A stretch of 64,000 nt of DNA, taken from positions 744,001 through 808,000 of the forward strand of contig NZ_NKFL01000004.1 of assembly GCF_002223055.1 (NCBI RefSeq), read 5' to 3'. The notes under the pieces were generated by a model. The model saw only the letters and a program-made list of their open reading frames with translations. It searched no databases and was not told where the DNA came from. This DNA comes from Burkholderia sp. HI2500 (GTDB lineage: Bacteria; Pseudomonadota; Gammaproteobacteria; Burkholderiales; Burkholderiaceae). Below are positions 1 through 64,000 of this stretch, in pieces. Numbering within the stretch: position 1 is the first letter of the stretch; every line of letters begins with the position of its first letter. The translations under genes were made by a program, and so were the position numbers.

Positions 1-828
1 GGCAGCCCGTTCTTTCTGTCGGTCGCCGGCGCCGCGCCCGTGCACGTCGAGCCGGGCGACTTCGTGCTGCTGCCGCACGGCGACGAGCACGTGATGGCGT
101 CGTCGCTCGACGTGCCGCCCGTGCCGTTCGATACGCTGATGGCCGACAAGGGCATCCGGCCGCGCTTCGACACGCCGCTCGCGTTTGCCGCGGGCGGCGG
201 TGGCGCGACCAGCGAACTCTATACGGGGATCGTCGTGTATCGCGACATCGTGCGCAGTCCGCTGTTCTCGGTGTTGCCGACGCTGATCCACGTGCGCGCC
301 AACGATGCGGCCGTCGCGCCGTGGCTCGCGAGCACGCTGCAGAGCTTCATCCAGGAATCGATGGCGTGCCAGCCGGGCTGGGCGATCGCCGCGACGCGCC
401 TGGCCGACGTGCTGTTCGTGCAGTTGCTGCGCGCGCATCTGCAATCGTCGGCGAATCACACGGGCTGGCTGCGTGGCCTCACCGATCCGCAGATCGGCCG
501 CGCGATGGCGCTGATGCATCGCGATCCGCGGCGCAACTGGCAGCTCGCGAGCCTCGCGGCCGAGGCCGGCATGTCGCGGTCGCGCTTTTGCACGCATTTC
601 GCCGAACTCGTCGGCGAGACACCGATCGGTCATCTGACCGCCTACCGGATGTATCTGGCGAGCGGCGAGCTCGCGAACGGCAAGCTGCGGCTGATCGAGA
701 TCGCCGAGCGGGTCGGCTACACGTCGGAGAAGGCGTTCGCGCGCGCGTTCCATCGCTGGTCGGGGATGGCGCCGCGCCGCTATGCGCGCAACGCACGGGA
801 CCTGTATGACCTTGCACGACATGGATGA
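1..828 (+). CDS. AraC-family transcriptional regulator (5' end missing)
   Basis: The frame is open from the first base, so the gene begins outside the window; 275 residues are visible. The N-terminal part is a cupin-like sensor fold (GDFVLLPHGDEH), typical of AraC regulators with an AraC_binding/cupin_6 domain. The last ~110 residues hold the two helix-turn-helix units, with LASLAAEAGMSRSRF for the first and IAERVGYTSEKAFARAF for the second, ending in the usual W-S-G-M-A-P-R-R-Y stretch. It should bind DNA as an effector-responsive activator. Its stop overlaps the following IclR-like gene, so the two are probably co-transcribed. Target and effector cannot be inferred. The RND pump genes on the right converge on it. 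Confidence 0.9.
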   Translation, partial: GSPFFLSVAGAAPVHVEPGDFVLLPHGDEHVMASSLDVPPVPFDTLMADKGIRPRFDTPLAFAAGGGGATSELYTGIVVYRDIVRSPLFSVLPTLIHVRANDAAVAPWLASTLQSFIQESMACQPGWAIAATRLADVLFVQLLRAHLQSSANHTGWLRGLTDPQIGRAMALMHRDPRRNWQLASLAAEAGMSRSRFCTHFAELVGETPIGHLTAYRMYLASGELANGKLRLIEIAERVGYTSEKAFARAFHRWSGMAPRRYARNARDLYDLARHG

Positions 829-1501
829 CCGCGCAGCGCGCCATCGGGTGCCGGCGCTCGCGCGCGGGCTCGCGATTCTCGAAGCGGTTGCGGCCGGGTC
901 GTCGTCCGCGACCGCCGCGGACCTCGCGTCGCGGCTCGGCGTGCCGCGCAACTCGATCGCCCGGCTGCTGAGAACGCTGGTTCGGTACGCGTTTCTCGTC
1001 GTCGATCCGCACGGCCGCTATCGACCCGGGCCGGCTGCCGCGCGTGTCGCGGCCGCGTATCTCGGCGCGCGGCCTGAAGTCGCGCATGCGCAGCCGGTGC
1101 TGGACGCGTTGTGCGCGCGCAGCGGGCTCGCCGCGCAGTTGCTCGGACGGGATGGCGCGGAAGTCGTCGTGCTCGCGCAGGCGGCGCCCGACGGGGCCGC
1201 CTGCCTCATCACGCGCGTCGGGGCGCGGTTCGCGGGGCGGGCGGTGGCGGATGTGGATGGCGAAAACGATGCGGTCGAGCCCGACGGCCAGCCCGTCCGG
1301 CGGTTGGGCCGGCAGGGCGCGTCCCGGCAGGCGGCCGGCATCGTCGCGATGCCGGTGGATGCGGGCGGTGCGCTCGCGATCGGCGTCGCGCTCGATGTGC
1401 CGGACGACGCGCGATGGCGGCAGATACCGGAAATGATCGGCGACGCGGCGCGGCGCCTGTCGGACGCGCTGGCCGATCCGGCCGAGGCCGCCCACCGCTG
1501 A
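806..1501 (+). CDS. short IclR-like transcriptional regulator
   Basis: 231 residues from the ATG at 806; ATGs at 782 and 821 are in frame too. The start overlaps the end of the AraC gene, so translational coupling is likely. The N-terminus is an IclR winged helix (ALARGLAILEAV, then TAADLASRLGVPRNSIARLLRTL), followed by a sensor-like region. It is shorter than usual IclR proteins (about 250-270 residues). The segment that normally carries the T-A-x-G-K-A-L-L motif is absent between roughly residues 140 and 165, so the effector pocket may be altered or lost. The helix-turn-helix call is sound; the effector role is unknown. Confidence 0.75.
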   Translation: MTLHDMDDRAARHRVPALARGLAILEAVAAGSSSATAADLASRLGVPRNSIARLLRTLVRYAFLVVDPHGRYRPGPAAARVAAAYLGARPEVAHAQPVLDALCARSGLAAQLLGRDGAEVVVLAQAAPDGAACLITRVGARFAGRAVADVDGENDAVEPDGQPVRRLGRQGASRQAAGIVAMPVDAGGALAIGVALDVPDDARWRQIPEMIGDAARRLSDALADPAEAAHR

Positions 1502-1621
1502 GCGCCATCGGCCGTCGTCGCGGTCCACCGGCGCGGGCGCCGGCCGCGCGCCACGTTCGCGGCGACGCGGGCCGACGAACGGAGCGGGCGGTACGACATG
1601 TCCCGCCCGCGGGCCGCTTCA

Positions 1622-4600
1622 TCACTCCCCGGCGACGGCCGGCCCGCCGTTGTTCCCGCGGCGGTTGCGCCGTTTCTCGGCCCACACGCGGAAGCGGTCC
1701 ATGTACAGGTAGACGACCGGCGTCGTATAGAGCGTCAGCACCTGCGACACGATCAGCCCGCCGGCGATCGCGATCCCGAGCGGCGCGCGCAGCTCGGCGC
1801 CGTCGCCGTGGCCGAACGCGAGCGGCAGCGCGCCGAGCAGCGCGGCCATCGTCGTCATCATGATCGGGCGGAAGCGCAGCAGGCACGCCTCGTGGATCGC
1901 GTCGAACGACGACTTCTGGTTGTTGCGCGTCTGGTCGATCGCGAAGTCGACCATCATGATCGCGTTCTTCTTCACGATCCCGATCAACAGGATCACGCCG
2001 ATCAGCGCGATGATGCTGAACTCGGTCTTGAACAGCAGCAGCGCGAGCAGCGCGCCGACGCCGGCCGACGGCAGCGTCGACAGGATCGTGATCGGGTGGA
2101 TGTAGCTCTCGTACAGGATCCCGAGCACGATATAGACGGCCAGCAGCGCCGCGAGGATCAGGATCGGCTGGTCGTTCATCGACTGCTGGAACGCCTGCGC
2201 GGTGCCCTGGAAGCTGCCGACGATGGTCGGCGGGACGCCGACCTGCGCCATCGTCTGGTAGATCACCTGCGTCGCCTGCGACAGCGACACGCCGGGCGGC
2301 AGGTTGAACGAGATCGTCGTCGCGACGAACAGCCCCTGGTGGTTGACCGACAGCGGCGTCGTGCTCGGCCCGAACGTCGCGATCGCCGACAGCGGGATCA
2401 TCGTCGACTTCGACGTCGATACCGACGCACCCGACGACGCGCTCGACTTGCCGCTCGCCGCGATCGAGTTGAGCGCCTGGTTGCGCGCGGAGTCGGACGC
2501 GATCGCCGCGGCGCTCTGCGTGGCCGTGCCGGCGCTCGACGTGCCGGCGGAGGTCGCGACGTAGGTGCCGGCCGCCGCGTTGGTGGTCTGCGAGCCGTTC
2601 GCGCTGCCGCCCGACGTGCTGATCCACACCTGGTTCAGCATCTCGGGGCTCTGCCAGTACTTCGGCGCGACTTCCATCACCACGTGGTACTGGTTCAGCG
2701 GGTTGTAGATCGTCGAGACCTGGCGCTGGCCGAATGCGTCGTACAGCGTATTGTCGATCTGCGCGGGCTTGATGCCGAACCGCGCGGCCGTCGCCCGGTC
2801 GATCGTCACCATCGCTTCCATGCCGCCTTGCTGCTGGTCGGAGTTCACGTCGGTCAGCTCGGGGCGCTTCTGCAGCGCCTCGGTCAGGATCGGTCCCCAC
2901 TTGTACAGGTCGGCGCTCGAATCGCCGAGCAGCGTGAACTGGTACTGCGCGTTGCTCTGCCGGCCCCCGACGCGAATGTCCTGCGCGGCCTGCAGGAACG
3001 TGCTTGCGCCGGCGACATCCGACAGCGGGACGCGCAGTTGCTGGATCACCTGGTCGGCGGACAGCTTGCGCTCGGTGCGATCCTTCAGCGTGACGAACAT
3101 GAAGCCCGAGTTGGTCTGCGTGCCGCCGGTGAAGCCCGCGACGCTCTTCACGTTCGGGTTGCTCTGCACGATGCGCATCATCTCGGAGAATTTCAGCTTC
3201 ATCGCCTGGAACGACGTCGACTGGTCGGCCCGGATGCCGCCGATCATCAGCCCGGTGTCCTGCTGCGGGAAGAAACCCTTCGGCACGACGATGTACAGGT
3301 AGACGTTCAGCCCGATCGTCGCGAACAGGGTCAGCAGGATCAGGAGCGGCCGGCGCAGCGCCCACGACAGCGAGCGCTCGTAGCCGCGCTGCATGCGGCT
3401 GAAACAACGTTCCAGGAAACGCCCGAAGCGGCCTTCGTTTTGCGGGTCGTGCGACTCGGGCAGCAGGCGCGCGCACATCATCGGCGTGACCGTGAGCGAC
3501 ACCGCGAGCGAGACGGCGATCGCGAGCGACAGCGTCAGTGCGAACTCGCGGAACAGTCGCCCGACGATGCCGCCCATCAGCAGGATCGGCAGGAACACCG
3601 CGACGAGCGAAATGCTCATCGACAACACCGTGAAGCCGACCTCGCGCGCGCCGTCGAACGCGGCCTGCATGCGCGACTTGCCGTTCTCGATATGCCGCGA
3701 GATGTTCTCGAGCACGACGATCGCATCGTCGACGACGAAGCCGGTCGCGACGATCAGCGCCATCAGCGACAGGTTGTCGATCGAGAAGCCGAGCAGGTAC
3801 ATCGCGCCGAACGTGCCGATGATCGAGATCGGCACCGCGACGCTCGGGATCAGCGTGGCGCGCCAGTTGCGCAGGAACAGGAACACGACCATCACGACGA
3901 GGCTGACCGCGATCAGCAGCGTGTGCTCGGTGTCCTTCAGCGACGCGCGAATCGTGGTCGAGCGGTCGAGCACGGGCGTGACGGTGATGTCGGCCGGCAG
4001 CGACGCGGTGAGCTGCGGCAGCGCCGCGCGCACGCGGTCGATCGTGTCGATGATGTTCGCGCCGGGCGAGCGGTAGAGGATCACGAGCACCGCGCGCTTG
4101 CCGTTCGACAGGCCGAGGTTGCGGAGATCCTCGACCGAATCGACGACGTCCGACAGGTCGGACAGCCGCACGGCCGAGCCGTTGCGGTAGGCCACGACGA
4201 GGTCGCGGTATTGCGACGCCTGGGATGCCTGGTCGTTCGTATAGAGCTGGTAGTGCCGCGGGCCGAACTCGATCGCGCCCTTCGGCGCGTTGGCGTTCGC
4301 GGAGGCCAGCGCCGCGCGCACGTCCTCGAGGCCGATCCCGTAGTGGAACAGCGCCTGCGGTTCGAGCTCGACGCGCACGGCCGGGTTCGCGGAGCCGCTC
4401 ACCGTCACCTGGCCGATCCCGTCGATCTGCGACAGCGACTGCTGCAGCACCGTCGACGCGGAGTCGTACAGCTTCGCGGGCGACGAGGTCTCGGACGTCA
4501 GCGACACGATCATGATCGGCGAATCGGCCGGGTTGACCTTGCGGTAGGTCGGGTTGCTCTTCAGCGCGGCGGGCAGGTCGGCGCGCGCCGCGTTGATCGC

Positions 4601-4930
4601 GGCCTGCACGTCGCGCGCAGCGCCGTCGATGTCGCGGTTCAGCCCGAACTGCAGGATGATCCGCGCGTTGCCGACCGTGCTCGTCGACGTCATTTCGGAC
4701 ACGTCGGCGATCGAGCCGAGATGCCGCTCGAGCGGGCTCGTCACGCTGGTCGCGACCGTTTCCGGGCTCGCGCCGGGCAGCGACGCCTGCACCGAGATCG
4801 TCGGGAAGTCGACCTGCGGCAGCGGCGACACCGGCAGCTTGACGAACGCGAACAGGCCCGCGAGCGCGACGCCGATCGCGAGCAGCGTCGTCGCGACGGG
4901 GCGGGTGATGAAGGGGCGTGACAGGTTCAT
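1622..4930 (-). CDS. mdtC: RND multidrug efflux transporter, MdtC-type inner-membrane subunit
   Basis: 1102 residues of the HAE1 RND family: a proton-driven inner-membrane pump with 12 membrane helices and two large periplasmic loops. [12 protein letters not shown] at about residues 395-410 contains the paired Asp of the proton relay. The sequence is most like MdtC/MuxC, which works as a B2C1 heterotrimer with MdtB. The start at 4930 is 6 bases after the mdtB stop. Residues ~770-843 (bases about 2400-2620) are a Ser/Ala/Thr/Gly-rich insertion in the second periplasmic loop that ordinary MdtC lacks, and it explains the extra length. No outer-membrane channel gene follows, so a TolC-type protein must come from elsewhere. 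Confidence 0.93.
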
Positions 4931-4936
4931 TGCTTG

Positions 4937-7900
4937 CTACGCATCCGTGCGCGGGCCGGCTTGCGGGCCGTGGCGTTCGAACCAGCCGCGCACGCGGCGC
5001 GCGAGCGAGTCGAAGCCGAGGTAGATCACGGGCGTCGTGAACAGCGTCAGCACCTGCGACACGATCAGGCCGCCGGCGATCGCGATCCCGAGCGGCTGGC
5101 GCAGCTCGGAGCCCGCGCCGGAGCCGACGATCAGCGGCACCGCGCCGAGCAGCGCGGCGAGCGTGGTCATCAGGATCGGCCGGAAGCGCAGCAGGCACGC
5201 CTGGTAGATCGCCTCGCGCGGCGGCTTGCCTTCGACGCGCTCGGCCTCGAGCGCGAAGTCGATCATCATGATCGCGTTCTTCTTCACGATGCCGATCAGC
5301 AGCACGATGCCGATGATGCCGATGATGTCGAGGTCGTGCCCGGTGATCATCAGCGCGAGCAGCGCGCCGACGCCGGCCGACGGCAGCGTCGACAGGATCG
5401 TGATCGGGTGGATGTAGCTCTCGTACAGCACGCCGAGCACGATGTACATCGTGACGACCGCGGCCAGGATCAGGAACAGCTGGTTCGACAGCGATGCCTG
5501 GAACGCGAGCGCCGCGCCCTGGAAGCGCGTCTGGAACGACGCGGGCAGCCCGATGTCCTTCTCGGCGGCGCCGATCGCCTTGACCGCCTCGCCGAGCGAC
5601 GCGCCCGCCGCGAGGTTGAACGAGATGGTGGTCGACGGGAACTGCGACAGGTGCGCGACCAGCAGCGGCGACGGCCGCTCGTGGAACGACGCGATCGACG
5701 ACAGCGGCACCTGGCCGCCGCCCGCCGACGGCAGGTAGATGTCGTTCAGCGATTGCGCGTAGTGCTGCTCCTTCGGCTCGGACTCGAGAATCACGCGGTA
5801 CTGGTTCGACTGCGTGAAGATCGTCGACACGATGCGCTGGCCGAACGCGTCGTACAGCGCGTTGTCGACGGTCGCCGGCGTGATGCCGAAGCGCGCGGCG
5901 CTCGGGCGGTCGATCTCGATGTAGACGGACTGGCCGTTGCTTTGCAGGTCGGTCGCGACGTCGGCGAGCGACGGCTCCTGCTGCAGCCGGGCCACGAGCT
6001 TCGGCACCCAGGTCGCGAATTCTTCCGAGTTCGGGCTCGTCAGCATGAACTGGTACTGCGTCGGGCTGACGGTCGAGTCGATCGTCAGGTCCTGCACCGA
6101 CTGCATGAACAGCGAGATGCCGGTGATGTTCGCGACGCGGTGCTGCAGGTCGCGGATGATCTGCGCGGCCGACTCGGCGCGTTCGTCGCGCGCCTTCAGG
6201 TTGATCAGCATCCGGCCGCTGTTCAGCGTGATGTTGCTGCCGTCGACGCCGATGAACGACGTGAGGCTCTCGACGTTCGGATCCTTCAGGATCTCGGCCG
6301 CGAGCGCCTGCTGGCGCTCCGCCATCGCGCCGTACGAGATCGACTGCGGCGCCTGCGTGATCGCCTGGATCACGCCGGTATCCTGCGCGGGGAAGAAGCC
6401 CTTCGGCACGTAGACGTACAGCAGGCCGGTCAGCGCGAGCGTCAGCAGCGCGACGACGAGCGTCGAGCGCTGGCGGTTCAGCACCCATTCGAGCGCGACC
6501 GCGTAGCGCGCGATCACCCAGTCGATCGCCCGGTGCACGCGCGCCTCGAAGCGATGGCTCTCGGGCGGCGGCGAATGGCGCAGCAGCTTCGCGCACATCA
6601 TCGGCACGAGCGTGAGCGACACGATCGCCGAGATCACGATCGTCACCGCGAGCGTGATCGCGAATTCATGGAACAGGCGCCCGACCACGTCGCCCATGAA
6701 CAGCAGCGGGATCAGCACCGCGATCAGCGACACCGTCAGCGAGATGATCGTGAAGCCGATCTGCCTCGAGCCCTTCAGCGCGGCCTCGAGCCCCGTCTCG
6801 CCTTCCTCCACGTAGCGCGCGATGTTCTCGATCATCACGATCGCGTCGTCGACGACGAAGCCGGTCGCGATGGTGAGCGCCATCAGCGACAGGTTGTTCA
6901 GCGAGAAGCCGGCCATGTACATCACCGCGAGCGTGCCGATCAGCGACAACGGCACCGACAGGCTCGGGATGATCGTCGCGTAGACGTTCGCGAGGAACAG
7001 GTACATCACGAGCACGACCAGCGCGACCGCGAGCATCAGTTCGAACTGCACGTCGCGCACGGCGGCGCGGATCATCGTCGTGCGGTCGGTGACGATCTCC
7101 ACGTCGAGCGCGGCCGGCAGCGTTTCCTGCAGCTTCGGCAGCTGCGCCTTGATCGCGTCGACGGTCGCGATCACGTTCGCGCCCGGCTGGCGCTGCACGT
7201 TCAGGATGATCGCGGGGTCGGCATTCACCCACGCGCCGAGCTTGGTGTTCTCCGAGCCGGCGACGACCGTCGCGACGTCGGTGAGCATCACCGGGCGGCC
7301 GTTCTTGTAGGCGACGACCGCGCTGTTGTACTGGTCGGCGCTCGTCAGCTGGTCGTTCGCGTTGATCGTGTACGCGCGCGTCGGGCCGTCGAAGTTGCCC
7401 TTCGGCGTGTTCACGTTCAGGTTCGAGATCGTCGTGCGCAGGTCGTCGAGGTTCATCCCGTACTTCGCGAGCGCGGTCGGGTTCGCCTGGATCCGCACGG
7501 CCGGGCGGTTGCCGCCCGACAGGCTGACGAGACCGACGCCCGCGACCTGCGAGATCTTCATCGCGAGGCGCGTGTCGGCGAGATCCTGCACCTGCGTGAG
7601 CGGCAGCGTCTTCGACTTGACGGCGAGCGTCAGCACCGGCGCATCGGCCGGGTTGACCTTCGCGTAGATCGGCGGGGCAGGGAGGTCGGACGGCAGCAGG
7701 TTGCCGGCCGCGTTGATCGCGGCCTGCACTTCCTGTTCGGCGATGTCGAGCGGCAGGTCGAGCGAGAACTGCAGCGTGATCACGGACGAGCCGGCCGAGC
7801 TTTGCGACGACATCTGGTTCAGCGACGGCATCTGCCCGAACTGCCGCTCGAGCGGCGCGGTGACCGACGAGGTCATCACCTCCGGGCTCGCGCCCGGGTA

Positions 7901-8050
7901 GAAGGTCTGGACCTGGATCGTCGGATAGTCGACTTCCGGCAGCGCGGCGAGCGGCAGGAAGCGCAGCGCGACGAGACCGGCCAGCATGATCGCCGCCATC
8001 AGGAGGGCGGTGCCGACCGGCCGGAGAATGAAGAGGCGGGATGGATTCAT
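4937..8050 (-). CDS. mdtB: RND multidrug efflux transporter, MdtB-type inner-membrane subunit
   Basis: 1037 residues, the normal length for the family. It starts with [18 protein letters not shown], as MdtB proteins do. [16 protein letters not shown] near residue 400 carries the relay Asp pair. The gene is 15 bases downstream of mdtA and 6 upstream of mdtC, a tight three-gene operon. In E. coli, MdtB and MdtC form a mixed trimer that exports novobiocin, bile salts and some metal-related compounds. The substrate here is an inference only. It lacks the low-complexity insertion seen in its partner. Confidence 0.94.
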
Positions 8051-8065
8051 CGAGCGGCCCGCGCG

Positions 8066-9436
8066 TTACTGGGCCGCGGAGGCCGCTGCCTGCGACGCGC
8101 CGTGCTTGCGTTCGCCGCGATGGCCGCCGGCGCCCGATGCGCCCGACGCCGCACCGGCGCCGCGCGCGCCCGACGCGCCTTTCGGCTTGTCGGCCGGGAT
8201 CGAGATCTTCGCGCCTTCGCGCAGGCGGTCGGAGCCGTCGGTCACCACGCGCTCGCCGAGCGACACGCCGCTGACGATGCTCGTGCGTTCGCCGTCGACC
8301 GGGCCGATCGTGACCTTGCGCACGGTCACCGTGTTGTCGGGTTTCACGACGTAGACGAACTGGCCGATCGAGCCGGTCAGCACGGCCGAGGTCGGCACGA
8401 TCGTCGCGTTGCGCAGCACGTCGACCAGCAGGCGCGTGTTCACGAACTGATTCGGGAACAGCATGCCTTCCTTGTTATCGAAGTTCGCGCGCAGCTTGAC
8501 CGTGCCCGTGCTCGTGTCGATCTGGTTGTCGAGCGTCGCGAGCGAGCCCGTCTCGAGCGGCACCGTGTTGTTGCGGTTGTACGCGGTGACCGACAGCTTC
8601 TGGCCCGCGTTCACCTGCTTGAGGATCTGCGGCAGGTTGTCTTCCGACGTCGTGAAGATCACGCTCATCGGCTGCAACTGCGTGATCACGACGAGGCCGT
8701 TGGTATCACCGGGCGTCACGTAGTTGCCGGGGTCGACCTGGCGCAGGCCGACGCGGCCCGACACCGGCGCGGTGATGCGCGCATACGTGAGGTTCAGCTT
8801 CGCGGAGTCGATCGCGGCCTGGTCGGTCTTCACCGCGCCTTCGTATTGCTTGACGAGGGAGGCCTGCGTATCGACGGTCTGCGACGCGATCGAGTCCTGC
8901 GACAGCAGCGTCTGGTAGCGCTTCAGGTCGAGGCGGGCCGTCGCGAGCAGCGCCGAGTCGCGCGCATGCGTGCCTTCGGCGTTCTCGAGCGCGACCTGGT
9001 ACGGGCGCGGGTCGATCTGCGCGAGCAGGTCGCCCTTCTTGACGATCTGGCCTTCCTGGAACGCGACCGACTGCAGGTAGCCGGACAACTGCGTCTTGAC
9101 CGTCACGTTCGCGAGCGGCGTGACGGTGCCGAGCGCGGACAGCACGATCGGCATTTCGCCCTGGGTCGCGGTCGCGACCTGCACGGGTTGCGGAACGTTC
9201 GCCATCGCGGCGGGGCCGCCACGGCCGCGGTGGCCGCCGGCACCCCCGGCGGCGCTTGCGCCCGCACCGCTCGCACCACTGCCGGCTGCCGGCGTGCGGT
9301 TCCACGGATGCCACCACAGCACGCCGCCGATGACGACGACCGCGAGTGCGCCGGCCATCAGCGTGCGGCGCGGGCGCCGCGCGGCGGGGGGCGCGGGGTC
9401 TTTCGAAGGGGGCGTGGGCTTTTGTTCGTTATCCAT
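8066..9436 (-). CDS. mdtA: RND efflux periplasmic adaptor (membrane fusion protein), MdtA type
   Basis: 456 residues. A basic N-terminus and one membrane anchor (LMAGALAVVVIGGVLWW, about 26-42) are followed by a Gly/Ala-rich linker. The adaptor fold comes next, in the usual order: barrel-sandwich strands (GTVTPLANVTVKTQLSGYL), an alpha-hairpin around 140-200, the returning lipoyl half (ARITAPVSGRVGLRQVDPG), then a beta-barrel. The C-terminus is another Gly/Ala/Ser/His-rich tail, longer than in E. coli MdtA. It should bridge the MdtBC trimer to an outer-membrane channel. It is the first gene of the operon; its promoter must lie in the 252-base gap up to 9688. Confidence 0.93.
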   Translation of the reverse strand: MDNEQKPTPPSKDPAPPAARRPRRTLMAGALAVVVIGGVLWWHPWNRTPAAGSGASGAGASAAGGAGGHRGRGGPAAMANVPQPVQVATATQGEMPIVLSALGTVTPLANVTVKTQLSGYLQSVAFQEGQIVKKGDLLAQIDPRPYQVALENAEGTHARDSALLATARLDLKRYQTLLSQDSIASQTVDTQASLVKQYEGAVKTDQAAIDSAKLNLTYARITAPVSGRVGLRQVDPGNYVTPGDTNGLVVITQLQPMSVIFTTSEDNLPQILKQVNAGQKLSVTAYNRNNTVPLETGSLATLDNQIDTSTGTVKLRANFDNKEGMLFPNQFVNTRLLVDVLRNATIVPTSAVLTGSIGQFVYVVKPDNTVTVRKVTIGPVDGERTSIVSGVSLGERVVTDGSDRLREGAKISIPADKPKGASGARGAGAASGASGAGGHRGERKHGASQAAASAAQ

Positions 9437-9688
9437 CGTGATCTGTCAGGAAGACGGCGCGGCGGGCCGGAAATCGGGCTGCCGGGCTGCGCGTGGGCAA
9501 GCGGTGCCGGGGGAGGCGCCCGGCTCGGTCCGGGCCCCCGCCGGTCTGCGCGGGAAAAGAGCGGTGCGCACCGCGAGTGCGGCGCGACGATGGGCATGAT
9601 CCTACGTCCCGTCCCCGTTACAGTCCAGTGGCCTATCTTTCAACGGGTTACGGTCGTTACAGAACGCGACAGTGCGATGACGAAACGA

Positions 9689-10513
9689 TTACACGCTGAT
9701 GCGACGGGCCGGTGCGCCGCCGATCTCGCGGGTGATTTTCGCGATACATTCATGCAGCGCGGGCACCACGTGTTCGTGCAGCCACTCGGGCGGGCACTGG
9801 TGCGACGCGCCACCGCAATTCACCGAATAGCGCTGGCCCGACGGGCCGACGAAACCGGCCGCGACGGCATTCAGGCCTTCGCGCCATTCGCCGATCGCGA
9901 TCGCGTGGCCGTCGCGCATCGCGTCGTCCAGCGCGGGGGTCAGGCGGGCCGACACATGCGGCCAGTCGTCGCCCGCCGTGGTGCGCAGCGACTCGAGCAA
10001 CTGGCGGCGTTCGTCGTCCTCGAGTGCGGCGAGATACGCGCGGCCGACCGCGGTGCGCGCGATGTCCATCCGCGAGCCGATTTCGAGGCGCGTGACGAGT
10101 ACGGCCGAGCGCGGACGGATCACGTCGATCGCGACCATGTCGAGCCGGTCGCGCACCGCGAGGTGCACGGACAGCGACGTGCGTTCGGCCAGCTCGATCA
10201 TGAACGGCCGCGAACGCGCGCGGATGTCGAAGTTGCGCAGGAAGCCGTGGCTCAGTTCGAGCACCGACGCGGTGAGCACGAAGCGCTCGCTGTCGGGCAA
10301 CTGGAACAGGAAGCCGGCGCTGACGAGCGTCGCGGTGATGCGCGAGACGGTCGGCTTCGGGATGCCGGTCAGTTCGGTCAGCTCGCGGTTGCTGACGGGC
10401 GCGTCGGCCGCCGCGATGCGGCGCAGCACGGCGAGGCCGCGGGCAAGGGCGGTGATCTCGTCGGGCGACGATTCACGGTCCCGCGACGCGGGAGGGGTTA
10501 CAGTTGTCGACAC
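9689..10513 (-). CDS. IclR-family transcriptional regulator
   Basis: 274 residues with a full IclR layout. A winged helix comes first (ALARGLAVLRRIAAA, VSNRELTELTGIPKPTVSRITATL, about 20-75), then the GAF-like effector domain with RTAVGRAYLAAL around 170 and a C-terminal AAGFVGPSGQRYSVNCGG segment. It is transcribed in the same direction as mdtABC but is separated by 252 bases, so it may regulate the pump; that is only positional. Two IclR-like palindromes, GAAACTCGATTTC at 10534-10546 and GAAACATCGTTTC at 10742-10754, lie upstream and suggest autoregulation and control of the rightward transcript. Confidence 0.9.
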   Translation of the reverse strand: MSTTVTPPASRDRESSPDEITALARGLAVLRRIAAADAPVSNRELTELTGIPKPTVSRITATLVSAGFLFQLPDSERFVLTASVLELSHGFLRNFDIRARSRPFMIELAERTSLSVHLAVRDRLDMVAIDVIRPRSAVLVTRLEIGSRMDIARTAVGRAYLAALEDDERRQLLESLRTTAGDDWPHVSARLTPALDDAMRDGHAIAIGEWREGLNAVAAGFVGPSGQRYSVNCGGASHQCPPEWLHEHVVPALHECIAKITREIGGAPARRISV

Positions 10514-10734
10514 GAGGGATTCTCTCTAATTCCGAAACTCGATTTCAATTTTGTTGGTATTGTAGGACTATTGTCAAAGGATGCATGTTCTGCGGGCGAA
10601 CCGGTCATTGGATGAGATTTTACGGGTTCACCCTTGGTTTATTAGGAAAACGCTCAAATGAGCGTTGCCAGAAAGTGCATGAACCGGTGCAAATACCGCT
10701 TGACTTGTCGGGCGGAAACGGAAAGAATGTCTCA
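10514..10734. promoter_or_regulatory. AT-rich intergenic region with IclR-like operator and rightward promoter
   Basis: No convincing gene. The stretch is clearly poorer in G+C than its surroundings. GAAACTCGATTTC at 10534-10546 is a near-palindrome just before the iclR start and fits an autoregulatory site. A strong sigma70-type promoter faces right: TTGACT at 10700-10705, 17-base spacer, AAGAAT at 10723-10728. This puts a start near 10735. An 86-codon open frame from 10504 has no ribosome site or family features and is not called. Confidence 0.5.
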
Positions 10735-10861
10735 CGTTTTCGAAACATCGTTTCAAGAGTTTAACCGGCAACGATGTTTCGCGCAGTCTCTCAGGTTCTA
10801 GCACGGCCCTCGGAATGGCTAGAACTTTTTTAGCGCCACGGTCTCCGTGGCGCTTTTTTTT
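10735..10861 (+). ncRNA. putative small RNA with three stem-loops and tandem terminators
   Basis: Inferred from promoter and folding. Downstream of the TTGACT/AAGAAT promoter there are three hairpins. One has a 12-bp stem, CGAAACATCGTT (10741-10752) with its exact complement at 10770-10781. The second is GTTCTAGC (10795-10802) with GCTAGAAC (10818-10825), followed by six T. The third has a perfect 10-bp stem AGCGCCACGG (10832-10841), loop TCT, partner 10845-10854, followed by eight T. The last two look like back-to-back intrinsic terminators on the plus strand, and no plus-strand gene precedes them. Expected product is about 125 nt. The first stem also resembles the iclR palindromes, so part of it may be operator DNA instead. 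Confidence 0.55.
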
Positions 10862-10983
10862 GCCTGTCTTTCTGCCCGTCCGCCCGGACGCGTCAGGCCC
10901 GTATTATCCCCCGATCGTCGCAACCCCCGTTTGAACGCGGGCAGCGTCTGTTTGCGCGCGCGCCTTGCGTGATTCGCGTGCGC

Positions 10984-11018
10984 AAAAAAAAGCGCGATGC
11001 CCGCCCTGGGCATCGCGC
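10984..11018 (-). terminator. intrinsic terminator of the PhoX-type gene
   Basis: On the minus strand an 11-bp perfect stem (10992-11002 with 11008-11018, 5-base loop) is followed by eight U (A-run 10984-10991). It lies about 80 bases past the stop of the phosphatase gene at 11101. Confidence 0.88.
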
Positions 11019-11100
11019 ATCAAACGGCGTGGAGCGCCGACGAATGAACGGTGATGAAGAAAGGGGCCCACCAGGGGGCGGACCTCCTCGCGTGACCCGG

Positions 11101-13065
11101 TCAGGCCTTCGCGAGCTGGATGCTGGTCTGCTCGGCCGTCAGGTAGCCGACGCTGGCGCCGAAGCGGTCCTTGAAGTTCGTGCGCACGAGCGGATCGAGC
11201 GTCGGCTTGACCTTGTCGTGCAGCGGCGATTCCCAGTCGCCCGCGTGCTGGAAGTTGCTCATGATGTAGGTCCAGCCGTTGATCTCGTCGACCGCGTGCA
11301 GGCCCGTCGATTCGGCGCCGGCCGGGCACGACAGCACGCGTACCAGCGACTTAGTGTCGACGTTGTAGGCCCACAGGAAGTTGTTCACGTGCATGCCCGA
11401 GTCTTCGCCGATGAAGAGCGTGCGCAGCTTTTCGGAGAACTTCAGGTTGTCCGGGTTCGCGATCTTGTCCGGGTTCGCGAGGTTGCCGAGCCCGTCGGCC
11501 GCGGCGAGATCCTCGCCGACGAGCGCGGCCGGCGCGCCCATGTCGACCGGCACCCATTCGCTGTCGATCGCGCTGCCCGTCGTGTCGCGCTGGCTGCCCT
11601 TCAGGTTCAGTGCATAGACGGCGCCCGCGGCGATCTTCTTGTCGACCGCGACGTCGCGCGACACCGCATTGCCCTTGACCATCGACGTCTCGATCCGCGA
11701 CATCGCCGTGTAGACGATCTTGTCCTTCGCGTTCACGGTCGTGCCTTCGAGCTTCGTGAAGCCCATGCTGCCGCCGAGCAGCGCCGCGTAGCGGTGGGTC
11801 TCGAGGAATGCGGCCGCCTTTTCCATCCCCGGCTTCACGCGCATCCAGTTGAACTTGCCGCCGAAGTGGATCTTCGTGTAGCTCGCATCGTTCGGGTCGG
11901 TGGTCGCGAGGTCCATGATGTCCGACGCCTTCAGCGTGTTCGCGAGCGCTTCGATCTCGCTGCTGGTTGCGTGGCCGATCTTGATCCACGTGAGCGTCGC
12001 GGTGCCCGCGCCGGCCGACGACGTCTGCGTCCACTTCGCGACGTACAGCGTGCCGGCCGACAGGTCGGCCGCCTTGTCGGCGACGAACATGAACAGGCCG
12101 CCGTTGGTGGCGTCGTCACCCATCATCACGGTGCGCTGGTCCGGCATCACCTGGATCAGCTCGTGCGAGATGCGGCCGAGGCAGTAGTGCTTCTTCACGG
12201 TGCCCGTGCCGTCCGGATTCACGGTGATCTCGGGCAGGTGGCCGTAGTGGTAGGGGTTCGCCTTCGTCTCGTCGCCGAACGTGTTCTTGCTGAACGCCTT
12301 GAACTGCGCGTCGGTCGCGACCTTCGTCGCGTCCGGCTCGTACTCCTCGCTCGACAGGTGCGTGCCCCACGGCGACAGGCTCGCGCCGCACGTGATCCAC
12401 AGGCCGTGCGCCTTCGACGTGTCGACGTTGTGGTACTTGACGACCTTCAGCGCGCCGTTGGCCGGATCCTGATCGAGCGTGATCACCGCGATCGGCGACG
12501 GCAACTGGCCGTATTGCGACGCGCTCGCCTGGTCGCGCGTCGTGTATTCGAACTGCACGACGGCGAACACCGTGTTGCCCTTCACGCCGGGCACGTTCGC
12601 GTTCTTCAGCGTCAGCAGCGAGCTACCGTCCGGGCAGTCGGAATAGAACTGGCGCTCCTTGCCGGCCACCGAGCGATCGATGATCGGCTGGTTGTTGATG
12701 TCGTAGTAGCCGCCCGCGAGCGTCGTGCCGCCCTTGCCGTCCGGCACCAGGTCGCCCGTCACGAAGAACGGCCGGTACGCGAGCTTGAAGTTGCGCGCCG
12801 AGCCGTCCGAGAACGACACCGACAGCGTCGAGCCGACCGTCGTCGTGGCCATCGCGGCCGCGTTGTCGAGCGTCGGGGCGGCCATCGCCGAGAACGTCGC
12901 CGACGTGTATGCAGCGGCGACCGGGGCCGGCGTCGACGCGGGATTGTCGTCGCCGCCGCAACCCGTCAGCAGGGCCGGCAGCGCGAGGCCGGAAAGGGGA
13001 AGCATCGGCGCGCCGGCGAGGATCTTCAGGGCCTGACGACGGGCAGCATTGGGCAACGCGGGCAT
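11101..13065 (-). CDS. PhoX-family (DUF839) alkaline phosphatase-like protein, Tat-exported
   Basis: 654 residues from the ATG at 13065. This start is chosen because it opens directly on a Tat-type signal: twin Arg at residues 9-10 (RRQALKI), a hydrophobic stretch, and a lipobox L-L-T-G-C ending at Cys36. The protein may therefore be a folded, lipid-anchored periplasmic enzyme. The body matches the PhoX/DUF839 family, calcium- and iron-dependent phosphatases with a six-bladed propeller, for example SSLLTLKNANVPGVKG and FIGEDSGMHVNNFLWAYNVD near the end. The usual role is phosphate release from organic esters under phosphate starvation. No Pho box was recognised. It lies 190 bases downstream of the ammonium transporter in the same direction and has its own terminator. 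Confidence 0.85.
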   Translation of the reverse strand: MPALPNAARRQALKILAGAPMLPLSGLALPALLTGCGGDDNPASTPAPVAAAYTSATFSAMAAPTLDNAAAMATTTVGSTLSVSFSDGSARNFKLAYRPFFVTGDLVPDGKGGTTLAGGYYDINNQPIIDRSVAGKERQFYSDCPDGSSLLTLKNANVPGVKGNTVFAVVQFEYTTRDQASASQYGQLPSPIAVITLDQDPANGALKVVKYHNVDTSKAHGLWITCGASLSPWGTHLSSEEYEPDATKVATDAQFKAFSKNTFGDETKANPYHYGHLPEITVNPDGTGTVKKHYCLGRISHELIQVMPDQRTVMMGDDATNGGLFMFVADKAADLSAGTLYVAKWTQTSSAGAGTATLTWIKIGHATSSEIEALANTLKASDIMDLATTDPNDASYTKIHFGGKFNWMRVKPGMEKAAAFLETHRYAALLGGSMGFTKLEGTTVNAKDKIVYTAMSRIETSMVKGNAVSRDVAVDKKIAAGAVYALNLKGSQRDTTGSAIDSEWVPVDMGAPAALVGEDLAAADGLGNLANPDKIANPDNLKFSEKLRTLFIGEDSGMHVNNFLWAYNVDTKSLVRVLSCPAGAESTGLHAVDEINGWTYIMSNFQHAGDWESPLHDKVKPTLDPLVRTNFKDRFGASVGYLTAEQTSIQLAKA

Positions 13066-13255
13066 GTGGAGTCCAGTTTCAGTTGTTGGAAGAATGGCCT
13101 TTGCGAAGCAGGCGGTCGGCAAGCTCGGCGAAGGCAAATTGAAAACTGGACGGAAGTGTAGGGACGCTAGATGAAAGTTTTTTGAATTAAAAACGTAATG
13201 ATGTGTCGGGCGGCCGTCAGGTGAACGGACGGCCGCTGGTCGCAAGCGTTTGCGC

Positions 13256-14449
13256 TCAATCGCGTTCGGGCGTCGCCGAGATGCGGTGGATCGACAGGTC
13301 CGCGCCGTCGAACTCGGCTTCGCGGTCGAGGCGCAGCCCGACGGTCGCTTTCAGCGCGCCGTAGACGAGCGTGCCGCCGGCGGTCGCGATCGCGATGCCG
13401 CCGAGCGTGCCGACGAGCTGCGACATGAACGACACGCCGCCGAGACCGCCGAGCGCGGGCAGGCCGAACACGCCGGCCGCGATGCCGCCGAGCGCGCCGC
13501 ACATGCCGTGCAGCGGCCACACGCCGAGCACGTCGTCGATGCGCCACTTGTTCTGCACGCAGGTGAACATCGCGACGAACAGCGCACCGGCCGCGGCGCC
13601 GGTGACGAGCGCGCCGATCGGGTGCATCACGTCGGAGCCCGCGCACACCGCGACGAGGCCCGCGAGCGGCCCGTTGTACGTGAAGCCCGGGTCGTTGCGG
13701 CCGGCCATCCACGCGGCGAGCGTGCCGCCGACCATCGCCATCAGCGAGTTCACGGCGACGAGGCCGCTGACCTTGTCGAGCGTCTGCGCGCTCATCACGT
13801 TGAAGCCGAACCAGCCGACCGCGAGTACCCACGCGCCGAGCGCGAGGAACGGGATGTTCGACGGCGGGTGCGCGGCGATCCGGCCGTCCTTCGCATAGCG
13901 GCCGTGGCGCGCGCCGAGCAGCAGCACGGCGGGCAGCGCGACCCAGCCGCCGAACGCGTGCACGACGACGGAGCCCGCGAAATCATGGAACGGCGCACCG
14001 AACGCGTGCGTGAGCCAGGCCTGCACGCCGAAGCGGTTGTTCCAGGCGATCCCTTCGAAGAACGGATAGATGAAGCCGACGATGATCAGCGTCGCCACGA
14101 GCTGCGGATTGAACTTCGCGCGTTCGGCGATGCCGCCGGACACGATCGCCGGGATCGCCGCCGCGAAGGTCAGCAGGAAGAAGAAGCGCACGAGCGCATA
14201 GCCGCTGTGCTGCGACAGCGTGCCGATGTCGTCGAAGAACTCGACGCCGTACGCGATCGTGTAGCCGATGAAGAAATACGCGAGCGTCGACACCGAGAAG
14301 TCGACCAGGATCTTCACGAGCGCGTTGACCTGGTTCTTCTTGCGGACCGTGCCGAGTTCGAGAAATGCGAAGCCCGCGTGCATCGCGAGCACCATGACGG
14401 CGCCGATCAACAGGAACAGTGTGTCGACGCCGGATTTCAGACCATCCAT
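13256..14449 (-). CDS. amtB: ammonium transporter (Amt/MEP/Rh family)
   Basis: 397 residues from the ATG at 14449 (MDGLKSGVDTLFLLIGAVMV); upstream codons in the frame are not membrane-like and look spurious. About 11 hydrophobic helices. The two pore histidines are recognisable in SVVVHAFGGWVALPA and in DVLGVWPLHGMCGALGG. The family moves ammonium across the inner membrane for nitrogen assimilation and is usually gated by a GlnK trimer. No glnK gene is beside it, which is unusual for a primary amtB, so this may be a secondary paralogue. A strong stem-loop without a U-tract (13209-13234) follows it. Confidence 0.93.
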   Translation of the reverse strand: MDGLKSGVDTLFLLIGAVMVLAMHAGFAFLELGTVRKKNQVNALVKILVDFSVSTLAYFFIGYTIAYGVEFFDDIGTLSQHSGYALVRFFFLLTFAAAIPAIVSGGIAERAKFNPQLVATLIIVGFIYPFFEGIAWNNRFGVQAWLTHAFGAPFHDFAGSVVVHAFGGWVALPAVLLLGARHGRYAKDGRIAAHPPSNIPFLALGAWVLAVGWFGFNVMSAQTLDKVSGLVAVNSLMAMVGGTLAAWMAGRNDPGFTYNGPLAGLVAVCAGSDVMHPIGALVTGAAAGALFVAMFTCVQNKWRIDDVLGVWPLHGMCGALGGIAAGVFGLPALGGLGGVSFMSQLVGTLGGIAIATAGGTLVYGALKATVGLRLDREAEFDGADLSIHRISATPERD

Positions 14450-14713
14450 GCCGTGGCTTCCTTGCGCAAAAAACGGGCGAGGAATGCAAGTATCGAGCCA
14501 ACTTGGTGAACGGCTGCGTGGAGTTGGTGCTTCAACACCGTGTGGTGCGGCAATCCGGTGAATCGTGCACGGGAAGGGGGCGTGGCCCTTGCGGGTGCGA
14601 CGGGATGCCGATTGCACGCGTGTGGTGCGACGTGTGCGGAACTGGTGCGCGTGATGGGCCGATTGGCGCGACGTGGTGCGTGGTGGTGCGGTGCCGCGCA
14701 CCGTTTCGGCGCG

Positions 14714-15049
14714 TCAGTGGCGCGGGAACAGCAGCGGCGGCCGGCGCAGCCGCAGTGCGCACGCCGACCAGTAGGCGGCGACGGTCGCCAGCCCGAGGGC
14801 GGCAAACGCGAGTGCCGCGAAGCCCGCCAGCGACTGACCGTCGGCGGTGGGGCCGAGGATGCCTTCCGCGACGATCAGCGCGGCCGTCCAGAAGCCGATC
14901 ACGGCCTGTGTGAGCAGGCGCGCGGACGCGACGCGGCGCGGGCGCCCGGATTCGGCCAGGCGGCGCGCCGACGGCGGGCGCAGGCACAGGAAAAGGGTGG
15001 CGGCGAGTACGGCGGCCAGGGCGATGAACCAGTCGACGAGGAAATCCAT
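14714..15049 (-). CDS. small hypothetical inner-membrane protein
   Basis: 111 residues, family not recognised. The sequence shows three hydrophobic segments (about 4-22, 47-63 and 72-95) and a basic C-terminus (RLRRPPLLFPRH), consistent with a small integral membrane protein. It runs in the same direction as the ammonium transporter but is 264 bases away. Its start region faces the lipoprotein gene divergently across a perfect AATCACG-GTG-CGTGATT inverted repeat (15151-15167), a possible operator. No function is proposed. Confidence 0.6.
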   Translation of the reverse strand: MDFLVDWFIALAAVLAATLFLCLRPPSARRLAESGRPRRVASARLLTQAVIGFWTAALIVAEGILGPTADGQSLAGFAALAFAALGLATVAAYWSACALRLRRPPLLFPRH

Positions 15050-15242
15050 GAGAAAAAGGGGGCGCGTCCAAAGCGGATTGAAGCGTGCCCACTTTAGTGT
15101 CCTCGCGTGTGCGATTGAATCAGACGAGTCCGAAATTGAAAGCCATTTTTAATCACGGTGCGTGATTGGCCCTGTTCCACAGGCGGTATCATCGACGTCG
15201 GTCCAACCACGAGGCCGCGCGACGCGCGGCCGGAGATTGCTG

Positions 15243-15671
15243 ATGAACATGAAGACATCGCGGGCGCGTCGCGTGCCCGGGTCCGTACTGGCGGCCGTGA
15301 CCGCCGGTGCGCTGCTGTTGCTCGCGGGCTGCGAGAAGTCCGGCGCGCCGGTCACGCAACCCGATACGGCCGCGAGCGCGGCCGCCGATGCCGCGAACAA
15401 TGCGGCCAAGGCGCTCGACCAGGTGGCGAGCACCGTCAACCAGCAGCTCAACGCCGCGAAGGCCGGCATCGCGTCCGCGGCGTCGGCCGTGCCGCCGCTG
15501 TCCGCGAGCGGCCTCGCCTCCGCCGCGCAGGCACAGATCGACGCGGCCGCGTCCGCGGTCGTCGCGCATGCGGCTTCCGAAGCCGGCGCGAAGATCGCCG
15601 AAGCCGGCAAGAAGCTCCAGCAGTGGAGCCAGCAGAATGCGCCGGGCGCCAAGCCCGCGAGCGGAGAGTGA
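15243..15671 (+). CDS. small Ala-rich lipoprotein
   Basis: 142 residues from the ATG at 15243, preceded by GGAG. A basic N-terminus and hydrophobic core lead to the lipobox L-L-A-G-C with Cys30, so export and lipidation are expected. The mature part is almost entirely Ala, Gln, Asn, Lys and Ser in an amphipathic, probably coiled-coil pattern (AADAANNAAKALDQVASTVN), like small Lpp-like or Alanine-zipper envelope proteins. Function unknown. The rrf2 gene follows 90 bases downstream but has its own operator-bearing promoter region. Confidence 0.75.
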   Translation: MNMKTSRARRVPGSVLAAVTAGALLLLAGCEKSGAPVTQPDTAASAAADAANNAAKALDQVASTVNQQLNAAKAGIASAASAVPPLSASGLASAAQAQIDAAASAVVAHAASEAGAKIAEAGKKLQQWSQQNAPGAKPASGE

Positions 15672-15694
15672 CGCGGGCTTGCATGATCCGCTAA

Positions 15695-15717
15695 ATGTAA
15701 TTATGATGGTTACACAT
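15695..15717 (+). promoter_or_regulatory. candidate Rrf2 operator before its own gene
   Basis: ATGTAA, nine bases, then TTACACAT, about 45 bases before the rrf2 start. The core arms TGTAA/TTACA are exact complements. ATGTAATTA and GTTACA recur with identical spacing before the oxidoreductase gene (16303-16325). Confidence 0.65.
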
Positions 15718-15761
15718 GTCGCCGGCTGCGGGATGGGCCGGCGTCGTCAAGTGAGTCAGGA

Positions 15762-16217
15762 ATGAATACCAGCAGCCGGTTCGCGTTTGCCGTCCACGTG
15801 CTTGCCTTGCTGTCGATGCAGGAGGGCGTGCCGTTGTCGTCCGACATCATCGCGGGCAGCGTGAACACGAATCCGGCGCTGATCCGCCGGTTGCTGTCGA
15901 TGCTGGCGGCCGCGGGGCTGACCACGTCGCAACTGGGTGCGGGCGGCGGTGCGCTGCTGGCGCGCGAGCCCGGCGCGATCACGCTGCTCGACGTGTATCG
16001 CGCGGTCGACGATGCGCAACTGTTCGCGCTGCACCGTGAGGCGCCGAATCCGGCGTGTCTCGTCGGACGGCACATCCAGGGCGCGCTGATCGATTACATC
16101 GGCGACGCGCAGCGTGCGATGGAAGCATCGCTTGGCACGCGCACGCTGGCCGACGTGACGGCCGACGTGCTGGAGTTGGAGCAGCGCACGCAGCAGGCGG
16201 CACGCGCCGGCGGGTGA
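15762..16217 (+). CDS. Rrf2-family transcriptional regulator (YwnA-like)
   Basis: 151 residues. The N-terminal winged helix is clear: SRFAFAVHVLALLSM, then LSSDIIAGSVNTNPALIRRLLSMLAAAGL. The LGAGGGALLAREPGAITLLDVYRAVDD segment is the Rrf2 wing. The effector end has one Cys (NPACLVG) and lacks the three-Cys cluster that binds Fe-S in IscR or NsrR, so it is probably not an iron-sulfur sensor. It sits next to an NAD(P)-binding oxidoreductase, the same pairing as ywnA/ywnB in Bacillus. Matching operators before both genes point to autorepression and control of the neighbour. Confidence 0.88.
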   Translation: MNTSSRFAFAVHVLALLSMQEGVPLSSDIIAGSVNTNPALIRRLLSMLAAAGLTTSQLGAGGGALLAREPGAITLLDVYRAVDDAQLFALHREAPNPACLVGRHIQGALIDYIGDAQRAMEASLGTRTLADVTADVLELEQRTQQAARAGG

Positions 16218-16269
16218 GTGGCGGCAAGGCAGGAGGCCGGACGGCGCGAGAGGCGTGGCGACCGGCGCA

Positions 16270-16293
16270 AGGGGGGCTTTGCCCCGTTTTTTT
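16270..16293 (+). terminator. intrinsic terminator after rrf2
   Basis: GGGGC-TTT-GCCCC stem-loop (16273-16285) followed by GTTTTTTT. It separates the regulator transcript from the oxidoreductase promoter directly downstream. Confidence 0.75.
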
Positions 16294-16300
16294 CGGTCTT

Positions 16301-16325
16301 ATATGTAATTAACTACGTTACATAT
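16301..16325 (+). promoter_or_regulatory. Rrf2 operator of the oxidoreductase gene
   Basis: ATATGTAA (16301-16308), nine bases, TTACATAT (16318-16325): an exact 8-bp inverted repeat in an AT-rich promoter region, 21 bases before the start codon and directly upstream of the ribosome site CTGGAGA. It is the better of two copies of the same motif; the other lies before rrf2. Confidence 0.75.
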
Positions 16326-16346
16326 TTTTCTTACTGGAGAATCGAT

Positions 16347-16988
16347 ATGACGCAACGTACCTTGAATATCGCGCTGTTCGGCGCCACCGGCACGATCGGC
16401 TCGCGCATCGCCGCGGAAGCGGCACGACGCGGCCATCGCGTGACCGCGCTGTCGCGCCATCCGGGCGCAGCCGGCGACGGCATCACCGCGAAGGCGGCCG
16501 ACCTGTTCGACGCGGCCAGCATTGCGGCCGCACTGCCGGGCCATGACGTCGTTGCGAGCGCGTACGGCCCGAAGCAGGATGATGCGGCGAAGGTCGTCGC
16601 AGCTGCGAAGGCGCTGGTTGCCGGCACGCGCCAGGCGGGGCTGAAGCGGCTCGTAGTGGTGGGCGGCGCCGGTTCGCTCGAAGTTGCGCCGGGCAAGCAG
16701 CTGGTCGACAGCGAAGGTTTCCCGGAGGCGTACAAGGCGGTCGCGCTCGCGCACCGCGACGCACTCGACTACCTGAAGACGGTCAGCGATCTCGACTGGA
16801 CGTTCTTCGCGCCGGCCGCGCTGATCGCCCCGGGCGAGCGCACGGGCACGTTCCGCACGGGCGTCGGCAAGCTGATCGCGGACGCACAAGGCAACAGCAA
16901 GATCTCGGCGGAAGACTACGCGGTCGCGTTCGTCGACGCGCTCGAGCAAGGCAGCTTCGTGCACGAGATCGCGACGGTCGCGTATTGA
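16347..16988 (+). CDS. NAD(P)-binding oxidoreductase, NmrA/YwnB-like
   Basis: 213 residues from the ATG at 16347, with CTGGAGA upstream. A Rossmann glycine motif GATGTIGSRIA stands at residues 10-20, with Arg in SRHP for NADP preference. LKRLVVVGGAGSLEVAPGKQLVD is typical of the NAD(P)H-binding atypical short-chain dehydrogenase group (YwnB/YesF). No catalytic Y-x-x-x-K is evident. It may be a redox sensor or a quinone/aldehyde reductase; the substrate is unknown. An inverted repeat shared with the rrf2 promoter lies just upstream, so derepression by a stress signal through Rrf2 is likely. Confidence 0.85.
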   Translation: MTQRTLNIALFGATGTIGSRIAAEAARRGHRVTALSRHPGAAGDGITAKAADLFDAASIAAALPGHDVVASAYGPKQDDAAKVVAAAKALVAGTRQAGLKRLVVVGGAGSLEVAPGKQLVDSEGFPEAYKAVALAHRDALDYLKTVSDLDWTFFAPAALIAPGERTGTFRTGVGKLIADAQGNSKISAEDYAVAFVDALEQGSFVHEIATVAY

Positions 16989-17052
16989 GCAGTGCGCTGA
17001 CGCTGGCCCGTGGCGCGTGAGCGCCGGGCTGGCCGCGACGTGCAGGAACGCC

Positions 17053-17092
17053 AGGCGATTCCACCTTCACGGGCGGAGTCGCCTGTTTCATT
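17053..17092 (+). terminator. possible terminator after the oxidoreductase gene
   Basis: AGGCGATTCC (17053-17062) pairs with GGAGTCGCCT (17075-17084) with one wobble, followed by a short T-rich run. Moderate hairpin, weak U-tract. Confidence 0.4.
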
Positions 17093-17241
17093 TGGCGCGT
17101 GCGGTGTGGCGGCGGATTCGCTCGCTGCGCGCGCGTGCCGGATCGGTATTTATACCGGTCGACGCGGCGAAGCCGTTTTCATATTGTTCCCCGTTGTGCA
17201 GGATGAATAGAATAAATTTCTATCTACGAGGGACTGGAGAA

Positions 17242-17712
17242 ATGGACGCCATCGATCGCAAGCTGCTGGAGCTGTTGCAGGCCGATGCCACGCTGCCGAT
17301 CGCGGAACTGGCGCAGCGTGTGAACCTGTCGCAGACGCCGTGCTGGAAGCGCGTGCAGCGGCTCAAGGAAACCGGCGCGATTCGCGCGCAGGTTGCGCTG
17401 TGCGATCCGCGCAAGCTCGGGGTCGGCACGACCGTGTTCGTCGCGATCCGCACGAACCAGCACACCGAGGAATGGGCGCAGCGTTTCACGCAGGCCGTGC
17501 GCGACATGCCGGAAGTGGTCGAGGTGTACCGGATGAGCGGCGAGACCGATTACCTGCTGCGCGTCGTGGTGGCCGGCATCGACGATTACGACCGCGTCTA
17601 CAAGCAGCTGATTCGCACGGTGCCGCTGTTCGACGTCAGCTCGTCGTTCGCGATGGAGCAGATCAAGTATTCGACCGCGCTGCCCGTGCGCGATCTTGCC
17701 GAGCCGGCCTGA
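17242..17712 (+). CDS. Lrp/AsnC-family transcriptional regulator
   Basis: 156 residues from the ATG at 17242, with CTGGAGAA as ribosome site. The N-terminal helix-turn-helix is ELAQRVNLSQTPCWKRVQRLKETGAI (about 20-46), followed by the linker and the ligand-binding RAM domain, with MPEVVEVYRMSGETDYLLRVVV carrying the conserved G-x-x-D-Y/F-L. This is the standard length for single-domain Lrp proteins, which form octamers and usually sense amino acids. Its target is not evident. The converging fbp operon lies 68 bases downstream. Confidence 0.92.
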   Translation: MDAIDRKLLELLQADATLPIAELAQRVNLSQTPCWKRVQRLKETGAIRAQVALCDPRKLGVGTTVFVAIRTNQHTEEWAQRFTQAVRDMPEVVEVYRMSGETDYLLRVVVAGIDDYDRVYKQLIRTVPLFDVSSSFAMEQIKYSTALPVRDLAEPA

Positions 17713-17780
17713 CACGGCAATGAAGCGCGGCAACGAAACGCGGCGATGAACCAACCGGGGCGCGCATCGCGCCCGCGGGT

Positions 17781-18554
17781 TCAGCGGCCGCGCGCCAGTG
17801 CGCGCGCGCGTTCGTCGGCCAGCGCGTCGCGGCGCACGAAATCCGCGACGAACGGGCTGGCCGGATGGTGATGCAGCGCGTACGGCGTATCCCATTGCGC
17901 GAGCAGGCCATCCTTCATCACGCCGATCCGGTCGGCGATCGCGAACGCTTCGGCCTGGTTGTGCGTGACGAGGATCGCGGTGTGGCCCGTGCGTTTCAGG
18001 ATGTCGCGCAGCTCGAACGCAAGCCGCTCGCGCGTATCGACATCGAGATTCGAGAACGGCTCGTCGAGCAGCAGTAGCTCCGGCGACGGTGCGAGCGCAC
18101 GCGCGAGTGCGACGCGCTGCTGCTGGCCGCCCGACAGCTCGTGCGGATACGCGCCGCCGGAATCGGCAAGGCCGACGAGTTCCAGCATTTCCGCGACACG
18201 CACGCGCCGTTCGGCCTTCGGCATGCGCCGCAGGCCGAACGCGACGTTGTCCGCCGCGCTCAGGTGCGGGAACAGCGCGTAATCCTGGAACATCATGCCG
18301 ATGCGCCGCCGCTCGGGCGGCACGTCGAGCGACGGCGCCGCGACGGGCACGCCGTCCAGCATGATGCGCCCCATGCGCACCGGCTCGAAGCCGGCGATCG
18401 CGCGCAGCACGGTGGTCTTGCCGCAGCCGGACGCGCCGAGCAGGCAGCCGATGTCGCCGCGCGGCAGCGCGAGGCTCAGCCCGTCGACCACGGTGCGGCG
18501 GCCGTGCGGCGTGTCGTAGGCGAGGCAGAGGTCATCGAGTTCGAGCAGGTTCAC
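17781..18554 (-). CDS. fbpC: iron(III) ABC transporter ATP-binding protein
   Basis: 257 residues. Walker A is GASGCGKTT (about 38-46), the signature LSGGQQQRVALARALA (about 138), and Walker B LLLLDEPFSNLD. It is shorter than FbpC of Neisseria (about 350), having only a brief region after the ABC domain instead of a full TOBE regulatory domain. It would power the FbpB permease. It is the last gene of fbpA-fbpB-fbpC, 4 bases after fbpB. Confidence 0.9.
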   Translation of the reverse strand: MNLLELDDLCLAYDTPHGRRTVVDGLSLALPRGDIGCLLGASGCGKTTVLRAIAGFEPVRMGRIMLDGVPVAAPSLDVPPERRRIGMMFQDYALFPHLSAADNVAFGLRRMPKAERRVRVAEMLELVGLADSGGAYPHELSGGQQQRVALARALAPSPELLLLDEPFSNLDVDTRERLAFELRDILKRTGHTAILVTHNQAEAFAIADRIGVMKDGLLAQWDTPYALHHHPASPFVADFVRRDALADERARALARGR

Positions 18555-18558
18555 GGTG

Positions 18559-20235
18559 TCAGGCTCCGATCTTGTGGCGGGTGCGGGCGAGCAGGATCAC
18601 GGGCACGAGCCCGGCCAGCACGATCGCGAGCGCGGCGACCGCGCCTTCCTCGTAGGTGCCGCGCGCGGCTTCCGCATACAGCCAGGTCGCGAGCGTGTCG
18701 AAGTTCAGCGGACGCAGCAGCAGCGTCGCCGGCAATTCCTTCATCGCGTCGACGAACACCAGCAGCGCGCTCGTCGTGAGCGCGGGCCGCAGCAGCGGCA
18801 GGTGCACGCGGCGCAGCGTGCCGCCGGCCGTCTCGCCGAGCGAGCGCGCCGCCTGTTCGAGTGACGGCGGAATGCGCGCGAGGCCGGCCTCGATGCTGCC
18901 GGCCGGGATCGCAAGAAAGCGCACGGTATAGGCGATCACGAGCGCGGCGGTCGATCCCATCAGCAGCAGCCCGTCGCGGCCCAGCACCATGCCGAACAGC
19001 CGGTCGGCCGCCGCGAACGGGATCAGCAGGCCGATCGCGAGCACGGTGCCGGGCACCGCATAGCCGAGGCTGGCGATTCTCGCGCACACGCGGGCCGGGC
19101 CCGCGCGGGCGCTGTCGCGTTGCGCGCGCGCGGCCCATGCGACGACAAGCCCGCACAAGAGCGTCGCGACGGTGGCGGCGGTGGCGATCGTCAGCGTGTT
19201 CGCGAGCCCCGTCACCAGCTGTGCGGATACGCCGCCGACCAGATGCAGCCGCTTGGCCGTCTCGACCGCGAGGTACGCGGCCGGTGCGCCGAAGCCGAGC
19301 AGCACGGGCAGCCAGCCGAGCACCGCGGCGCCCAGCGCGGCCGTGCCCGTCAGGCGGCGCGGCGCGATCGGCCGCATGCGCCGGCCATGCGCATAGCGCT
19401 GGCGGCGGCGCCCGTAGCGTTCGAGCACGATCATGCCGACGACGATCGCGAGCATCGCGAGTGCGATCTGCGCGGCGCCGGCGAGGTCGGAGCGCGTGAT
19501 CCACGTCGTGTAGACGGACACGGTCAGCGTTTGCACACCGAGGAATTCCGACGCGCCGATATCGTTCAGTGTTTCGAGCAGCGCGAGGCTCACGCCCACC
19601 GCGATCGCGGGCCGCGCGAGTGGCACGACGACGCGCCAGAACGTGGCGATGCGTCCCGCGCCGAGCGTGCGCGCGGCTTCGAGCAGGCTCGCGGACTGCG
19701 TGACGAACATCGCGCGCGTGCTCAGGTAAACATACGGATACAGCACGAAGCCGAGCACGAAGATCGCGCCGGGCAGCGAGCGCAGGTCGGGCAGGCGGAA
19801 CTGGCGCGGGCTGTCGAAGCCGAGCAGCCAGCGGATCGCGCCCTGCACCGGGCCGATCGGGTGCAGCAGGTCGAGATAGGCGAACGCGACGATGTAGGTG
19901 GGAACCGCGAGCGGCAGCAGCAGCGCCCACGTCAGCATCCGGCGGCCGGGAAAGTCGTACGCGGTGACGAGCCACGCGCAGCCGGTGCCGACGACCGACA
20001 CGATCGCGCCGACGCCCGCGAGCAGCAGCAGCGTATTGACGAGTGCCTGCGGCAGCACGAATTCGGCGAGATGGCGCCAGTGCGCGAGATCGGCGTCGAA
20101 CGCGGCGGCCACGAGTACCGCAAGCGGCGCCGCGACCGCCGCGGCGATCGCCAGCGCCGCGAGCAGCCACAGGCTGCCCGCGCGCGGCAGCACGCTCGGC
20201 CGGCGCGCGCCGCCGGTGGTTGCGTCAGTTGTCAA
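18559..20235 (-). CDS. fbpB: iron(III) ABC transporter permease (two fused permease halves)
   Basis: 558 residues, about 12 membrane helices in two homologous halves, each with an EAA loop (first half near EAARTLGAGRIATFWRVVVPLARP; second near EQAARSLGETAGGTLRRVHLPLLRP). This is the fused layout of FbpB/SfuB ferric permeases. The start overlaps the fbpA stop by 11 bases, so translation is probably coupled. It forms the inner-membrane channel for periplasmic Fe3+ delivered by FbpA. Confidence 0.92.
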   Translation of the reverse strand: MTTDATTGGARRPSVLPRAGSLWLLAALAIAAAVAAPLAVLVAAAFDADLAHWRHLAEFVLPQALVNTLLLLAGVGAIVSVVGTGCAWLVTAYDFPGRRMLTWALLLPLAVPTYIVAFAYLDLLHPIGPVQGAIRWLLGFDSPRQFRLPDLRSLPGAIFVLGFVLYPYVYLSTRAMFVTQSASLLEAARTLGAGRIATFWRVVVPLARPAIAVGVSLALLETLNDIGASEFLGVQTLTVSVYTTWITRSDLAGAAQIALAMLAIVVGMIVLERYGRRRQRYAHGRRMRPIAPRRLTGTAALGAAVLGWLPVLLGFGAPAAYLAVETAKRLHLVGGVSAQLVTGLANTLTIATAATVATLLCGLVVAWAARAQRDSARAGPARVCARIASLGYAVPGTVLAIGLLIPFAAADRLFGMVLGRDGLLLMGSTAALVIAYTVRFLAIPAGSIEAGLARIPPSLEQAARSLGETAGGTLRRVHLPLLRPALTTSALLVFVDAMKELPATLLLRPLNFDTLATWLYAEAARGTYEEGAVAALAIVLAGLVPVILLARTRHKIGA

Positions 20236-21268
20236 AACCGACCTTGTCGACCAACTGGCTCGCCTGCTTGCGATGCTTCGCGATGTCCGCCAGCGGCAGC
20301 GGGTCGATCTTCAGCGTGCCGAAGCTGGCGATCACCGGGTCGAGCTTCACGTTCGCGCGCACCGGGTATTCGTAGTTCGCCTGCGCATACAGCGCCTGCG
20401 CTTCCGGCGATACGAGGTACTCGAGCAGTTTCACCGCGTTGGCCTTGTGCGGCGCGTGCTTCGCGACCGTCGCGCCGCTGATGTTCACGTGCGTGCCGCC
20501 GCTCTTCGCGTTGGCGAACGTCGGCCGCACGACCTTGATCGCGTCGCCCCACTTGCGCGCGTCGCTGCCGGGCTCCGCGTTCTTCATGTGGCCGACGTAG
20601 TAAGCGTTCGCGAGGCCGACGTCGCAGATGCCGCCGAGGATGTCGCGCGCGACGTCGCGGTCGCCGCCCGTCGCCTTGCGCGCGAGGTTCGCCTTCACGC
20701 CGCGCAACCACTTCTCGGTCGCCGCTTCGCCGTCGTGCGCGATCATCGCCGCGACGAGCGCCGTGTTGTACGGGTGCTGGCCCGAGCGGATGCAGACCTT
20801 GCCCTTCCATTTCGGATCGGCGAGATCCTCGTAGCGGAATGCATCGACCTTCAGGTCCTTCTCGACGTACAGCACGCGGTCGCGCAGCGACAGCGCGTAC
20901 CAGTCGCCGTTCGCGCCGCGCAGGTTCGCGGGAATCGCGTCGTCGAGCGCCTTCGAGCGCACCGGCTGCGTGAGCCCGCCGTCGACGAGGTCGAGCAGGT
21001 TGCCGACGTCGACCGTCATCAGCACGTCGGCCGGCGACTGCGCGCCTTCCGCCTTCACGCGCTCGAGCAGGCCGTCCTTCACGAACACCGTGTTGACCTT
21101 GACGCCGCTCTGCTTCGTGAAGGCGTCGATGAGCGGCTGGATCAGCTTCGGTTCGCGGGTGGTGTACAGGCTCACTTCCTCGGCCGCGTGGGCCAGCGGC
21201 GCGAATGCGGCGGCGGCAAGGGCGAGGGCGCCGGCAAGCGGCAGCAGGCGGGTGCGCGGATTCGACAT
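20225..21268 (-). CDS. fbpA: iron(III) ABC transporter periplasmic binding protein
   Basis: 347 residues with a signal peptide cleaved after PLAHA (about residue 28). The start of the mature protein, EEVSLYTTREPKLIQPLIDAF, is typical of FbpA/FutA/SfuA ferric-binding proteins. Tyrosine ligands are expected in the N-A-Y-Y-V-G segment near residue 224. It should bind free or citrate-released Fe3+ in the periplasm. It is first in the fbp operon, and a Fur-like site lies about 110 bases upstream. Confidence 0.92.
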   Translation of the reverse strand: MSNPRTRLLPLAGALALAAAAFAPLAHAAEEVSLYTTREPKLIQPLIDAFTKQSGVKVNTVFVKDGLLERVKAEGAQSPADVLMTVDVGNLLDLVDGGLTQPVRSKALDDAIPANLRGANGDWYALSLRDRVLYVEKDLKVDAFRYEDLADPKWKGKVCIRSGQHPYNTALVAAMIAHDGEAATEKWLRGVKANLARKATGGDRDVARDILGGICDVGLANAYYVGHMKNAEPGSDARKWGDAIKVVRPTFANAKSGGTHVNISGATVAKHAPHKANAVKLLEYLVSPEAQALYAQANYEYPVRANVKLDPVIASFGTLKIDPLPLADIAKHRKQASQLVDKVGFDN

Positions 21269-21377
21269 GAAGACTCCGGAAGGGGCAGGTGGACGATGGG
21301 AGCGTTCCGGGGCGCGCCTGCCGCCCGAGCGACCCGAAACATTACAAAATGAAAGACTTGAGATTCTAGATCGAAAT

Positions 21378-21391
21378 GGGAATGGTTATCA
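21378..21391 (-). promoter_or_regulatory. candidate Fur box upstream of fbpA
   Basis: On the minus strand TGATAACCATTCCC matches 11 of 14 positions of the Fur core TGATAATCATTATC. It lies in the divergent region between fbpA and the small membrane protein gene, which fits iron repression of the fbp operon. Confidence 0.5.
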
Positions 21392-21511
21392 AATGAAAGC
21401 TTGCGGTGGGCGGGCGGAGGACGGGGAAGGGGATCGGAAACGGCGCGTCGCAGCGGGCGCGCAAGCGCGTAGAATGCCCGCTTCGATGAATTTGACGGAA
21501 TCGCCCCGACC

Positions 21512-21673
21512 ATGAACGATCAGCGCAAGAAGAACCCTGTCCGCAACGTGAGCATCCTGATCGTCGTGGCCGTGCTGCTCGTGATCGGGACGATCCTGTA
21601 CAACGCGATTTCGCAGAAGCACGCGTACGACGAGGCCCATCCGGCCGAGGCCGCGAGCGCGGCGTCGCACTGA
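21512..21673 (+). CDS. 53-residue single-helix membrane protein
   Basis: ATG at 21512, TGA at 21671-21673. The product has a basic N-terminus (MNDQRKKNPVRN), one hydrophobic helix (VSILIVVAVLLVIGTILYNAI, about 13-33) and a short polar tail (KHAYDEAHPAEAA), so an N-in, C-out inner-membrane peptide is likely. Codon use matches its neighbours, with G/C third positions throughout, which supports a real gene. It diverges from fbpA and might share the Fur-like control. Family not recognised. Confidence 0.6.
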   Translation: MNDQRKKNPVRNVSILIVVAVLLVIGTILYNAISQKHAYDEAHPAEAASAASH

Positions 21674-21820
21674 CGTACCGATGCGCGGCCCGGCGGGCCG
21701 CGCACGCAGGTGCATGCGAAGGGGAGGAATCCCCGGCTGCTGGCGCGCGGGATGCCGCGCGGAGCCGGGAGAGAAGCGGGCGCCGGAACCGGCGCGCCGC
21801 GTAGGCAGGTCAGTCGTGCG

Positions 21821-23188
21821 TCAACGTGACGCAGCGGCGAATTTCGGGCGGATCCGTGCGTAGAACACGACCGCGAGCAGCGCGAGCCAGGCCGCGCCGA
21901 CGACCAGCGCGACGCGCGTGTCCTCGAACCAGCCGAGCATCACGATCACGAAGCCCATGAACGCGATCGTCAGTGCCGGCGCGACCGGCCACAACGGCAC
22001 CTTGAACTTCAGCGCCGCGACTTCGGCGCTCGACAGCCGGCGGCGCATCGCGACCTGCGACAGCAGGATCATCAGCCACACCCACACGGTGGCGAACGTC
22101 GCGATCGCGGCGACCATCAGGAACACGTCCTTCGGCATCAGGTAATTGAGCAGCACGCCGACGAGCAGCGCGACCGCCATCACGAGCACCGTGACCCACG
22201 GCACACCGTGCCGCGACGTCGTCATCAGCACGGCCGGCGCCTGGCCCTGGCGCGCCATGCCGAACATCATCCGGCCCGCGCCGAAGATGTCGCTGTTGAT
22301 CGCGGAGATCGCCGCGCTGATCACCACCAGGTTGAGGATGGTTGCGGCCGACTTCACGCCGAGCGCCGAGAAGATCTGCACGAACGGGCTGCCGTCGTTG
22401 CCGACACCCGTCCACGGGCTGATCGACATCAGCACGACCATCGTCAGCACGTAGAACAGCAGGATGCGCGCGGGCACCGCGTTGATCGCGCGCGGAATCA
22501 CGCGCTCCGGATCCTTCGCCTCGCCGGCGCTCATGCCGATCACCTCGATCCCGCCGTACGCGAAGATCACGACCGACAGCGACGCGATCAGCCCGCCGAC
22601 GCCGTTCGGCAGGAAGCCGCCATGGTTCCACAGGTTCGCGAACGTCGGCACGTCGGCCGAATGGCCGAAGTGCATGCCGGTCAGCAGGATCGCGACGCCG
22701 CCGCCGATCATCGCGACGATCGCGCCGACCTTGATGATCGACAGCCAGAACTCGAGCTCGCCGAACACCTTCACGTGGCACAGGTTCAGCCCGCAGATGA
22801 TCGCGACCACGCCGAGCACCCAGATCCATTGCGGGACATCCGGAAACCAGAAGCCCATGTAGATGCCGAACGCGGTGATGTCGGCGATCGCGACGATCAC
22901 CATTTCGAGCGTGTAGGTCCAGCCGGTGACGAACCCGGCGAACGGGCCGAGGTTCTCGGTCGCGTAGTGGCCGAACGAGCCGGCGACGGGTTCGCGCACG
23001 GCCATCTCGCCGAGCGCGCGCATCACCATGTAGACGGCCGCGCCGCCCAGGATGTACGCCAGGATCACGGCCGGGCCCGCGAGCTGGATCGCGGACGCCG
23101 ACCCGTAGAACAGGCCCGTGCCGATCGCCGAACCCAGCGCGAGAAAGCGGATGTGCCGCGCGCTCAGGTGGCGCTGCAAGTTTTTCAT
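21821..23188 (-). CDS. proY: amino-acid permease of the APC superfamily, ProY/HutT type
   Basis: 455 residues from the ATG at 23188 ([31 protein letters not shown]). The 12-helix sequence is strikingly close to E. coli ProY as I remember it: [68 protein letters not shown]. It imports a cationic or neutral amino acid by proton symport. ProY homologues in pseudomonads and Burkholderia can be histidine transporters (HutT). The operator-like AAGTTGTATAGACAACTT about 60 bases upstream is of the HutC/GntR type, which favours histidine over proline as substrate; this is inference. Confidence 0.88.
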
Positions 23189-23246
23189 CGTGTCTCCGAT
23201 ATCGTTATGCGACGGACCGGGCGAGCGGAGCCGGTCCGATTGGCTC

Positions 23247-23264
23247 AAGTTGTATAGACAACTT
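23247..23264 (-). promoter_or_regulatory. HutC/GntR-like operator before the permease
   Basis: AAGTTGTATAGACAACTT: 7-bp arms AAGTTGT/ACAACTT around ATAG. The core TTGTATAGACAA has the form of sites bound by HutC-type GntR regulators. It lies 59 bases before the permease start. Confidence 0.55.
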
Positions 23265-23478
23265 AAATGTGAACAAATGATAACAAGCCGGGCCGGGTGA
23301 CCGGAATCGGGTATTCCCTGACTGGCGCGACGGGCGCAATGCGGGGCGGGGCGGTCGCGCTACGAGGGCGCGGGCCGCGTGGAACGGGCGGGTCATGCTT
23401 CGGGGATCGCTGAATCGGGGGGCGCCGGGGCCGATCCGCGGCAGGCGCGGGCCGGCCACCGGCGGGGTCAAGCCTGGG

Positions 23479-25770
23479 TCAGGCGGGCAGGCGGATCACG
23501 CTCGCATCCTTGCGGATCAGCAGCGACGACGCGAGCATCTGCTTGCACTGGTGCGCGAGCACCTTCAGGTCGTGCGTGAGCTCGGCCCCCACCGCATCGG
23601 ATTGCTCCGCGGACACGACCATCGCGTCGAGGTCGCGCGTGATCTGCTTCGACGCGTCGAGCTGGTCGGCGGGCGGCGGCTCGCCCGCTTCGGCCTTCTC
23701 GAGATTGTCGAGCACGGCGGCGAGGCCGCGATGCAGCGCGTCATCGTGGAGGATGCTGCCGTCGGCCGCGCAGGCCGTGCGGATCAGCGGCGCGGCGGCC
23801 GTGATCTGCGCGCCGAGCACGTGCGTCTGCACGAGCAGGTCGTTCAGTTCGGGCACGAAGCGCTGGTGCGCCTTCGGCTCGATCATCATCCGCTGGAACG
23901 CCTGCCCGAGATTCGCGAACGCGATGTGCACGTCCTTGCGCGCGAGGCGGTAGCGGTAGTCGTCGTCGAGGGCCGTGGACGGTGTCTCGATGGCCGCGGC
24001 GACGACCGGCACGACGGCCGCGCCGTCGGCGGCCGGCACCGGCGGCGGCGACATGCCGCGCCCGGCGCGCCACACGGCTTCGAAATACTTGCGGGTGGCG
24101 GTGAGCATGTCGGCGACCTGCTTGCCCATCAGCCGGTATTCCCAGTACGGGAACAGCCGGCTCGCGGCGATCGCGATCATGCAGCCGACCACCGTGTCGA
24201 TCGCGCGCTCGCCGATGATCCGCATGCTGCCCGGCGCGAGCAGGTGGAACATCAGCAGCACGTACGACGACGTGAACACGACGCTCGCCGCGTAGTTGAA
24301 CAGCAGCAGGCTGTAGCTCATCACCATCGACCCGAACATGATCGCGATCAGCAGGTGCGTATCCTTGACCGTGTAGATCAGCGCGACGCTCGCCGCGCAG
24401 CCGATCAGCGTACCGACGATACGCGCCGCGTTGCGCTGCTTGGTGAGCGAGTAGCCGGGCTTCAGGATGATGATGGTCGTCATCACGATCCAGTACGCAT
24501 TCGTGAGCGGCAGCAGCCGGCCGAGCCAGAACCCGACCGCCACCGCGATCGTCACGCGCAGCGCGTGGCGGAAGCTCGGCGAGCGCATGTTCAGGTTCGA
24601 GAAGATCAGGAGCGGCGACATCCGGCGGCGCTGCAGGAAGCGCGTGAGCGCCTTGTCGATCTTCAGTTCGGTTTGCTGCGGATCGGCGTGGCCCGACAGG
24701 TTGCGGCGCATCCGGTCGATCAGGCGCGTCGCGCTCCAGATGCGCCGGAACGTGGCCAGCACGGCCGCATACGCTTCCGCATTGGTGGCCGGGAAGTTCT
24801 TCTTGCGCATCAGCTCGATCTCATACTCGATCGCGCGCAGCTCGGCCTTCACGCTGATCCGCGAATGCGGTGCGCGGTTCTCGAGCACCGCGAGGCCGAT
24901 TTCCTCGAGATCGGCAGCCGCCTTGCGGATCAGGTCGCGGTAGAAAATGATCAGGTCGGAGCCGCCGAACGTATTGCGCACCAGCGGGTAATCGGTGTGG
25001 GCGCCGACGAACAGCTCGTGCAGGTCGACGCTGTTGATGAACAGGTTGTACATCGTCGTGCGGCCGGGGTCGAGCTTGCCGCGCCGCAGCTTCGGCAGGT
25101 TGCGCAGCACGATGTCGCGCGCGGTTTCCTGCGTTTCGACCGCCGTGATCTGCTTCGCGACGAGATTGCGGTAGCACTCGTCGAGATCGGCATCGAGATC
25201 GTAGAACTGCGCGCGCGCGAGCAGGTAGTCGGCGCACGCGAACAGGCTCTCGGCAAGCGCCTGCTGCTCGATCCGGCGCGCCTGCCATTGCGACACGAGC
25301 GTGGCCCAGTACGTGTACCAGAGCCCGCCCGCGAGAATCCAGCCGGCGTTGATGAACGCCTGCAGCGGCGTGAACTTCTCCTCGAGCGTCATCACCATCA
25401 TGAACAGCGTCGCGAAGCTGATCTGCGGCCAGCGGTTGCCGTAGACGACGATCAGCGACAGCACGAAGGTGAGCGGCACGATGGTGAGCCACAGCACGAA
25501 GATGTTCGGTGTCGCGAGGCCGGTGGCGAGCGCGGCCAGAAAACCGATCACGCTGCAAGCGAGCATTTCGTTGTGCTTGTACTTGAGCGGGCCCGGCATG
25601 TCGACGACGCAGGCGCCGAGCGCGCCCGTCGAGATCGTGAAGCCGAGCTCCCGGTTGTGAAACACGATCAGGCACAGCACGGCCGGCAGCGAAACGCCGA
25701 CCGCGATCCGCAGGCCGCCGAAAAAGTACTGGCTGTAGAAAAACTTTCTGATTTCGACCGAATAGCGCAT
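23479..25770 (-). CDS. FUSC-family inner-membrane protein (YccS/AaeB-like)
   Basis: 763 residues from the ATG at 25770 (MRYSVEIRKFFYSQYFFGGLRIAVGVSLPAV). There are two blocks of about six hydrophobic helices (roughly 18-180 and 395-530), each followed by a soluble helical domain. This is the duplicated layout of the FUSC superfamily (YccS, AaeB, aluminium-activated malate transporter-like). The second block has FRHALRVTIAVAVGFWLGRLLPLTNAYWIVMTTIIILKPGYSLTKQR, a hallmark of the family. Some members export aromatic carboxylates; others have no known substrate. It stands alone and diverges from recC. Confidence 0.85.
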   Translation of the reverse strand: MRYSVEIRKFFYSQYFFGGLRIAVGVSLPAVLCLIVFHNRELGFTISTGALGACVVDMPGPLKYKHNEMLACSVIGFLAALATGLATPNIFVLWLTIVPLTFVLSLIVVYGNRWPQISFATLFMMVMTLEEKFTPLQAFINAGWILAGGLWYTYWATLVSQWQARRIEQQALAESLFACADYLLARAQFYDLDADLDECYRNLVAKQITAVETQETARDIVLRNLPKLRRGKLDPGRTTMYNLFINSVDLHELFVGAHTDYPLVRNTFGGSDLIIFYRDLIRKAAADLEEIGLAVLENRAPHSRISVKAELRAIEYEIELMRKKNFPATNAEAYAAVLATFRRIWSATRLIDRMRRNLSGHADPQQTELKIDKALTRFLQRRRMSPLLIFSNLNMRSPSFRHALRVTIAVAVGFWLGRLLPLTNAYWIVMTTIIILKPGYSLTKQRNAARIVGTLIGCAASVALIYTVKDTHLLIAIMFGSMVMSYSLLLFNYAASVVFTSSYVLLMFHLLAPGSMRIIGERAIDTVVGCMIAIAASRLFPYWEYRLMGKQVADMLTATRKYFEAVWRAGRGMSPPPVPAADGAAVVPVVAAAIETPSTALDDDYRYRLARKDVHIAFANLGQAFQRMMIEPKAHQRFVPELNDLLVQTHVLGAQITAAAPLIRTACAADGSILHDDALHRGLAAVLDNLEKAEAGEPPPADQLDASKQITRDLDAMVVSAEQSDAVGAELTHDLKVLAHQCKQMLASSLLIRKDASVIRLPA

Positions 25771-25952
25771 CGATGGGCTGAATAGCAGACGAAGACGCCC
25801 GGGGGCGGCATCTTGACTGGCGACGAGTCTATCGTATTTCGCGATCCGTAAAACCTGGCCTTCCGGACGAGGTTCGCGACGGCGGCCCATTTGCTATCCT
25901 TGGTGATCCTGTTCGCCCGGCCCGGCCGGCGCGAGGTTCCGACGCCTGCTTC

Positions 25953-28900
25953 ATGCTCCATCTCTTCTATTCGAACCGTCACGAAACGCTGGCCGATGCG
26001 CTGCTCGAGGATCTGGCCGCGTTCCCGGCCCGCAATGGCCCGTGGGCGCCGCAACAGGTCATCGTGCCGAGCGCGGCGCTGCGCCGCCGTCTCGAGCTCG
26101 ACATCGCCGCGCGCAACGGCGTGTGCGCGAACGTCGAGTTCACGTATCTCGCGCAATGGCTGTGGGCGCAGATCGGCCGCGTGCTGACGGTTCCCGCGCG
26201 TTCGCCGTTCGCACCCGATCGCCTCGTGTGGCGCTGCTACCGGCTGTTCGCGCAGGCGGCCGACGGCGCGCCGTGGCTCGCGTCGCCGCGGCTGGCCGCG
26301 TATCTGTCCGCGTCCGACGATGCGATGCGCTACGAGCTGGCACACCGCGTCGCGGCCGTGCTCGATCATTACCTGACCTATCGTCCCGAATGGCTGGCCG
26401 CATGGCAGGCCGGCGAGTCCGTGCTCGCGGGCGACGGCGCGCCGCGCGGGATCAGCGACGCCGCACGCGACGACGAACGCTGGCAGGCCGCGCTGTGGCG
26501 CGCGCTGCTCGCCGAGCTGAGCGACAGCGGCACGCCGCCGGCGCACCGTTTCCTCGTCGAGGCGCGCCATCTCGATCCGCAAGCCATCGCGCGCGCGGAC
26601 TGGCCGGAATCGGTCAGCGTGTTCGCGCTGCCGACGATGCCGCCGCTGCACGTCGCGTTGCTGCGCGAGCTGTCGCGCTGGATCGACGTGCGCGTCTATG
26701 CGCTGAACCCGTGCCGCGAATTCTGGTTCGACATCGTGACTGCCGCGCATGCCGAGGCGCTCGATGCGGCCGGGCGGCTCGATTACCAGGAAGTCGGCCA
26801 TCCGCTGCTCGCCGAATGGGGCAGGCAGACCCAGGCGCAGCTGCACATGCTGCACGAGCTGACTGAAAGCGCCGCGTCGGGCGACGCGTCGCGTTTCGTC
26901 GAGAATCCCGCGCCGACGTGGCTTGCGCGCGTGCAGAACGCGATCCTCGAACTGCAGCCGGAGGCCGAAATCGGCGACACGCCGGCCGAGCGCGGGATCG
27001 AGGTGCACGTGTGCCACAGCCTCGCGCGCCAGCTCGAGGTGCTGCACGACCGGCTGCTCGCGTGGTTCGACGCCGACGCGAGCCTGCAGCCGTCCGACGT
27101 GCTCGTCGCGGTGGCCGATCTCGCCGCGGCCGGGCCGCTGATCGACGCGGTGTTCGGCACGGCCGGCGCCGGCGGCTCGCGTGTGCCTTACCGGATCACC
27201 GGCCTGCCGCCGTCGCAGGCGAACCCGGTCGCGCGCGTGCTGCTCGACTGGCTCGCGTTGCCGGAGCGGCAGGTCGGTGCGCCCGAACTGGTCGAATGGC
27301 TGCGCGTCGACGCGGTGGCGGCGCGCTACGGTATCGATGCGGCGGCGCTGGAGACGGTGCAGACCTGGCTCGCGGCCGCCGGCGCGCGGCGCGGGCTGTC
27401 GCCGCTCGCGAGCGACGATGCAGCCGTGCCGTCGCCGCGCCATACGTTCTCCGATGCGCTCGCGCGGCTCTTTCTCGGTTATGCGATGCCTGAGGGCGCG
27501 GCGCCGGTCGGCGCGTGGCTGCCGATCGAGGCGGCCACCGGCAGCGAGGCCGAACTGCTCGGCCGGCTCGCACGCTTCACCGACGATCTCGACGGCTTCT
27601 CGCGGCGGCTGGCCGAATCGCATACGCCGCAAGGCTGGAGCGAGCTGTTCGCCGATACGCTCGCGCGGTTTTTCGATTCGGGCGCCGCGTATGCGGACGC
27701 GCTCGCGGGCGTGCGCGACGCGCTCGACGCGATGCTGGCCGCGATGACGGAGGGCGCGCCGGACGAAGCGTTGCCGGCGGCGGTCGTCCGGGCGGGGCTG
27801 GCCGCCGCGCTCGACGATCCGGCGCGCGGCGGCGTGCCGTGGGGCGGCGTCACGTTCTCGTCGCTGACGAGCCTGCGCGGCCTGCCGTATCGCGTCGTCT
27901 GCCTGCTCGGGATGGACGATGGCGTGCTGCCGAGCCTCGCGCGCGCCGACGAATTCGACCTGATGGCCGTGTTGCCGAAGCTGGGCGACCGCCAGCGCCG
28001 CGACGACGAGCGCAACCTGTTTCTCGACCTGCTGCTCGCCGCGCGCGACCGGTTGATGATTGCCTACACGGGCCGCAGCATTCGCGACAACGCGCCGTTG
28101 CCGCCCGCGGCACTCGTCGACGAACTGCTCGACCATCTCGCGCTCGTCACGGCCGGGCCCGACGCGGCGCCGGACGCGGTCGATGCCGCGCGGCGTGCAT
28201 TCGTCGTCGAGCATCCGCTGCAACCGTTCGCGGCCGCCTATTTCCAGCCCGGCAGCGAACTCGTTTCCTTTGACGCCGAGCGTGCGACGCTCGCGTCGCT
28301 GCTGGCCGCCGAGGCGTCGCGCGACGGGCCGCGCGAGTTGCCGTTCTTCGCGCAGCCGCTGCCGGCCGAACCGGTCGAGCCTGTCGCATTCAGCGAATTC
28401 GAACGCTTCTGGCGCCATCCCGCGCGTGCGCTGCTGCGCGCGCGGCTCGGCATCGTGCTCGCCGACGCGCAGGCCGAACTGCTCGACACCGAGCCGTTCG
28501 CGCTCGACTTCGCCGGCAGCGATGCACTCGCCGAGCGCGTGCTGCCGTTGCTGATCGAGTCGGACGAGGGCGGCGTGCACGATCACGCGCTGCGCATTGC
28601 GGACGCGAGCCCCGAACTGCCGGGCGGCGCGACCGGCGCCGTGTGGCGCGACCAGGCGCTCGGATCGATGACGCAGCTTGCGTCGAACGTGCGCCGCGCG
28701 CTGGCCGACGGGATGGAGCGGCGGCCGTTCACGCTCACCGTCGTGCCGGCCTGGCCGGACACCGAACAGGCGCTGTTCGGCGCCGACGACGCGCGGCTGT
28801 CGGGCGACGCGGTGAGCGCGCCGCTCGACCTGCACGGCACGCTGAACCGGCTCACGCCGGCCGGGCAGATCATCTATCGCTATGCACGGCCGAGTGCGCG

Positions 28901-29291
28901 CGACTACCTGTCCGCGTGGCTCGCGCATCTTGTCTACTGCGCGGTGGAGCCCGGTGGCCCGCGCCGCACGCTGTGGTTCGGCAGCGGCGGTGCATTCGAG
29001 CTGACGCCCGTCGCGGCGCCGCTCGAGCAGCTCGCGCCGCTGGCCGCGCTGTTTCGCGCGGGGCGGCGCATGCCGCTGCGGTTTTTTCCGCGCAGCGCGT
29101 GGGCGAGGGTGTCCGACGGCGAGGCGAAGGCCGCGAGCGTCTGGATCAACGAACGGGTCGTGAGCGAGGCCGACGATCCGGCCATCGCGATCGCGTGGCG
29201 CGGTGCGCATGCATCGCTCGACGAGCCGTTCGGCACCCTCGCGCGGCTCGTGTTCGATCCGCTCGTCGCACATCTGAAGGAGGTCGCATGA
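25953..29291 (+). CDS. recC: exodeoxyribonuclease V gamma subunit RecC
   Basis: 1112 residues, the family length. It begins MLHLFYSNRHETLADALLEDL and contains QQVIVPSAALRRRLELDIAARNGVCANVEFTYLAQWLW, as RecC proteins do. RecC is an inactive helicase-like scaffold that recognises Chi and splits the two DNA strands in RecBCD during double-strand-break repair. It is the first gene of recC-recB-recD; its TGA overlaps the recB ATG (ATGA). The C-terminal third (RKLWFGSGGAFELTP and onward) is divergent but in frame. Confidence 0.93.
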   Translation: MLHLFYSNRHETLADALLEDLAAFPARNGPWAPQQVIVPSAALRRRLELDIAARNGVCANVEFTYLAQWLWAQIGRVLTVPARSPFAPDRLVWRCYRLFAQAADGAPWLASPRLAAYLSASDDAMRYELAHRVAAVLDHYLTYRPEWLAAWQAGESVLAGDGAPRGISDAARDDERWQAALWRALLAELSDSGTPPAHRFLVEARHLDPQAIARADWPESVSVFALPTMPPLHVALLRELSRWIDVRVYALNPCREFWFDIVTAAHAEALDAAGRLDYQEVGHPLLAEWGRQTQAQLHMLHELTESAASGDASRFVENPAPTWLARVQNAILELQPEAEIGDTPAERGIEVHVCHSLARQLEVLHDRLLAWFDADASLQPSDVLVAVADLAAAGPLIDAVFGTAGAGGSRVPYRITGLPPSQANPVARVLLDWLALPERQVGAPELVEWLRVDAVAARYGIDAAALETVQTWLAAAGARRGLSPLASDDAAVPSPRHTFSDALARLFLGYAMPEGAAPVGAWLPIEAATGSEAELLGRLARFTDDLDGFSRRLAESHTPQGWSELFADTLARFFDSGAAYADALAGVRDALDAMLAAMTEGAPDEALPAAVVRAGLAAALDDPARGGVPWGGVTFSSLTSLRGLPYRVVCLLGMDDGVLPSLARADEFDLMAVLPKLGDRQRRDDERNLFLDLLLAARDRLMIAYTGRSIRDNAPLPPAALVDELLDHLALVTAGPDAAPDAVDAARRAFVVEHPLQPFAAAYFQPGSELVSFDAERATLASLLAAEASRDGPRELPFFAQPLPAEPVEPVAFSEFERFWRHPARALLRARLGIVLADAQAELLDTEPFALDFAGSDALAERVLPLLIESDEGGVHDHALRIADASPELPGGATGAVWRDQALGSMTQLASNVRRALADGMERRPFTLTVVPAWPDTEQALFGADDARLSGDAVSAPLDLHGTLNRLTPAGQIIYRYARPSARDYLSAWLAHLVYCAVEPGGPRRTLWFGSGGAFELTPVAAPLEQLAPLAALFRAGRRMPLRFFPRSAWARVSDGEAKAASVWINERVVSEADDPAIAIAWRGAHASLDEPFGTLARLVFDPLVAHLKEVA

Positions 29292-32200
29292 GCGCCGTGT
29301 CGCAGCCGCAGCAGGCGCTCGAACTCGACGTGTTCGCGTGCCCGCTCGACGGTGTCAACCAGATCGAGGCGTCGGCCGGCACCGGCAAGACCTGGAACAT
29401 CTGCGCACTGTATGTGCGCCTGCTGCTGGAGAAGGATCTCGGTGCGGATGAAATCCTCGTCGTGACCTTCACGAAAGCGGCGACCGCCGAACTGCACGAA
29501 CGGATTCGCGGTCGCCTCGCGCAGCTCGCGCATGCGCTCGACACGGGTGACGACGGCGGCGATCCGTTCATCGAGCGTCTGCTGGAAACCACGCTCGGCG
29601 AAGACGGTGCGCTCGATCCCGAAACGGCCGCGAAGCGGATCCGGCGTGCGCTGCGCGCGTTCGACCAGGCCGCGATCCATACGATCCATGCGTTCTGCCA
29701 GCGCGCGCTGCAGGAAGCGCCGTTCGCGGCGGCGATGCCCTTCGCGTTCGACATGGAGGCCGACGATGCGTCGCTGCGCTTCGAACTGGCAGCGGATTTC
29801 TGGCGCACGCGCGTCGAGCCGGCAGCCGCGCGCTGGCCGGGCTTCGCGACCTGGCTCGTCGAATCGGGCGCCGGCCCGGCCGCGCTCGATGCGCAGCTCG
29901 CGCGCCGGCTGAAGAAGCCGCTCGCCGCGCTGCGCTGGGACGGCGTGACCGAGCCGGACGAATCGGCCGAGGCGGCGGCCGCCGAATGCTTCGCCGAGGC
30001 CGAGCGGATGTGGGCGGCCGAGCGCGACGCGATCGATGCGTTGCTGCGCACCGCGCAGTCCGCGCTCAACCAGCGCTCGCACAAACCCGAGGCCGTGGCC
30101 GATGCGCTGGCCGCATGGACCGCGCATTTCGCGCAGGGCGACGCGACGGCTGCGCTGCCGAAGGCTGCGCTGAAGCTCACGCACACCGCGCTCGTGAAAG
30201 CCACGAAAAAAGGCGGCGCGACGCCCGAACACGCATTCTTCGACGTGGCCGACGCGCTCGAAGCGGCCGTGGCCGCGGCCGAGGCCGCGCAGCGCGCGCG
30301 CTGGCTCGCGCTGATCGCCGAATGGCTCGACATGGCGCCGGGCGAGCTGGCCGAGCGCAAGCGCACGCGGCGCGTCGTCTCGTTCGACGATCTGCTCGCG
30401 AACCTGTACCACGCGCTGCATGCGCATCCGTGGCTTGCCGAAACGCTGCGCGCGCGCTATCCGGCCGCGCTGATCGACGAGTTCCAGGATACCGACCCGC
30501 TGCAGTTCGCGATCTTCGACCGGATCTTTGCGCCGGGCGGCCCGCTGTTTCTGGTCGGCGATCCGAAGCAGGCGATCTACAGCTTCCGCGCGGCCGATCT
30601 GCATACCTATCTCGCCGCGCGCGCACGGGCGAGCGCGTGCTACACGCTCGCGGTCAACCAACGTTCGACGCCCGCGATCGTCGATGCATGCAACCGCTTC
30701 TTCATGTCGAATCCGCGCGCGTTCGTGCTCGACGGGCTCGACTACTACGCGGTGCGTGCCGGCACGCGCGTGCGCGCGCCGTTCGTCGACGCAACCGATC
30801 CGGGCCCGGCAGGCGACTTCCGGGTGTGGGCGTTGCCAGGCGGCGAAGGCACGTTGCTCAAGCGTGATGCACAGGCACAGGCCGCTCAGGCCTGCGCCGC
30901 CGAGATCGCGCGGCTGATGCGCGGCGCGCGCGAAGGGCGCGTGCGGCTCGGCGAGACACCGCTGTCGCCGGGCGACATCGCGGTGCTCGTGCAGACGCAC
31001 CGGCAGGGCAGTCTCGTGAAGCGCGTGCTGTCGACGTGGGGCATCGGTAGCGTCGAACTGGCGCAGGCTTCGGTGTTCTCGACCGGCGACGCCGAGCAGC
31101 TCGAGCGCGTGCTGGCGGCGATCGATGCACCGGGCGACCTGCGGCGCTTGCGCGCGGCGCTCGCATCCGACTGGTTCGGCCTCGATGCCGGTGCGCTGTG
31201 GCGGATGGAGCAGGGCGACGGCGACGCGCAACGGGAAGCATCGGCGGCGGACAGCGCCGACGCGATGAGCTGGGTCGAGCGCTTCTCGCGGTATCGGCTG
31301 TTGTGGCGCGAACGCGGCTTCGCGGTGATGTGGCGCACGTTCACGCGGGAGCTGCGGATAGCCGAGCGCCTGATGGCCGGCGCGGACGGCGAGCGCCGCG
31401 TGACCGACATCAACCATCTGGCCGAACTGACGCAGGCACGCGCGTCCGCGCAGCCGGGCATCGCGCCGACGCTGCGCTGGCTCGCCGCGCAACGGCTCGA
31501 CGGCGGCGGCGAGGAAGCGCAGCTGCGGCTCGAATCCGATCGCAACCTCGTGCAGATCGTCACCGTGCACAAGTCGAAAGGCCTCGAATACGCGATCGTG
31601 TTCTGTCCGTTCCTGAACGACGGCGCGTTGCGCGAGCCGCCCGCGTCCGCATTGCCCGATGCGCGCGAGTATCACGACGAGGCGGGCGACGCGGTGCTGC
31701 ATTACGGCTGCGACGACGAGGCGGCCGAGCATGCGGCGCGGCAGGCGCTGCGCGAGCAGGCGGCGGAACGCGCGCGGCTCGTCTACGTGGCGCTCACGCG
31801 CGCGGTTTATCGCTGCTATGTCGTCGCCGGGCCGTACCTGTCGTCGCGCTCGACGCGTGAATCACGGCGCAGCGTGCTCAACTGGCTCGTCGCGGGCGCC
31901 GGCCAGTCATTCGATGCGTGGCTCGACGAGCCGCCCGACGAGGCTGCGCTCGATACAGCGTGGAAGGCGCTCGCGGGTGGCCCCGTGAGCGTCGCGCCGC
32001 TACCGGCGCCCGTGCGACCCGAACGTCTCGCGGCCGGGCACGACGCATCGCAGACGCTCGCGGCGCGCCATGCGACGCGCGTGCTGCGCGATGCGTGGCG
32101 GATGGCCAGCTTCAGTTCGCTGACCGCGTCGATGGCGCGTGAGGAGGCGGGTGTCGCGGCCGTGCCCGATGACGAGCTGCGGCCCGATCACGATGCACTG

Positions 32201-32998
32201 GCCGCGGTGGCGCCGGATGGCGAATGGCTCTTGGCCGATCCGGTTGCGCCCGAGCCGCCGGACGACGATATCCTCGTGTTCCCGCGCGGCGCGGCGGCCG
32301 GCGAGTGCCTGCACCGCCTGTTCGAGCTCAGCCGCTTCACCGAGCCCGAGTCGTGGCCCAGGGCCGCGCTCGGCGCGCTGCACGACCGGCCGGTCGAGGC
32401 TGTGCCCGAGCTGGCCGCGCGCCTGCCGGCGATGATGGTGCAGCTGGTCGACGATGTCGTGCACACCGAGCTCGTGCCGGGCATGCGGCTCGCCGATCTC
32501 GATCCCGCGAAGCGGCTCGACGAAATGGGTTTCCTGTTCCCGGCGCCCGCGCTCGACCTGATGGCGCTGCGCCGGCTGCTGGTCGCGCACGGCTACCCGG
32601 ACGTTGCACTGGAGGCGGGCATGCTCGCCGGTTTCATCAAGGGTTTCATCGACATGATCGTCGAACACGACGGCCGCTTCTGGATCGTCGACTGGAAGTC
32701 GAACCATCTCGGCACGACGCCGGACGCCTATGGCCCGCGCGCGCTCGACGTCGCGATGGCCGATCACGCGTATCACCTGCAGGCGCTGCTCTATACGGTC
32801 GCGCTGCATCGCTACCTGCGCGGCCGGCTGCCCGACTATGACTACGACACGCATATCGCGGGCTACCTGTACCTGTTCGTGCGCGGTGTACGGCCCGGCT
32901 GGCGCAGCGGCGGCGAACCGGCCGGCGTGCATGCGCGGCGGCCCGAGCGTGCGCTCGTCGACGCACTCGACCGGATGATGGAAGGGGGCCGCGCATGA
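29288..32998 (+). CDS. recB: exodeoxyribonuclease V beta subunit RecB
   Basis: 1236 residues from the ATG at 29288, overlapping the recC stop. UvrD-like helicase motifs are present: Walker A EASAGTGKTW at 27-36, motif II LIDEFQDTDPLQ near 395, QIVTVHKSKGLEY near 760, and VYVALTRAVYRCYV. The C-terminal nuclease motif is GFIDMIVEHDGRFWIVDWKSNHLG with the catalytic D-x-K. It is the 3'-5' helicase and the only nuclease of RecBCD. Gene order C-B-D without ptrA between recC and recB is the usual betaproteobacterial arrangement. Confidence 0.95.
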   Translation: MSAVSQPQQALELDVFACPLDGVNQIEASAGTGKTWNICALYVRLLLEKDLGADEILVVTFTKAATAELHERIRGRLAQLAHALDTGDDGGDPFIERLLETTLGEDGALDPETAAKRIRRALRAFDQAAIHTIHAFCQRALQEAPFAAAMPFAFDMEADDASLRFELAADFWRTRVEPAAARWPGFATWLVESGAGPAALDAQLARRLKKPLAALRWDGVTEPDESAEAAAAECFAEAERMWAAERDAIDALLRTAQSALNQRSHKPEAVADALAAWTAHFAQGDATAALPKAALKLTHTALVKATKKGGATPEHAFFDVADALEAAVAAAEAAQRARWLALIAEWLDMAPGELAERKRTRRVVSFDDLLANLYHALHAHPWLAETLRARYPAALIDEFQDTDPLQFAIFDRIFAPGGPLFLVGDPKQAIYSFRAADLHTYLAARARASACYTLAVNQRSTPAIVDACNRFFMSNPRAFVLDGLDYYAVRAGTRVRAPFVDATDPGPAGDFRVWALPGGEGTLLKRDAQAQAAQACAAEIARLMRGAREGRVRLGETPLSPGDIAVLVQTHRQGSLVKRVLSTWGIGSVELAQASVFSTGDAEQLERVLAAIDAPGDLRRLRAALASDWFGLDAGALWRMEQGDGDAQREASAADSADAMSWVERFSRYRLLWRERGFAVMWRTFTRELRIAERLMAGADGERRVTDINHLAELTQARASAQPGIAPTLRWLAAQRLDGGGEEAQLRLESDRNLVQIVTVHKSKGLEYAIVFCPFLNDGALREPPASALPDAREYHDEAGDAVLHYGCDDEAAEHAARQALREQAAERARLVYVALTRAVYRCYVVAGPYLSSRSTRESRRSVLNWLVAGAGQSFDAWLDEPPDEAALDTAWKALAGGPVSVAPLPAPVRPERLAAGHDASQTLAARHATRVLRDAWRMASFSSLTASMAREEAGVAAVPDDELRPDHDALAAVAPDGEWLLADPVAPEPPDDDILVFPRGAAAGECLHRLFELSRFTEPESWPRAALGALHDRPVEAVPELAARLPAMMVQLVDDVVHTELVPGMRLADLDPAKRLDEMGFLFPAPALDLMALRRLLVAHGYPDVALEAGMLAGFIKGFIDMIVEHDGRFWIVDWKSNHLGTTPDAYGPRALDVAMADHAYHLQALLYTVALHRYLRGRLPDYDYDTHIAGYLYLFVRGVRPGWRSGGEPAGVHARRPERALVDALDRMMEGGRA

Positions 32999-35307
32999 AC
33001 GCGCAGGACGACACGCTCGAATTTACCGGCGGCCTCGTCGCGCGGCTGCCCGAACCCGCCGATTTCGGCATCGCGCTCGCGGAAGGGTTTGCGCGCCGCA
33101 TCGGCGATCTGGCTCGTCGCGCCGGTGCGCCGGCCGCGGTCGCGCGCTGGGCGGCGCGTGCCGCGTTCGCGACGAGTCGCGCGACCGCGGGCGGCCACGT
33201 GTGCGTCGCGCTCGGCGCGCTCGCGCAGCGCTACGAAGCCCCGCTCGACGAAGTCCGTGCGGCGCTTGCCGCGAGCGGCGTGGTCGCGTTCGGCACGCTC
33301 GCACGCGGCGACGAGCGGCCGCTGATCGTCGACCGCCACGATCACCTGTACCTGTCGCGCTATTTCGACTACGAACGGCGGCTTGCCGATGCGCTCGTCG
33401 CGCAAGCCGGTGTGGCCGCGCCGGACGAAGGTCTAGCGCCCGACCGGTTGCGCGACAGCCTCGCGCGTTACTTCGGGCCGGCAACCGGCGAAGTCGACTG
33501 GCAGCGCGTCGCGGCGATCGTCGCGCTGACGGGCCGCGTGACGATCGTCAGCGGCGGCCCGGGCACGGGCAAGACCACGACCGTCGTCGGCGTGCTGGCC
33601 TGTCTGCTCGACGCGCATCCGGGGCTGCGCGTCGCGCTGGCCGCGCCGACCGGCAAGGCCGCGCAGCGGATGCAGGAAGCGCTGCATGCACGGGCCGGCG
33701 ACCTGCCGCCCGAACTCGCGGCGCGCCTGCCGGATACGTCATACACGCTGCACCGGTTGCTCGGCGGCGGCGGGGCGGCCGGGTTCCGGCATCATCGCGA
33801 CAATCCGCTGCCGTACGACCTGATCGTCGTCGACGAGGCGTCGATGATCGACGTCGCGCTCGCCGCGCATCTGCTCGATGCGCTCGCGCCGGGCGCGCGG
33901 CTCGTGCTGCTCGGGGACAAGGACCAACTGGCCGCGGTCGAGGCGGGTGCCGTGTTTGCAGAGTTGAGCGCGCGGCCGGCGTTTACCGTCGCGGCGCGCA
34001 CGCGCATCGCGCAGGCGCTCGGCATCGACGAGGCGGCATTCGTCGCGGCGCTGCCGGTGCGGGACGACGCCGCGACCGCCGCCGCTCCCGCTGCGCATCC
34101 GGCTTCCGTCGCGGTCGAGGCGCCGGCGCCTGCCGCGGCCGCTACGCGCAAACCAGCGTCGCGACGGAAAGTCGATGAGCGACAGGCATCGCTTTTCGAC
34201 GACGAACCGCAGGATGACGACAGTTCGCCGTCCAGCGTCGCGCCGCCGCCGGCCGCAGGTCCGGCGCTGACCGAAACCCGTGAGCCGGGTGAGGCTGGCG
34301 CGGCAGGCGACGCCCCCGCGTGGATCGAGGTCGACGAACTTGCGTGGCTCGACGCCGTCGAGCTGCCGCCGTTCGACGCGGGCGACGCGGCGCTTGCGTC
34401 GATCACATCGATATTGCCGGGCGAACCCGCCGCCGCGCCCGCCACGCCCGCACCTGCACCCGCACCCGCACCGCTCGCCGACTGCGTGGTCTGGCTCGAA
34501 CGCAATTACCGCTTCGGTCTCGATTCACCGATCGGGCGGCTGTCGCTCGCGATCCGCAGCGGCGACGTGCAGGCCGCGCTCGACGCGCTGCCCGCCGACG
34601 ATTCGGCCGCCGCGTCATTCCACGACGATGCGGGCGAGTCGCTCGCGTCGTCGACGGTCGAGCGGCTCGCGCGGCGCTTCGGCGCTTACCTCGACGCGTT
34701 GCGCGACACGCTGGCCGCGCCGGCGCCCGATCCGCTGCCGCTGTTCGACGCGCTCAACCGGTTCCGGATCCTGTGCGCGACCCGTAGCGGCTTGCGCGGC
34801 GCGGAGCACGTCAATGCGCTCGTGGCCGCGCACGTGCGCCACGCGGCGCGGGTGCCGCTGGCGGTCGGCGCGCACTGGTTCACGGGGCGGCCGATCATGG
34901 TGACGCGCAACGACTATGCGCTCGGGCTGTTCAACGGCGATATCGGCATTGCGCTGCCCGACGCGCACGGCGTGCTGCGCGTGTGGTTCAGGCGCGCGGA
35001 CGGCACCGCGCGCGCGGTGTCGCCGGCCGCGCTGCCGCCGCACGAAACCGCGTTCGCGCTGACGGTCCACAAGTCGCAGGGCTCGGAATTCGACGAAGCC
35101 GCGCTCGTGCTGCCGGCGTCGTTCGGCCGCGTGCTCACGCGCGAGCTCGTCTATACGGCCGTCACGCGTGCCCGCACGCGCGTGCAGGTGATCGGGCCGC
35201 GGCGCGTGCTCGCGCAGGCGGTCGCGACGCGTACGCAGCGCGATTCTGGGCTCGCGGCACGCGTCGACGAGGCGCTGGCACGGCGCCGCAAGGAGGTTGC
35301 GCGATGA
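32995..35307 (+). CDS. recD: exodeoxyribonuclease V alpha subunit RecD with long internal insertion
   Basis: 770 residues, against 608 in E. coli. Start overlaps the recB stop (ATGA). Superfamily 1B helicase motifs: Walker [16 protein letters not shown] near 183-196, [14 protein letters not shown] near 277, and [13 protein letters not shown] near 690. It is the 5'-3' helicase of RecBCD. Between [11 protein letters not shown] (about 320) and the conserved [15 protein letters not shown] (about 500) lies an insertion of roughly 130-140 residues rich in Ala, Pro, Asp and Glu. Inside it, QASLFDDE at 397-404 resembles the beta-clamp-binding pentapeptide QL(S/D)LF. Confidence 0.94.
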
Positions 35308-35708
35308 TGATCCGCTATACGCTCGATCCGGCCGAAGTCGAATGGACGGCCGTGCGCGCGCAGGGCGCGGGCGGGCAGAACGTGAACAAGGTGTCGAGCG
35401 CGATCCACCTGCGCTTCGATATCCGCGCGTCGTCGTTGCCGCCCGTCATCAAGGAGCGGCTCCTTGCACTGTCCGACCAGCGCATCACGCGTGACGGCAT
35501 CGTCGTGATCAAGTCGCAGGAATATCGCACCCAGGAGAAGAATCGCGAAGCCGCGCTGGCGCGACTCGATGCGTTGATCAGCGGCGTTGCATTCACGCCG
35601 CGCGCGCGGGTCGCCACGCGTCCGACGCGTGCGTCGAAGGAGCGGCGGCTCGAGCACAAGTCGCGCCGCAGCGTGGTGAAGTCGGGAAGAGGGAAGGTGA
35701 CCGACTAA
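35304..35708 (+). CDS. arfB: ribosome-rescue peptidyl-tRNA hydrolase ArfB (YaeJ)
   Basis: 134 residues. The ATG at 35304 overlaps the recD stop. The catalytic GGQ is in [12 protein letters not shown] at residues 23-25, with the class I release-factor fold after it. The C-terminal tail is strongly basic ([20 protein letters not shown]) and enters the empty mRNA channel of stalled ribosomes. ArfB hydrolyses the peptidyl-tRNA on non-stop complexes. Linkage by ATGA to the recBCD operon is notable, since both handle damage, but may only be operon convenience. Confidence 0.93.
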
Positions 35709-35766
35709 CGAATGGATGAGCGGACGAACGACGGGTGCGGTAGCCGGTCGCCCGCCGTCGTGCCGG

Positions 35767-37047
35767 CTAGCGCATCACGGTCCCGGCGCTGTCGAGCACG
35801 AAGTCGACGCAGAACACGACCAGCCGGTTCTGCGCGCGGATCGCGACGGCGGCCGTATAGCAGTCGCGGCCTTCCGTCAGCGAGAAGTGCGGGCCCATCA
35901 GCGCGACGCGTCCGGGCGCGGCGATCGCGCGCTGGAAATACGGGCGCCGCGACCAGTTGCTGTGGGTTTCCGGGAAGAGCGGCGAGAGGCGGGTGAAGCC
36001 CGCCTGGCCGTCGTCGGCGCGCGCGCCGATCGACGGCAGGAACTGCTCGCCGGTTTCGTCGGTGACGAACACGCGGCGCGCGGCCGGCACCGCGAACACG
36101 CGCTGCGCGGCGTCCTGCAGGTTGCCGCTTGCGGAAAACGCCGCCGCGCCGGACAGCACGAGCCGCTCGATCGCGTCGAAGCCGGGCTGCTCGGCGGCGA
36201 CCGGTGTGTGCCGGCGCGCGATGAAGCGCTGCCACGCGGCGTCGAGCATCGCGGGTGCTGCCGCGCTGGCATGGGCGATCGATGCATCGGGCTGGCCGAA
36301 CTGGAAACCCTGCACGAAATCGATGTCGGCTTCCATCAGCGCCTGCAGCGAGTCGTCGCTCTCGACGCCCTCGGCGAGCACCATCGCACCGGCCTGATGC
36401 AGCATCGACACGAGGTGATGCATGATCCTGCGATCGTCGGCCGAACCGGTCGAGCGGACGACGAGCGAGCGATCGAGCTTGACGATGTCGGGGCGCGCGC
36501 GCCACACGCGGTCGAAATTCGAGAATCCCGTGCCGAAGTCGTCGATCGCGATCAGGAAGTCGCGATGCTGGATCATGTCGATCGTGCGGGCGAGCGCGGC
36601 TTCGTCGCGCGACGGCTGTTCGACGACTTCCAGCACGATGCGGTTCGGCGGCAGCGCGAAATGCCGGCACAGCGCCTCGACGAATTCGCGCTGCACGAGG
36701 CCCGAGTCGAGCACGCGCGGGTTGACGTTCAGGAACAGCCAGCCGTCACCGATGCCCTGCGCGACGAAGTTGGCCGTGTGCAGGCAGCGCGCGAGCCGGT
36801 CGAGCAGCAGCGCGTCGGCGTCGGCGCGCGTCTTGTCGAACAGCGCGGCGGGTGAGATCAGGGCGCCGTTCGGATCGACGACGCGCAGCAGCGCTTCGTA
36901 GCCGACGACCCGCTTGTGCGTGATCGACAGCACGGGCTGGAACACGCTGCGCAATGTCGTGGTGCGATAGGTGGCGACCCAGCCGCCGGGCGTCGGCGTG
37001 AGGCGTTCGAGCAGGGAGTCGAGCGAGAGGTCGCGGGCGGGCTTCAT
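35767..37047 (-). CDS. cyclic-di-GMP phosphodiesterase, EAL domain with C-terminal YkuI/PDC-like sensor
   Basis: 426 residues from the ATG at 37047. The EAL domain spans about 30-265 with the residues for catalysis: YEALLR, LNVNPR, LEVVEQ, AIDDFGTGFSN, VKLDRSL, LAEGVESDD and QGFQFG. It therefore should hydrolyse c-di-GMP. The last 150 residues (RVFVTDETGEQFLPS ... RRPYFQRAIAAPG ... CYTAAVAIRAQNRLVVFCVDF) look like a PDC/PAS-like sensor, as in the YkuI C-terminal domain. There is no membrane helix and no GGDEF, so it would be cytoplasmic. It converges on arfB with a 58-base gap that contains a TAGCCGG/CCGGCTA stem. Confidence 0.88.
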   Translation of the reverse strand: MKPARDLSLDSLLERLTPTPGGWVATYRTTTLRSVFQPVLSITHKRVVGYEALLRVVDPNGALISPAALFDKTRADADALLLDRLARCLHTANFVAQGIGDGWLFLNVNPRVLDSGLVQREFVEALCRHFALPPNRIVLEVVEQPSRDEAALARTIDMIQHRDFLIAIDDFGTGFSNFDRVWRARPDIVKLDRSLVVRSTGSADDRRIMHHLVSMLHQAGAMVLAEGVESDDSLQALMEADIDFVQGFQFGQPDASIAHASAAAPAMLDAAWQRFIARRHTPVAAEQPGFDAIERLVLSGAAAFSASGNLQDAAQRVFAVPAARRVFVTDETGEQFLPSIGARADDGQAGFTRLSPLFPETHSNWSRRPYFQRAIAAPGRVALMGPHFSLTEGRDCYTAAVAIRAQNRLVVFCVDFVLDSAGTVMR

Positions 37048-37506
37048 GTCAACGGTGCCCGGGGCCAAGCGGCAGAACGACGGCGCGCCGCCACGCTGAA
37101 GCAGTCGCACGCGCCGGCGGACGCGAAAGGACATGGAACATCGAGGCCGCCTTCTGCGGGTAAGTGTCCGGAGTGTAGCGGGAACGCGGCGGCTCGCGTA
37201 TCAGGGAAACTCCAGACACACGCGGGAACGGAACTGCGGCCGGCGCCGCTCGCATGCGCGCCGCGCATGACCGCCGCGCAGCATCGGGCGTCGCCGCCGC
37301 ACATGACAATCCGGCAGCATGCCATGCCATGCCATGCCATGCGAGGCGGGAAATCCTGGCGGCCGGCAAGTGGCGAGCGAAGGTCGCCGTCAGACGAATG
37401 CCGGTCGCGCCGCGGCACTATCCGCGGGCGCGGCGATCAACAGCCTGCGCCCGGTCGTCACGCATCACGGCCGCAGCGATGGCGGCGCGTGCCCCCGAAT
37501 GTATCG
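37048..37506. repeat. 459-base gene-free region with five tandem CATGC units
   Basis: No supported gene. CATGC is repeated exactly five times at 37318-37342. The region lies upstream of the EAL phosphodiesterase (starting at 37047) and downstream of the DMT exporter (ending at 37507), both leftward, so it must hold the EAL promoter. Short ATG-rich frames here are by-products of the CATGC units. Confidence 0.6.
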
Positions 37507-38433
37507 TCAGGTCGCTTCGCCGCTGCGCGGCCGGATCCCGGGAATCCGCTTGATCGCGCCGGTCGCGAGCGCGGTGCCGACGAGCACGATCGCGCAGCCT
37601 TCGATCATCACGGCCGACACGTGTTCGCCGAGGAACAGCGCGCCCCACAGCAGGCCGAACACGGGAATCACGAACGTCACGGTAATCGCTCGCGCGGGGC
37701 CGATGTGCGCGATCAGGTGGAAGAAGATGAAATACGCGATGCCGGTGCAGGCGACGCCCAGCGCGAGCACCGAGCCCCATGCGTGCGCGCTGACCGGCGC
37801 GGCCGGCCAGGTGGCGATCGCGAACGGCAGCAGCAGGAGGGTCGAGCCGATCATGCTGCCGGTCGCGTTGACGAGCGGATCGACGCCGGTCAACTTGCGC
37901 TTCGTGTAGTTGGCTGCGATGCCGTACAGCAGCGTCGCACCGAGCGCCGCGGCGGCGGCGAGCGCGGTCGCGGCGGCGCCCGTTTCGCCGTGCGCATTCG
38001 CGATCTGGTTCCACACGAGCGTGAGCACGCCGGCGAAACCGATCACGAGGCCGAGCGCGCGCGGCAGCGACAGCTTGTCCTTCAGCCACAGGTAGGCCAC
38101 GAGCGCGCCCCACAGCGGCGTCGTCGCGTTGATCACCGACGTCACGCCGGCCGACAGCGTCAGTTCGGCGAACGCGAACAGGCAGAACGGAATGCCCGAG
38201 TTCAGTGCGCCGACGACGAACAATGGCCACGCATGACGGCGCAGCCGGGCGCCGAGATCGGCGGGTTTGAAGCGCGTGAGCGCGAAGCCGGCGAGAAACA
38301 GCGCGCCGATGCCCACCCGCAACGCCATCAGCGGCGCGACGCCGAAATCGACCACGCCGACTCGGATGAACAGGAAGGACGCGCCCCACAGGGCGGCGAG
38401 CACGGTCAGCAGGAGAGCGTTCTTGGGTGACAT
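37507..38433 (-). CDS. EamA/DMT-family transporter
   Basis: 308 residues with ten hydrophobic helices in two EamA repeats. Typical landmarks are ALWGASFLFIRVGV in helix 1, NSGIPFCLFAFAELTLSAGVTSVINATTPLWGALVAYLWLKDKL in the first repeat and IGPARAITVTFVIPVFGLLWGALFLGEHV in the second. The family exports amino acids or metabolites. The specific substrate cannot be told. It stands alone. Confidence 0.88.
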   Translation of the reverse strand: MSPKNALLLTVLAALWGASFLFIRVGVVDFGVAPLMALRVGIGALFLAGFALTRFKPADLGARLRRHAWPLFVVGALNSGIPFCLFAFAELTLSAGVTSVINATTPLWGALVAYLWLKDKLSLPRALGLVIGFAGVLTLVWNQIANAHGETGAAATALAAAAALGATLLYGIAANYTKRKLTGVDPLVNATGSMIGSTLLLLPFAIATWPAAPVSAHAWGSVLALGVACTGIAYFIFFHLIAHIGPARAITVTFVIPVFGLLWGALFLGEHVSAVMIEGCAIVLVGTALATGAIKRIPGIRPRSGEAT

Positions 38434-38585
38434 CGATCGGCGAGGGCGGGGACGGGATGCGAGGAATCTTACACCGCGTTACCGCCCCGTCGTTTCACGA
38501 TCGGATGAAACGACAAGAAACGGCCATTCCGCCGGTTTGCCGCCGGCCGGCGGCCGCGCCGCCACGTGCGGCGCGGCCGATCAGG

Positions 38586-38840
38586 TCAGTGATGACGCCA
38601 GCCGCCGCGTCCGCCGAAGCCGAAATTGAGCGACAGCGCCGGGCCCCAATAACCGCCCCATGCGGGCGCATAGGCCGGCGCCGGATAGTAGTAGGCGGGG
38701 GCCGGATCGACATACACGGGCGCGGGCTGTACCGGCACCGGCGCCGCCGTGTAATAGCCGCCCGGATAGTAACCGTACGGGTAATAGCAGCCGGCAAGCG
38801 TCGTGCAGGCAAGCGCCGCGGCGACGAGGGTCCTGTTCAT
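38586..38840 (-). CDS. small Tyr/Pro-rich lipoprotein
   Basis: 84 residues from the ATG at 38840. The signal MNRTLVAAALACTTLAGC has a lipobox L-A-G-C with Cys18. The mature chain is rich in Tyr, Pro and Gly with repeated YYP and PAPxY units, and ends NFGFGGRGGWRHH. Such proteins are frequent in Burkholderia envelopes and have no assigned function. An alternative upstream start (38930) would bury the signal and is rejected. Confidence 0.75.
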   Translation of the reverse strand: MNRTLVAAALACTTLAGCYYPYGYYPGGYYTAAPVPVQPAPVYVDPAPAYYYPAPAYAPAWGGYWGPALSLNFGFGGRGGWRHH

Positions 38841-38968
38841 GATGTGTCTCCGGCGGAGCCGGCTATCGGCAGATGCTTGAAGCTTAGGCCGAGTCCCGAT
38901 GACACGGTATGAGAAACGGTAACCGATCATTTCCGGGGGGGCGGCCGCGCCAGTTGCGGCGCGACAGA

Positions 38969-39003
38969 CGAAAACGGCGCTTCCGCCCCGCGGAAACGCC
39001 GTT
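38969..39003 (-). terminator. intrinsic terminator after the glycine-zipper lipoprotein gene
   Basis: On the minus strand AACGGCG pairs with CGCCGTT (38973-38979 with 38997-39003), extended by an inner TTCCGC/GCGGAA stem, and is followed by TTTT. It lies about 55 bases after the stop at 39059. Confidence 0.65.
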
Positions 39004-39058
39004 GAACCGCCCGGCCCGCCGCTGGGCGACGACGCCCGGCCGGCCGATGTCGGACTGC

Positions 39059-39271
39059 TTACTTGCCGACCTGGTTACCGATGATGCCGCCGGCCGCCGC
39101 GCCGCCCAGCGTCGACAGCGCGTTGCCGCCGATCGCCGCGCCGGCGACGCCGCCGACGCCCGCACCGATTGCCGTATCACGCTGGCGTCGCGACATCGAA
39201 TCGCAGGCCGACAGGCTGGCCACTGTCGCGACGAGGAGAGCGTATACCCCAAAACGCCGAATCGAATTCAT
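39059..39271 (-). CDS. glycine-zipper outer-membrane lipoprotein (OsmB/SlyB-like)
   Basis: 70 residues from the ATG at 39271. The signal ends in a lipobox S-A-C at Cys23. The mature part has RQRDTAIGAGVGGVAGAAIGG and GGAAAGGIIGNQVGK, the glycine-zipper hairpin of OsmB-like proteins, which insert in the outer membrane under stress. Small, monocistronic, with its own terminator. Function inferred from the family only. Confidence 0.82.
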   Translation of the reverse strand: MNSIRRFGVYALLVATVASLSACDSMSRRQRDTAIGAGVGGVAGAAIGGNALSTLGGAAAGGIIGNQVGK

Positions 39272-39436
39272 GATCGTTGTCCTTGTGGTAGTGAACGGAA
39301 GGCGCACGACCGGCTGGCGGCCGTGCATGTCCCCAATCTACGCGCCGTCCCGCGCTGCTGCTGTAAGGACTTGTTAAGGCTCGCGCGGTTTCGTAATCAA
39401 TTGTTTCGCATAGGCCGGCAGGCACGCGACATGCGC

Positions 39437-39461
39437 AAAAAAGCCCGCTCGAAAGCGGGCT
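39437..39461 (-). terminator. intrinsic terminator after thiC
   Basis: Minus-strand stem AGCCCGCT/AGCGGGCT (39454-39461 with 39442-39449, 4-base loop) followed by six U, about 50 bases past the thiC stop. Confidence 0.88.
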
Positions 39462-39510
39462 TCGTGCCTGGCGAGACGATTCGGCGGGGAGCGCCGGACC
39501 GCGCATTCGC

Positions 39511-41678
<2,168 letters not shown>

Positions 41679-41955
41679 AGCAGGGCACACGATACACTGG
41701 CTTGGCGGCGGTTTCAACCGGGAGAGGATCGGCTGCCCCGGTGCGGCCGCAGCATGGCGGGCGGTACGGTGGCCCGTCGAAATGGCAGCGCGCGTCGCTG
41801 CCGCATGGCCTCCCGGCTTGGCCGGCCGCGGCAAAGCGGTGCAGCATGACGCGCTTTCGCGCAACTTCAAAAAAAATTTTCGCAGCGGCTGTCATTTCCC
41901 GCGACGTCGTCCGTCTATTCGGCTCCTTAAACCCATGTTGTTTTGGAGAGATGTC
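41679..41955. promoter_or_regulatory. divergent thiC / MXKDX promoter region
   Basis: No gene supported. It holds the leftward thiC promoter upstream of the aptamer and the rightward promoter of the MXKDX gene. A strong ribosome site GGAGAG (41945-41950) precedes the ATG at 41956. A short AT-rich run near 41868-41882 is the only other feature. Confidence 0.5.
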
Positions 41956-42231
41956 ATGAAAAAAGTACTGATTGCCGCTTGCGTTGCCGCTTTCGCCACG
42001 ATCGCCACGGGCGCGTATGCGCAGAACGATGCGATGTCGCAGCCGGGCTCGTCGATGTCGAAGGACGCGATGGGCCACGACGCGATGGCCAAGGATGCAA
42101 TGGGCCATGACGCGATGAAGAAGGACGGCATGAAGAAGCATGCGATGAAGAAAGACGCGATGAAGAAGGACGCGATGTCGCACGACGAGATGGGCAAGCC
42201 GTCGGGCGACAAGATGGCGCCGTCGAACTGA
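41956..42231 (+). CDS. MXKDX-repeat periplasmic protein
   Basis: 91 residues. The signal peptide (MKKVLIAACVAAFATIATGAYA) is cleaved before QND. The rest is built from five-residue units of the form KDAM/HDAM/KKDAM repeated about ten times, rich in Met, Lys, Asp and His, and ends GKPSGDKMAPSN. This is the pentapeptide MXKDX-repeat family, common in Burkholderia and unassigned. The regular Met and His pattern suggests metal binding or oxidant scavenging; this is inference. It lies 93 bases before the cytochrome b gene, in the same direction. Confidence 0.85.
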   Translation: MKKVLIAACVAAFATIATGAYAQNDAMSQPGSSMSKDAMGHDAMAKDAMGHDAMKKDGMKKHAMKKDAMKKDAMSHDEMGKPSGDKMAPSN

Positions 42232-42324
42232 CGAAAGGCGGACGCGGCGCGGCCGGCGCGTGCGTCGCACGGCGGCCGCCCGCATCGCGTCCCGTCCCGT
42301 TGACTCATTCCGGGAGTCTTCATC

Positions 42325-42957
42325 ATGCAAACCGTTCCCGCCACCGGCCGCGCGGCCGCCACGCCGCCCGTGCGCCCGATTCATCCGCTGTGGGTGCGCG
42401 CGAGCCACTGGCTCAACGCGCTCGCGGCGATCCTGATGGTGCTGTCCGGCTGGCGCATCTACGACGCGTCGCCGATCTATCCGCCGTTCACGTTCCCGCA
42501 CGGGATCACGATCGGCGGCTGGCTCGGCGGCGCGCTGCAATGGCATTTCGCGGCGATGTGGCTGCTCGTCTTCAACGGACTGTTCTACCTGACGATGTCG
42601 ATCGCGACGGGGCGCCTCGCGCGCAAGATGCTGCCCGTCACGCCGGCGTCGATCTGGCGCGACATCCGTGCCGCGCTGGGCGGGCGGCTGTCGCACGCCG
42701 ACCTGAGCGTCTACAACGCGGTGCAGCGCGCCGCCTACCTGACCGCGATCGTCGATCTCGTCGTGCTGGTGCTGTCGGGGCTCACGATCTGGAAATCCGT
42801 GCAATTCCCGCTGCTGCGCGAATTGTTCGGCGGCTACGACAACGCGCGAGTCGTGCACTTCTGGGCGATGTCGCTGCTCGTCGCATTCATTGCCGTTCAC
42901 GTCGCGATGGCGCTGCTGGTGCCGCGCTCGCTGCTCGCGATGCTGCGCGGGCGCTGA
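42325..42957 (+). CDS. membrane cytochrome b (Ni/Fe-hydrogenase b-type/cyt b561 family)
   Basis: 210 residues with four or five membrane helices: ASHWLNALAAILMVLSGW (His for haem), WHFAAMWLLVFNGLFYL (His), and VHFWAMSLLVAFIAVHVAMALL (two His). The fold fits a di-haem b cytochrome passing electrons between quinone and a periplasmic partner. The next gene, 29 bases on, encodes a molybdopterin oxidoreductase, so the pair is probably one redox enzyme, similar in design to YedYZ but with an unrelated membrane subunit. Confidence 0.87.
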   Translation: MQTVPATGRAAATPPVRPIHPLWVRASHWLNALAAILMVLSGWRIYDASPIYPPFTFPHGITIGGWLGGALQWHFAAMWLLVFNGLFYLTMSIATGRLARKMLPVTPASIWRDIRAALGGRLSHADLSVYNAVQRAAYLTAIVDLVVLVLSGLTIWKSVQFPLLRELFGGYDNARVVHFWAMSLLVAFIAVHVAMALLVPRSLLAMLRGR

Positions 42958-42986
42958 CCCGTCAACCTCGGGTGAAGGAAATCATC

Positions 42987-43775
42987 ATGTCGGAATCCGA
43001 AACCAAGCGCGACGGTTCGCGCTGGACGCTCGACCGGAAGTCGCTCGAACTCGACGTGCGCCGCGAGCTCGAGATGCCGTCGCGGCGGCTGTTCAACCGG
43101 CGCGTGCTGACGCTCGGCGGGCTGACGATGCTGACCGGCTGCACGCTGAAGGACGACGCGTCGGTCAACACGTTCCTTGAGACGGTGTCGCGCATGAACG
43201 ACCGCGTGCAGGCCTGGCTGTTCAGCGGCGAGCGGCTCGCGCCGACCTACACCGAAGCCGACATCACGCGACCGTTCCCGTTCAACGCGTACTACGGGAT
43301 CGACGACGTGCCGCACGTCGACGCGTCGACGTATCGGCTCGTGCTGTCCGGCCGCGTGACGGGCAAGCGCGTGTGGACGCTCGACGAACTGTATGCGCTG
43401 CCGCACGCGGAACAGATCACGCGGCATATCTGCGTGGAAGGGTGGAGTGCGATCGGCCGCTGGGGCGGTACGCCGTTCGGCGCGTTTCTCGCCCGCGCCG
43501 GCGCCGACACGCGGGCGAAGTACGTCGGCTTCAAGTGCGCGGACGATTACTACGAAAGCATCGACATGCCGACCGCGCTGCATCCGCAGACGCTGCTCGC
43601 GTTCGACTACGACGGCCAGCGGCTGCCGCCGGAGTTCGGTTTCCCGATGAAGCTGCGGATGCCGACCAAGCTCGGCTACAAGAATCCGAAGCACATCATG
43701 GAGATCTTCGTGACCGATACGTTTCCGGGCGGCTACTGGGTCGACCAGGGGTACAACTGGTTCGGCGGATCGTGA
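42987..43775 (+). CDS. molybdopterin-dependent oxidoreductase (sulfite oxidase/YedY fold)
   Basis: 262 residues from the ATG at 42987. The N-terminus holds a Tat-like signal, SRRLFNRRVLTLGGLTMLTGC, with twin Arg at 38-39 and a possible lipobox. The molybdenum-binding Cys is in RHICVEGWSAIGRWGG (about 150-165). KCADDYYESIDMPTALHPQTLLAFDYDG and FPMKLRMPTKLGYKNPKHI are typical of the family. It should act in the periplasm, anchored to or served by the cytochrome b upstream. YedY reduces oxidised methionine in proteins; a related role here would fit the Met-rich MXKDX neighbour, but this is speculative. Confidence 0.9.
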   Translation: MSESETKRDGSRWTLDRKSLELDVRRELEMPSRRLFNRRVLTLGGLTMLTGCTLKDDASVNTFLETVSRMNDRVQAWLFSGERLAPTYTEADITRPFPFNAYYGIDDVPHVDASTYRLVLSGRVTGKRVWTLDELYALPHAEQITRHICVEGWSAIGRWGGTPFGAFLARAGADTRAKYVGFKCADDYYESIDMPTALHPQTLLAFDYDGQRLPPEFGFPMKLRMPTKLGYKNPKHIMEIFVTDTFPGGYWVDQGYNWFGGS

Positions 43776-43795
43776 GCGGTGCGGTGCGGTGCGGT
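43776..43795. repeat. four tandem GCGGT units after the oxidoreductase stop
   Basis: GCGGT is repeated four times directly behind the TGA. It is short and probably slippage product; no function is indicated. Confidence 0.55.
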
Positions 43796-43865
43796 GCGTG
43801 GCGGGCGGTGGCGGCGCATGCGCGTGCCGCGATGCGTCGGGCATCGCGGCATCGCACGTGACGTG

Positions 43866-44147
43866 TCACGCGGATTCGCGCACCTGGAGGTCGACGCGCA
43901 GGCCGACGGCCGCCGCCATGTTCACGAGCGCGTCGAGCCCGAACAGGTTGATCTTGCCGCGCATCAGGTCGGAGACGCGCGGCTGCGTGACGCCCAGTTG
44001 TTTCGCGGCCTGGGCCTGACTGAGCTCGAGCTGTGCGATGCGCTGCTTGAGCGCGATCATCAGCTCGGATCGCAGCTTCATGTTCTCGGCTTCAGCCGGC
44101 TGGCCCTCGATTGCGTCCCAGACGCTTGAATGACGGTCGTTGGTCAT
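43866..44147 (-). CDS. HigA-type antitoxin (XRE helix-turn-helix)
   Basis: 93 residues. The helix-turn-helix reads ELSQAQAAKQLGVTQPRVSDLMRGKINLFGLDALVNMAAAVG (about 41-82), as in the short HigA/phage Cro-like antitoxins of the higBA type. Its ATG overlaps the toxin stop (ATGA), toxin first, the usual higBA order. It should neutralise the toxin and repress the promoter. A perfect 16-bp palindrome over the upstream promoter is the likely operator. Confidence 0.87.
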   Translation of the reverse strand: MTNDRHSSVWDAIEGQPAEAENMKLRSELMIALKQRIAQLELSQAQAAKQLGVTQPRVSDLMRGKINLFGLDALVNMAAAVGLRVDLQVRESA

Positions 44148-44545
44148 CGTTTCCTCTCCATCGTCAGCGCGCGATAGCGCCGGGCGGCCAGTTCGATATC
44201 GGCCCTGGTCGTGCGCGCCGCTTGCTTCCGGAAGCGGTGCAGCACGTAGACGGCGTCGGCGAATGTCGCGACGTAAATGATCCGGAACGCGCCGCTCGCA
44301 TCGCGCAGGCGAATTTCCCGCACGCCGATGCCGACGGTGCGCATCGGCTTCCAGTCGTCGGGCGCGAACCCGCGTTGTACCTGGTCGATCTGGTGGCCGG
44401 CTTCGCGTCGTGCGGGCAGCGGAAAGCCGCGAAGATCCGCTAGCGCGCTGCCGACGAAGACAACAGGCTTCGGCGGGAGAATGGTTGGATTATACAAAAT
44501 TTTGTATGGGCGGTGCGGGTGTCGAAGGAAGGTCGTCCAGCGCAT
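44144..44545 (-). CDS. HigB-type toxin (Gp49/RelE superfamily); start uncertain
   Basis: 133 residues from the ATG at 44545; a longer frame to 44674 looks spurious. The body KPVVFVGSALADLRGFPLPARREAGHQIDQVQRGFAPDDWKPMRTVGIGVREIRLRDASGAFRIIYVATFADAVYVLHRFRK is the phage-derived Gp49-like HigB family, an mRNA interferase on the ribosome. The promoter-like TATAAT and palindrome ATACAAAATTTTGTAT (44489-44507) lie inside this reading, so the ATG at 44545 would precede the promoter. The native N-terminus may be shorter, from a TTG at 44497 or an uncommon codon. Confidence 0.78.
   Translation of the reverse strand: MRWTTFLRHPHRPYKILYNPTILPPKPVVFVGSALADLRGFPLPARREAGHQIDQVQRGFAPDDWKPMRTVGIGVREIRLRDASGAFRIIYVATFADAVYVLHRFRKQAARTTRADIELAARRYRALTMERKR
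44489..44507 (-). promoter_or_regulatory. toxin-antitoxin operator palindrome with -10 box
   Basis: ATACAAAATTTTGTAT is a perfect 16-bp palindrome (44492-44507). On the minus strand it runs straight into TATAAT (44489-44494). A repressor bound here would cover the promoter, as expected for antitoxin autoregulation. Confidence 0.7.
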
Positions 44546-45002
44546 GACGCGCGTGAGCCGACCGTCACGATAAGGGGGAAGCGCGGGCCGGCGTGCAGGA
44601 CTGGCCGTTCGGCCGATGGCTGACTCGATCGCGACGGATGGCGTGGATGGCGGGTCGGATTGACACCCTGGCAACGCACGCGCGTCGCGTATCCGGCCCC
44701 CGATTTCACCCGCCCGCCGGCCGGGAAATGTCGCGCGGAAACATCATTCGCGATCCTTTCAGACTGGTCCGACGATGCTTTCGAATCCTTGATGCCATAA
44801 TGCCGAGCGTGCGCAGCCGAAACGGTTGCGCGCGTTTTTTTTGTCCCTCTGCCGCCGCTTGCCGGTTCTCTTTCGTCGCCGTTCGCACTGCCATGTCGTT
44901 CCGCACGTTCGCTCTGCCTTCCCGGTCCCGCCAGGGCCGTTTGCCGGCATCGCCGGCGCCTTTCAGCGGAGCACGCGGCGTGACGTGCGGGCAGGCTGCT
45001 CG
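44546..45002. other. 457-base divergent region between toxin and DMT transporter, containing an orphan terminator
   Basis: No gene with convincing features. A possible -10, CATAAT, is at 44796-44801. On the plus strand GCGCAGCCG-AAA-CGGTTGCGC (44811-44831, one wobble) is followed by GCG and eight T (44835-44842), an intrinsic terminator with no gene before it. It is either attenuation ahead of the EamA gene at 45003 or the end of an unannotated small RNA. Confidence 0.45.
44811..44842 (+). terminator. orphan intrinsic terminator or attenuator
   Basis: 9-bp stem with a three-base A loop and a T8 tail, on the plus strand, 160 bases before the EamA start. Confidence 0.6.
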
Positions 45003-46211
45003 ATGACGCCGCTCGACCGCCTCCTCGATTTCTTCGCCCGCTTCTCGTTCCGGATCCGGCTGCCGCAAAGCCGCGGCGGTCGCGTCGCGCTGGCGCTCGT
45101 CTTCATCTATTTCGTCTGGGGTTCGACCTACAGCGGCCTGCATTTCGCGCTGCAGTCGTTCCCGCCGCTGCTGCTGTCGGGGCTGCGCAACCTGCTCGGC
45201 GGGATCGGCCTGTTCATCTTCGCGCTGCGGCGCAAGCCCGAATGGCCGACGCTGCTCGAAATCCGCAATGCGGGGATCGTCGGCACGATGCTCGTCGCGC
45301 TGTCGTCCGGCACGATCGCGCTCGGGATCAGTCTGGTCAGCAGCGGCTCGGCCGCGGTGATGGTGGCCACGGTGCCGCTGTTCGCGACCGTGATCGCCGC
45401 AGTTGCCGGGCGGCCGGTCACGAAAGGCGAGTGGTCGGCCGTGGCGCTCGGGATGGTCGGCATCGTCGTGCTGAACTCGGGCGGCGCGGCCGCGCACAAT
45501 TCGGCGCTCGGCACGATCTGCGTGCTGGCCGGCGCCCTGTTCTGGGCCGGTGGCGCGCATCTCGCGACGCGGCTCAAGCTGCCGTCCGACCTGTTCCTGT
45601 CCACGTCGCTGCAGATCGGCCTCGGCGGCATGATCTCGACGCTCGTCGCGTGGCTGGTCGGTGAGCGCGTCGAGCACCTGATGGTGGGGCCGGTGTTCGC
45701 GTTCCTGTACCTGATGGTGTTCTGCACGATGGCCGCGTACGTCGCGTACGGCTACCTGATCCGCCACACGAGCCCGATCATCGCGAGCAGCTGCATGTAC
45801 GTGAACCCGATCGTCGCGGTCGCGCTCGGTGCGCTGCTGCTTGGCGAGCCGGTGACGATGGCGACGGTGGTCGCGACCGTCGCGATCCTCGGCAGCGTCG
45901 GGCTGTCGTTCGTATTCGATCCGGCGCGCCGGCCCGCGGCGCGCGCGGCGGCTGCCAGCTCGGCGGCCGTGGCGGCTGCGTCGACGGCGGAGGCTGCAGC
46001 GGCGCCCGAACAGATCGCGGTGCCGGAGGCGGCGCCGATCCTGGCGCCTTCCGCCGTTCCGCTGGCCGTGCCGACGCCGGCTGCCGTGATGGATCCTGCC
46101 GCGGTCATTGAACCCGCACCGGCGTTCGCCACGCCGCCCATCGCCGAACCGGCACCGGCGTTCGCTCCATCACCCGCCGCCGAACCGGCCGCACCCCGCG
46201 CCGACGCGTGA
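45003..46211 (+). CDS. EamA/DMT-family transporter with long Ala/Pro tail
   Basis: 402 residues from the ATG at 45003. The first ~305 residues hold ten membrane helices in two EamA halves (FIYFVWGSTYSGLHFALQSFPPLLLSGLRNLLGG; SPIIASSCMYVNPIVAVALGALLLGEPV). The remaining ~95 are a low-complexity tail of Ala, Pro, Val and Glu with repeated AxPIAEPAPAFA-like units, absent from ordinary family members. It would face the cytoplasm and may be a spacer or an expansion by slippage. Substrate unknown. The MFS gene converges on it. Confidence 0.86.
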   Translation: MTPLDRLLDFFARFSFRIRLPQSRGGRVALALVFIYFVWGSTYSGLHFALQSFPPLLLSGLRNLLGGIGLFIFALRRKPEWPTLLEIRNAGIVGTMLVALSSGTIALGISLVSSGSAAVMVATVPLFATVIAAVAGRPVTKGEWSAVALGMVGIVVLNSGGAAAHNSALGTICVLAGALFWAGGAHLATRLKLPSDLFLSTSLQIGLGGMISTLVAWLVGERVEHLMVGPVFAFLYLMVFCTMAAYVAYGYLIRHTSPIIASSCMYVNPIVAVALGALLLGEPVTMATVVATVAILGSVGLSFVFDPARRPAARAAAASSAAVAAASTAEAAAAPEQIAVPEAAPILAPSAVPLAVPTPAAVMDPAAVIEPAPAFATPPIAEPAPAFAPSPAAEPAAPRADA

Positions 46212-46232
46212 CGCGGCCGTGGCCGGTCGCGC

Positions 46233-47432
46233 TCAGTCGCGCCGGCCGCCGCGATGGTGGAACCATCCCCCGAGCGCGGTGAACATCAGCCCGGTTGCAC
46301 ACATCCCGATCCAGCCGAACGCGTGCCATGCGGCGACGCCGGCCGACGAGCCGAGCGCGCCGCCGATGAAATAGCACACCATGTACACCGTGTTGACGCG
46401 GCTGCGCGCCTCGGGCTTCAGCGCATAGATGCGCGACTGGTTCGAGATCTGCGCGGCCTGCACGCCGACGTCCAGCACGATCACGCCGATCACGAGCCCG
46501 ACGAGGCTCGAGCCCGACAGCGCGAAGATCACGAACGAGAGCGCGAGCAGCGCGATCGCGAGCGAGATGATCGCGCGCGGGCCGCGCTTGTCCGCGAAGC
46601 GGCCCGCGTACGGTGCCGCGAGCGCACCCGCCGCGCCGACGATCCCGAACAGGCCGGCGGCCTGCGGGCCGAGATGGAACGGCGCGCCGGCGAGCAGCAG
46701 CGTCAGCACGGGCCAGAACGCGCTGAATGCCGCGAACAGCGCGGCACCCGTCAGCGATGCCTCGCGCAGCCCGCGCAATTCGATCGCCAGATGCCACATC
46801 GAGCCGAGCAGCTTGCCGTACGACAGCGTCGACGTCGGCGAGCTGCGCGGCAGCCGCAGCACGATCACGGCGGCGAGCGCGACGAGCGCCGCGACCGACG
46901 CGGCGAACACCGCGCGCCAGCCGAAATACTCGGCGACGAAGCCGGCGGCCGTCCGCGCGAGCAGGATGCCGAGCAGCAGGCCGCTCATCACGGTGCCGAC
47001 TGCATGCCCGCGTTCGGCGGGCGGCGCGATCTCGGCGGCGAACGGCACGGCCTGTTGCGCGATGGTCGCGAGTACGCCGATCGCGAGGCTCGCGACGGCA
47101 AGCACGGCCAGCGACGGCGCGGTGGCCGCGACGATCAGCGCGACCGACAGGCCGGCGATCTGCATCAGGATCAGCCCGCGGCGGTCGAAGCGGTCGCCGA
47201 GCGGCGCGAGCAGGAACATGCCGGCCGCATAGCCGAGCTGCGTCGCGGTCGGCACCGCGCCGATCCACGAAGCGCCGTCGGGAAACGCCGAGCGGAAGCT
47301 GTCGAGCAGCGGCTGGTTGTAGTAGATGTTCGCGACGGACACCCCCGCGATCGTCGCGAGCAGCAACAGCAGGCTGCGCGAATAGTGAGGCGAGGCGGCG
47401 TCGGTCGGACGGTCGGTGGGGGCGGTGGACAT
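46233..47432 (-). CDS. MFS transporter (YnfM/DHA1 type)
   Basis: 399 residues from the ATG at 47432; upstream codons are not coding-like. It has 12 hydrophobic helices. The major-facilitator motif is LAPLGDRFDRRGLILMQ after helix 2, and ANIYYNQPLLDSFRSAF with TQLGYAAGMFLLAPLGD place it with small YnfM-like exporters. The C-terminus ends GGWFHHRGGRRD. Usual cargo is drugs or sugars; unknown here. Converges with the EamA gene, 21 bases apart. Confidence 0.9.
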   Translation of the reverse strand: MSTAPTDRPTDAASPHYSRSLLLLLATIAGVSVANIYYNQPLLDSFRSAFPDGASWIGAVPTATQLGYAAGMFLLAPLGDRFDRRGLILMQIAGLSVALIVAATAPSLAVLAVASLAIGVLATIAQQAVPFAAEIAPPAERGHAVGTVMSGLLLGILLARTAAGFVAEYFGWRAVFAASVAALVALAAVIVLRLPRSSPTSTLSYGKLLGSMWHLAIELRGLREASLTGAALFAAFSAFWPVLTLLLAGAPFHLGPQAAGLFGIVGAAGALAAPYAGRFADKRGPRAIISLAIALLALSFVIFALSGSSLVGLVIGVIVLDVGVQAAQISNQSRIYALKPEARSRVNTVYMVCYFIGGALGSSAGVAAWHAFGWIGMCATGLMFTALGGWFHHRGGRRD

Positions 47433-47624
47433 GGCTGCGCGAACGGAAGTGGGGCGGCGCAGCGCGCGGCGCACGCGTCGGGTGCGCAGGCGGGCGGGGC
47501 GCCGTCGAGGCTGCCGATCATACCGGAGCGACGGGAATCCTGCCGGACGGGGGCAGATCGGCCAAACCGGCCAAATCTGTGTAACCGGCCGGCCGCTGCC
47601 CGTCATCGTGCGTGCGTCAACCCG

Positions 47625-48449
47625 TCAGTCGACCAGCTCACCCGTCGGTTCATAGAACGGATAGGGCCCGGCCCCCTCATCGACATACACGTGATGCGAC
47701 GTCATCCCCGCATCGGGCACATAGTGATGGACCGCGAACGCCGGCGGTTCGAGCCGGAATGCGGAAGGCCCATCGGGCCGCAGGTCGAATGCGACCTGAT
47801 GCGCGGGCGACGGCACCGCGGCGGCGAGCGTGCCGCCGAAGCGCGTGAACATCGTGCGATGCACGTGGCCGCACAGCACGCGCTCGACGTTCGGATGGCC
47901 GCGCAGCAGCGCGTCGAGTTTCGCGGAGGCGGCCGGCGCGAGGCGCAGCTTGTCCATGTGGCCGATTCCCGACGCGAACGGCGGGTGATGCAGCGCGACG
48001 ATCACCGGGCGGTCGCGCGCCGCGTCGAGTTGCGCGGCGAGCCAGGCGAGCCGCGCGTCACACAGGTCGCCGTAGCTTGCGCCCGGCACCTGCGAATCGA
48101 GCGCGAGCACGCGCACCGCGCCGATGTCGAGCGTGTATTGCACGAATTCGCCCGCCTGCAGCTCGGCGCGATCGGCGAACGCGCGGCGCAGCCCGGCGCG
48201 GTCGTCGTGATTGCCGATCATCAGGTAGTACGGAATCTCGAGCGCGGCGAGCAGCCCGCGCAGGTTGCCGTACTCCTCGTCGTGGCCGAAATCGGTCAGG
48301 TCGCCGGTGACGAGCACCGCATCCGGGCGCGGCACGAGCGCGTTCAGTTTTTCGATGCAGCGCGTGAGCGCGGCCGCGGTGTCGACGCGCCGGTACGCGA
48401 GCTGTCCCGGACGCTTGATGTGGAGATCGCTGATTTGAGCAAGCAGCAT
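47625..48449 (-). CDS. metallophosphodiesterase, CpdA/GpdQ type
   Basis: 274 residues from the ATG at 48449. The binuclear metal motifs are intact and in order: ISDLHIK (Asp8, His10), GDLTDFG, GNHDD, LHHPPF and CGHVHRTMF. This family cleaves phosphodiesters, including cAMP (CpdA) and glycerophosphodiesters (GpdQ). It lies 84 bases after the ABC ATPase, the last gene of a LacI-controlled importer operon. A role in cleaving the imported phosphodiester is the best inference; cAMP hydrolysis is the alternative. Confidence 0.87.
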   Translation of the reverse strand: MLLAQISDLHIKRPGQLAYRRVDTAAALTRCIEKLNALVPRPDAVLVTGDLTDFGHDEEYGNLRGLLAALEIPYYLMIGNHDDRAGLRRAFADRAELQAGEFVQYTLDIGAVRVLALDSQVPGASYGDLCDARLAWLAAQLDAARDRPVIVALHHPPFASGIGHMDKLRLAPAASAKLDALLRGHPNVERVLCGHVHRTMFTRFGGTLAAAVPSPAHQVAFDLRPDGPSAFRLEPPAFAVHHYVPDAGMTSHHVYVDEGAGPYPFYEPTGELVD

Positions 48450-48533
48450 CGTCGTTCCTCGGAATTGTCTGATTGTTGTCACGGCGTCGTGCGCCGCGGT
48501 GGGGTGCTGCATGAATGATGCCGGAAGGACGGA

Positions 48534-49565
48534 TCAGGCGCCGAGCGCGATCAGGCCTTCGGGCGCGACCGTGAGGCCGACCGCCGTGCCGCGTGCGAGT
48601 GCGATGCGGCCCGGCACGTCGATCACGAGCGCGTCGGGGGCCGCGTGCTCGATCGTGAGCCGCGTGCGCTCGCCGAGGAACGCGCATGCACTCACGACGC
48701 CGCGCAACGGCGCATGCGCGGGATCGGCCAGTTGCGCATCCTCGGGGCGGAAGAACCACTCGTCGGCGGCGTGCGGCGTCGCGATCGCGCCGCCCGTGGT
48801 CACCAGCGTGCCGTCGCGCCATTGCCCGGCGAGCCGGTTCAGCGTGCCGATGAACTGCGCGACCGTGCGGTTGGCCGGGTGGTAGTAGATGTCGCGCGGC
48901 GTGCCGATCTGCTCGATGCGGCCCGCGCCCATCACGACGATGCGGTCGCCGAGCTCCATCGCTTCGGCCTGGTCGTGCGTCACGTAGACCGTCGTCACGC
49001 CGAGTTCGCGCAGCAGCGCATTCATCTCGCGACGCAGCGTGTCGCGCAGCTTTGCGTCGAGCGCGGTCAGCGGCTCGTCGAGCAGCAGCACGCGCGGCCG
49101 CACCGCCAGTGCGCGGGCCAGTGCGACGCGCTGGCGCTGGCCGCCCGACAACTGGTCGATCGGCTTGTCCGCATGCGCGTCGAGCCGCATCATCGCGAGC
49201 AACTCGTCGACACGTTCGCGCAGCGCGCGCGGCTCGGTCTTGCGGATCTTCAGCCCGTAGCCGACGTTGCCGCGCACCGTCAGGTTCGGAAACAGCGCGT
49301 AGTTCTGGAACACCATGCCGACCTGCCGGCGCTCGATCGGCAGCGCGGTCACGTCGTCATGGCCGAATGCGATCGTGCCGCCGGCGTCCGGCGTGTCGAG
49401 GCCCGCGATCAGGCGCAGCGTCGTGGTCTTGCCGCAGCCGGACGGCCCGAGCAGCACGAGCGTTTCGCCCGCGCCGATCGACAGGTCGAGCGGCTCGAGC
49501 ACGCGCGTGCCGCGGAACGTTTTCGCGCAGCGGGTGAGGGTGATGGGAGTGGAATCGAGTTTCAT
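48534..49565 (-). CDS. ABC importer ATP-binding protein (PotA/PhnT/FbpC type)
   Basis: 343 residues. Walker A GPSGCGKTT (about 37-45), signature LSGGQRQRVALARALA, Walker B VLLLDEPLTALD, and a C-terminal TOBE-like domain (about 240-343). This is the type used for spermidine, iron or 2-aminoethylphosphonate uptake. It is fourth in the order LacI, binding protein, permease, permease, ATPase, all leftward; 13 bases separate it from the permease. Confidence 0.9.
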   Translation of the reverse strand: MKLDSTPITLTRCAKTFRGTRVLEPLDLSIGAGETLVLLGPSGCGKTTTLRLIAGLDTPDAGGTIAFGHDDVTALPIERRQVGMVFQNYALFPNLTVRGNVGYGLKIRKTEPRALRERVDELLAMMRLDAHADKPIDQLSGGQRQRVALARALAVRPRVLLLDEPLTALDAKLRDTLRREMNALLRELGVTTVYVTHDQAEAMELGDRIVVMGAGRIEQIGTPRDIYYHPANRTVAQFIGTLNRLAGQWRDGTLVTTGGAIATPHAADEWFFRPEDAQLADPAHAPLRGVVSACAFLGERTRLTIEHAAPDALVIDVPGRIALARGTAVGLTVAPEGLIALGA

Positions 49566-49578
49566 GTCTGCGAGAAAT

Positions 49579-50481
49579 TCAGCGCGGGCGCTTCTTGAGT
49601 GCCCGCGTGCCGGACGGATCGACGCCGAGCCACTGCATTGCGACGAGCAGCGGCAGCGTCATCAGCAGGAACAGGATCGTGTACGCGCTGCCGACTTCGA
49701 GGCGCAGCGACGCATACGTGTCGGCGAGCCCGACCGGCAGCGTCTTGGTGTCGGGCGTGTGCAGCATCCACGTGAGGTTGAATTCGCCGATCGACAGCGT
49801 GAGCACCGCGAGCGCACCCGCGACGATGCCGGGGCGCAGGTTCGGCAGCACGATCGTGACGAAGCGCGTGACGAACGACGCACCCAGGCTGGCCGCGCCT
49901 TCCTCGAGCGTGCGCAGGTCGGCGCCGGCCGCGACGGCCGCCACCGCGCGCACCATGAACGGCAGCGTGAACACGACGTGGCCGACGACGATGAACCACA
50001 GGCTCATCCGGAACGCGGTGAAGCCGCCGTACACGACCAGCAGCGCGAGCGCCGATGCAAGGCCGGGCAGCGCGACCGGCAGCACGAGCGCCTCCTCGAT
50101 CGCGCGCGCGGCGCGGCTCTTGCTGCGTGCGAGCGCGTAGCCGGCCGGCACGCCGACCGCGAGCACGATCGCGAGCGTCGCGAAGGCCACGTAAAGCGAC
50201 AGTGCGACCGAGCCGTGATACTGCTGCCACACCTGTTCGAGCCAGCGCAGCGTGAGGCCGCTCGACAGGCCGCGGAAATAGTTGACGGTGAGGCCCGCGA
50301 GCACCGACATCACGACCGGCACGATCAGGAACGCGCACAGCAGCAGCGTGACGCCCCATTGCAGCACGGCGATCGCGCGCGCGCCGGTGACGCGCGGCGC
50401 GCGGCGGGCGACGCCGCTCGCCTGCACGGGAGCGGGAGCCGGCGACGGCGACGGCGCGGAAGAGCCGGAAAGCGATTGCAT
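49579..50481 (-). CDS. ABC importer permease, second subunit (PhnV/PotC type)
   Basis: 300 residues. A short Ser/Pro/Ala-rich N-terminus precedes six membrane helices, with the EAA loop EGAASLGASFVTRFVTIVLPNLRPG near residue 185. It pairs with the upstream permease. It lies 10 bases after that gene's stop, in the importer operon. Confidence 0.9.
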   Translation of the reverse strand: MQSLSGSSAPSPSPAPAPVQASGVARRAPRVTGARAIAVLQWGVTLLLCAFLIVPVVMSVLAGLTVNYFRGLSSGLTLRWLEQVWQQYHGSVALSLYVAFATLAIVLAVGVPAGYALARSKSRAARAIEEALVLPVALPGLASALALLVVYGGFTAFRMSLWFIVVGHVVFTLPFMVRAVAAVAAGADLRTLEEGAASLGASFVTRFVTIVLPNLRPGIVAGALAVLTLSIGEFNLTWMLHTPDTKTLPVGLADTYASLRLEVGSAYTILFLLMTLPLLVAMQWLGVDPSGTRALKKRPR

Positions 50482-50491
50482 GCAGGAATCC

Positions 50492-51316
50492 TCAGGCCGC
50501 GGCGGCGGCGGTGTGGCCGGTGAAGCGGCGCGCGAGTGCGAGCACGGCCCAGGTGACGATGCCGAGCACGATCGACAGGCCGGCCGCCGTCGCGATGTTC
50601 GCGTTCAGCGTGAACTCGGTATAGATCGTCATCGGCAGCACGTTCAGGTCGGTGGCGAGCGTGAACGCGGTGCCGAACGCGCCCATCGCGGTCGCGAAGC
50701 AAATCGCGCCGGCCGCGATCAGCCCGGGCGCGAGCGCGGGCAGCACGATGTCGACGAAGATGCGCCACGGCGACGCGCCGAGCGAACGCGCGGCTTCCTC
50801 GAGCGACGCGTCGAGCTTGGACGCCGCCGCGATCACGGTGACGATCACGCGCGGAATCGAGAAGTACAGGTAGCCGATGAACAGCCCGGCGACCGAGTAC
50901 GCGAAGACCCACTTGTCACCGGTGAGCTTCGCGGACAGCATGCCGATCAGCCCCTGCCGGCCGGCGAGCATGATCACCATGAAGCCGACGACGACGCCCG
51001 GGAACGCGAGCGGGAACGTGAGCAGCGCGAGCAGCACGCGCTTGCCCGCGAATTCGCGGCGAGCGAGCAGGAGGCCCGAGATCGTCGACAGCACGAGCGT
51101 CGCGAGCGTGACGCCCGCGGACAGCGCGATGGTCTCGCCGAGGCTCTTCATGTAGCGCGCATTGCCGAGCAGCGCCGCGTAGTGCGGGAAGAACGCGCCG
51201 TCGGCGGACACCTGCACGAGTGCCGCCATCGGCAGCAGCCAGAACGCGGCGAACACCGCGAGCGCCGGCGCGACGAGCGCGACGCGCCAGCGCAGCGGGA
51301 AGGTCAGGTCAAGCAT
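50492..51316 (-). CDS. ABC importer permease, first subunit (PhnU/PotB type)
   Basis: 274 residues from the ATG at 51316 (MLDLTFPLRWRVALVAPALAVFAAFWLLPMAALVQV). Six membrane helices, with the EAA loop EEAARSLGASPWRIFVDIVLPALAPG. It is a separate subunit, unlike the fused FbpB seen earlier in the window. Placed 17 bases after the binding-protein gene. Confidence 0.9.
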   Translation of the reverse strand: MLDLTFPLRWRVALVAPALAVFAAFWLLPMAALVQVSADGAFFPHYAALLGNARYMKSLGETIALSAGVTLATLVLSTISGLLLARREFAGKRVLLALLTFPLAFPGVVVGFMVIMLAGRQGLIGMLSAKLTGDKWVFAYSVAGLFIGYLYFSIPRVIVTVIAAASKLDASLEEAARSLGASPWRIFVDIVLPALAPGLIAAGAICFATAMGAFGTAFTLATDLNVLPMTIYTEFTLNANIATAAGLSIVLGIVTWAVLALARRFTGHTAAAAA

Positions 51317-51333
51317 CGATGAGGTCCGGCCGC

Positions 51334-52362
51334 TTACTGCATGACTTGCAGGTATTGCTGGCCGAATGCCTGCTGGCCGGCTGCCATCTTGCCGAAGTCG
51401 ACCGGTTTCGCACGCGCGTATTCGCTCGCCGGCAGGAACTTCGATGCGATGTCGGCGCCGAGCGTCTGCGCGCGCACCGGGCGCAGGTACGCGTTGGCCC
51501 ACAGCTTCTGGCCTTCGTCGGACAACACGAAGTCGAGCACCTTCTTGCCGTTCGCGTCGTGCGGGGCGCCCTTCACGAGACTCATCACGTACGGCACGGC
51601 GATCGTGCCTTCCTTCGGAATCACGAACTCGACGTTCGCGCTGTCCTTGTACTTCGCGCGATACGCGTCGAAGTCGTAGTCGAGCAGGATCGGAATTTCA
51701 CCCGACAGCACGCGCGCATACGCGGTCTGCTTCGGCACGATCGGCGCGTTCGCCTTCAGCTTCCTGAACCAGTCGAGCGCCGGCTTGAAATTGTCGAGGC
51801 TGCCGCCGAGCGCCTGGTTCACGGCCACCGCGCCCGCATAGCCGACGAACGCACTCGACGGGTCGAGGTAGCCGACCATGCCCTTGTATTCCGGCTTCAG
51901 CAGATCGGCCCACGAGCGCGGCACCGGCTTGCCGTCGAGCGCGTCCTTGTTCACGAAGAAGCCGAGCGTGCCCGAATGGATCGCGAACCAGTAGCCTTGC
52001 GGGTCCTTCAGGTTCGCGGGGATGTCGTTCCAGTGCGCGGGCTTGTACGGCGCGATCACGCCCTTGTCCTTCGCCTGGAACGCCGACGACACGCCGAGGT
52101 AGACCACGTCGGCGACCGGGCTCTTCTGCTCGGCGATCAGCTGCGCGATCGACTGGCCCGAGTTCTTGTTGTCGAACGGCACGCGGATGCCGGTCTTCTG
52201 CTTGATCGCCGCGATCTGCGCGGCCCAGTCGGCCCATTCGGGCGGGCAGTTGTAGCAGATCGCCGTTTCGTCGGCGTGGGCGGCGGGCGCGCCGGCGAGG
52301 AGCGCGGCGCAGGCGACGGGCGCTGCAAGCGCGCGCAGCAGCGAGGTCAGGCGAAAGGACAC
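51334..52362 (-). CDS. ABC importer periplasmic substrate-binding protein
   Basis: 342 residues with a signal peptide cleaved after PAAHA (about 29). The mature start is DETAICYNCPPEWADWAAQIAAIKQKTGI. The fold is the iron/putrescine/aminoethylphosphonate-binding class (NNSGQS..., YWFAIHSGTLGFFVN, PIVPKQTAYARVLSGEIPILLDYDFDAYRAK). The C-Y-N-C-P-P-E-W motif contains two Cys that could form a disulfide. Ligand unknown; the phosphodiesterase in the same operon suggests an organophosphate. Confidence 0.88.
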   Translation of the reverse strand: MSFRLTSLLRALAAPVACAALLAGAPAAHADETAICYNCPPEWADWAAQIAAIKQKTGIRVPFDNKNSGQSIAQLIAEQKSPVADVVYLGVSSAFQAKDKGVIAPYKPAHWNDIPANLKDPQGYWFAIHSGTLGFFVNKDALDGKPVPRSWADLLKPEYKGMVGYLDPSSAFVGYAGAVAVNQALGGSLDNFKPALDWFRKLKANAPIVPKQTAYARVLSGEIPILLDYDFDAYRAKYKDSANVEFVIPKEGTIAVPYVMSLVKGAPHDANGKKVLDFVLSDEGQKLWANAYLRPVRAQTLGADIASKFLPASEYARAKPVDFGKMAAGQQAFGQQYLQVMQ

Positions 52363-52429
52363 GGTAGGTCTCCGGGCGAGGGTGAGGCGCTGGTGTGGTG
52401 GGGTGGTGTACAGGGTGCGCGGCGCGGGT

Positions 52430-53455
52430 TCAGGCCTTGCGCAATTGCAGGTCGGTGGCCGGCGGCGCCACGGTTGCGCCGTCGCGCACTACGTGCGGCA
52501 GGATCAGCGACGTGCGTTCGATCGCTGCGCCGCCGATGCTTTCGACGAGACGCTGCCATGCGTGGCGGCCGATGTCGCGGTTCGGCGTCGCGACGCTCGC
52601 GAGCGGCGGCGCGAGCAGTTCGCCGAGCGCGATCCCGTCGAAGCCGAGCACCGACAGGTCGTCGGGAATCGAGAAGCCCGCGCGGCGCAGGCCGCGCATC
52701 ACGACCATCGCGAGCAGGTCGTTGCTGCAGAAGAGGGCGGTCGGGCGCGTCGCGTGTGCGGTGAGATGCGCGAGCACCGCGTCGGGCAGCTCGGGCGCGT
52801 TGAAGTCGACTTCGACCGGCGGCAGCGTGGCGACGCCGATTTCGTCGAGGGCCTGCGCATAGCCGAGATGACGCTGGCGTGCGCGATCCGACGCGGCGAG
52901 CGAGCCGGCCAGCATCAGCACGCGGCGGTGGCCGCGCGCGGTCAGCAGCCGCACGCCGTCATACGCGGCACGGCGGTTGTCGACCGACACCGACGGGCGA
53001 CGCTGCGTGTCGTTGTGCATCAGCACGTAGTGCGGGCCGTCGTGGTCGAGCATGTCGAGCAGCGGGTGGGTATCCGCATCGGCGACGGTGAGGATCAGCC
53101 CTTCGACGCGCTGCTCGCGCAGCGTCTCGATCGCGTGGCGCTCGCGCGCCGCGTCGTATTCGGTCGTCATCAGGATCAGCTTGAAGCCGGCCGCGGTCGC
53201 GAGCTCGTCGATGCCTTGCAGGCAGTCGGCGAACACGGGGTTCGACAACGTCGGCACGACGACGCCGACGAGCCGCGTGCGCTCGCCGCGCAGTTGCCGG
53301 CCGAGCGGGCTCGGGCGGAACTGCAGTGTGTCGATCGCGGTGCGGATCGTTTGCAGCGTGGCGGGGCTGACGGTATGCGGGGCGTTGATCGCGCGCGAGA
53401 CGGTGGCGATCGAGAAGCCCGCGAGGGCAGCGACGTCCTTGATGGTCGAGGTCAT
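52430..53455 (-). CDS. LacI-family transcriptional regulator
   Basis: 341 residues. The N-terminal helix-turn-helix and hinge are TIKDVAALAGFSIATVSRAINAPHTVSPAT (about 3-35), followed by the periplasmic-binding-type effector domain to the end. Paired AAACGTTT palindromes lie right before its start. Regulation of the importer-phosphodiesterase operon and of itself is likely; the binding-protein gene starts 67 bases downstream in the same direction. The inducer is unknown, possibly the phosphodiester or a product. Confidence 0.92.
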   Translation of the reverse strand: MTSTIKDVAALAGFSIATVSRAINAPHTVSPATLQTIRTAIDTLQFRPSPLGRQLRGERTRLVGVVVPTLSNPVFADCLQGIDELATAAGFKLILMTTEYDAARERHAIETLREQRVEGLILTVADADTHPLLDMLDHDGPHYVLMHNDTQRRPSVSVDNRRAAYDGVRLLTARGHRRVLMLAGSLAASDRARQRHLGYAQALDEIGVATLPPVEVDFNAPELPDAVLAHLTAHATRPTALFCSNDLLAMVVMRGLRRAGFSIPDDLSVLGFDGIALGELLAPPLASVATPNRDIGRHAWQRLVESIGGAAIERTSLILPHVVRDGATVAPPATDLQLRKA

Positions 53456-53470
53456 GAAAGCTTGCGATGT

Positions 53471-53505
53471 AAACGTTTTCGGCCGGGAAATTATCGAAAA
53501 CGTTT
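53471..53505 (-). promoter_or_regulatory. paired LacI-type operators
   Basis: Two AAACGTTT palindromes (53471-53478 and 53498-53505), 27 bases centre to centre, within 15-50 bases upstream of the lacI start. The extended forms are AAACGTTTTCG and CGAAAACGTTTG. They probably mediate autorepression and control of the operon. Confidence 0.7.
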
Positions 53506-53751
53506 GTGACTTCGCGATGACTTAGGCGACGCTTGTTTCGCGAAAAGCACGACACAAACGTCTGACGGATAGGGCCGTCGGACGACGCGGACTCGATTGT
53601 ATCGGGGATGCTGCGGCGCGGGAGGAAATCGTTGGGGGGCGGTGTGGGGGCGTCGACGACAACGGATGAATCCGTGGGGGCGCCTTGATGCGGCGCCGCG
53701 GAATAAGGGAACGCATGCGCAAGCAATGGTAGAATCGCGTCCGCCCCTCTT

Positions 53752-54087
53752 GCCGGGGTGATGAAATTGGTAAACATAGCGGACTTAAACGATTGAGTGC
53801 CCGGTCGGAAACGGTCGGTGCAGAACCCTTCAAATTCGGCGAAACCCCTGATGCGCGCATCGAGGCAACGCCGAGCCAAGCCTCGCGGCATCCGCGAGGA
53901 AGGTGTAGAGACTAGACGGGGGGCGCCTAAGGCGCATGGGCAGCAGGTAAAGCCCGCGCGCGACGGCGAAGGCATAGTCCAGCGCACGAACGGCATCGCG
54001 CACGCGACGCCGGCTTTGAAAAAAGCAGTGTGACGAAAATCCGCCGCCTTAACTGGCTTGCCGGTTCGAGTCCGGTCCCCGGCACCA
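53752..54087 (+). tRNA. tRNA-Leu(UAA), interrupted by a group I intron
   Basis: 5' exon 53752-53786, 3' exon 54036-54087. The acceptor stem GCCGGGG (53752-53758) pairs exactly with CCCCGGC (54077-54083), followed by A and an encoded CCA. The anticodon stem GCGGA (53779-53783) pairs with TCCGC; once spliced the loop reads CUUAAAA with anticodon UAA. The variable arm is long (CGCCTTAACTGGCTT), as in Leu tRNAs, and the T-loop is TTCGAGT. The intron splits the anticodon after its first base. A TAGAAT -10 sits at 53730-53735. The normal UUA-decoding tRNA-Leu is therefore expressed only if the intron is removed. Confidence 0.95.
53787..54035 (+). ncRNA. group I self-splicing intron in tRNA-Leu(UAA)
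   Basis: 249 nt, no ORF. P1: the exon end ACTT (53783-53786) pairs with GAGT (53795-53798), leaving the U-G wobble that marks a group I 5' splice site. The intron ends in G (54035) before the exon AAAATCC. Conserved elements are visible in order: P near TTCAAATTCGGCGAAACC, Q in CCGAGCCAAGCC, R in GAAGGTGTAGAGACTAGACGG, and S in AAGGCATAGTCCA. This resembles the subgroup IC3 introns of cyanobacterial tRNA-Leu(UAA) and of other proteobacterial tRNAs. It should excise with a guanosine cofactor. Confidence 0.92.
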
Positions 54088-54122
54088 CGATCGCTTCATC
54101 GCGATTCGATGAAGGGACGAAA

Positions 54123-54155
54123 GCCCGCGAGAAGCCCTGCGCTCGCGGGTTTTTT
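54123..54155 (+). terminator. intrinsic terminator after tRNA-Leu
   Basis: CCCGCGAG (54124-54131) pairs exactly with CTCGCGGG (54142-54149), followed by six T. Confidence 0.88.
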
Positions 54156-54229
54156 GTTTTTGTGGCGTGGCATCGGTGGTGATTGACGACGACCGAACGG
54201 TAACGCCACCGCCATCAGCGACGCGATCC

Positions 54230-55873
54230 CTACGAATCACACCCCTCGCGCACGAAGGCCAGGTTGCGCGTGCGCGCCGTGTCGATGCGAAAGCGCGTCA
54301 CCTCGTGACCCGAGCGTTCCACCGTCAAGACGCCGTGCATGACGGCCATCTGACCGGCAGGGTCGAACGTGAAAATGTCGTCGGCCACCGGTTCCAGCCG
54401 GTAGCCGGCGCTGCCGGCGGCGCCGGTCATGGTGAGGGTGAGTTCACCGTTCGTCACGGCGATCGTCGCACGTGCCGCGGCATCGTGACCGTGATACGTG
54501 CCCGCCAGGCCCGCCGACGCATCGGAGAGCGACGGCGCGTGATCGGGCAAGCGCTCGAGCGTCTCCGCGTGACCGCAGTCCACCAGCTCGATCGCCGTCA
54601 CGCGAGCCGCCGCCGTCGGCGCTCGAGGTTTGATCAGCAGCGCTCTGCCTGTCCCGTCGTCAACCCGCAATCCAGCCTCCGTCTCGATGAGCGGTTGGGG
54701 CATCTGCTGGACGTTCTGAAAGCTCGCGTCGAGCTGCCCGTTGCGATCGCCGATCACGCAATACGTCCCGGACGCACGCGAGTGGTACCTGCCGAGCAAG
54801 GTTTCGTGCCCTGCCGTCGGCAACGGTGCGGCGGGCTTCGCGCCGAGGACGGCATCGCCCAGAACGATATCGACTATCTGCGTGGCCACTTCAACCGGAT
54901 TGACTGCCGCGCCGTTCGTGAGAATGATGACGTCCAGCGCGTGCCCGGCCACGGTCAACATCTGGCAAGATCCACCGAACACCCCGCCGGCATGATGCAG
55001 CACCTCCACGTCGCGATGCGGCGTGAGCATCAGCCCGAGCGCGTAGACGCCCTCCGCGCCGCTCGAATAGTGCGGTCGGGTCAGCATCTGGCGCCAGCTT
55101 GCTTCGCTGCCGACCCGCCTGGGGCCGCGCAGATGCGCGAGCCAGCGCAGCATGTCGTCGACCGTCGACACGATCCCGCCTTCGCCGAGCACTTCCCACG
55201 TCGGAAAGAGGCCGCGCATGAATCCGCCTTTTCCATCCGGCACATGCTGGGTCGCCATGCGCGGGCGAATGCGCATGTCGTCGGCGACCGATTCCGTGTC
55301 GACCATGCCCATCACGTCGAAGATGCGCGCCTTCAGAAAGGTCTCGAAGGGAATGCCGCTGACCCGCTCGATCGCGAGCGACAGCAGGTGATATCCGCCG
55401 TTGCAGTAGATCATCCGCTCGCCCGGCGGAAAATTGACGTCGCGTTGCCGGACTTGCGCCGCCAGCACGCCGCCACGCGGCAACGTCGCGACGCCTTGCG
55501 CGAGCAGCGTGAGATCGAGATAGCAGCGGTAGCCGCCCGTATGCGTCATCAACTGCCGCAGGCTGGGGTCGCCTGCGAGCAGCGGCAGCTCGGGCAGGTA
55601 CGTGCGGATCCCGGCGTCGACGTCGAGCTTGCCGTCTTCGGCGAGCAGGAGGGCGGCAAGGCACGTGAAGTGTTTGCTCGTCGAGCCGATGCGCAAGCGC
55701 GTGGCCGGCGTATTGGCGACGCCGTGTTCCAGGCTTGCCATGCCGAAGCCTCGTCGGTAGAGCACTTCGCCTCGATGCGCGACGGCCACGACGAGGCCGG
55801 GTTCATCGCTCTTGTTGAAGCGTTCGAAAAGGGTATCCAGTTGCTCGACGATGTCGCGCGATGCTTGAGTCAT
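54230..55873 (-). CDS. S12 serine hydrolase (D-aminopeptidase/MlrB/beta-lactamase-like)
   Basis: 547 residues. The serine catalytic tetrad motif is S64-T-S-K67; the second motif is Y156-C-N158; HAG at 294-296 replaces the K-T-G of beta-lactamases, as in D-aminopeptidase DAP. There is no signal peptide (MTQASRDIVEQLDTLFERF), so it should act in the cytoplasm. After residue ~350 two further beta-rich domains follow, like DAP domains B and C. It resembles the microcystin linear-peptide hydrolase MlrB. The gene starts 18 bases after the TonB receptor stop, in the same direction. A close paralogue is at 61143. Confidence 0.87.
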   Translation of the reverse strand: MTQASRDIVEQLDTLFERFNKSDEPGLVVAVAHRGEVLYRRGFGMASLEHGVANTPATRLRIGSTSKHFTCLAALLLAEDGKLDVDAGIRTYLPELPLLAGDPSLRQLMTHTGGYRCYLDLTLLAQGVATLPRGGVLAAQVRQRDVNFPPGERMIYCNGGYHLLSLAIERVSGIPFETFLKARIFDVMGMVDTESVADDMRIRPRMATQHVPDGKGGFMRGLFPTWEVLGEGGIVSTVDDMLRWLAHLRGPRRVGSEASWRQMLTRPHYSSGAEGVYALGLMLTPHRDVEVLHHAGGVFGGSCQMLTVAGHALDVIILTNGAAVNPVEVATQIVDIVLGDAVLGAKPAAPLPTAGHETLLGRYHSRASGTYCVIGDRNGQLDASFQNVQQMPQPLIETEAGLRVDDGTGRALLIKPRAPTAAARVTAIELVDCGHAETLERLPDHAPSLSDASAGLAGTYHGHDAAARATIAVTNGELTLTMTGAAGSAGYRLEPVADDIFTFDPAGQMAVMHGVLTVERSGHEVTRFRIDTARTRNLAFVREGCDS

Positions 55874-55891
55874 TTTAGGTATCCCTATGGT

Positions 55892-58258
55892 TTAGAACGG
55901 AACGGTCAGCGCCGCGCCGATCGTGCGGGGCTGAATCACGCTGACGAGCGCCGGGCCGCCCATCGGTATCAGCGACGTGCCGGCCGCGATCAACGCGCGC
56001 CGGTCGAACAGGTTGCGAACATAGAACGCCAGGCTGAACTTCCTGAAATCCACGCCCGCCTGCAGATCCGTGATCGCGTAGCCCGGCAACGGATAATCCG
56101 GCCGGCCCGAGCTGGCGTCGAACCCGCTATGACGTCGGCCGACGAAACGTTGGGTCACACCCGCATACGACGGATACCCTTGCGCGGTGAACAGATAGGT
56201 GCCCGAGAGCGTGGCGGCGACCTTGGCCGAGTTCGGCAACGGCGCGCCCGCCGTCGTCCCCGCGTTAGCGTTGCCGCTCGTCAGGCTGGCGTCGATGAGC
56301 GACAGGTTCGCGCTGAAGTTCCAGTGCGGGGTGGGGCGGAACGTGCCGGAGAACTCCAGGCCCTTGATGCGCGCGTTGCCGGCGTTGATGACCTGATTGA
56401 CGCCATCGACCGTGCCGAGCTGCTGGATGTTCTTCCACTCGATGTCGTAGACCGACGTTTCCAGCGACAGCCGCTTGTCGAGCAGGTCGGCCTTGTAGCC
56501 CGCCTCATAGCTCCACAGCGTGTCGGGTGCGAAGGTCGGGCTGCCCGCTGCGCGCATGCCGGTGAGCGGATCGATCAGCAGGGCATTCGGGCCACCGGGC
56601 CGGTATCCGCTGGCGATGCGGACATACGCATTGCTGTTGGCGGTCAGCGCATAGCGCGCGGTGAACATGTAGGTCTTGCTGGTGTCCGACGACGGTGCCG
56701 AGATGGTCTGTGTCGGGCCGGCGAGCGTGCCGTAGGTCGTCTGTTCGTAGGTCTGGGTATTGTGGGCGATCCGCACGCCGCCGGTCAGCGAAAGGCGCGG
56801 CGTCAGGTGATAAGTCAGGTCGCCGTATGCCGCGTACTCGTTGTACGTGCTGGGCGCCTGGAGCTCCGACAGGTCCGGGCCGGGCGAGCCATCGGGCAAG
56901 GTCGTCAGAAAGCCCTCGCTCGAATGGCTGCGCTCGTGCGTATAGAAGAGGCCGGCCAGCCATTCGAGTCGCTGGTTGCCCGGCGAAGTCAGGCGAAACT
57001 CCTGGGTCACCTTGTTCGTGGTGGCCACATCCTTGGCGACCACCGAACCCAGGTTCAGCCCCTGGGCGGCAAATAGCGGCCCGTAGACACCGGTCAGGTC
57101 CTGCGGCGCACTCGTGTTGATCCTTTGATACGACGTGATCGAGTTCAGGCGCGCCCAGCCGAGCTCGTATTCGATCCCGGCCGAATAGAGCTGGATGTTT
57201 TGATGAAAGGGCTGCGGGGCGAACTGTCGCGTGGTCAGGTCCCCCCAGACCGGCTTGCCGTCGGCGCCATATTCAACGTAGTTCGGATCGTTGCGATTGA
57301 TGTTCTGCGAGAGCGCGGTCAGCCGGACCGTCAGATCGCGGGTGGGCGTCAGCAGCAGCGACGCGCGAGCACCGTAGGTGTCGCCGCGATCGATGTGGGT
57401 GTCCGCCTTGGGGCCCACTGCGTCGACATACCCGCCATCGTGCTGCCCGAACACGGAGACGCGCAGTGCGGCAACGTCGGTCTTCAGCGGGATATTCAAC
57501 GCCGCGTTGGCCGTCCCGCTCACCCCGCCATGCGCCGTTCCCGATACGCCGGTGCCGACCTGCCCGGAAAACTGACTCGGGTCCGGTTCGTTGGTCACGT
57601 ATTTCAGCAAGCCGCCCATCGCACCCGCGCCATACAACGTGCCCTGCGGACCTCGCAGGATTTCGACGTGGTTGAGGTCGAGCAGGCTCATGTCGAGCGA
57701 GAACGTCGCGCTTTGGGAGAACAGCGTGCTGCCGCCGAACGCGACGTCGTCGACATACATGCCGACGGTCGGCCCCGTCTGAACACCGGTCGTCACGCCG
57801 CGAATACTGACTTGCCCCGACCCGCTGCCGCCGCTGGCGTTCAAGTCGACGCCCGGCTCCGAGGACAGGAAGTCGGACATCGTTTTCGCGCCGCTCTTCT
57901 GCAGTTCGTCGGCCGACAATACATTGACCTGCATAGGGACTTCGCGAGCCGGTTCGCGTCGGCGTGTCGCGGTCACGACGACGGTATTGAGCGTCGCGCC
58001 ACCCTTGCCTTGCGCCTTCGTCACCTCGGCCGGAGGGGTATTCGGCGCAGCGGCGGCAGGCGTCGCGTTGGACGCCGCATCAGGCGCGGCGACCTGCTGC
58101 GTCGTCGCGGGCGTTTGCGCGTGTTCCTGCGCGTGCACGCCCAACGATGCCAACCCGAATACGGGGCCGACGAAGAGGGGGGCGTAACGCCCGCCGTGTC
58201 GCAGCGGTAACGTTGCCGAGCCCGCCGCGCGCTTCGTCCGGTTTTTCATCTTCACCAT
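55892..58258 (-). CDS. TonB-dependent outer-membrane receptor
   Basis: 788 residues from the ATG at 58258, chosen for the strong AGGAGG five bases before it. A signal peptide ends near LGVHA. A Pro/Ala-rich stretch leads to a TonB box-like VVVTATRR and the plug (VPMQVNVLSADELQKSGAKTMSDFLSSEPGVDLN). The barrel follows and ends FGAALTVPF-like (GAALTVPF). No extra FecA signalling domain is seen. Its genomic partners are peptide hydrolases, so the ligand is likely a peptide or peptide-bearing compound, not necessarily a siderophore. The promoter region holds the TGTATC-N6-GATACA site. Confidence 0.9.
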   Translation of the reverse strand: MVKMKNRTKRAAGSATLPLRHGGRYAPLFVGPVFGLASLGVHAQEHAQTPATTQQVAAPDAASNATPAAAAPNTPPAEVTKAQGKGGATLNTVVVTATRRREPAREVPMQVNVLSADELQKSGAKTMSDFLSSEPGVDLNASGGSGSGQVSIRGVTTGVQTGPTVGMYVDDVAFGGSTLFSQSATFSLDMSLLDLNHVEILRGPQGTLYGAGAMGGLLKYVTNEPDPSQFSGQVGTGVSGTAHGGVSGTANAALNIPLKTDVAALRVSVFGQHDGGYVDAVGPKADTHIDRGDTYGARASLLLTPTRDLTVRLTALSQNINRNDPNYVEYGADGKPVWGDLTTRQFAPQPFHQNIQLYSAGIEYELGWARLNSITSYQRINTSAPQDLTGVYGPLFAAQGLNLGSVVAKDVATTNKVTQEFRLTSPGNQRLEWLAGLFYTHERSHSSEGFLTTLPDGSPGPDLSELQAPSTYNEYAAYGDLTYHLTPRLSLTGGVRIAHNTQTYEQTTYGTLAGPTQTISAPSSDTSKTYMFTARYALTANSNAYVRIASGYRPGGPNALLIDPLTGMRAAGSPTFAPDTLWSYEAGYKADLLDKRLSLETSVYDIEWKNIQQLGTVDGVNQVINAGNARIKGLEFSGTFRPTPHWNFSANLSLIDASLTSGNANAGTTAGAPLPNSAKVAATLSGTYLFTAQGYPSYAGVTQRFVGRRHSGFDASSGRPDYPLPGYAITDLQAGVDFRKFSLAFYVRNLFDRRALIAAGTSLIPMGGPALVSVIQPRTIGAALTVPF

Positions 58259-58352
58259 CGTCTCCTCCTGGTTTTGCAATCGACTGAACGCGATGCCGTG
58301 TAGCGCAACTCAGGGTGAACGGTAAGTGCCGGTTATTTCTGGTTCATGTGGC

Positions 58353-58376
58353 GTTTGTATCGGTGCTGATACAAAC
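58353..58376. promoter_or_regulatory. 9-bp inverted repeat GTTTGTATC-N6-GATACAAAC
   Basis: Perfect arms (58353-58361 and 58368-58376) with spacer GGTGCT, in the divergent region between the TonB receptor (start 58258) and the sensor kinase (start 58523). The core TGTATC-N6-GATACA recurs with one change before the M81 gene. A response-regulator or other dimer binding site is likely. Confidence 0.7.
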
Positions 58377-58522
58377 GATCGATGACGGAGCGGGGCCGCC
58401 ACGCCGGCCGACGCGGTGCAGAACCGGGACGAAGACTTGTTTCAGGTTTGCAATAAAGGGCTCACATGGCCCCTACATTCACGGGCGATAATCGACGCCA
58501 TCGCTCGCCGTCGGCCAGGACC

Positions 58523-59515
58523 ATGCACAAACCCCGCTTCGATTCGGCTTTCTATCGCCTGTTCTTCGTGATGATCTCGATCATCCTCGTGATGCAGATC
58601 AGTGCCGGCCTGCTGCTCTTCAAGCTCTACAGCACCGCGCCCTTCAAGCCGCCGCCGGGGATGAGCGCGGCGTTGCAGTGGGGCGCCGCGGTGATGATCC
58701 AGGTGATGCCCGCGCTGATCTCGTCCTGGATCGGCGCGCGCATGCTGGCCGCCCCGTTCCGAACGCTGGCCGTGGGGGCCGCCGAACTGTCGAGGAATAT
58801 CGATGCGCCGCCCATCCGGGAAATCGGTCCTGTCGAGGCACGTCAGGCCGCCAGCGTGTTCAACACGATGCAGGCCTCGCTGCGGCGGCAAATGAGTGAG
58901 CGCAACCGCTTCCTCGCCGCCGTATCGCACGATTTGCGCACGCCGCTGACGCGCATGAAGCTACGTCTTCGCTCCGCTCAGGATGCCGAATTGAGCGAAC
59001 GAATCAGGGACGACATCGACGAGATGACGCAGCTTCTGGAAGCCACCCTGTCGTTCCTGCGCAATGAAGAGGTGGTCGAGGAATTCAGTCCGGTCGATAT
59101 CAATGCACTGGTGGATGCCATCGCGGAAGATGCGGCCGAACACGGTCAAAAAGTGACGATCAGTGGTGAGGTGCCGCCGATCTCGGCGCAACCGCTGGGC
59201 CTCAAGCGCTGTCTGACGAATCTGGTCGCCAACGCGATTCGATACGGTGAAGACGCGCACATCCGCCTGATCGACGCACCGTCGTGCGTGCGGATCCAGA
59301 TCGTCGATCACGGCCCGGGCATCCCGGAGTCGCAACTGGAGCGCGCGCTGGAGCCGTTCTACCGGGTGGAAAGTTCGCGCAACCGGAACACGGGCGGGAC
59401 GGGGCTGGGCCTCGCCATCGCGAACGACGTCGTGAAGCGTCACGGCGGGGAGCTGGTGTTGCGCAACGCTCCGGAAGGCGGGCTGGTCGCACAGGTCACG
59501 TTGCCGCGTCGATAG
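58523..59515 (+). CDS. sensor histidine kinase without adjacent response regulator
   Basis: 330 residues from the ATG at 58523. Two membrane helices (about 11-35 and 53-73) flank a periplasmic loop of under 20 residues, so there is no sensory domain outside; a HAMP-like region follows (about 74-125). The phosphorylation box is VSHDLRTPLTRMKLR with His136. ATPase motifs: N-box LVANAIRYGED, G1 DHGPGIP, G2 GGTGLGLAIAND. The EnvZ/PmrB-like layout normally pairs with an OmpR-type regulator, but none is in the window; its partner may be elsewhere. The short loop suggests sensing in the membrane or through the receptor. Confidence 0.9.
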   Translation: MHKPRFDSAFYRLFFVMISIILVMQISAGLLLFKLYSTAPFKPPPGMSAALQWGAAVMIQVMPALISSWIGARMLAAPFRTLAVGAAELSRNIDAPPIREIGPVEARQAASVFNTMQASLRRQMSERNRFLAAVSHDLRTPLTRMKLRLRSAQDAELSERIRDDIDEMTQLLEATLSFLRNEEVVEEFSPVDINALVDAIAEDAAEHGQKVTISGEVPPISAQPLGLKRCLTNLVANAIRYGEDAHIRLIDAPSCVRIQIVDHGPGIPESQLERALEPFYRVESSRNRNTGGTGLGLAIANDVVKRHGGELVLRNAPEGGLVAQVTLPRR

Positions 59516-59547
59516 GGATAACGGCCCGGATCGACCGTTTGCACTGC

Positions 59548-59569
59548 TCTGTTTCACGCTTGATACAGA
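59548..59569 (+). promoter_or_regulatory. TGTTTC-N6-GATACA operator before the M81 gene
   Basis: TCTGTTTC-ACGCTT-GATACAGA: arms complementary except one base, same spacing as 58353-58376. It lies 74-95 bases before the M81 start, just upstream of a possible TATAGT -10 (59599-59604), a normal activator position. Confidence 0.62.
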
Positions 59570-59642
59570 CTGCTCACAAAGCGGAAATGGCGGGTGCTTA
59601 TAGTCGTTTCACACCCTTCAATCCCATTCGGCAGACCTCGTC

Positions 59643-61109
59643 ATGAAAATATTCACGGCTCAGCTTTCGACGGAAACCAATACCTTTGCCCCGTGCCCGA
59701 CCGGATGGGGCGGCTTCGAAGAGAACACGATCTTTCACGGCGACGCGAGTGTGCGCGAGCCCGACGGCGTGGGGCATGTGCTCGCGGAAGTGCGGCGCCT
59801 CGCGCAGGCCGACGGTCACGACATCGTCGAAGGCCTGTGTGCCGAAGCCCAGCCGTCAGGCCGCACGATTCGCGCGGTCTACGAGTCCCTGAGGGACGAA
59901 ATGCTCGATGGCGTAAAGGCCGCCTTGCCGCTGGATGCCGTGATTCTGCTGCTGCACGGCGCGATGGTGGCGGAAGGCTACGACGATTGCGAAGGCGACC
60001 TGCTCGCCGGCGTGCGCGCCATTGTTGGCCCCGACGTTCCGATCTCGGTCACGCTCGACCCGCATTGTCATTTCACGCAATTGATGAAGGCGTCGGCCGA
60101 TGTCCTGATCGCTTACAAGGAGTATCCGCATATCGACGCCGTCGAGCGGGCGCGCGACGCCTATCGACTGACGCTCGATATGGCTGCCGGACGCATCCGC
60201 CCGACGATCGGCGTGTTCGATTGCCGAATGGTCGGTGCCTGGCACACCACCAGCGAACCGATGGCGGGGTTCGTCCGGCGTATGCAGTCGTTCGAAGGGC
60301 GCGACGGCGTGCTGTCGGTGTCGCTCGGCCATGGGTTTCCGTGGGGCGACGTGCCGGAAGCCGGCGCGAAACTCTGGGTGGTGACGGACGACGATCTCGC
60401 CAAGGCCGACGCGCTGGCGGCGCAACTGGCGCGCGAGTTCTGGGCGTTGCGCGACGCGACACGCCCTGCATGGCTCGATATCGATGCCGGGCTGGATCGC
60501 GCGCTGGCGGTCGAGGGCGGCCCGGTCGTGCTGGCGGATGTCGCTGACAATCCCGGCGGTGGCGCGCCGTGTGACAGCACGTTCATTCTGCGTCGCGTGG
60601 TCGAGCGACAGATTGCGAATGTTGCGATCGGGTGTTTCTGGGATCTCGGTGCTATCCAGATCTGCAAGGACGCGGGTGTCGGGGCCACGCTGAATCTGCG
60701 CATCGGCGGCAAATGCAGTGTGTACTCCGGAGAACCGGTGGACCTGCGCGTCACCGTCCGCAACGTGGTCGAGCGGCATACGCAAAGCATCATGGGCCTC
60801 GAGCAACCGCTCGGCCGGGCGGTGTGGGTGGAAGCGGACAACGGGCTCGACATCGCGCTGATATCGGTTCGCACCCAGGTGCTCGGCGTGGACGCATTCA
60901 CCGGCCTTGGCATCGACTTCGCCGGCAAGAAGCTGGTGGTCGTGAAATCGACGCAGCATTTCCAGACCGACTTCGCGCCGCGTTCGAAGGCCGTCTTCCA
61001 TATCGCCGCGCCAGGGGCGCTCTCGATGAACTTCGCCGAACTGGACTATCGGCTTCGTGACCTCAACTACTGGCCGCGCGTGTCGAATCCGTTTGCGTCG
61101 GCGAAGTGA
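59643..61109 (+). CDS. M81-family metallopeptidase (microcystinase C/MlrC type)
   Basis: 488 residues, family length. The M81 signature N-terminus is KIFTAQLSTETNTFAPCPTGW, followed by LLLHGAMVAEGYDDCEGDLL, VTLDPHCHFTQLM, AYKEYPHIDAVERA and DVADNPGGGAPCDSTFILRRV. The two-domain (M81 then MlrC_C) structure is complete. MlrC in Sphingomonas is a zinc enzyme that cuts short peptides and the Adda-containing products of microcystin. Here it probably cleaves peptide products of the S12 hydrolases. Its promoter has the cluster inverted repeat. The gene converges on the second S12 hydrolase with a 33-base gap. Confidence 0.9.
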   Translation: MKIFTAQLSTETNTFAPCPTGWGGFEENTIFHGDASVREPDGVGHVLAEVRRLAQADGHDIVEGLCAEAQPSGRTIRAVYESLRDEMLDGVKAALPLDAVILLLHGAMVAEGYDDCEGDLLAGVRAIVGPDVPISVTLDPHCHFTQLMKASADVLIAYKEYPHIDAVERARDAYRLTLDMAAGRIRPTIGVFDCRMVGAWHTTSEPMAGFVRRMQSFEGRDGVLSVSLGHGFPWGDVPEAGAKLWVVTDDDLAKADALAAQLAREFWALRDATRPAWLDIDAGLDRALAVEGGPVVLADVADNPGGGAPCDSTFILRRVVERQIANVAIGCFWDLGAIQICKDAGVGATLNLRIGGKCSVYSGEPVDLRVTVRNVVERHTQSIMGLEQPLGRAVWVEADNGLDIALISVRTQVLGVDAFTGLGIDFAGKKLVVVKSTQHFQTDFAPRSKAVFHIAAPGALSMNFAELDYRLRDLNYWPRVSNPFASAK

Positions 61110-61115
61110 ATACGT

Positions 61116-61137
61116 GCCGGCGTCAACCGACGCCGGC
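61116..61137. terminator. stem-loop between the converging M81 and S12 genes
   Basis: GCCGGCGTC (61116-61124) and GACGCCGGC (61129-61137) form a perfect 9-bp stem with a 4-base loop, without a clear U-tract; probably a shared terminator. Confidence 0.45.
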
Positions 61138-61142
61138 CAGCG

Positions 61143-62804
61143 TCAGGCGTCGGCGTGTACCCGTGTGAAGGCCAGATGCCGGGTGCGCGGCGTATCGACG
61201 CGAAAGCCGGTCATGTCGCCGCGCGTTGCGTCGCGCGTCAACGTAAGCATTCCGGTCGTGATGTTCACCGGATCGATCGGCACCAGTTCGAAAGCATCGT
61301 GGGCCAATGGCGTGAGGCGGTAGTCGCAACGGCCCACCGCGCCGTGCAGGCGAAGAATGAGGGCTTCGTTGTCGAGCCGAATGATCGCGTGGGCATCGGC
61401 GTCGTGGCTTGCGAATACGCCGGACATCGCGGCGACGAGATCCGGCGTCATCGCGGGCGCTTCGCCGACGCGTGCGAACGTGTCGACATGGCCGCAATGC
61501 ACGATGCGCAGGCTCGAGAGATCGTTCGGTGTGCAGGATGATCCCCACCGCAGCGCCAACAGACCGTCGCCGCTCGCTTCGACCTGGACGTCGTTCAGTT
61601 CATCGGCGCTGTCGTAGAGCGTCATCGAGCGTCTGGGGCAAATGGGGCCCGCCAACACCAGCGCGCCTTCGTGATCCTCCAGTGCATACACGGCGCCGCT
61701 GCGGGCCGACCGGTAGCGGCCGAGGCGTGCTGCGTGATCTGCGGCGCGCGCCGCGACAGGCGGGCCATCGCCATCCAGCTCGTCCGCCAGCACGATATCG
61801 ACCACACGCTTCGACAGTTCGAGCGGTGCGTCGAGCGCGCCGTTGCTGAGCAATACGACGTCGAGCCCATGTGCTACCGATACCAGCATCTGGCAAGTTC
61901 CACCTACGACGCCACCGGAATGCTGTATCAGCTCGACACCGCGATAGGTGCTCTGCGTGAGACCGAGCGAGTATTGACTACGCAGACCGCTGGAGAATGC
62001 GGGCAACGCCAGCATCTGGCGCCAGGTGTCGGCGTTGCCGACGATCTTCTCGCTGCATCGCAGGTGCGCGGTCCATCGCAGCATGTCGTCGACGGTCGAG
62101 ACGATCGAGCCTTCGCCGAGCAGTTCCCACGTCGGAAAGATGCCGCGCCGGAATCCGCCCATGCTGTCAGGCACATGCATCGTCGCGATGCCGTGCTCGA
62201 TCGTCATGTCGTTGGGCACGCACGCGGTGTCATGCATGAGCAGGGGCGCGAAGAGCTGGGTCGCGAGAAACGCGTCGAACGCCATTCCGCTCGCACGTTC
62301 GACGGCAAGCGAAAGCAGGTGATAGCCGCCGTTCGAATACATCATGCGTTCTCCCGGCGGAAAATTTTCGTCGTGTTGACGTTGCTGCGATGCGAGGTAC
62401 GCGCCAGGCGGTGACATCGCGAGACCCTGCGTCAGGAGCGCAAGGTCCAGCGCGCATCGCTGCCCGCCGCGATGCGACATCAACTGCCGCAGCGTCGGTC
62501 GGCCGGCGGCCGGCGGCAGCTCCGGCAGATACGTGCCGATGGGGGCATCGGCGTCGAGCGCGCCGCGCTCGCACAGGAGCAGCACGGCGAGGCAAGTGAC
62601 ATGCTTGCTGACCGAGCCGATGCGCATGCGCGTGGCCGGCGTGTTGGCGATGCCGTGTTCGAGGCTGGCCATGCCGAAACCGCGCCGATACAGCAGTTGG
62701 TCGCGATGGACGATGCCGGCGATCAATCCGGGTGCATCGGCGCGGTGATAATGCGCGAACAGCGCGTCGAGCTGCGTCGTCGTGGTGGATGAGTCGGATG
62801 TCAT
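61143..62804 (-). CDS. S12 serine hydrolase, paralogue of the 54230 gene
   Basis: 553 residues, same layout as the gene at 54230: S64-V-S-K67, Y156-S-N158 and HSG at 295-297. In the first 70 residues 43 are identical by eye, including LYRRGFGMASLEHG and ANTPATR. No signal peptide. The C-terminal half is more divergent. The ATG overlaps the epimerase stop (ATGA), so the two are translationally coupled. Two S12 enzymes of different specificity next to an M81 peptidase suggest stepwise degradation of D-residue-containing peptides. Confidence 0.87.
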   Translation of the reverse strand: MTSDSSTTTTQLDALFAHYHRADAPGLIAGIVHRDQLLYRRGFGMASLEHGIANTPATRMRIGSVSKHVTCLAVLLLCERGALDADAPIGTYLPELPPAAGRPTLRQLMSHRGGQRCALDLALLTQGLAMSPPGAYLASQQRQHDENFPPGERMMYSNGGYHLLSLAVERASGMAFDAFLATQLFAPLLMHDTACVPNDMTIEHGIATMHVPDSMGGFRRGIFPTWELLGEGSIVSTVDDMLRWTAHLRCSEKIVGNADTWRQMLALPAFSSGLRSQYSLGLTQSTYRGVELIQHSGGVVGGTCQMLVSVAHGLDVVLLSNGALDAPLELSKRVVDIVLADELDGDGPPVAARAADHAARLGRYRSARSGAVYALEDHEGALVLAGPICPRRSMTLYDSADELNDVQVEASGDGLLALRWGSSCTPNDLSSLRIVHCGHVDTFARVGEAPAMTPDLVAAMSGVFASHDADAHAIIRLDNEALILRLHGAVGRCDYRLTPLAHDAFELVPIDPVNITTGMLTLTRDATRGDMTGFRVDTPRTRHLAFTRVHADA

Positions 62805-63862
62805 GTCGATGGCTCAGCGAGAGGAGGCAGGGGGGCAGCGTGGCCCCAGACGTTGGACGGGCAGTGCAGCAGGCCGTCGATGTACGCGACACCCGGCTCG
62901 CGATCGCGTGCGAGGAAGATCGGTCCGTCGAGATCGACGTGATCGCACAGTTGCCCGAGCAGAAACGCGGGGGCGATCGCCAGCGAGGTGCCTGCCATGC
63001 AACCGACCATCACGGACAAGCCCGCTTCGCGTACCCGCGCGGCAAGGTCGAACGCGCGCGTCAGGCCACCGCATTTGTCGAGCTTGAGGTTGACGATGTC
63101 ATAACGGCGCGCGACGGCGGACAGGTCGCCGAGATCCTGAAACGATTCGTCGGCCGCGAGCGGGACCGGACAATCGATTGCTTCGAGACAGGCGTCCGCA
63201 CCGATCGCAAACGGCTGTTCGAGCATGCCGACTTCAAGCTGTTGCAGCACGGGGAGCATCGTGTCGAAGTGCGCGCGCGACCAGCCCTGATTCGCGTCGA
63301 CGGCGAGCGGTATTTCCGGGCGCACGTCACGGATGGCGAAGAGGCGCGCGGCGTCGGCGGCGCTGCCGTCCAGCTTGACCTTCAGCGCCCGCGCGTGGCG
63401 CAATCTCTGCGCGGCCCCGGCCATGGCACTCGGCGTATCCACGCCGATCGTCATCGTGGTCCGCAACGGGCGTGGCTCGGAGAGGCCCGCGATGCGCCAG
63501 ACAGGCATCGCTTGCCGTTGAGATTCGAGCGCCCACAATGCCGCATCGACTGCATTGCGTGCGCCGCCGGGCGGCAATACGTCGAGCAATCGCTCTCGCG
63601 TGATGCCCGCTTCGATCGATGGTCGGACGCGCTCGATTTGCGCGGCGATGGATTCCGGCGTTTCACCGAAGTAAAAGACCCCGGAGGCTTCACCGTTGCC
63701 GGCGTGGTGCCCGTCGTCGACGGTCACGCTCACGAGGCGAGCGGCGTCGATGACGTGGCCGGTGATATGGAACGGAGCGGCCAACGGCCAACGTTCGATA
63801 CGCAGCGAGAGCGAGAGCGGGCAGGGTGACATGGGAGCGGAAGGACGAAGGGAATCACGCAT
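62801..63862 (-). CDS. dipeptide epimerase (enolase superfamily, L-Ala-D/L-Glu type)
   Basis: 353 residues from the ATG at 63862, which overlaps the preceding stop; 63832 is an alternative. Enolase/muconate-lactonizing-enzyme motifs are in order: KVKLDG (catalytic K-x-K), AVDANQGW (metal Asp), LEQPF (metal Glu), LAADESF (metal Asp) and VNLKLDKCGG (second catalytic Lys). These fit the L-Ala-D/L-Glu and N-acetyl-D-Glu racemase (DgcA) group. It would turn D-residues in dipeptides into L-forms for peptidases and metabolism, consistent with its S12 and M81 neighbours. Confidence 0.87.
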   Translation of the reverse strand: MRDSLRPSAPMSPCPLSLSLRIERWPLAAPFHITGHVIDAARLVSVTVDDGHHAGNGEASGVFYFGETPESIAAQIERVRPSIEAGITRERLLDVLPPGGARNAVDAALWALESQRQAMPVWRIAGLSEPRPLRTTMTIGVDTPSAMAGAAQRLRHARALKVKLDGSAADAARLFAIRDVRPEIPLAVDANQGWSRAHFDTMLPVLQQLEVGMLEQPFAIGADACLEAIDCPVPLAADESFQDLGDLSAVARRYDIVNLKLDKCGGLTRAFDLAARVREAGLSVMVGCMAGTSLAIAPAFLLGQLCDHVDLDGPIFLARDREPGVAYIDGLLHCPSNVWGHAAPLPPLAEPST

Positions 63863-64000
63863 AGCGTTCGATTGCGTCGCGCACACCGCGGCCCGCCGCG
63901 CGCATCAACAGGCAGGCGGCAAAGAAGCCGAACGCCGCCACGCAGACGATCGACCACAGCAAGCCCTGGCTGAACGCATGCAGACGATCCGACATGAACC
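63855..64000 (-). CDS. C-terminal end of a membrane transporter (MFS-like), truncated by the window
   Basis: 48 codons remain, ending in TGA at 63855-63857. The chain has one hydrophobic helix (GLLWSIVCVAAFGFFAACLLM) followed by a short basic and acidic tail (RAAGRGVRDAIERYA), as in the last helix of major-facilitator proteins. Its stop overlaps the epimerase start, so it heads the operon transporter-epimerase-S12. A peptide permease (AmpG/MlrD type) is plausible from context; the visible part alone cannot prove it. Confidence 0.5.
   Translation of the reverse strand, partial: FMSDRLHAFSQGLLWSIVCVAAFGFFAACLLMRAAGRGVRDAIERYA

What the first reader, a model, noticed from the sequence alone, without database searches (positions are those of the whole stretch)
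53752..54087. Group I intron inside the anticodon of tRNA-Leu(UAA)
A 249-nt intron lies after the first anticodon base. Seen directly: acceptor and anticodon stems close across the gap, P1 with a U-G splice wobble, ωG, and P/Q/R/S elements. tRNA-Leu(UAA) introns are classic in cyanobacteria and plastids; other group I tRNA introns are known in proteobacteria (Azoarcus tRNA-Ile, Agrobacterium tRNA-Arg). Its presence in this lineage, at the same anticodon position and of a length similar to the cyanobacterial intron, raises the question of vertical or horizontal descent.
Basis: partly seen in the sequence, partly recalled or inferred. Interest (0 to 1): 0.85.

Follow-up and report, generated by a model that had tools for sequence, protein, structure and literature searches.

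The report
Ribozyme intron in tRNA-Leu(UAA) gene
The only gene found in this bacterium for the tRNA that reads the leucine codon UUA is split inside its anticodon by a 249-base RNA that should cut itself out; the insert is an inherited member of a known family of self-splicing introns that turns out to be widespread in bacteria.

Summary
Confirmed. Window 53752-54087 (+) is a tRNA-Leu(UAA) gene interrupted after U34 by a 249-nt group I intron (53787-54035). ARAGORN finds it only when introns are allowed; the joined exons are called tRNA-Leu(UAA). Rfam Intron_gpI matches below its cut-off (31.9 of 50 bits). The group I pairings hold in 91% of cells over 67 related introns, with double changes in 39 of 53 pairs, P3/P7 pseudoknot included. 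No other tRNA-Leu(UAA) gene was found in the genome, so splicing is probably essential. All 65 genus genomes searched carry it; the core varies as little as the exons (7%), the periphery at 49% of positions. In a sister genus 22 of 38 genomes searched have the intron; the 16 that lack it read exactly as the predicted spliced junction. Intron and neighbour-gene distances agree (r 0.89): vertical descent here, probably with losses. Deeper history is mobile: relatives sit at the same site in several phyla, four encode HNH-like proteins, others sit in other tRNA genes. A link to the cyanobacterial intron is neither shown nor excluded. Splicing was not observed. New member of a known kind.

The parts
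53752..53786 (+). 5' exon of tRNA-Leu(UAA): acceptor strand to U34
53787..54035 (+). group I intron, 249 nt
54036..54087 (+). 3' exon: A35-A36 to CCA end
53783..53798 (+). P1: exon ACUU 53783-53786 with guide GAGU 53795-53798; U34 opposite G53795 (U-G)
   Evidence: sequence; GAG of the guide invariant in 67 introns
53801..53818 (+). P2 with GAAA loop
   Evidence: helix 1, 89.6% of cells paired
53826..53923 (+). P3 (53826-53831 with 53918-53923)
   Evidence: helix 2, 99.8% paired, 4 of 6 pairs with double changes
53836..53874 (+). P4 (53836-53839 with 53871-53874)
   Evidence: helix 3, 99.6%
53847..53865 (+). P5
   Evidence: helix 4, 75.3%, the weakest helix
53875..53904 (+). P6 and P6a
   Evidence: helices 5 and 6, 100% and 83.7%
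53832..53844 (+). P element
53903..53919 (+). R element GUGUAGAGACUAGACGG
53970..53980 (+). S element AGGCAUAGUCC
53910..53979 (+). P7 (53910-53914 with 53975-53979), pseudoknot with P3; G-C at its first pair
   Evidence: helix 7, 99.7%, 3 of 5 pairs with double changes
53924..53968 (+). P8 (53924-53927 with 53965-53968)
   Evidence: helix 8, 99.3%
53984..54031 (+). P9.0 (53984-53987 with 54028-54031)
   Evidence: helix 9, 88.4%
54013..54026 (+). P9
   Evidence: helix 10, 90.3%
54035..54035 (+). terminal (omega) G
   Evidence: invariant in 67 introns
53730..53735 (+). possible -10 box TAGAAT
   Evidence: inference: in 26 of 40 relatives (L102-L141) the conserved stretch starts at 53708-53727, before the gene; no sigma-70 match by scan
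54124..54155 (+). possible terminator: 8-bp GC stem (by eye) and T run
   Evidence: sequence; the scan finds an inner 5-bp stem, no more than shuffles give

Best explanation
A tRNA-Leu(UAA) gene, the only one found in the genome, carries a small group I intron, most like subgroup IC3, between U34 and A35. By the established group I mechanism the precursor folds so that anticodon-loop exon ACUU pairs with the internal guide GAGU (P1); a guanosine held in P7 attacks after U34; the freed U34 then attacks after the terminal G, joining U34 to A35 and releasing 249 nt. Shown here: anatomy, conserved pairing, exact empty sites in relatives, presence in every genus genome searched, no other UAA tRNA found. 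Inferred: that splicing happens, is self-catalysed, and is needed to read UUA. The intron has been inherited vertically in this genus and its sister genus, probably with losses; it is too short to hold an endonuclease gene and is probably no longer mobile by itself.
For: ARAGORN gene and insert. Rfam E 2.9e-6. Pair counts on 67 introns: 91.1% paired, 39 of 53 pairs with double changes, 0 of 500 shuffles as high, slid controls 33-43%. In 40 loci of the genus (39 genomes, G035 twice): exons vary at 6 of 87 positions, core at 5 of 71, rest at 87 of 178. 65 of 65 genus genomes have a full-length match. Own genome: 60 tRNA hits, 59 of them called by ARAGORN: Leu CAA, CAG x3, UAG, GAG x2, no other UAA. 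16 of 16 intron-minus genes of the sister genus have the junction CGGACTTAAAATCCG. Mantel r 0.89 between neighbour-gene and intron distances, n = 28, 0 of 9999 permutations as high. A relative in tRNA-Arg(CCU) of Bartonella was shown to splice in vivo and self-splice in vitro (PMC7717549, passages seen).
Against: Rfam score is below the curated cut-off. No transcript evidence. Own assembly is a draft of 27 contigs, and one RF00005 hit (L080, 37.8 bits) was not called by ARAGORN. Only 1 of 459 leucine codons in ten window ORFs is TTA, so demand for this tRNA may be small. Free folding of the precursor is not clearly better than shuffles.
Confidence: 0.95

Rival explanations
1. The intron was acquired by this lineage directly from cyanobacteria (or an ancestor shared only with them).
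For: Same gene, same site, similar length; forcing the 17 Burkholderiaceae type-A introns and 5 cyanobacterial introns into one clade costs no likelihood (AU p 0.486; this group was named after the tree was seen).
Against: The free tree puts the cyanobacterial introns on the other side of a split supported 98/95, near alphaproteobacterial and Bacteroidota introns, on a long branch. Several other phyla hold introns at this site.
Confidence: 0.12
2. The insert is a decayed, non-splicing element and the gene is a pseudogene.
For: No transcript data; few UUA codons in ten window ORFs.
Against: Core as conserved as exons; no other tRNA-Leu(UAA) found; present in 65 of 65 genus genomes.
Confidence: 0.02
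3. The sister genus gained the intron more than once instead of losing it.
For: The neighbour-gene tree needs 3 changes and cannot by itself tell gain from loss; its root rests on one long outgroup row and many of its deep forks are weak.
Against: The outgroup row and the whole genus carry it; intron and neighbour-gene distances agree closely; one intron-minus clade of three rows lies among intron-plus rows.
Confidence: 0.2

Closest known systems
[quoted passage not shown]
   Same: Same gene, same site after U34, 200-300 nt, same P2-P9 plan and elements (cyanobacterial rows).
   Different: P3, P8 and P9.0 letters differ; placed on a separate long branch, though a joint clade is not rejected.
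tRNA-Leu-TAA introns of gammaproteobacteria (Thiomargarita and a Beggiatoaceae genome: PMC4853749, passages seen; a Pseudomonas isolate, Vepritskiy 2002, recalled, paper not held)
   Same: Same gene interrupted by a putative group I intron in proteobacteria.
   Different: Different lineage; the Thiomargarita paper says it did not determine structure or type of its tRNA introns.
tRNA-Arg(CCU) introns of alphaproteobacteria (Agrobacterium; Bartonella BbgpI, PMC7717549, passages seen)
   Same: Small tRNA group I intron in the anticodon loop, missed by tRNA finders.
   Different: In another tRNA, after the anticodon in the Arg(CCU) loci; splicing shown there by experiment.
tRNA-Ile2(CAU) introns of Azoarcus (recalled), Acidovorax and Burkholderia (tRNAscan-SE 2.0, PMC8450103, passages seen)
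   Same: Group I intron in a tRNA anticodon loop, also in this genus (L064, L065).
   Different: Other tRNA, other site; seen in 2 of 65 genus genomes by the search with this gene as query, which may miss others.

Membership tests
Group I intron | P3-P7 pseudoknotted core with P4, P6, P8 | tested here: met
   P3 99.8%, P4 99.6%, P6 100%, P7 99.7%, P8 99.3% of cells paired, with double changes in each of these helices
Group I intron | 5' exon ends in U opposite G of the internal guide | tested here: met
   (GAG of the guide invariant)
Group I intron | last intron base G | tested here: met
   invariant in 67 introns
Group I intron | G-C pair in P7 for the guanosine site | tested here: met
   pair 220-332, GC in 67 of 67; that this pair is the guanosine site is recalled
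Group I intron | curated Rfam cut-off for RF00028 | tested here: not met
   31.9 of 50 bits, E 2.9e-6; a tool threshold rather than a biological feature
Group I intron | guanosine-started self-splicing | not testable with these tools
   needs RNA chemistry
Subgroup IC3 | tRNA location, small size, GAAA loops in P2 and P9 docking to P8 and P5 | tested here: inconclusive
   location, size and P2 loop met in the window; the window P9 loop reads UGAAAA, with GAAA in most relatives; docking is recalled, no subgroup model was available
tRNA-Leu(UAA) intron family | insertion between U34 and A35 of tRNA-Leu(UAA) | tested here: met
tRNA-Leu(UAA) intron family | single common origin with the cyanobacterial introns | tested here: inconclusive
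   all 72 tRNA-Leu(UAA) rows as one clade rejected (AU p 6e-6); window group plus cyanobacteria not rejected (p 0.486)

The most novel reading that the evidence does not exclude
The Burkholderiaceae intron is the settled, vertically inherited branch of a pan-bacterial mobile lineage of small tRNA introns that aims at anticodon loops: after U34 in Leu(UAA), Ser(UGA), Thr(UGU) and one Arg(UCU), after C34 in Leu(CAA) (a C-G pair where group I introns have U-G), and at other loop positions in Arg(CCU), Arg(UCU) and Ile2(CAU). It spreads partly by HNH homing endonucleases coded inside some relatives and partly by carriage of whole interrupted tRNA genes on conjugative plasmids, and is lost cleanly where selection allows. 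Some sites (Thr, the U34 Arg) are my reading of the printed exons, where ARAGORN placed the cut a base off or named another tRNA.
Probability: 0.55. Interest if true: 0.75.

Novelty: new member of a known kind. Interest (0 to 1): 0.6.

Why it matters
A decoding RNA that is probably essential appears, through a whole genus, to depend on a ribozyme, and default tRNA and Rfam scans miss it. The genus with its sister genus offers a natural set of intron-plus and exactly intron-minus genes at one locus, so loss, dependence on UUA codons and descent become testable. The wider survey suggests that the classic cyanobacterial tRNA-Leu intron is one branch of a larger bacterial family, which bears on the view that it is an ancient cyanobacterial relic.

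Tried and rejected
Rejected: pseudogene (core conservation); chance resemblance; recent gain in this species (65 of 65 genus genomes). Led nowhere: free folding z-score; sigma-70 promoter scan; phage collection, no match to the gene; 24 kb of the window against plasmids to name the species (partial matches only, the eight rows shown being Caballeronia, Cupriavidus and Mycetohabitans). The genus name Burkholderia rests on the RF02871 match and on kin, not on a named record: one same-family genus has the coordinates of Mycetohabitans and Candidatus Vallotia records.

Genome counts with the model use Infernal's stricter filters. Which tRNA is hit was counted by hand from ARAGORN output with a regex that found 19 of the 22 tRNA-Leu(UAA) genomes; two more (G326, G381) align over both exons of a tRNA-Leu query but were not called by ARAGORN, so 22 is a lower bound. 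Trees of 150 columns are weak: 52 of 96 inner branches were under 80. Of 119 tRNA-Leu introns in hand 67 were aligned (near copies and the four HNH-bearing ones left out); for the covariance model 8 long ones and 9 more were dropped, leaving 50. The neighbour-gene tree lacks four intron-plus sister-genus genomes, three without the neighbour beside the gene and one not used. L066 repeats genome G035 of L048.

Full report
What is there. The gene runs from 53752 to 54087 on the + strand. Default ARAGORN finds no tRNA in the window; with introns allowed it finds tRNA-Leu(taa) with a 249-nt insert, and the joined exons give a cloverleaf with 7-bp acceptor stem, variable arm, anticodon loop CUUAAAA and CCA end. 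The insert lies between U34 and A35. Rfam RF00028 matches at 31.9 bits, below its cut-off of 50, which is why a default scan misses it. The gene stands between a LacI-family regulator (52430-53455, -) and a beta-lactamase-family protein (54230-55873, -).

Structure. I aligned 67 tRNA-Leu introns and, having seen this and an earlier alignment, wrote P2, P3, P4, P5, P6, P6a, P7, P8, P9.0 and P9 on the window sequence. The counts: 91.1% of 3419 cells paired, 39 of 53 pairs with changes on both sides, no shuffle of 500 as high on any measure, and 33-43% paired when partners are slid. The structure was derived from one of the rows, which favours it on cells paired; the double changes are the stronger evidence. 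Two core types differ by paired changes in P7 (GACUA with UAGUC, and GAGCA with UGCUC). P5 is the weakest helix (75.3%).

Selection and need. In 40 loci of the genus (39 genomes) the exons vary at 6 of 87 positions, the core at 5 of 71, the rest of the intron at 87 of 178. The own genome has 60 tRNA hits; ARAGORN called 59 of them, L080 being the exception, and no other is Leu(UAA). A search with the whole gene found only itself and tRNA-Leu(CAA). That UUA can be read only by a UAA anticodon is established knowledge. TTA is 1 of 459 leucine codons in ten window ORFs.

Descent. All 65 genus genomes searched match over the full gene. In 299 genomes of the family the pattern is patchy. Of 38 sister-genus (g20) genomes searched, 22 have the intron and 16 lack it (my tally). 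In 13 of the 16 the gene lies beside the same LacI-family regulator as in the window, in the other three 2-4 kb from it. The junction reads exactly as predicted in 16 of 16, and in one genome of another genus (L140). A tree of the neighbour gene needs 3 changes of state against 13.4 in shuffles; gain and loss cannot be told apart on it with certainty. Neighbour and intron distances correlate, r 0.89, n 28.

Wider family. A pattern scan of named genomes gave 42 real tRNA-Leu introns among 80 readable loci: 28 proteobacterial, 6 cyanobacterial, 4 Bacteroidota, 2 Acidobacteriota, 1 Eremiobacterota, 1 unassigned (record titles). With my covariance model, 41 of 398 genomes of the phylum and 47 of 300 of the order have a tRNA-type core; at least 22 of the 398 have it in tRNA-Leu(UAA). 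Others sit in Arg(CCU), Ile2(CAU), Leu(CAA), Ser(UGA), Thr(UGU) and Arg(UCU). Four introns of 691-712 nt hold frames of 154-163 aa with HNH matches; three pass a Pfam cut-off, the fourth (L204) is below it.

Tree. The window group is one side of a branch (support 70/75, not strong) among mostly beta- and gammaproteobacterial introns; cyanobacterial introns fall elsewhere on a long branch. Holding window group and cyanobacteria together is not rejected (p 0.486); holding all 72 tRNA-Leu(UAA) introns together is rejected (p 6e-6), and all tRNA-Leu introns together at p 0.012; long branches are in play. So introns have probably moved between tRNA genes, but the oldest steps stay open.

Literature. 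Library searches for group I introns with tRNA-Leu, Burkholderia, Ralstonia and proteobacteria showed no report of this intron in Burkholderia in the listings or in the passages I opened; I read passages of eight papers, none in full, and the library lacks most subscription papers. The tRNAscan-SE 2.0 paper notes tRNA-Ile2 introns in Burkholderia and Acidovorax. [quoted passage not shown] A 2014 review names tRNA introns in cyanobacteria and a few alpha- and betaproteobacteria (PMC4033280). Hence: a new member of a known kind.

Noticed in passing
L400 2490-2787, L401 2490-2784, L402 1990-2287 (plasmid records): An unannotated gene that reads by eye as tRNA-Leu(UAA) with a 210-212 nt group I intron (ARAGORN names it tRNA-Stop(tta) with an insert; core 132-141 bits) lies near predicted AAC(3)-II resistance genes in L400 and L402. 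1280 of 72,556 plasmid records match it, 1257 over at least 80%, and 635 of 5426 complete E. coli genomes, 624 over at least 80%. Nearest of 398 phylum genomes is 85% identical and outside the window's class. Described only.
   Followed up: partly
L131, L133, L134, L135, L138, L268, L279, L292, L327: Nine tRNA-Leu(CAA) genes interrupted after C34, so that a C-G pair stands where group I introns have U-G at the 5' splice site.
   Followed up: partly
L062 459-743 and L139: tRNA-Thr(UGU) genes with a 208-209 nt group I intron, seen in one genome of the genus and one of the sister genus.
   Followed up: partly
L067 2040-2073, L140 10004-10053, L066 8060-8142: Second copies of the 3' end of the tRNA-Leu(UAA) gene: 1.2 and 7.9 kb downstream in L067 and L140, as if the gene were an integration site; in L066 6.8 kb upstream and with the end of the intron, unexplained.
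   Followed up: partly
L295, L333, L351: tRNA-Ser(UGA) genes with a group I intron after U34 in genomes of the same order.
   Followed up: no
L152 6081-6219: A second intron core (85.9 bits) on the other strand near the tRNA-Leu intron; its host gene was not looked at.
   Followed up: no
window 10784-10861 and 41567-41683: Rfam matches: Burkholderia sRNA ncS54 and a TPP riboswitch.
   Followed up: no
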